Source: a virus
DNA: 20,466 bases
Strand: one strand, 5' to 3'
Virus record (IMG/VR): IMGVR_UViG_3300025131_000544
Location: 1 to 20,466 of that record
In this document: piece after piece, positions 1-20,466 of the stretch
Position numbering within the stretch: position 1 is the first letter of the stretch
Layout: each line of letters begins with the position of its first letter
The notes under the pieces: generated by a model
Database searches by the model: none
What the model saw: the letters and a program-made list of their open reading frames with translations, nothing else
Told to the model about the DNA's origin: nothing
Position numbers and translations under genes: made by a program

Positions 1-1147
1 CACATTTCCAATCGCCTACCGTGTCCACAACGACCCTCTTTGAAACAACAGGAATATCCGATACATATGTGTTGTAGAAATCTAGCGCATAAACTTTGAA
101 CATTTCCATATCAACTTGCCATGCCTCTAGATAAGCCTGCGTAAAAAACTCTTCAAAAATTTCTTCTTCTGTAGTTTTAGTGGGTATTAATTCATATTCC
201 TCATAACCAGTAGCATGTCGCATAATATGTTCTAATCCTCCGATAGCAGAGTACCCATATGGCTCAGGAATATTAAAATTTCTCACAAAGGGAATGTTAC
301 ATTCCAGCAAATCATTTGTGAGCGGTGTCGGGGGCGTACTCATCCGAACACCGGTCATATATTCCCTCATGGCCGGAGAGCGAATATCTGCCACGAAACG
401 CCATGGCGCATTTTTATCGATGACAAAGCCATAGTTAGAAGCAATGCGAACTACCGTTGTAAAGTTGGGATCATATAAAAATTCATCGCACTTTTCATAA
501 TCCTCGGCGTGCGACGTATCCCCAATTTCTATTACAAGCCCTGTATTTAAAGGGGAGCACAAAATACTCTCAACGTAACCAGATAAAGTCATTGGAGAGC
601 CTCGTTTAATTCCTATCTCACAAAAATTAGTAAGCACCTCTAGGTAAGAATCAAATCCTGTAACTTTTTTATTATTGCTACTCATTACAGCCATAAAAAT
701 TTCTGAAAAAACTGGGTATACAGTATCAGACATATAAGTGTTGTATTGAGAGGGAATACTCTGCCAAGCTTTAGTCGCAGAAAGGTTTGCATATGGTCCG
801 CTAGGGATCATTTTTTCATTCGTAGCGGTTTCTCTTATTTTTTCGACAAAATCTCGCCAAGCGTCTGCCACAAAATTAAAAGCAAAAAGTGGAGTTCCCC
901 CACTACAATACTTCAATTGCTTAAGTCTATCTTCCCTTAAGACAACAGCGTTACCCAAAGAGTTAATTCTTCCATAATAGCGATCTTCTTCCCAAAAATT
1001 AAAATATGAAAAAGGCGCAGCTTCTGGGAATATTTCATCTCGATACCTGACCCTGTTCACAAACACATCAGTTGAGTTAGAATTATTATCGGCTGTAGAA
1101 AAGCTATCCGGGTCTTCCCCTATGTCTGGCTTGTCTGGCTGCGGCAT
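1..1147 (-). CDS. Unrecognised large virion/baseplate-region protein, 3' end cut by window edge
   Basis: A minus-strand frame opens with ATG at 1147 and stays open to base 1, giving 382 codons with no stop, so the gene continues beyond the window. It starts 4 nt after the stop of the hub-like gene, so it belongs to the same operon. The first ~25 residues are acidic and probably disordered (DIGEDPDSFSTADNNSNS). The rest looks globular and is rich in aromatic residues, for example FSYFNFWEEDRYYGR near residue 47 and NAPWRFVADIRSPAMREYM around residue 250. I see no signal peptide, membrane span or catalytic motif. Its place just after baseplate genes suggests a baseplate or other virion part, but this is inference from position only. 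I cannot assign it to a T4 gene. Confidence 0.8.
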   Translation of the reverse strand, partial: MPQPDKPDIGEDPDSFSTADNNSNSTDVFVNRVRYRDEIFPEAAPFSYFNFWEEDRYYGRINSLGNAVVLREDRLKQLKYCSGGTPLFAFNFVADAWRDFVEKIRETATNEKMIPSGPYANLSATKAWQSIPSQYNTYMSDTVYPVFSEIFMAVMSSNNKKVTGFDSYLEVLTNFCEIGIKRGSPMTLSGYVESILCSPLNTGLVIEIGDTSHAEDYEKCDEFLYDPNFTTVVRIASNYGFVIDKNAPWRFVADIRSPAMREYMTGVRMSTPPTPLTNDLLECNIPFVRNFNIPEPYGYSAIGGLEHIMRHATGYEEYELIPTKTTEEEIFEEFFTQAYLEAWQVDMEMFKVYALDFYNTYVSDIPVVSKRVVVDTVGDWKC

Positions 1148-1151
1148 TTAT

Positions 1152-3911
1152 CTACTCCTTCCCTGGTCGCTTTTGCCACATACAGGTTAACGTTGTTTCA
1201 AACGTACCCATAGAGATCGTGTTGCTTGACTTGACAACCATATAATATCCCCCAAGTCCAAGTTTGGATGCTACTGTGCTCCCAAGAGTAAGATCGGCGT
1301 TTATATACAGAAGCTGCCCGTTACGGAATAAAGTATTCCCAACCATAGTAAGTTCCAAGTCTTGCGGGAGTATTAAGGCTGATCCTTGTTGGCTGTTTTC
1401 TATATTCAGTGCCCTAAGTTGTGGCATCTTTTTTTCAGAGAAGGAAAATGTTTTTACGAGGCCTCGGTCAGACCCAAGTGTGAAATGGTATATGCCATTT
1501 GCAAGATCTTCCGTAATAGATTCATTTAAGTCGGGAGTTGCTTGTTCAATAAAAATAATAAAATAATTATGCTGTGCCAAAGTAGGTTGTCCATTGCCGG
1601 AGCCTTGATTCTTAGCCGCATCTTGTACGTCGTTGCCGTCAATGATACTCCCTTTTGCAAAATCAAGAGAACTAACAGCACTTGCCAGACTAAAGGCCAA
1701 CCTTTTTCTACCCTCTATAGAATAAGCATCGTTGATGAGCGGGGCGACCAGATCATTGAGGAGTGAGTCTACAAACCTTCTAAACGATATAGCATTAATC
1801 GGTGGCTCACTTTGTACAAACGTCTGCAAAAACCACTGCCCAAAATAATCGACAGAGATAGGCAAGTCGGCCAAAGGATATACATCTGTACCTTTAGTGC
1901 CCGGCACATCATAAACAGAGGGCGCAAAGCTGCCTAGTACTATTTTTGGCAGCATCCCTATAATGCCATGCATTCCAGTTAAGGCTTCTTCGATAATATC
2001 TCCGAGCTTAAAATAAAATAAGTTAACTTTTGATTTATCTTCGCTGGCATCTGGTGAGTCAGAAGCATCCCCAGCGGGATCGAGAGTGCCTCCTGGCGGG
2101 TGCTTCGCTTGGGGGTTGCGCTGTCTTTTTGCTTCGGCTAGCAGAGCGTCCTGCATTCTCTTCTCGGCCGCCTGTTGTTGCGCCTTGGTAGCCCCTTTAG
2201 CATTTACTTTACCTACTGCTCTTGGCTGCCTTTTCTTGCTGCCGTCAGGTTTCTTTTCGTCCGTCACAATATTTTTTAGATCTACCGTAATATAGTGCAA
2301 TTTACTGTTTGTATATAAATTGGTCATAAATTTAGCATACTTACTATGCCTTATTTTAGCTTGAATATTAGACTTGGCGGACTGGGCTGCCTTGATGCCT
2401 TTCTCCAAATCTTTTTTAGCTTGAGCATTATCTTTATCGAAGCGATCTACATAATCTTTGTGCATATTAAGAATAGCAAGCTCAAAATCCACCTCATCAA
2501 GAGATACATGAAAGAAACCGCCGCTGGCGCTTGCTATTCTTTTAGCCAAAATTCCCTTAACTTGCGTTGGTACTTCTACCTCATATGAGGTCGCTCCTCG
2601 TCCCCCTGTACGTCTGGTTTGCTTCTTTTTGAAGTTGACCCCTGTCTTTCCTGCGTTGGGGATTGGACCAGCACCACTATAAACGTAGTCCTTGTACAGC
2701 TTATCTTTAGCCCAGTCAATATCCTCCATTGTTTTAGAAATCCAAATTCTCTTTTTACTGATGGGCTCCTTGTTGTCCGAGTCGGCCAGAACATTAGAAA
2801 CATAACTGCTCGCCAAAATAGAATCTAGAGAGCCGACGTATTCTATTTTTAATTCTACCTGCCCTTCCTGCATAAAATTTAATTTATAAGATATCAAATT
2901 CAGAGCAATAACTTTTTGCGTACCCTCAACCGCTGTTAAGAATTTCTGATTCATGGCAAAGGGGCCTTCTAAATTACTTGCTTTCCCACGGGGAACTCCC
3001 CACCCTACCCGAGCCTTTAATACAGTGAATTCTCTAGGAGGGCGAGGGGCATCGACCTTCGCTGCGAAAAGTACCTTCCCGGTGCCTAGCGCAGTTCGTT
3101 TCTTTGAAGATATTCTTCCGCCGTATTGGGGGTCGGCGTCATCGTCGGTGGCACCTACTCTTCCTCCCATTAGTTCATACGCATTAGCTAGTGCCCAGGC
3201 TATTGCCTCGGCTTCTTCTTTGTCGGCTGCCTCTTGCTTCATGTCTCTGGGTCCAGAAGTGCTCCTCACTTTTTTGGAGGGAGGTTGCGGGGCCTTTAGC
3301 TGAGAAGGATTGGTTACAAACAAAAACTTTGTAAACTCCTCATTGAGTAATTCTCGAACTGAAGCGAAAAATAAAGTTATGTTGGCTTTAAGTGTCTTGT
3401 CACCCTCGTGCTTATTATCAAATTGCCAAGAAAAATCTTTTACTCCGACACCCGTTCCTAAAGTGCCCCTACCTTTTAAAAGCATGCTGGCGTCACCTTT
3501 CATCGCAGAAGTTCCTGCAAGCCTTACTGGCTTACCTCCACGAACAACCACTCGGTCAGACATTTGGATATAATCACTAAAAAGAATTTTTTCGTCGGGG
3601 ACTTTTTTACCCTTGTCGTTTGTTCCGCCGTCAGAATAATAAAACTCCATCATAGGAACGAGATTTCCTAGTTGTGCTGGTGTCGCATAAACAAAAGAAG
3701 ATACGTCAACAGGATTGCCGATCAAAGGAATGAGTGAGTTTGGCTTTCCGATATAGTTTATCAAATGTTTATACGGATTAGTCGTTCTGGCTCTGCCGGA
3801 CTTAGTTAACCCGGTGCCGCTTCTTTGTCCAGCAAGTGTTTGCATAAGCAGAAGTTGTGCTTTTTTTTGCCGAAACTTTGCTGCGCTTTTGGTTTTATCT
3901 TTGGGTGGCAT
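1152..3911 (-). CDS. Probable baseplate hub / central tail protein (919 aa)
   Basis: A 919-residue protein between the gp53-like gene and an unknown gene. The last ~150 residues are rich in beta strands and carry a pattern typical of contractile-tail hub proteins (T4 gp27 / P2 gpD group): LTMVGNTLFRNGQLLYIN, then GGYYMVVKSSNTISMGTFET and a final strand before MWQKRPGKE. That part should be the hub's barrel-like module. The N terminus is basic (KDKTKSAAKFRQKK). Residues ~547-623 form a Lys/Ala/Gln-rich low-complexity linker (KGATKAQQQAAEKRMQDA) that splits the protein into two halves. It is much longer than T4 gp27 (391 aa), so it may combine the hub with other baseplate functions. No lysozyme or peptidase motif is visible. 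It starts at ATG with GAGATG just upstream, 12 nt after the gp53-like stop. Hub identity is inferred from the C-terminal pattern and synteny. Confidence 0.55.
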   Translation of the reverse strand: MPPKDKTKSAAKFRQKKAQLLLMQTLAGQRSGTGLTKSGRARTTNPYKHLINYIGKPNSLIPLIGNPVDVSSFVYATPAQLGNLVPMMEFYYSDGGTNDKGKKVPDEKILFSDYIQMSDRVVVRGGKPVRLAGTSAMKGDASMLLKGRGTLGTGVGVKDFSWQFDNKHEGDKTLKANITLFFASVRELLNEEFTKFLFVTNPSQLKAPQPPSKKVRSTSGPRDMKQEAADKEEAEAIAWALANAYELMGGRVGATDDDADPQYGGRISSKKRTALGTGKVLFAAKVDAPRPPREFTVLKARVGWGVPRGKASNLEGPFAMNQKFLTAVEGTQKVIALNLISYKLNFMQEGQVELKIEYVGSLDSILASSYVSNVLADSDNKEPISKKRIWISKTMEDIDWAKDKLYKDYVYSGAGPIPNAGKTGVNFKKKQTRRTGGRGATSYEVEVPTQVKGILAKRIASASGGFFHVSLDEVDFELAILNMHKDYVDRFDKDNAQAKKDLEKGIKAAQSAKSNIQAKIRHSKYAKFMTNLYTNSKLHYITVDLKNIVTDEKKPDGSKKRQPRAVGKVNAKGATKAQQQAAEKRMQDALLAEAKRQRNPQAKHPPGGTLDPAGDASDSPDASEDKSKVNLFYFKLGDIIEEALTGMHGIIGMLPKIVLGSFAPSVYDVPGTKGTDVYPLADLPISVDYFGQWFLQTFVQSEPPINAISFRRFVDSLLNDLVAPLINDAYSIEGRKRLAFSLASAVSSLDFAKGSIIDGNDVQDAAKNQGSGNGQPTLAQHNYFIIFIEQATPDLNESITEDLANGIYHFTLGSDRGLVKTFSFSEKKMPQLRALNIENSQQGSALILPQDLELTMVGNTLFRNGQLLYINADLTLGSTVASKLGLGGYYMVVKSSNTISMGTFETTLTCMWQKRPGKE

Positions 3912-3923
3912 TATACATCTCTT

Positions 3924-4265
3924 TTATGTTCGGAAAAAATCTAGCACCACCTCGATGGGGCTTGGGACATAAATCGTTTCGCCAATTTTAAAATGAGCCT
4001 CAGTTGGCTTTTTATTATACCACGCTATGACCCACCATAGTCCAGCAGAACCATAGTACTCTGAAGCTATCTTAAACAGGCGTGAACTTGAAGACCATAT
4101 TACTGGCGTTGAAGTAATCGACGCTATTTCCTCTGTGGTTGGATATCTAAACCTAGCTGTAGAATATTGAACTATTTGGTTCAAGTCTCGATTGACTAAA
4201 AATTTATCTTTATAATCTTTGTTGTTGTTAATAAAAATATTTCTATTTATAAATCTAGAATACAT
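3924..4265 (-). CDS. Small LysM-like baseplate wedge protein (gp53-like)
   Basis: 113 residues. The C-terminal half reads SRLFKIASEYYGSAGLWWVI followed by AWYNKK and GETIYVPSP. This is the LysM-like pattern (domain start, helix with xWWxI, Asn, then G-x-x-I-xx-P) seen in T4 gp53 and in small tail proteins of contractile systems such as P2 gpX. In those systems the protein joins baseplate subunits around the hub and tube. Here it is shorter than T4 gp53 (196 aa). The N-terminal half is basic and not recognisable. It starts 3 nt after the stop of the upstream gene with GGGGAAATAAGAA before the ATG, so it is probably translationally coupled. Its position between the tube-initiator-like gene and the hub gene fits a baseplate role. 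A general LysM tail protein that is not a strict gp53 orthologue is also possible. Confidence 0.68.
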   Translation of the reverse strand: MYSRFINRNIFINNNKDYKDKFLVNRDLNQIVQYSTARFRYPTTEEIASITSTPVIWSSSSRLFKIASEYYGSAGLWWVIAWYNKKPTEAHFKIGETIYVPSPIEVVLDFFRT

Positions 4266-4268
4266 TTC

Positions 4269-5108
4269 TTATTTCCCCAGGAGTTTGTTTTTTTGTGCTT
4301 GCAATAAACCAATCCTCTTGTCTATATCTTTTGTCTTTTCTTGTTTGGTTGGCAATCTTACCTTGGCAGCATCTGTATGGACAGGCACCGGGTTATTTGT
4401 TGCGTAAGGAAATCCCTTGCGTCCGCCCCTAAATGCATAACCTTTGTCGGTTCGCACCCACCCCAAGGAATGTTCATGTAGTACATTTAATTCAAAATTA
4501 AGTTTTATTGCTTTCGGTAAATATTCTACATCAGATGTACCCAGTGGCTTCGTAAACTCTGGCTTCTGGTCTTTTCCTATCATAAACATTCCCATGTCGA
4601 GTTGCGGGTCCATAGTAAATCCATTCAAATATCCCAAAAGTCCCGCTCCTGTCGCAGCATCCTGTATCAAGTTACCAAACTTAACTCGTACTAGGGGTCC
4701 CTGAATGATATTACTTCCGGCCACGATTGATGACGCTGCGCCAACGGCGACGCCGGGATCAGAGTATAGAGGGTATAAGAAGGTCAACAAACCGTTAATC
4801 TCGTCCATATTATCTTTTGCCTGTTCTATTGAAGAAGCTGGAACGATCCATGATACAGCCAACGCCCGGCGAGTATTTTGGAAAGTTGGTATAGGGTCCA
4901 TTCGCCCGTAAACTTGCTCCGAAGACCACTCTGAATTATAAGCGTCGCTGAACGAGTCCACGAACGCCGAAAAAGAAACCGTCGCTCCTGTGGGAACATG
5001 CTGTATCTCTAAAGTGAACCCCTCGTTGAACAATCTCTGCTCGCCGGCAGTTTCTTTCTTTATGCCTGTGAGCAGTTTTCTTTTATTAAAGATGTTATCT
5101 TCTGCCAT
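4269..5108 (-). CDS. Probable tail-tube initiator / baseplate-tube junction protein (gp48/gp54-like)
   Basis: 279 residues, no membrane segments. Residues ~45-75 read SFSAFVDSFSDAYNSEWSSE, then VYGRMDPIPTFQNTRRALAV, followed by a segment ending NGLLTFLYPLYSD. A later block reads GLLGYLNGFTMDPQLDMGMF and then LNFELNVLHEHSLGW. This arrangement resembles tube-like baseplate proteins that sit between tape measure and hub genes in contractile phages and cap the baseplate so that the tube can polymerise (T4 gp48/gp54 role). The C terminus is a short charged helix (KQEKTKDIDKRIGLLQAQK). The gene follows the tape-measure stop by 10 nt with a good GGGAG site 7 nt before the ATG. The assignment rests on synteny and a remembered family pattern, not on catalytic residues. 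It could instead be another wedge or hub accessory protein. Confidence 0.5.
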   Translation of the reverse strand: MAEDNIFNKRKLLTGIKKETAGEQRLFNEGFTLEIQHVPTGATVSFSAFVDSFSDAYNSEWSSEQVYGRMDPIPTFQNTRRALAVSWIVPASSIEQAKDNMDEINGLLTFLYPLYSDPGVAVGAASSIVAGSNIIQGPLVRVKFGNLIQDAATGAGLLGYLNGFTMDPQLDMGMFMIGKDQKPEFTKPLGTSDVEYLPKAIKLNFELNVLHEHSLGWVRTDKGYAFRGGRKGFPYATNNPVPVHTDAAKVRLPTKQEKTKDIDKRIGLLQAQKNKLLGK

Positions 5109-5118
5109 TTGTTTCTCC

Positions 5119-7671
5119 CTATCTTGCGATATTCATTCCATACTCATCGTTTAATACATTAACTATAACCTCGCCAAGTTTCTTCTCATTAACTTGTAGG
5201 ACCACGGTACGATCAGTGGAAGACTGTCCTCCGGCTGGAGCAAACATATTCCCTATTGCGCCAGCAATTCTATCAAAGCCTCCCATTTCGGCTGACTTTG
5301 TTGCTTCGCCCACGATAGCCACAGCAGACATAGCCCTCTCCATGTTGTCTAATTCGGATGTGTTCATCTTCGCTGATACCGTAATAATCCTCTCTAAAGA
5401 ATTTAGTCCAGACTCTGCCTCCTTGAGGGCGGCCACTCCGTCGCTTATGCTTGCCATGGAATGACCAAGAGATAAAAAGGCTGAACTCAAAGCGGCAACG
5501 CCGATCATCATGGCAGTTCCTGTGATTGGATTCATTATCGCAAAGCCAAGTGCAATCAGTGCAGCGGTAAGAATAAAGAGAGACGCAGCAAAAGTAACAA
5601 TGCCCTTGCCGACGCCACCCCACTCCAGTTGACTCATTCTTTCAAAACCGTCAGCAAATGTCCCGATGCTTCCTGCCAATACAGACATTCCGTAAGCAGC
5701 GAGTGCAATACCTGCACCCATCATTAAAGCGGCGGCACCAAGAGCCAGCATAGCTAAAGCAAAGGCCGGCAAGACACCACTAGAAAGGGCGAGACCGGCA
5801 ACAACCATAAGAGCTACAAATGGTATTATTAACAACCCGAGCGCAGCCACTGCTGGCCAGAGCGCATCGCCCAGCCCAGAGAATGACATAACAAGCGTAG
5901 CCATACCAGTTGCCGCTAGCCAGATACCGGCTCCCAATAACAACACGGCGGCTCCCAGGGCTAGAATACCTAATATTAATTCTTTATTTATTTTCAGCCC
6001 CTGCCCCTTGGTCTTGTTGGCTAACTTTTCAGCCGCCTGCGCTTCGAGTTCAGCAGCAGTAAGGGCCTGTTTTGATGCTGTCTCCGCAACGTTGAATCCT
6101 ATTCTGAGTTTTGCCAGCACAGTGCTTGCTGCGGAAATAGCTTGCCATGTTTTATGGATAACTAGTATAGCCTGGAAGATTTTATAAAATGAGACGAGGA
6201 CGCCGACGAGGATGAGAAAGCCGCCAATATACGGCATTATCCCAGACTCAGCCATGGCGGTGGCCCACCCGGCGATGGTTATGGCTAATGGGGCGAATGC
6301 CTGCATCATTTTTTCACCAGCAGCCGTCAGCTTCTGGGTCATCTCTGTGAGTGCTTCGGCTCGCTTGGAGGCTTCTATCTGTTTTTCATTATACTTTGCG
6401 AATTCTTCTGGGTCTCCGAATATTTTCGCAGCCACATCAACGTCAATGCCCATCATCTCGGAAATAGCCTGCTTCTCTCTGTGGTGCAGCGCACTAAACT
6501 TTTTGTCGGTGTTTGCGAACTCCCTCTGCATTATACCAAGGCGGTCGGCATGCGATGCTGTCAATAATTCCGTGGAGTTAATTTGCATCCCCAACTGTGC
6601 GTTAAGCTTTCCAGCCATATCGGAAGCACCTTCAAATGTATCAACCGCTTCTGCTATATTAAATGCAGCCTCAACATCAACACCCATGGCCCTAGCTTTT
6701 TTAGCTAAGTCTTCGAATTTTTTAACGCCGTCTTTTCCGAAGCGTGCCATCTTTGGACCAAGCTTTACAAAGTCCTCGTACACTTGTCCAGTCGGTAGAT
6801 TAAGACCCTGAGCCAATTTGTCGAGCCTTGTCAGAAGTCCGGCGGATGAGCCCACCGATCCTTTCATGGAGTGAGATACAAGATCTATTGCTTTTGCGGA
6901 TACCTCAGAAGAAACTCCTAGGCGATTCATCATCACAACGTTGTCACTTAAATCTTTTTGGTCTTTCCGACTCATTTCGGCGAAATTATTGAAATTCTTA
7001 TTCAGAGCAGTCTGGGCTTCCGACGAATCCTTCATGGTTATTCCAAATTTGCTTCCTGTGGCGACTTGGTCCTTCATCACATCAACGGATTGCTGTCCGA
7101 GTCCGCTGTTAACTTGAAGGGACTTGTTAAAGGTATCAAACTTTAGTCCGATATCCTTTAGCTGACTTGCCATGTCCATAATGCCGCCAGAGAAGGCAAT
7201 ATTTTGGGCACCAGCAAACCTCATGGTCTTGGTTAGACTATTTTGGGCTTCCTCTACACGCTTTAGCCAGAATTCTCGTCTTTTCTCCGCAGCAACTTGT
7301 TTCTTTAATGTCTCTACAAACGCTTCTACTTCTGCGCCGTGTGCGTTGACATATCCTTGGGCAAGATCGACGAGATCGTTATAGTCAGAAAGGTCTTCGG
7401 CTCCCCTTTTTCTGGCTTCTTCTAAATTAGCCTCGGCTTCTAGAAGGGCATTGATATCATTTTGAACTTCTTTGGTTATCTTGCCTTCTTGGACAAGTGC
7501 TTCAAAGTTTTTTACAGTTAACTCATTGACGTTGTTGAGTGTGGTTCTTAAGTATCCGTATTGCTCATTCAGACCTTTGATGGCTTGAGTTTGTTCACGG
7601 GTAGCGGCAGCCGCCTTTTTACTGGCTTCTTCTTCTGCTGCTAATTGTTCTGGGGTCTTGTCGTCAGCCAC
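5119..7671 (-). CDS. Tail tape measure protein (850 aa)
   Basis: 850 residues with the usual tape-measure layout: a charged, helical, coiled-coil-like N-terminal part (EEEASKKAAAATREQTQAI and many Glu/Lys/Ala heptad-like stretches to ~150), a long helical middle, hydrophobic helices between about residues 460 and 740, and a small C-terminal tail (TDRTVVLQVNEKKLGEVIVN). Two hydrophobic units are similar to each other: LALGAAVLLLGAGIWLAATG and LALGAAALMMGAGIALAAYG. Such proteins fill the tail tube, set its length and are ejected into the cell envelope with DNA. At ~0.15 nm per residue this length would give a tail of roughly 125 nm (inference). The start is GTG at 7671, with GAGGTGA 5 nt upstream overlapping the previous stop codon, so it is translationally coupled to the 119-aa gene. 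The T4 functional counterpart is gp29, but no close sequence match is claimed. Confidence 0.9.
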   Translation of the reverse strand: MADDKTPEQLAAEEEASKKAAAATREQTQAIKGLNEQYGYLRTTLNNVNELTVKNFEALVQEGKITKEVQNDINALLEAEANLEEARKRGAEDLSDYNDLVDLAQGYVNAHGAEVEAFVETLKKQVAAEKRREFWLKRVEEAQNSLTKTMRFAGAQNIAFSGGIMDMASQLKDIGLKFDTFNKSLQVNSGLGQQSVDVMKDQVATGSKFGITMKDSSEAQTALNKNFNNFAEMSRKDQKDLSDNVVMMNRLGVSSEVSAKAIDLVSHSMKGSVGSSAGLLTRLDKLAQGLNLPTGQVYEDFVKLGPKMARFGKDGVKKFEDLAKKARAMGVDVEAAFNIAEAVDTFEGASDMAGKLNAQLGMQINSTELLTASHADRLGIMQREFANTDKKFSALHHREKQAISEMMGIDVDVAAKIFGDPEEFAKYNEKQIEASKRAEALTEMTQKLTAAGEKMMQAFAPLAITIAGWATAMAESGIMPYIGGFLILVGVLVSFYKIFQAILVIHKTWQAISAASTVLAKLRIGFNVAETASKQALTAAELEAQAAEKLANKTKGQGLKINKELILGILALGAAVLLLGAGIWLAATGMATLVMSFSGLGDALWPAVAALGLLIIPFVALMVVAGLALSSGVLPAFALAMLALGAAALMMGAGIALAAYGMSVLAGSIGTFADGFERMSQLEWGGVGKGIVTFAASLFILTAALIALGFAIMNPITGTAMMIGVAALSSAFLSLGHSMASISDGVAALKEAESGLNSLERIITVSAKMNTSELDNMERAMSAVAIVGEATKSAEMGGFDRIAGAIGNMFAPAGGQSSTDRTVVLQVNEKKLGEVIVNVLNDEYGMNIAR

Positions 7672-7681
7672 CTAGCTCACC

Positions 7682-8041
7682 TCACGGATTGCGAATTGGC
7701 CAATTAATCTTAGCTTCTCGCTCAAATCTTTTGATTGCTACATCAAGTTTGGATTTTTGTTTATAAGTCATAGGGTCATCAAGTCCGTATTTCTTGATGT
7801 ACATCATGTATCTTTTTTCGTTCACCAGAGCGTCTGTGAATCGAGTAACTTCTAATTTATTGCCCCGTACTTTGACTGGGATTCTGCGTCCTTTAAACAT
7901 TTTAGACAAAAGATATTCTATCCAAGCAGCGAACACATGAAGAATATTTTCATTTAACTGCCCTTTGCGAGCAGCGCCCAAATCAAATACGATATTTTCA
8001 AATTCATCTTCGTTTAACATACTAATCCCCAGCATTGACAC
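7682..8041 (-). CDS. Small protein before the tape measure; possible tail-assembly factor
   Basis: The full open frame is 119 aa from a GTG at 8041, which has no Shine-Dalgarno site. ATG at 8020 has GGGG about 6 nt upstream and gives a 112-aa protein beginning MLNEDEFENIVFDL; this start is more likely. The protein is soluble, helical and basic towards the C terminus (KRFEREAKINWPIRNP), with no recognisable motif. It lies directly between the gp26-like/frameshift pair and the tape measure, where tail-assembly chaperones are usually found, so a role in tape-measure or tube assembly is plausible but unproven. Its stop overlaps the ribosome site of the tape measure. A copy of the recurrent ACTATWTA element lies 30 nt upstream of ATG 8020, so it may also be transcribed separately. 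Confidence 0.8.
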   Translation of the reverse strand: MSMLGISMLNEDEFENIVFDLGAARKGQLNENILHVFAAWIEYLLSKMFKGRRIPVKVRGNKLEVTRFTDALVNEKRYMMYIKKYGLDDPMTYKQKSKLDVAIKRFEREAKINWPIRNP

Positions 8042-8050
8042 TTTGTTTAA

Positions 8051-8058
8051 TAAATAGT
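8051..8058 (-). promoter_or_regulatory. Recurrent intergenic element ACTATWTA, site 6 (before the 119-aa gene)
   Basis: Minus strand reads ACTATTTA within an 11-mer ACTATTTATTA (8048-8058) that is identical to the one before the tail-tube gene. It lies just after the stop of the frameshift frame (8072-8074) and 30 nt before ATG 8020. It is a candidate late-promoter core, inferred from recurrence only. Confidence 0.35.
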
Positions 8059-8071
8059 TGCCAAGTGAGGT

Positions 8072-8290
8072 TTATCTTCTCGATTTAGATTTTGATTTGC
8101 GCAGGCTTTCTTCTTGAGCTTCGACTTCTTTTTTCTTTTGCTCGGCTAACCTATTTAGAAACCACCTTCGTATAACAACTGGGAGATTGTAAGCCTCAAA
8201 GAAGCTCCACCCCCCATAATACTTAAGTTGGAAAAACTCTTCGTAAACTGCTAGTTTATATTCGTCACTTAGGCCAAAAAAAGTCCGTGG
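8072..8290 (-). CDS. Start-less overlapping ORF, probable frameshift extension of the gp26-like protein
   Basis: The frame is open from the in-frame TGA at 8291-8293 to the TAA at 8072-8074. It contains no ATG, GTG or TTG codon, so it cannot begin by itself in the usual way. It is clearly protein-like: DEYKLAVYEEFFQLKYYGGW, then SFFEAYNLPVVIRRWFLNRL, ending in a Lys/Glu/Ser-rich tail with final SKSRR. It overlaps the end of the gp26-like gene, whose last codons run through a T7 run (8276-8282). A +1 slip there gives a fused protein of about 355 residues, and a -2 slip about 356. A -1 slip gives an immediate stop (GCC TAA). Its place between tail tube and tape measure is where lambda G/GT-type frameshifted tail-assembly chaperones lie. 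Alternatives are a homopolymer length error in the assembly or a non-standard start. Confidence 0.75.
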   Translation of the reverse strand, partial: PRTFFGLSDEYKLAVYEEFFQLKYYGGWSFFEAYNLPVVIRRWFLNRLAEQKKKEVEAQEESLRKSKSKSRR

Positions 8291-9140
8291 TCAGCGGAAC
8301 CTCCATGTCCGCCGTATGACCGCAATTGGTACACTCATACAAGTGAGTCATGTCAAGATTTGGAGTCACCTTACCCAAGGTGGTACGCAAGTATCTTGAA
8401 TCTTTAGCCGGCATCTGACGTACAAACGTAGTGCGGCTGATAATATCAGTATCTCCATTGACAGAAATAATTACTTCTTTGAGTTGATCTGTTAAAGCAG
8501 AGGACGGCATTTTCTTTTTTTGTCTTCTCTGGGATTCTTTAAAGATTTTCACTTCATCGTTGCCGGTCAAAAGGCGGCACTCCACTTCCACCTTGGAAAA
8601 TGGAAGTGTTATTATAAAGGTGCTCCTATTGGTCAGAGTAATCCCAAGTTCCTCAACTGCCTCAAATGTGTTGTTTGATTTCACATCCGATAGATCAAAC
8701 GAGAAATCATCCACCTCGGCACATGCTGGGCATGTTACTTTTGTATCATATTCTGAGCCGTATCCTGTAATTCGAGCAGCCACGATAACGGCATTCTTGT
8801 CGCCGACCAACATCTCATTGACCTTAATGTTCTTATCGGTGATTAGGTTTTGTAGTGCCCTGTCAATTGCGGTACCATTCTTAAGAAGTGCCCTATCAGT
8901 TAGAAGGTCTTCCTCTTTCGCAGTCATATAGCGAATTTCAATTTCCTCTCGGTTGTGAAGAGGATGTTGAGGGGGGTAAAAAACGCCTCGGCTCGGTAAT
9001 ACGACTGTTTCTGTCGGAGTTGACCAATTAAACTTTGCAGTAGATGATGTTTCTTCGGGAACAATTGCGGCAGGGGCTACCCCGTCGTCTTCCAAGAAAA
9101 CTTCTTCGGAGGAGCCCATACGGCCTTCATTTCTATTCAT
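8265..9140 (-). CDS. T4 gp26/gp51-family baseplate assembly protein with zinc knuckles
   Basis: 291 residues. After an acidic, disordered N terminus (~40 aa) it carries the T4 baseplate-protein family pattern: VVLPSRGVFYPPQHPL, then IEIRYMTAKEEDLLTDRALL, GTAIDRALQNLI, LLTGNDEVKIF, RQMPAKDSRYLR and the C-terminal VPLTTDFFWPK. In T4 this family (gp26, gp51) helps assemble the baseplate hub. Two cysteine pairs, C137-x-x-C140 and C270-x-x-C273, form a probable zinc-binding site. The start is ATG 9140 with AAAGG 9 nt upstream. Later ATGs at codons 4 and 8 are less well placed. The gene lies right after the tail tube, and its 3' end carries a T7 run leading into the start-less frame 8072-8290. It may therefore make two products, a short form and a form extended by ~67 residues, as tail-assembly chaperones do. 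Confidence 0.85.
   Translation of the reverse strand: MNRNEGRMGSSEEVFLEDDGVAPAAIVPEETSSTAKFNWSTPTETVVLPSRGVFYPPQHPLHNREEIEIRYMTAKEEDLLTDRALLKNGTAIDRALQNLITDKNIKVNEMLVGDKNAVIVAARITGYGSEYDTKVTCPACAEVDDFSFDLSDVKSNNTFEAVEELGITLTNRSTFIITLPFSKVEVECRLLTGNDEVKIFKESQRRQKKKMPSSALTDQLKEVIISVNGDTDIISRTTFVRQMPAKDSRYLRTTLGKVTPNLDMTHLYECTNCGHTADMEVPLTTDFFWPK
8276..8282 (-). other. Candidate +1/-2 frameshift site (T7 run)
   Basis: The minus strand reads GAC TTT TTT TGG CCT AAG TGA in the gp26-like frame. Phe-tRNA on TTT can re-pair perfectly after moving +1 or -2 within the seven T's, entering the 8072-8290 frame at GGC (8275-8273). The -1 frame stops at once. The site lies only three sense codons before the zero-frame stop. 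No strong downstream stem was identified by eye. Confidence 0.6.
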
Positions 9141-9197
9141 ATTTTATAACCTTTCTTTGTAATAATAACTTTATTATCTCTTTTTGTTAAGAAATAT

Positions 9198-9749
9198 TTA
9201 AAGCCCTACTGTGCCACCACGCTTGCCCTTGGCGTATTCTGCCCAATCAAAGGCCACTTCCACAGTAAGTTCGTTCATCTCGTCAGAAGTATAATCCAAG
9301 CTTCCTCCGAAATCAACACTGACTATCCAAGCATTTTTCAAGCTCCATGTATCAATCGGGTCACCCTCGGCATCAATTTGTTGAATGAGGATATCTCCGC
9401 CCAAAGCGTCGCTAGCCTTTTTCTTACTAATGCTGGCACGCTTGTTGGAATCTGTAGGATATTGATATCCCGCTGCCGTTAGTCTCTGGATAAAAGCACT
9501 GGCAAGATCTGGGTCAACAGGGTCAACCAACGTCATACTTATGTTATCCCAGGTGACTCTTCCAGGGTACTTAAAGGTGTAATCCAAAAACATATGTTCC
9601 ACGGTTGAAACGTTTGCCTTTGGCTTCGTTGCTGTTTTAATAGACCACACAGGGATAGCGTCCATGTGGGATGCGCCCCCAAGTTGGACTAGGAACCGAT
9701 ATCGACGTTTTGGGTCACTTTTTTTCTGCCCCCACCAAAGATCTGCCAT
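9198..9749 (-). CDS. Tail tube protein (gp19-like)
   Basis: 183 residues, close to T4 gp19 (163 aa). Family features: an N-terminal strand RYRFLVQLGG, the segment FLDYTFKYPGRVTWDNISMT followed by LVDPVDPDLA, and a C-terminal block with DTWSLKNAWIVSVDFGGSLD and a closing DWAEYAKGKRGG. These match the tube-protein beta-barrel core that stacks as hexameric rings inside the sheath and conducts DNA. The start ATG 9749 has AGGAGA about 9 nt upstream. The gene follows the sheath gene after a 50-nt spacer that holds two short palindromes and a copy of the ACTATWTA element, so it may have its own promoter. This would suit a protein needed in many copies. No anomaly is seen in the coding region. Confidence 0.93.
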   Translation of the reverse strand: MADLWWGQKKSDPKRRYRFLVQLGGASHMDAIPVWSIKTATKPKANVSTVEHMFLDYTFKYPGRVTWDNISMTLVDPVDPDLASAFIQRLTAAGYQYPTDSNKRASISKKKASDALGGDILIQQIDAEGDPIDTWSLKNAWIVSVDFGGSLDYTSDEMNELTVEVAFDWAEYAKGKRGGTVGL

Positions 9750-9765
9750 TACTTATTTTCTCCTA

Positions 9766-9796
9766 ATGATATCATAATAAATAGTTTCATGAAACT
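9766..9796. repeat. Two short perfect palindromes in the sheath-tube spacer
   Basis: The 50-nt gap between sheath and tube genes holds ATGATATCAT (9766-9775) and AGTTTCATGAAACT (9783-9796). Between and partly overlapping them is the recurrent element ACTATTTATTA (minus strand, 9775-9785). On the minus strand no T-run follows the 14-bp palindrome, so it does not look like a normal terminator for the sheath gene. A protein-binding or RNA-processing site is possible. Confidence 0.5.
9778..9785 (-). promoter_or_regulatory. Recurrent intergenic element ACTATWTA, site 5 (before tail tube)
   Basis: The minus strand reads ACTATTTA, and the 11-mer ACTATTTATTA (9775-9785) is identical to that at 8048-8058. 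It ends 28 nt before the tube ATG, leaving room for a short leader with the AGGAGA ribosome site. Candidate late-promoter core. Confidence 0.4.
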
Positions 9797-9799
9797 TTT

Positions 9800-12700
9800 T
9801 TAGTCCTCAAAAGATGCCCCACTATTTGTGATGACAAAGTCGATGGCGAAGAACTCTACAGATCGAGTCGGCTTCACCAGTAGTTTAGCATACACAATGT
9901 TTCTGTCGATAAGATCTGGCGTTGTGGTAGTCTCGTCAAGGATAAGCTTGAAGTCCTGAATGCCAAACTGAGCCTTTACAGAATCCAACAATGGCGTTGC
10001 CTGTTGAATAAATCTCGCCCAGGTGTCTCTCGTGTTCTGCTCGAACAGGAGTCGAGAAGCGATAAACGATATCTCACGCTTCAAGAATACCATCAGGCGA
10101 CGGACGTTAATCCGATCAAGAGCAGAAGCTGTTTGTTGAAGTGTTTTTTGTCCGAAGATAACGATCCCTTCTGCCGGGAACTTAGCTATCGGGTTAATAT
10201 TTGCCTCATACAGTTTATCTCTATCATCCGAAGATAGACGCTTGGCAACTTCTAGCACCGGTATGCCCGCTGCACCCTCTGACAGTCCGCCTCGCTGGAA
10301 CCCAGCGGGAGCAAACCATGGGGCAGCAACCCTGTCCGTGGTAGAAAGAGCACCCATGGCCACTACCGAAGGAGGTGCCCAAAGTGTTCTATTAGATACT
10401 GTATCTTGTATTAATACCCAAGGGGCGTAACAAGCTCCGTAGCTATTGTTAATGTTTCTTGCCTTGAGTGTATCGACCGCCTGTTTCACCGTATAGGCGT
10501 TTCGGGCGGAAGCACTTTCTGTACTTTCTGTGTCTGCATCATACACTTTTCGAATATCTATAATAGCCAAGGCATCACCACGTTCTTCCACTGTATCAAG
10601 CAAGTGCTTGGTTACATTTTCTTGGGTAATTCCCGGCATTGTTATTAGATTGTACGACGTCGTGTCCGAGTCAGACATTATGTTCACCGCACGCTTCAGA
10701 GTATGTAGCTGATAGGACTCGTCCTCGTCGGAGGCAGTCTCAAACCCGCTCAAGCGGAAGGGGTCACGCTCGGTAATATCAAAGCCGTCAGAACCCCCTG
10801 CCAAAAGAGTGGTAAATCTATCTGCGCCACGATCCAGTGTTCCTGTATAAGAAGAACTAACGGCCGAAAGGCTGTTTCCAGCAAGTCGAGACCCCGAAGT
10901 ATAAGTCAATGTACCGTTACTTTCGGCAACAATATCATCGAGCGAGAATGTCCAAGATATTGTCAAAGCATCGCTTGTAAGGCTTCCTGAACTTTGTCCA
11001 ATTCCGGAGGCTTCAACATCGTGAGATGGTGAATAAGGTGTTCCCTGGAGTCCTTTTGCACGAGGGCGAATCAGATCTGTGATTTCGTCATTAAACAACG
11101 TGTCAGTAGGAGTCTTACCCGTCCATGCACCCCAATAGGTGCTCTTCATTTTTCCTGCTGTATTGCCCCAGTTGCTTCTTTGCCGCAAAGGAACTCTTGG
11201 GAACTTAATAGAAGCGGATAGTGACCCCGGAGCGAACGCAGTTCGGTTCTGCACGTTGAGAGAAATAACGTCGTCGAACGCCTCTCTGTCAACGGTGGCT
11301 GGGTGTCCGCCGATATCGCCGAAGGAAGAAGCCTTGCCTCCGTAGACCATAGAGCTAGCTCTTGCCGTGCCGCTCGCAAACTGACCAAGGCTATAGACTT
11401 TCCCTGATCCAGAGAGAATCGTGCAATCACGATACTTTAAAGGACCATAGACGCCGAAGGGCAAGCAGGCTTCACCGTGAGCCCCACGATCAACATCTTC
11501 ATCCATGGCAACACGGATGTACTTAGATTTATTCGAATACTGACCGTAAACTCTGTTAAGTTTCATGGTCTGGTCATACACTTCGTACTGATCACCAACC
11601 ACTCTTGCAATATAGTTCGGAGAAGCAGGATTCAAATCCAACCCATCAAATCTTTCTAGAATGATCGGGTTTGAGTCGGTATCACGCATTTTTCGAATCA
11701 ACAGCCCAAAAGACCCATACAGTTCGAAGTCTCCGTCGGGTGCTTTAATATCTACAATCGATACCTTTACCTCCCTCTGTGTTGAGTCTCCTGCTGATCT
11801 CGCTTCCACTCTAAACAGCTTTTGCATGCTAGCTGGATCGTATGTTGACGTGTTAGTACTAAGATCTTGTGCCAGGAACCATCCTGTGGATGCCTTCGTA
11901 GCAGCAAACTCAAAATCGCTCTGCTCTTGGGTAGCATCCTTTTGATTAACCATCGGGAGTATAGCACAATGGAACTCACTTGATGTTTGAATCTCAGCAC
12001 TGCAAACACCAATCGAGGCAGAGTTTTCTGCCTTCAACTGGCGCTCAAAAGATTCCCCAAGCCAGAATTTTCCACCAAGGTTTGCGTTTGCCGCAGCAGT
12101 GGTAGAAATGCTGGTATTTGTTACGGTGGGGTTAGTATTCAAAACTTTTCGAATAAAGTTTTGCTTGGACGGATTAAGGCTAATTCTTGTGGTGTTTAGG
12201 TTACCCAATGTCCCGTCTTTAGTGACGCCCAGGACAATGTCACCATTTGTTTCGGTCTTGAACAAAGCGCAAGCAGATCCTGTAACCTTGCCAACATGAG
12301 CTTGTGTTCCGGAAATGACAACACGCCCGCCGGTGCAATAAAACGTCGCCGCAAGGGTTCCTGTCACAGGTTCTCCGATTCCCCCAGCCTTCAAGCTGCT
12401 CGATGGCCAAACAAACAGACCCCAAGCACCTCCGGCAGAAACGGTACTGCTAATTGTTCCTGCTGCCCAACCGGCGAGACCGGCAGAACTAGCATCAGTG
12501 GACTGTTCTCCCAAAAGACGAAGGTAAGTAACAGGAGAATTATTTCTAAGCCATGCTTGAGCGGCGTAAGCGCCGTAGGTAGGTCCCGTGACACTTCCTC
12601 CACGCCACACATCGCCGCCTGCGCCGCCTGCAACTGGCTCGCCAAAGGTCTCAACAAAGTCAGAAAAGGAACTTACTGTAACTGGGGTCATCCCCGGTCC

Positions 12701-12829
12701 CTTGCTGGCTCTGCCTATAACTACAGGGCCAACAGCCGCTGGTGTTGCGGGAAGTTGTGAGTTGTCTATTTCGTCAACAAAAACCCCTGGGGAAATGAAC
12801 TTGAATTTTTTAGAAGAGTCGCTCGCCAT
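9800..12829 (-). CDS. Tail sheath protein (gp18-like, 1009 aa)
   Basis: 1009 residues, far longer than T4 gp18 (659 aa). The N terminus has the sheath signature: KFISPGVFVDEIDNSQLP, then VGPVVIGRASKGPG and SFSDFVETFGEP. The C-terminal domain, from about residue 740, has the conserved core used for inter-subunit linking: IMSDSDTTSYNLITMPGI, APPSVVAMGALS, AAPWFAPAGFQRGG, LYEANINPIAKFPAEGIVIF and GQKTLQQTASALDRINVRRL, followed by an IDRNIVYAKLLVKPT strand. The region in between (about 150-700) is Ser/Thr/Gly-rich and likely forms extra domains on the outside of the sheath. The sheath contracts to drive the tube through the cell envelope. The start ATG 12829 has GAGGAG 11 nt upstream, after a 103-nt gap with a palindrome and direct repeats. 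No frameshift or internal stop is seen. Confidence 0.95.
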   Translation of the reverse strand: MASDSSKKFKFISPGVFVDEIDNSQLPATPAAVGPVVIGRASKGPGMTPVTVSSFSDFVETFGEPVAGGAGGDVWRGGSVTGPTYGAYAAQAWLRNNSPVTYLRLLGEQSTDASSAGLAGWAAGTISSTVSAGGAWGLFVWPSSSLKAGGIGEPVTGTLAATFYCTGGRVVISGTQAHVGKVTGSACALFKTETNGDIVLGVTKDGTLGNLNTTRISLNPSKQNFIRKVLNTNPTVTNTSISTTAAANANLGGKFWLGESFERQLKAENSASIGVCSAEIQTSSEFHCAILPMVNQKDATQEQSDFEFAATKASTGWFLAQDLSTNTSTYDPASMQKLFRVEARSAGDSTQREVKVSIVDIKAPDGDFELYGSFGLLIRKMRDTDSNPIILERFDGLDLNPASPNYIARVVGDQYEVYDQTMKLNRVYGQYSNKSKYIRVAMDEDVDRGAHGEACLPFGVYGPLKYRDCTILSGSGKVYSLGQFASGTARASSMVYGGKASSFGDIGGHPATVDREAFDDVISLNVQNRTAFAPGSLSASIKFPRVPLRQRSNWGNTAGKMKSTYWGAWTGKTPTDTLFNDEITDLIRPRAKGLQGTPYSPSHDVEASGIGQSSGSLTSDALTISWTFSLDDIVAESNGTLTYTSGSRLAGNSLSAVSSSYTGTLDRGADRFTTLLAGGSDGFDITERDPFRLSGFETASDEDESYQLHTLKRAVNIMSDSDTTSYNLITMPGITQENVTKHLLDTVEERGDALAIIDIRKVYDADTESTESASARNAYTVKQAVDTLKARNINNSYGACYAPWVLIQDTVSNRTLWAPPSVVAMGALSTTDRVAAPWFAPAGFQRGGLSEGAAGIPVLEVAKRLSSDDRDKLYEANINPIAKFPAEGIVIFGQKTLQQTASALDRINVRRLMVFLKREISFIASRLLFEQNTRDTWARFIQQATPLLDSVKAQFGIQDFKLILDETTTTPDLIDRNIVYAKLLVKPTRSVEFFAIDFVITNSGASFED

Positions 12830-12869
12830 TTATTTACTTTCTCCTCGCTTTGAAGTCTGGTATATCGTC

Positions 12870-12913
12870 ACACAAATAAGGATTTGCGCTACTATTAAAT
12901 AGTAACACAAATA
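12870..12913. repeat. Direct repeat pair flanking a palindrome before the sheath gene
   Basis: ACACAAATA occurs at 12870-12878 and again at 12905-12913 on the plus strand. Between the two copies lies the 15-nt palindrome TACTATTAAATAGTA (12890-12904), two 7-bp arms around one central base. The palindrome contains the recurrent element ACTATTTA on the minus strand. The arrangement resembles an operator or a composite promoter region, but no function is shown. Confidence 0.5.
12896..12903 (-). promoter_or_regulatory. Recurrent intergenic element ACTATWTA, site 4 (before tail sheath)
   Basis: The minus strand reads ACTATTTAATA (12893-12903), one base different from the two identical copies at sites 5 and 6. 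It is 66 nt before the sheath ATG, the longest spacing of the six, and lies inside a 15-nt palindrome. Candidate late-promoter core. Confidence 0.35.
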
Positions 12914-12932
12914 TTGAAACTCCCTTGAAATA

Positions 12933-13817
12933 CTAAGAGCGATATTTATCTTTTCTTCCTTGGTGATATTCAATCTCATCACCAAGTATGACACGCTCTC
13001 TTTGGAATTGAATTTTTGCAGCCGACTGTCGTCGTACTACGTTCGGAGTCTTTTGGTTTTTGTCGGCCCCTATAAGATACCCAAGTACATTAAAAGTTAT
13101 GTTTGTTTTAAAAATTCTTTCCGAAGTCTCAAGTCCAGAAGAATTATTTTCAAAAGAATATTCCGGGGTTATAAAAGCTTCATAATGATTTTTATTATGA
13201 CTTATTTTAAAGGCGCTAGGAGTTGATGTTGTGGTTGCAAAAGCGGATAGAATCTGATTCATCTGTTGCTGGTATTCTGCCACAATAGATATCGTATAGT
13301 TAACCTCAACAAACGTTGGCATTGGCACAGACAGTGTTTCATAGACAATGTTTTTATTTTCATTGGGAAAAGTCTGGTAGTTTTTTACTATGCCCCCCGG
13401 AGATTTTCGTATCGTATTTGCGTTAGCAAAGTTTTTTGTCTTATCCTGATGCACCACTCTTGCTATCTCTATCGACCCACCTCGGTTATAATAATCAAAA
13501 TATGGAGGTATATGCACGCCATATCGGCCTTTTTTCGTAGGATCACTGACCAATGAATTTTTCATTATTGAAATTATAGGGTAAATTAAAGTCCTACCAT
13601 TGGGTCTCAAAGTCGGGTCGTTTTTTATTTGAAATGCACGCTCAGGAACAGAATATATAACAGGAACTTTCTTAAATCCTTCGTTTGTTTCTGCAAAAAT
13701 ATCAAGGTTTTCATTTATGTACTCATATAGAGCAAAATCTATATCTTCCAGCGTTGATGGAGTCATAGGGTATACTGAATATGGTTGCACTCCTGGCGTT
13801 TTTGTTCTAATTGGCAT
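12933..13817 (-). CDS. Tail completion / sheath terminator protein (gp15-like)
   Basis: 294 residues from ATG 13817. A TTG one codon upstream (13820) is possible, but GAGGA lies 7 nt before the ATG. The layout follows T4 gp15 (272 aa), the hexameric ring that caps tube and sheath: an N-terminal helix (DIDFALYEYINENLDIF), KVPVIYSVPERAFQIKND, then PIISIMKNSLV, a central LSVPMPTFVEVNYTISIVAE followed by YQQQMNQILSAFAT (compare the gp15 segment with YELSIFTRYEDDMFQIVEQI), and RIFKTNITFNVLGYLIG before a basic tail. It overlaps the end of the gp14-like gene by 11 nt, and the start lies inside that gene's last codons, so translation is probably coupled. Likely role: end cap of the finished tail and docking surface for the head. 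The assignment is from pattern plus order 13-14-15. Confidence 0.8.
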   Translation of the reverse strand: MPIRTKTPGVQPYSVYPMTPSTLEDIDFALYEYINENLDIFAETNEGFKKVPVIYSVPERAFQIKNDPTLRPNGRTLIYPIISIMKNSLVSDPTKKGRYGVHIPPYFDYYNRGGSIEIARVVHQDKTKNFANANTIRKSPGGIVKNYQTFPNENKNIVYETLSVPMPTFVEVNYTISIVAEYQQQMNQILSAFATTTSTPSAFKISHNKNHYEAFITPEYSFENNSSGLETSERIFKTNITFNVLGYLIGADKNQKTPNVVRRQSAAKIQFQRERVILGDEIEYHQGRKDKYRS

Positions 13818-14310
13818 CAAAGAGTCCTCTTCTTGCTTGCTTGGCCACCAAAGTTACCTCCAAAGAGGTGTTGTCAGCAAATGCACTGTCTTGTCCAAAC
13901 AGGTAACGTGGCTCAAAGATATCTACAATTTCAAAATACATCTCATCGTATTGAATAAAGTCTCCCAGTCGAGCAAACAAATTTTGATCTTCAGTAAGGC
14001 GGCGCTTGTGAAGATGTATGTTCAAATTGTATAAATTATCAAAACCATATTTTTCTTGAACCCTATCCGAGCCGGCATACTCAACAAGTCCATATACTCT
14101 TACTGGTTGCAAGAAAGATTTTCTGATAGCTTCACCGTAGAGAGAATGATAATCCGTTCTTTCAACATCTATTGGGTAATACAGAATTTGTTCCCCAACA
14201 ATTTTCTCAATGATCTCATCATTGATTTGTTTTACGAAATTACGTTCTGCTTTTCCAACAAAAAGCGGAGGGGGTGGCTGTACCGGCTGGGTCCATTTAT
14301 TGTTTGCCAT
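13807..14310 (-). CDS. Neck protein (gp14-like)
   Basis: 167 residues, shorter than T4 gp14 (256 aa). The order of motifs matches gp14: ILYYPIDVERTDYHSLYGEA, then FLQPVRVYGLVEYAGSD, a short helix, NLNIHLHKRRLTEDQNLF, GDFIQYDEMYFEIVDIFEP and LFGQDSAF. In T4, gp13 and gp14 complete the head after DNA packaging and form the neck to which the tail binds. The N terminus has a proline run (QPVQPPPPLF). It starts 4 nt after the gp13-like stop with AGG 8 nt upstream of the ATG and overlaps the gp15-like gene by 11 nt at its end. It lacks the C-terminal extension of T4 gp14. No anomaly in reading frame is seen. Confidence 0.83.
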   Translation of the reverse strand: MANNKWTQPVQPPPPLFVGKAERNFVKQINDEIIEKIVGEQILYYPIDVERTDYHSLYGEAIRKSFLQPVRVYGLVEYAGSDRVQEKYGFDNLYNLNIHLHKRRLTEDQNLFARLGDFIQYDEMYFEIVDIFEPRYLFGQDSAFADNTSLEVTLVAKQARRGLFDAN

Positions 14311-14314
14311 TTAT

Positions 14315-15568
14315 TTAGCCTACATATATGCCGTGAGGAATTGTTTTTAGCGTCTCGTTTACACTGGCTTGTAGTGCCGCATCACCTTCCGCTAGCTTTC
14401 CATAGACCAACTCATCAAGGACGGCCTTAAGTTCCTCTCTAAGTGCTGACTGTTCTTCTTTAGCTTCAGAGATCAGAGCGGGTCCGTTAAGAGTTACGTC
14501 GTTTCCGGGGATTGGAATGCTACCCAGCTTTGATCTTACCTGTCCTAAAGTTTCTTTGCACAAAGAAAGAGAAAATCTCCTTATCCACTGCTTCCCTATA
14601 CTGTTAATTTTATCATAGGGCAAATTCGGGAAAGGCAATGTGTTCATGTTATTTACCCCGTCGGCCCCATATTTTCTATCTGCCTTTTCGGTAAATGCAT
14701 CTTCCGATACTCTAAAGTCTACCCAGAACTTAGACGGATTCTCGCCGCTAGGAGTAGGAAAGATCCTAAGTTTATTATCATTAATCCTAAATGAATAATG
14801 TGATGCTCTCACGTTCATGTCTTCTTCATATGCATAGGCTTGAAGAACGTTTTGCCACGCTGGGACTAGCGTAAACATAGTGTCGTCGGCATATTGTCCA
14901 TACGTTGACAAATTTCCAACAGCGCCGACGGGGTAAGAACCACCGAAGAATCTCCATGCGGCCTGGGCTGTTTTATAATAAACTTTCTGAATTGTTATTG
15001 CGCTGGTTCCTACAGATCCTGTAAATGCTGCGCCTGCGCCGGTTCCATCGATGGATGCGCTATAAATTATATCCTGTAGGTCATAATCTTGAACATCTTT
15101 TTCGGCTGTAAAGGACGCTGAAAATATTGTTTGGCTTGCTCCGACGGACGCATGAAGTCCTGCCCCCCGTCCAATATGAGTGGCATACCCAAGTTGAAAT
15201 CTGGGAAACTTTAAATTTGCCTTTGTACTGTACGATCCACTCAGTTCTCCGTCTTGGTCAAAAGAACCAGTAGAGTTCCCTAGGAAATCAGATAAAACAT
15301 TTTTAGCTTGATGGGTGTTTATTAAATAAGAATACTCTAGGACCGCTTCTTCATAAGCGTTGTAGACGTTTGCAGTAGTTATTTCTAAATCTAGTACATT
15401 TCCCCCGAGTTTATTATACACATAGGCTACTTGATCAACTGCGCCGCTTACAAAATTAGCAGAAGTATAAACTCCATATGCCAAAGAGGTTAAAACTTGA
15501 GAACTACTTCCGGTAGAAGTTAAAACAATGGCGCTATTGGTACTTTTTGGAGATAGGTCAATTGGCAT
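14315..15568 (-). CDS. Neck / head-completion protein (gp13-like)
   Basis: 417 residues against 309 in T4 gp13. Recognisable blocks are VYNKLGGNVLDLEITTANVY followed by NAYEEAVLEYSYLINTHQAK, VPAWQNVLQAYAYEEDMNVR followed by SHYSFRINDNKLRIFPTP, and NTLPFPNLPYDKINSIGKQW followed by IRRFSLSLCKETLGQVRSK. The C-terminal ~60 residues are helical and charged. A Ser/Gly/Ala-rich segment (~150-210) is probably an insertion. Role by family: it binds the portal vertex after packaging and, with the gp14-like protein, forms the neck. The start ATG 15568 has AGGA about 10 nt upstream. It is the first gene after the capsid terminator, and the 159-nt gap before it holds a copy of the ACTATWTA element, so the neck-tail genes may begin a new transcription unit here. 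Confidence 0.82.
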   Translation of the reverse strand: MPIDLSPKSTNSAIVLTSTGSSSQVLTSLAYGVYTSANFVSGAVDQVAYVYNKLGGNVLDLEITTANVYNAYEEAVLEYSYLINTHQAKNVLSDFLGNSTGSFDQDGELSGSYSTKANLKFPRFQLGYATHIGRGAGLHASVGASQTIFSASFTAEKDVQDYDLQDIIYSASIDGTGAGAAFTGSVGTSAITIQKVYYKTAQAAWRFFGGSYPVGAVGNLSTYGQYADDTMFTLVPAWQNVLQAYAYEEDMNVRASHYSFRINDNKLRIFPTPSGENPSKFWVDFRVSEDAFTEKADRKYGADGVNNMNTLPFPNLPYDKINSIGKQWIRRFSLSLCKETLGQVRSKLGSIPIPGNDVTLNGPALISEAKEEQSALREELKAVLDELVYGKLAEGDAALQASVNETLKTIPHGIYVG

Positions 15569-15611
15569 TTAAATATTTTCCTAGAATGTTGTGGTGTAAC
15601 TGCAATAATAG

Positions 15612-15619
15612 TAAATAGT
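15612..15619 (-). promoter_or_regulatory. Recurrent intergenic element ACTATWTA, site 3 (before neck genes)
   Basis: The minus strand reads ACTATTTACTA (15609-15619), one base different from the two identical copies at sites 5 and 6. It lies downstream of the capsid terminator and 43 nt before the gp13-like ATG, which is where a new promoter would be needed. Confidence 0.4.
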
Positions 15620-15640
15620 TTTCTCTTATATACTTAGGCT

Positions 15641-15677
15641 TATAAAAACAGAAAACCTCGCCACATGGACGAGGTTT
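15641..15677 (-). terminator. Rho-independent terminator after the major capsid gene
   Basis: On the minus strand an 8-bp perfect stem (AAACCTCG / CGAGGTTT, 15653-15677) with a 9-nt loop is followed by TTTTCTGTTTTT. It lies about 50 nt after the capsid stop codon, in the only long gap of the window, and would end or attenuate the gp22-gp23 transcript. Confidence 0.8.
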
Positions 15678-15682
15678 CCTGC

Positions 15683-15716
15683 ATTGTTATTCAATCTAGC
15701 AAGCTAGACTAACAAT
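15683..15716 (-). repeat. Interrupted inverted repeat between capsid stop and terminator
   Basis: The inner arms TCTAGC and GCTAGA (15695-15708) are separated by two bases. The outer arms ATTGTTA (15683-15689) and TAACAAT (15710-15716) also pair. Together they form a long, bulged hairpin just after the capsid stop codon and before the terminator. It may protect the abundant capsid mRNA from 3' decay or serve as a processing site. This is inference. Confidence 0.55.
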
Positions 15717-15727
15717 CTGGTTAGTTA

Positions 15728-17488
15728 TTAACCAACCAAATCAGCCACAACAACAAGTCCGTACATATCTGGACGCACCATTTGCTTGGCATAACGAGTC
15801 ATCACGCCCTTGCGGGGCACGAAGTCTTCGACACCAAAGATGGTGGGTGTCACTTGCAGTGGCACATACGGAGCGTAAACATAGCCGCTTTCTAAGAAGC
15901 TGCTTCCCTTACGTCCGACCAGAAGAAGGTTACGGGTGAAGTAAGGATCAACATAAATGTCCATCTTGCGGCTCAAAGAACCAACATTGACGGCACCCCA
16001 GGAGCCCTTATCTTCGTCAGAGGCGATATTCGCCTTAAACCCACTTGTGAACTCAAGCAACGAAGCCACCTCAGGAGAGCAAACCACGAAGTTTGCGCCA
16101 CCACGAAGAGTCTTGCGATGAATACGAGCACTCAAGTCATTAATGGCTTCGAGAAGAGTCTCGTACCATTCACTAACCGTACCTGTGAAGTCGGGAGCCA
16201 GACTTGTAGTAACGTCTGCACCGGTTTCACGATTCAAGAACCTACCAGGGCGACGAGACCAGTACAGAGTACCACCCTTAGCGCCACCGACGAGATCATT
16301 CAGAATCTCTTGGTCGATTTCAAGAGCAATCTGCTCCGAAAGAATGCTTGTAAGCTCAACTTCAGCGTCGAGGTTATGATAAGCATTCAAGTCTTGAGCA
16401 AGCTCAGGACTCCACTTGGCCTTGAGCTTCTTGGTGACGGCTGTCACGGCGATGCTCTGGACCTTAATGTCTATCTCGGGGATAGCCGGCGATGTTTCAA
16501 GATTCCATCCCTGGTTTCCGTTACCACCACGAATTCCGCCGAAAGGATCGCCAGCGGCGACAAATTCGTCGGTGATTGGGTAGTGAACCGTACCATGGGT
16601 TCCACCTGCGGGAGAGGCGGAAGTGCCCAGCATCGAAGCAGACATTTGAACTGCGCTTCGAGTTCCTTCACGAGAAACACCAACCAGATTGAGGACTCTA
16701 GTTTCAGAACCACTCATCTGATTGAGGCGGCGAGCATGATATGCGCCGCTGGCAAGATTACCACGACCATCAGAACCTGACAGCACGAATGCGGCAAGGT
16801 TCTTGAAGTTTGCACCAGTAGAAGTGGGCAACGAAGCCGAAGCAATGACGTAAGTCGATGTACCCGAAACAAGATCGGGATCGCCACGAAGCGTTGACCA
16901 CAGGTTTCCACCAGGGCTCGTATTAGCATCACCAAAAGTACCCGAAGCCCAAACCACAACTGCTCCCGTGTCCGATCCTGTCGGGCTAGAGAAGCCATTG
17001 TTCAAAGAATAGAATCCAAGTTCCTGATTGCCATCAGCCAAAGAAACACCACCAGTCAATGCACGACCAACGACACCACCACCATAAAGGGAAGTGTCAG
17101 CCTCATTAGCAAGACGATGTTTTTCGTCACTGGCACCAATCATGCCAGAATCTGGACTAAAAGCAAAGTCCATGAAGAAGATGAGTCCACTAGGGAGGCT
17201 CATCGGTTGAACGGACACGAGGTCCTGTGCCAAAAGACCACCGAATACACGGCGAACAATTGGGAAAGCAACTGAGGCAAAGCCTTCAACGTCACCAGCA
17301 GCCATTGTGGTTTGCTCTTTGAGAAGCTGGGCAGCCTGGTTCTCCAGTAGACGAGCCATAGTTGAACGATGATTATCGTTCAGGCCCTCTAGGAGTCCAG
17401 TCTTTTCCCACTTCCCAAGGAGAGCTTCACCCTCGTTGGCTAAGGAACGTTGTCGGATGCCCTCTGTAAGAGTATCTAACATAGTCAT
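15728..17488 (-). CDS. Major capsid protein (gp23-like)
   Basis: 586 residues (T4 gp23: 521). The N-terminal ~58 residues form a helical delta-like region with LLGKWEKTGLLEGL and MARLLENQAAQLLKEQ. The mature fold begins near FASVAFPIVRRVFGGLLAQD and VSVQPMSLPSGLIFFMDFAF, the same block that opens processed T4 gp23. LKE at 56-58 fits the L-x-E rule of the T4 prohead protease and is a likely cleavage site; the protease itself is not in this window. A Gly/Ser/Thr-rich stretch (~170-285) corresponds to an insertion domain. Later blocks include LKAKWSPELAQDLNAYHNLD and AEVELTSILSEQIALEIDQE. The start ATG 17488 has AAGGAGA about 11 nt upstream. It follows the gp22-like scaffold by 24 nt and is followed by an inverted repeat and a terminator. 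Confidence 0.93.
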   Translation of the reverse strand: MTMLDTLTEGIRQRSLANEGEALLGKWEKTGLLEGLNDNHRSTMARLLENQAAQLLKEQTTMAAGDVEGFASVAFPIVRRVFGGLLAQDLVSVQPMSLPSGLIFFMDFAFSPDSGMIGASDEKHRLANEADTSLYGGGVVGRALTGGVSLADGNQELGFYSLNNGFSSPTGSDTGAVVVWASGTFGDANTSPGGNLWSTLRGDPDLVSGTSTYVIASASLPTSTGANFKNLAAFVLSGSDGRGNLASGAYHARRLNQMSGSETRVLNLVGVSREGTRSAVQMSASMLGTSASPAGGTHGTVHYPITDEFVAAGDPFGGIRGGNGNQGWNLETSPAIPEIDIKVQSIAVTAVTKKLKAKWSPELAQDLNAYHNLDAEVELTSILSEQIALEIDQEILNDLVGGAKGGTLYWSRRPGRFLNRETGADVTTSLAPDFTGTVSEWYETLLEAINDLSARIHRKTLRGGANFVVCSPEVASLLEFTSGFKANIASDEDKGSWGAVNVGSLSRKMDIYVDPYFTRNLLLVGRKGSSFLESGYVYAPYVPLQVTPTIFGVEDFVPRKGVMTRYAKQMVRPDMYGLVVVADLVG

Positions 17489-17512
17489 TTTTTTAAAATC
17501 TCCTTAAATGAT

Positions 17513-18532
17513 TTAGTTTTTATTATTAATACCTGCGAGCGTAGCCCAGCGATTTGTAACCGGGTTATTATCAGTGGCTTCTTCCTTACGGTGTCCGCTA
17601 AGAATTACAGATGATTTTCTTGATACTGCCTCAGACAACGATTGAGGTCCACTATTTTTAGTGTGCGCCATTGTCTTTTGAAGGGTCTCATAGACCATCT
17701 TTACTTCATCCACTGACCGTGTACCAGAAAGTATCTCAGCAATTTTATTTTTTTGCTGCTCATTCAGGGAGGTGTCTTGAAGGACACGGTTCGCATACAA
17801 CAATCTAGCATTTGACAAATTAACTTCTTCTAATCTATCTTTCACTTTTACTAGAATATTTTTTAATTCTTTATTTTCTTTTGTTACCGATTCAAGCTTT
17901 GTGGTAAGACGTGTATGGGCTTCAATATCTTTTTCGTCCATTCCATCGTCCCGAGAAGAAGAAACATCAACTTCCAGATCCTCTTCTTTTTTACCTTTAG
18001 TTTCATCAGCTTCTGATTCTGCTTGTAATTTCTCTAAGTCTTTTGGGTCAACATCTACAACTAGCATTTCTTTAAATACATCTAGGAGATCAGACTCACT
18101 AATTTCAATTTCATCGGCACGATTTGCCGGGGGTTCCATCGAAGACTCATCGTCCAGAGGAACGCCTACGGTATCTGCTATTTCTTCCGCATCAAGTTCG
18201 AATTCCTGATCCTCATCTGCCTCTTCGGCATTGGCGGCGGCTATAATTTGATCTAAATCGACCACAACAATCTCATCCTCTTCTTCTGGGTTATGGGCCA
18301 TTGGAATATTAGCCATAACACTAGACTCTTCTTCGGGAGCCATTTCCATTTCGGCGTCAAGTCCAAGATCAAGCGGCTCGTCTTCGAGAGCAGGATCTTG
18401 CTCTAGTAATTTTTCAACAGCACTACGAACTTCGTCGGAATATTTCTCAACGACCATAGATTCAGCATTCTTAATTGCAGCTTCACGCAATGCTTTTGCG
18501 TCGATAATAGCTTCCTCTAGCATCTTGGACAT
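17513..18532 (-). CDS. Prohead scaffold / core protein (gp22-like)
   Basis: 339 residues, strongly acidic in the first ~200 (runs such as EEEDEIVVVDLDQII and EEADEDQEFELDAEEIADTV), then a coiled-coil segment LTTKLESVTKENKELKNILV followed by KVKDRLEEVNLSNARLLYAN. The segment NEQQKNKIAEILSGTRSVDE and the ending NRWATLAGINNKN resemble gp22-type scaffolds of marine T4-like phages. In T4, gp22 (269 aa) forms the inner core around which gp23 assembles and is then cut to peptides by the prohead protease. The start ATG 18532 has AGGGGA about 7 nt upstream. The gene lies directly before the major capsid gene, as gp22-gp23 do in T4. An extended -10 sequence and a copy of ACTATWTA lie just upstream, suggesting a promoter for the scaffold-capsid pair. 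Confidence 0.82.
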   Translation of the reverse strand: MSKMLEEAIIDAKALREAAIKNAESMVVEKYSDEVRSAVEKLLEQDPALEDEPLDLGLDAEMEMAPEEESSVMANIPMAHNPEEEDEIVVVDLDQIIAAANAEEADEDQEFELDAEEIADTVGVPLDDESSMEPPANRADEIEISESDLLDVFKEMLVVDVDPKDLEKLQAESEADETKGKKEEDLEVDVSSSRDDGMDEKDIEAHTRLTTKLESVTKENKELKNILVKVKDRLEEVNLSNARLLYANRVLQDTSLNEQQKNKIAEILSGTRSVDEVKMVYETLQKTMAHTKNSGPQSLSEAVSRKSSVILSGHRKEEATDNNPVTNRWATLAGINNKN

Positions 18533-18556
18533 AAAAAATCCCCTTTTAAATTTGGA

Positions 18557-18565
18557 ATTATATCA
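18557..18565 (-). promoter_or_regulatory. Extended -10 promoter-like sequence before the scaffold gene
   Basis: The minus strand reads TGATATAAT, a match to the extended -10 form TGnTATAAT of bacterial housekeeping promoters. No good -35 hexamer lies 16-18 nt upstream. Transcription would start near 18550, leaving a leader of about 17 nt that holds the AGGGGA ribosome site. Confidence 0.35.
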
Positions 18566-18568
18566 AAA

Positions 18569-18576
18569 TATATAGT
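18569..18576 (-). promoter_or_regulatory. Recurrent intergenic element ACTATWTA, site 2 (before scaffold gene)
   Basis: The minus strand reads ACTATATATTT (18566-18576), matching the core exactly. It lies 36 nt before the scaffold ATG and directly next to the TGATATAAT sequence, so the two candidates compete for the same promoter role. Confidence 0.35.
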
Positions 18577-18618
18577 TATTTGGTTGACAAAACGACTAGA
18601 ATGATACAAGGTTGTTCA

Positions 18619-19026
18619 CTATTCACTAATGCCTGAACCTGTGAGGTGGAACATATTCCCTGCCTCAATACCTGTCAGGGAAGCGTAAACAGTAACATCT
18701 GCGGCATTGGCTGTGGCTTTATGGATAAAAATATCTTTGCACTTTGCGTTAAACGTATATGGTTGTGCTGTGCCTGTGGGGATAATCATGACCCTGTGCA
18801 TTCTGGCTACGACGCCTGCATCAGAACCTGTAGCGAGGAATGTCAAATAGACGTTTTCCTTGTTGGTGAAAACTGTGAACTCTTTTGTTACAGAAGGAAA
18901 TGCAAAATGAACTTCTTGGTTGCCTTGCAGTATTGTTCCCGTGACGAACGGCGTTCCGCTCATTTGGTAGGACCCGACAGACCCGAGGCCTGGTTTTGGG
19001 AAATCTCTAAATCCATTTGTAGCCAT
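18619..19026 (-). CDS. Probable small virion protein (capsid decoration candidate)
   Basis: 135 residues, no membrane span, probably all-beta. It starts with a Gly/Pro-rich arm (FRDFPKPGLGSVGSYQMSGT) and continues with strand-like segments EVHFAFPSVTKEFTVFTN, MHRVMIIPTG and DIFIHKATANAADVTVYASL, ending HLTGSGISE. Size, beta-rich look and position just before scaffold and capsid genes suggest a capsid decoration or head accessory protein, but no family motif was recognised. The start ATG 19026 has AGGAGA 6 nt upstream. That ribosome site is formed by the last two Arg codons of the bS21 gene, so the two genes are probably translationally coupled. Other possibilities are a minor capsid or fibre-attachment protein. 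Confidence 0.8.
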   Translation of the reverse strand: MATNGFRDFPKPGLGSVGSYQMSGTPFVTGTILQGNQEVHFAFPSVTKEFTVFTNKENVYLTFLATGSDAGVVARMHRVMIIPTGTAQPYTFNAKCKDIFIHKATANAADVTVYASLTGIEAGNMFHLTGSGISE

Positions 19027-19029
19027 CTG

Positions 19030-19320
19030 TTATCTCCTAGCTTTAAAGCGTTTTTTATCTCTTGGAATAAGTAGTGCTTGTCTTTGTTTATTCGCCTTTT
19101 CTATCTTTTTTCTTTCTGCGGCTTTTTTTAAACGGCGGGACTCAGAAGGCTTCATATAAGTTGCCCGACTTCTGAATTCCTCTACAATCCCGTCATTCTT
19201 AACCTTCTTAATAAAGCGGCGCACCATTTTATCAGGGTTGTCATTGCATTCGGCTGCCGTAACAGTAATGCAGGTACGAATTTCCCTAGGTCCTCTGTTG
19301 TTTTTTCTGTTATTTCTCAT
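19030..19320 (-). CDS. rpsU: Phage-encoded ribosomal protein bS21
   Basis: 96 residues with a clear bS21 core at about 29-70: NPDKMVRRFIKKVKNDGIVE followed by EFRSRATYMKPSESRRLKKA. In E. coli S21 (71 aa) the matching parts are ALRRFKRSCEKAGVLAEV and RRREFYEKPTTERKR. bS21 binds the 30S subunit near the 3' end of 16S rRNA, where Shine-Dalgarno pairing takes place, and is needed for efficient initiation. This copy has a ~28-residue N-terminal extension (RNNRKNNRGPREIR, then a short strand) and a basic C-terminal tail (KKRFKARR), both longer than in E. coli. The start ATG 19320 has only a weak ribosome site (GAAAG), unlike its neighbours. The final AGG AGA codons serve as ribosome site for the next gene. 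Its place inside the capsid gene cluster implies late expression. Phage-borne bS21 is known from environmental and large phages. Confidence 0.92.
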   Translation of the reverse strand: MRNNRKNNRGPREIRTCITVTAAECNDNPDKMVRRFIKKVKNDGIVEEFRSRATYMKPSESRRLKKAAERKKIEKANKQRQALLIPRDKKRFKARR

Positions 19321-19325
19321 ACTAT

Positions 19326-19730
19326 CTACTTTCTATTGCCCTCGGCAATTCTTGACCAGTTCCCAAGCCCCGGTATTGAAGTCAGATCAATTCCGGTATC
19401 ACTTGGGGCTACGCCGGCAAGTGCCCCTTTACTATCCGAGGGGAGTGGCTTTGTTCCTTCAAACAAAGCCGGGTTAGAAAATTTATTCTTAACGTCGGAG
19501 TAATCGTTTGCAATGGCTGCCATAACTTTTTTTCTTGTTTCGTCTTGACCGGGCGATGAGTTGGATTTTTTGCTAGCTTCGGCGATGATGGCCATACTGT
19601 TCTCTCTTATAGGAGTGGAGCCTTGAAGTCCTTGAGCCACTTCCGTAATAATGCCCGACAAGACGCCCTCTTCAAAGATGACCTCCTTCACGCATTCTTT
19701 AATAATATTTTTTAGTTCCGATTTTTTCAT
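19326..19730 (-). CDS. Small protein of unknown function before bS21; possible head-core factor
   Basis: 134 residues. The N-terminal ~30 form an amphipathic helix (KKSELKNIIKECVKEVIFEE, then GVLSGIITEVAQGLQ). The rest is low in aromatic residues and probably loosely folded (KKSNSSPGQDETRKK, FEGTKPLPSDSKGALAG), ending DLTSIPGLGNWSRIAEGNRK. I do not recognise a family. Short helical proteins next to scaffold genes in T4-like phages (gp67, gp68) are prohead core parts, so a similar role is possible by position only. The start ATG 19730 is preceded by AAAGAGA. Between that and the upstream gene lies a small stem (TGCGT/ACGCA, 19743-19757) with AAGGA in its loop, and a copy of the ACTATWTA element. 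It ends 5 nt before the bS21 start. Confidence 0.78.
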   Translation of the reverse strand: MKKSELKNIIKECVKEVIFEEGVLSGIITEVAQGLQGSTPIRENSMAIIAEASKKSNSSPGQDETRKKVMAAIANDYSDVKNKFSNPALFEGTKPLPSDSKGALAGVAPSDTGIDLTSIPGLGNWSRIAEGNRK

Positions 19731-19762
19731 TGTTCTCTTTCTTGCGTTCCTTACGCACCTAT

Positions 19763-19770
19763 TATATAGT
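19763..19770 (-). promoter_or_regulatory. Recurrent intergenic element ACTATWTA, site 1 (before the 134-aa gene)
   Basis: The minus strand reads ACTATATAATA (19760-19770), matching the core exactly. It lies 32 nt before the ATG of the 134-aa gene, in the short gap after the fibre-like gene, and would drive the 134-aa, bS21 and 135-aa genes. Confidence 0.35.
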
Positions 19771-19781
19771 ATACCCGAGTG

Positions 19782-20466
19782 TTAGGCGGCACTTCCGTTC
19801 ATTGACAGACGAGCCCACTTGCTACCGGTCCAGATATACTGGGCTGTTGATCCTATTGGAGATACGCCTCCGGCGGCTTCGCCAGTCACAGTAGTGATTT
19901 CTCCGGAGTTTAATGGATTCGTAGGAGAGAAGAGTATCATACCCATGCTTGCAAGCCCCGCCGAACCATCCAGAGCAGTCGTCACTAGCACTAGCGTCAA
20001 TAGCTCTCCTGCGGTGGTGCCGTCAGCAATAGTGCAAATATGCATCATTTCGGTGGGACCCTCGGTAGGAGTAGTAACGCTGGAGGCAGTTATCAGAACT
20101 GTGCCCGCTCCCAGACTAGATGGTGTTATAGTGGAGGTGGTCCCCGAGCCAAGATCCTTTGCGGCAACTCCTCGGGCAAACTGCCCTTGGCAATGGACCG
20201 AACCGTTGACATCAAGTGTAACAGATGGGGTGGTTGTGTGGATTCCAACATAACCGTTTGTCCCCTCAATTGTGATACGAGCAGCATGTCCGTTGTTGGA
20301 GGAGTCATTGGCGAATTGTATGGTTCGGTTGGAACCCCCGAGGGCTCCGGGGCAGTACGCATCCAAAAAGAAGCCATTTCCCAGAGAGCCAGTGAAAGTA
20401 ACTCCAGCATCACCCTCCATCGCAATGGATGCCAGACGGTTGACTCTGGAATTGGAATTCTGACCG
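19782..20466 (-). CDS. Fibre-like virion protein, 5' end cut by window edge
   Basis: The frame is open from the window edge to TAA/TAG-type termination at 19782, so at least 227 residues of a longer protein are present. An ATG at 20420 exists, but the in-frame sequence before it (NSNSRVNRLASIAMEGDAG) reads as part of the same protein, so the true start lies beyond the window. Residues rich in Gly, Thr, Ser and Asn form a beta-structured fibre. The segment NGYVGIHTTTPSVTLDVNGS is the common fibre motif of the YVGIgTtsP-LDVnG type, found in phage tail-fibre and adhesin shafts. The C terminus (STAQYIWTGSKWARLSMNGS) resembles the tip of other fibre or virion appendage proteins. It lies at the head side of the capsid cluster, so it could be a head fibre, a whisker or a tail fibre. 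The partner and receptor are unknown. Confidence 0.75.
   Translation of the reverse strand, partial: GQNSNSRVNRLASIAMEGDAGVTFTGSLGNGFFLDAYCPGALGGSNRTIQFANDSSNNGHAARITIEGTNGYVGIHTTTPSVTLDVNGSVHCQGQFARGVAAKDLGSGTTSTITPSSLGAGTVLITASSVTTPTEGPTEMMHICTIADGTTAGELLTLVLVTTALDGSAGLASMGMILFSPTNPLNSGEITTVTGEAAGGVSPIGSTAQYIWTGSKWARLSMNGSAA

What the first reader, a model, noticed from the sequence alone, without database searches (positions are those of the whole stretch)
8072..8290. Start-less ORF reached only by a +1 or -2 slip at a T7 run at the end of the gp26-like gene
The frame 8290-8072 has 72 sense codons with a protein-like composition and no ATG, GTG or TTG. The gp26-like gene reads through T7 (8276-8282) three sense codons before its stop. 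A +1 or -2 shift enters the new frame, while -1 stops at once. The pair lies between tail tube and tape measure, where frameshifted tail-assembly chaperones are found. Most known cases use -1 (lambda G/GT type); -2 is known from phage Mu. A T4 gp26/gp51-family protein as the short form of such a pair would be unusual and suggests that this family serves as tail-assembly chaperone here.
Basis: partly seen in the sequence, partly recalled or inferred. Interest (0 to 1): 0.78.

Follow-up and report, generated by a model that had tools for sequence, protein, structure and literature searches.

The report
Frameshifted T4-type phage tail chaperone
A T4-like phage makes a short and a long form of its tail-building chaperone from one gene, because some ribosomes slip one base forward at a run of seven T's; the protein family and the trick were known, but this forward-slipping version, kept across a large group of mostly uncultured, largely marine phages, was not found described.

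Summary
ORF2 (8290-8072, minus strand) has no start codon and overlaps the end of a T4 gp26-type gene (PF12322). It is a real conserved domain: 150 of 152 related viral loci keep the same frame offset, pN/pS is 0.16 in its frame, and AlphaFold models it at pLDDT 93. The shift cassette TTT-TTT-TGG-CC is almost invariant, synonymous positions included. Variants such as TTC-TTT-TGG and TTT-CTA-TGG favour +1 over -2 and rule out a homopolymer error.

ORF2 is homologous to the C-terminal domain of T4 gp51. Cyanophages join the same two parts by -1 slippage on U_UUU_UUC or U_UUU_UUA (69 of 69 loci). T4 carries gp26 (short form) and gp51 (long form) as separate genes. Two clusters in bacterial genomes, like extracellular injection systems, encode both parts in one reading frame (PF12322 + DUF6760).

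So this is a G/GT-type tail assembly chaperone pair made by +1 frameshifting. That the T4 family supplies these chaperones is already published (Vladimirov et al. 2022, known here only from its title and citing papers). New, as far as the held literature shows, are the +1 mode, its cassette, and a selected GGAGG 20 nt upstream. No expression data were available.

The parts
8265..9140 (-). gp26-like short form (G part), 291 aa, stop TGA 8267-8265
   Evidence: PF12322 55.4 bits against cut-off 24.5; phrog_150 baseplate hub E 1.2e-16
8274..8282 (-). +1 slip site TTT TTT TGG (first TTT 8282-8280, P-site TTT 8279-8277, A-site TGG 8276-8274)
   Evidence: near-invariant in 124 distinct loci; re-pairing table
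8072..8275 (-). T-type C-terminal domain, 67 aa from GLSDEYK, reached only by the shift; frame open from 8290
   Evidence: pN/pS 0.16; helices 4-21, 25-29, 33-66 at pLDDT 93
8072..9140 (-). predicted 355-aa long form (+1 fusion, ...TTDFF-GLSDEYK...)
   Evidence: translation; profile aligns with a natural one-frame fusion protein, probability 97.2, E 3.7e-11
8299..8304 (-). SD-like GGAGGT inside the G coding region; 20 nt between GGAGG and the P-site TTT; role unknown
   Evidence: Glu codon there is GAG in 55 of 55 non-redundant loci against 36% elsewhere
9198..9749 (-). tail tube protein (context)
   Evidence: phrog_4542 E 1.7e-25; PF06841 E 2.1e-6, just under its cut-off
7682..8041 (-). 119-aa protein of unknown family between ORF2 and the tape measure gene (context)
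   Evidence: no Pfam or PHROG hit
5119..7671 (-). probable tape measure protein, 850 aa (context; inferred from position, size and hydrophobic stretches)
   Evidence: weak BLASTP similarity to the annotated tape measure protein of Flavobacterium phage immuto, E 8e-4; no PHROG hit

Best explanation
The gp26-like gene and ORF2 are one tail assembly chaperone gene pair of the G/GT kind. Most ribosomes stop at TGA (8265) and make the 291-aa short form. A minority, with tRNA-Phe in the P site on the second TTT and TGG waiting in the A site, slip one base forward onto the overlapping TTT, read GGC next, and make a 355-aa long form ending in the T-type domain. By analogy with lambda, the G part would coat the tape measure protein and the T part would recruit tail tube subunits. 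Shown here: conserved frame offset, missing start codon, purifying selection on ORF2, selected cassette, homology of the fusion to gp51 through an intermediate, and natural one-frame fusions. Inferred: the direction (+1 rather than -2), the ratio of the two forms, and the chaperone activity.
For: Same offset in 150 of 152 loci. Near-invariant TTT[T/C]TTTGGCCT over 124 distinct loci, synonymous sites included. ORF2 pN/pS 0.16. No start codon in the window and none conserved. +1 re-pairing possible in all 11 junction types, -2 not in three of them. Isolates with the same layout: Mel-JY01, immuto, SP-15, LIS04, GXN1. Cyanophage G+T fusion aligns with T4 gp51 end to end, probability 98.8, E 7.7e-17; cyanophage T with the window-group T, 96.4, E 1.4e-9. 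One-frame PF12322+DUF6760 protein in L287. Position between tube and tape measure genes. gp26 and gp51 are T4 hub assembly chaperones, gp51 absent from virions (PMC3004832).
Against: No protein or ribosome-profiling data. No conserved RNA structure at the site, and the GGAGG lies further away than known stimulators. The direct window-to-gp51 profile comparison is weak (34%); the link runs through cyanophages. For the window's own TTT TTT, -2 is equally possible by base pairing. The tape measure assignment is weak.
Confidence: 0.83

Rival explanations
1. Same pair and function, but the shift is -2 (as in phage Mu), so the long form has one extra Phe: DFFFGLSDEYK instead of DFFGLSDEYK.
For: TTT TTT T allows the P-site tRNA to re-pair perfectly after -2. 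-2 is known in phage Mu (PMC5009743). For TTT CTA TGG at the second codon, -2 re-pairs better than +1.
Against: -2 fails at codon position 2 for TTC TTT TGG (L049, L149), GXN1 and LuckySocke, which keep the same offset; +1 works in all types. Different loci could in principle use different modes.
Confidence: 0.1
2. Transcriptional slippage: RNA polymerase adds or drops U's in the T run, and ordinary translation of the altered mRNA gives the long form.
For: A T7 run is present, and slippage at longer runs is known in bacteria (own knowledge).
Against: Loci with TTTCTTTGG, TTTCTATGG or TTCTTTTGG keep the offset with runs of only 3-4 T; seven T is short for slippage (own knowledge).
Confidence: 0.04
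3. ORF2 is an independent small gene started at an unrecognised codon or by coupled reinitiation.
For: Cyanophage 'gp51' is annotated with its own ATG; a selected SD-like GGAGG lies upstream.
Against: No ATG/GTG/TTG anywhere in the window's ORF2 and no near-cognate start in its first 30 codons; no conserved start in relatives; the cassette and frame link would need no conservation; the parts occur fused in one frame in T4 gp51 and L287.
Confidence: 0.02
4. A sequencing or assembly error split one gene in two.
For: Homopolymers are error-prone (own knowledge).
Against: The same split occurs in more than 120 distinct loci, including ones without a long homopolymer, and in isolates.
Confidence: 0.01

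Closest known systems
T4 gp26 (short) and gp51 (long) chaperones, PF12322; named T4-type tail assembly chaperones by Vladimirov, Gautam and Davidson 2022 (full text not held)
   Same: Same protein family; the long form is the short form plus the T-type domain, joined at the same place.
   Different: T4 uses two separate genes and no frameshift; the window makes both forms from one locus.
Cyanophage and related T4-like gp26/'gp51' pairs (P-HM1, syn9, S13, QD01, Ah1)
   Same: Same two parts, start-poor second part, slip at the Phe-Phe end of G.
   Different: They use -1 on U_UUU_UUC or U_UUU_UUA; some have a downstream hairpin. The window needs +1 (or -2).
Lambda gpG/gpGT tail assembly chaperone
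   Same: Two overlapping ORFs between tube and tape measure genes, second without start, long form by slippage.
   Different: Lambda uses -1 on a G-rich site (own knowledge); no sequence homology was shown.
HF1-group haloviruses and HSTV-2 (archaeal myoviruses)
   Same: Proposed +1 frameshift at a TTT codon between tube and tape measure genes; a Serpecor1 protein is a weak structural match to the T domain (E 2.2).
   Different: Their site is TTT-CGC, without T7-GGCC; homology of the G parts was not tested here.
E. coli prfB (RF2) +1 site CUU_UGA_C
   Same: The TTT CTT TGG C variants offer the same CUU to UUU slip before a UG-purine codon.
   Different: Here the waiting codon is sense (UGG); in prfB it is a stop and the SD lies about 3 nt away (own knowledge).
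PF12322 + DUF6760 one-frame protein in injection-system-like clusters (L287, L288)
   Same: Same two domains in the same order, next to a gp19-type tube gene.
   Different: One reading frame, no frameshift. L286 may be a -1 case.

Membership tests
PF12322 (T4 gp26/gp51 family) | Profile score above the curated cut-off | tested here: met
   55.4 bits against 24.5
T4-type tail assembly chaperone (gp26/gp51) | Long form carries the gp51 C-terminal domain | tested here: met
   Through cyanophages: T against gp51 95.9%, T against window group 96.4%, fusion against gp51 98.8%. Direct window-gp51 comparison weak, 34%. Same three-helix plan
Lambda G/GT-type chaperone pair | Two overlapping ORFs between tube and tape measure genes | tested here: met
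   Tube 9198-9749 clear; tape measure 5119-7671 only probable; one extra gene between
Lambda G/GT-type chaperone pair | Second ORF without its own start, conserved slip site and offset | tested here: met
Lambda G/GT-type chaperone pair | Both forms made, short form in large excess | not testable with these tools
   needs protein or ribosome data
Lambda G/GT-type chaperone pair | Binds tape measure and tube proteins; absent from virions | not testable with these tools
   only literature on T4 gp51
Lambda G/GT-type chaperone pair | Sequence or fold homology to known chaperones of that group | tested here: inconclusive
   only weak Foldseek hits of the T model to proteins named tail assembly chaperone (BonaeVitae E 3.9, RcRhea E 8.0)
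DUF6760 (PF20546) | Profile score above the curated cut-off | tested here: not met
   13.4 bits against 27 for the window. 37 of 56 relatives match at E up to 1, best 3.2e-5: distant homology, not membership
Programmed +1 frameshift site | P-site tRNA can re-pair one base forward and the site is under selection | tested here: met
   shift itself not observed

The most novel reading that the evidence does not exclude
The cassette TTT-YTN-TGG-CC with a fixed GGAGG 20 nt upstream is a new class of +1 frameshift signal, spread over a large marine phage clade, and one chaperone family has switched at the same Phe-Phe site between +1 slippage, -1 slippage, one-frame fusion and gene duplication.
Probability: 0.55. 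Interest if true: 0.62.

Novelty: new variant of a known kind. Interest (0 to 1): 0.47.

Why it matters
A 2016 review states that G-T frameshifting is conserved in long-tailed phages 'except T4' (PMC5009743). The comparisons here place T4's two genes beside relatives that make both forms from one gene by +1 or -1 slippage, and beside bacterial injection-system-like clusters with a one-frame fusion. They also explain why cyanophage 'gp51' is only about 20% of the usual length and similar only in its C-terminus (PMC3037559): the annotated gene is the shifted end of gp26. Many phage annotations miss or truncate this domain. The naturally varied sites, +1 and -1 at the same place in one family, would make the sequence rules of slippage directly testable.

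Tried and rejected
Conserved RNA structure near the +1 site: RNAalifold found none close to the site, and z-scores were only slightly below control. A weak consensus fold (-1.1 kcal/mol) in the window +5 to +120 beat column shuffles but was not pursued. Start codon for ORF2: none in the window, none conserved. T domain against solved structures: no hit. Fusion profile against PDB sequences: no meaningful hit. Plasmids: no relative. Direct T-profile comparison with T4 gp51 was insignificant until cyanophage intermediates were used; reversed gp51 and gp26 as controls gave nothing. My first thought that assigning gp26/gp51 as T4's chaperones was itself new was dropped.

Full report
What is there. 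On the minus strand, the gp26-like gene (9140-8265) ends GAC TTT TTT TGG CCT AAG TGA. ORF2 opens after an in-frame TGA (8293-8291) and runs to 8072 without ATG, GTG or TTG; its first 30 codons also lack CTG, ATT, ATC, ATA and ACG. The first gene is a PF12322 / phrog_150 protein. It lies between a tail tube gene and a probable tape measure gene. The tape measure assignment is inferred: there is no confident family hit, only weak similarity to the annotated protein of Flavobacterium phage immuto.

Is it more than chance? Searches of IMG/VR with both parts gave 152 loci in which both could be placed; 150 have the same offset. Among 127 distinct loci the junction is TTT TTT TGG in 102, TTT CTT TGG in 12, TTT CTA TGG in 7 and TTC TTT TGG in 2. 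Eleven of the twelve positions from the first T to CCT are at 94-100%, and the twelfth (T or C) at 85%. Phe codons elsewhere in the gene are TTC in 23.6%, but in 2/96 and 0/85 at the two junction codons (P 2.8e-9 and 1.2e-10). ORF2 has pN/pS 0.16 in its own frame and above 1 in the other two. The binomial P values treat loci as independent, which they are only roughly (under 80% protein identity). ORF2 is therefore a coding domain, and the T run is kept for its own sake.

Which shift? A start codon cannot explain it: 51 of 124 distinct loci have no ATG/GTG/TTG upstream of the domain, and no position is conserved. A homopolymer error or polymerase slippage is unlikely, since loci with interrupted runs keep the offset. 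For each junction type I asked whether the P-site tRNA could re-pair at codon positions 1 and 2. +1 works for all eleven types, at the first or second codon. -2 fails for TTC TTT TGG (L049, L149), TTC TTT CGT (Streptococcus phage GXN1) and CTG TTT CAG (Streptomyces phage LuckySocke). +1 is thus the common denominator. For the window's own TTT TTT, -2 stays possible.

What is ORF2? AlphaFold models it confidently as three helices (4-21, 25-29, 33-66; pLDDT 93). A T4-type gp51 (L173) models with the same plan at its C-terminus (206-221, 226-231, 234-248); T4 gp26 is shorter and ends at ...LKEFFELL. Foldseek with the T model found, among weak hits, the 53-aa 'Gp51' of Prochlorococcus phage P-HM1 and the C-terminal half of a Klebsiella phage gp51.

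The cyanophage bridge. In P-HM1, gp26 ends GAT TTT TTC GTA TAG and 'gp51' follows; the -1 frame is continuous through T_TTT_TTC, with a perfect hairpin after it. All 69 distinct related loci keep T_TTT_TTC or T_TTT_TTA and the -1 domain. Other isolates show the same: syn9, Cronobacter S13, Vibrio QD01, Aeromonas Ah1, and Sinorhizobium phiM19 with T_TTT_TTT. Profile comparison gives: cyanophage fusion against T4 gp51, probability 98.8, E 7.7e-17, through the shift point; cyanophage G against T4 gp26, 98.8; cyanophage T against window-group T, 96.4, E 1.4e-9. The direct window-to-gp51 comparison is weak (34%), so the link is indirect.

Other solutions in the same family. Agrobacterium Atu_ph07, Pseudomonas PA5oct and two uncultured phages have T_TTT_TTC and a -1 frame. 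Bacillus SP-15, Listeria LIS04 and Streptococcus GXN1 have +1. For the L287 protein PF12322 and DUF6760 both score above cut-off, and the window fusion profile aligns with the pair across the junction (probability 97.2, E 3.7e-11). A natural fusion of the two parts is what the frameshift product should look like.

Possible stimulators. No conserved RNA structure was found at the +1 site. A GGAGG at 8304-8300 is under nucleotide-level selection: the Glu codon there is GAG in 55 of 55 loci against 36% elsewhere, and the codon before it ends in G in 51 of 55. Its 20-nt distance from the P-site codon is longer than that of known SD stimulators (own knowledge: about 3 nt in prfB, about 10 nt in dnaX), so its role is open.

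How it most likely works. By analogy with lambda gpG/gpGT (PMC5009743), the 291-aa short form would bind the tape measure protein in many copies. The 355-aa long form, made by a minority of ribosomes, would recruit tube subunits. This step is inferred. It agrees with gp26 and gp51 being listed as T4 hub assembly chaperones, with gp51 needed for assembly and absent from the finished particle (PMC3004832).

Known or new? The chaperone role of the T4-type genes is published: Vladimirov, Gautam and Davidson 2022, Virology 566:9-15. Its full text was not held. A citing paper summarises that some T4-like phages carry a short gene plus a long fused gene (PMC10885494), and another attributes poly-T -1 signals in T4-like phages to it (PMC12846349). 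+1 shifts in this gene position are proposed for HF1-group haloviruses (PMC7230728) and HSTV-2. What I did not find described is the +1 mode in the PF12322 family, its cassette and clade-wide conservation, the selected GGAGG, and the one-frame PF12322-DUF6760 protein. The paper library is open-access only, so absence there is weak evidence.

Noticed in passing
L198:9260-9560 (Prochlorococcus phage P-HM1) and L199-L278: Cyanophage 'gp51', annotated as a separate gene, is the -1 continuation of gp26 through T_TTT_TTC or T_TTT_TTA in 69 of 69 distinct loci; in P-HM1 and close relatives a hairpin (GCCCTC...GAGGGC) follows at once.
   Followed up: yes
L287:871-1626 and L288: One-frame protein with PF12322 at the N-terminus and DUF6760 at the C-terminus, next to a gp19-type tube gene in injection-system-like clusters; suggests DUF6760 is the T-type half of this chaperone family.
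   Followed up: partly
L286:647-1194 (minus strand): A short G-like gene is followed by a DUF6760 frame of 65 codons that opens 10 codons earlier and is offset by -1 near a run of five G; it may be another frameshifted pair.
   Followed up: no
8299-8304 (minus strand): GGAGGT inside the G coding region is under nucleotide-level selection (GAG in 55 of 55 loci) but lies 20 nt from the slip codon, outside the range of known SD stimulators.
   Followed up: partly
L062:3440-3500 and L065: The two loci of the window group whose ORF2 is in the -1 frame, at AAT TTC TTC TGG, not a canonical -1 heptamer.
   Followed up: no
L168, L169, L171, L192: Jumbo and other phages (Atu_ph07, PA5oct, two uncultured) with the same two parts joined by -1 at T_TTT_TTC; their second ORFs are missing or truncated in annotation where annotation exists.
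   Followed up: partly
9800-12829: Tail sheath gene of 1009 aa, about twice the length of the phrog_23 profile it matches end to end, so it carries a large insertion.
   Followed up: no
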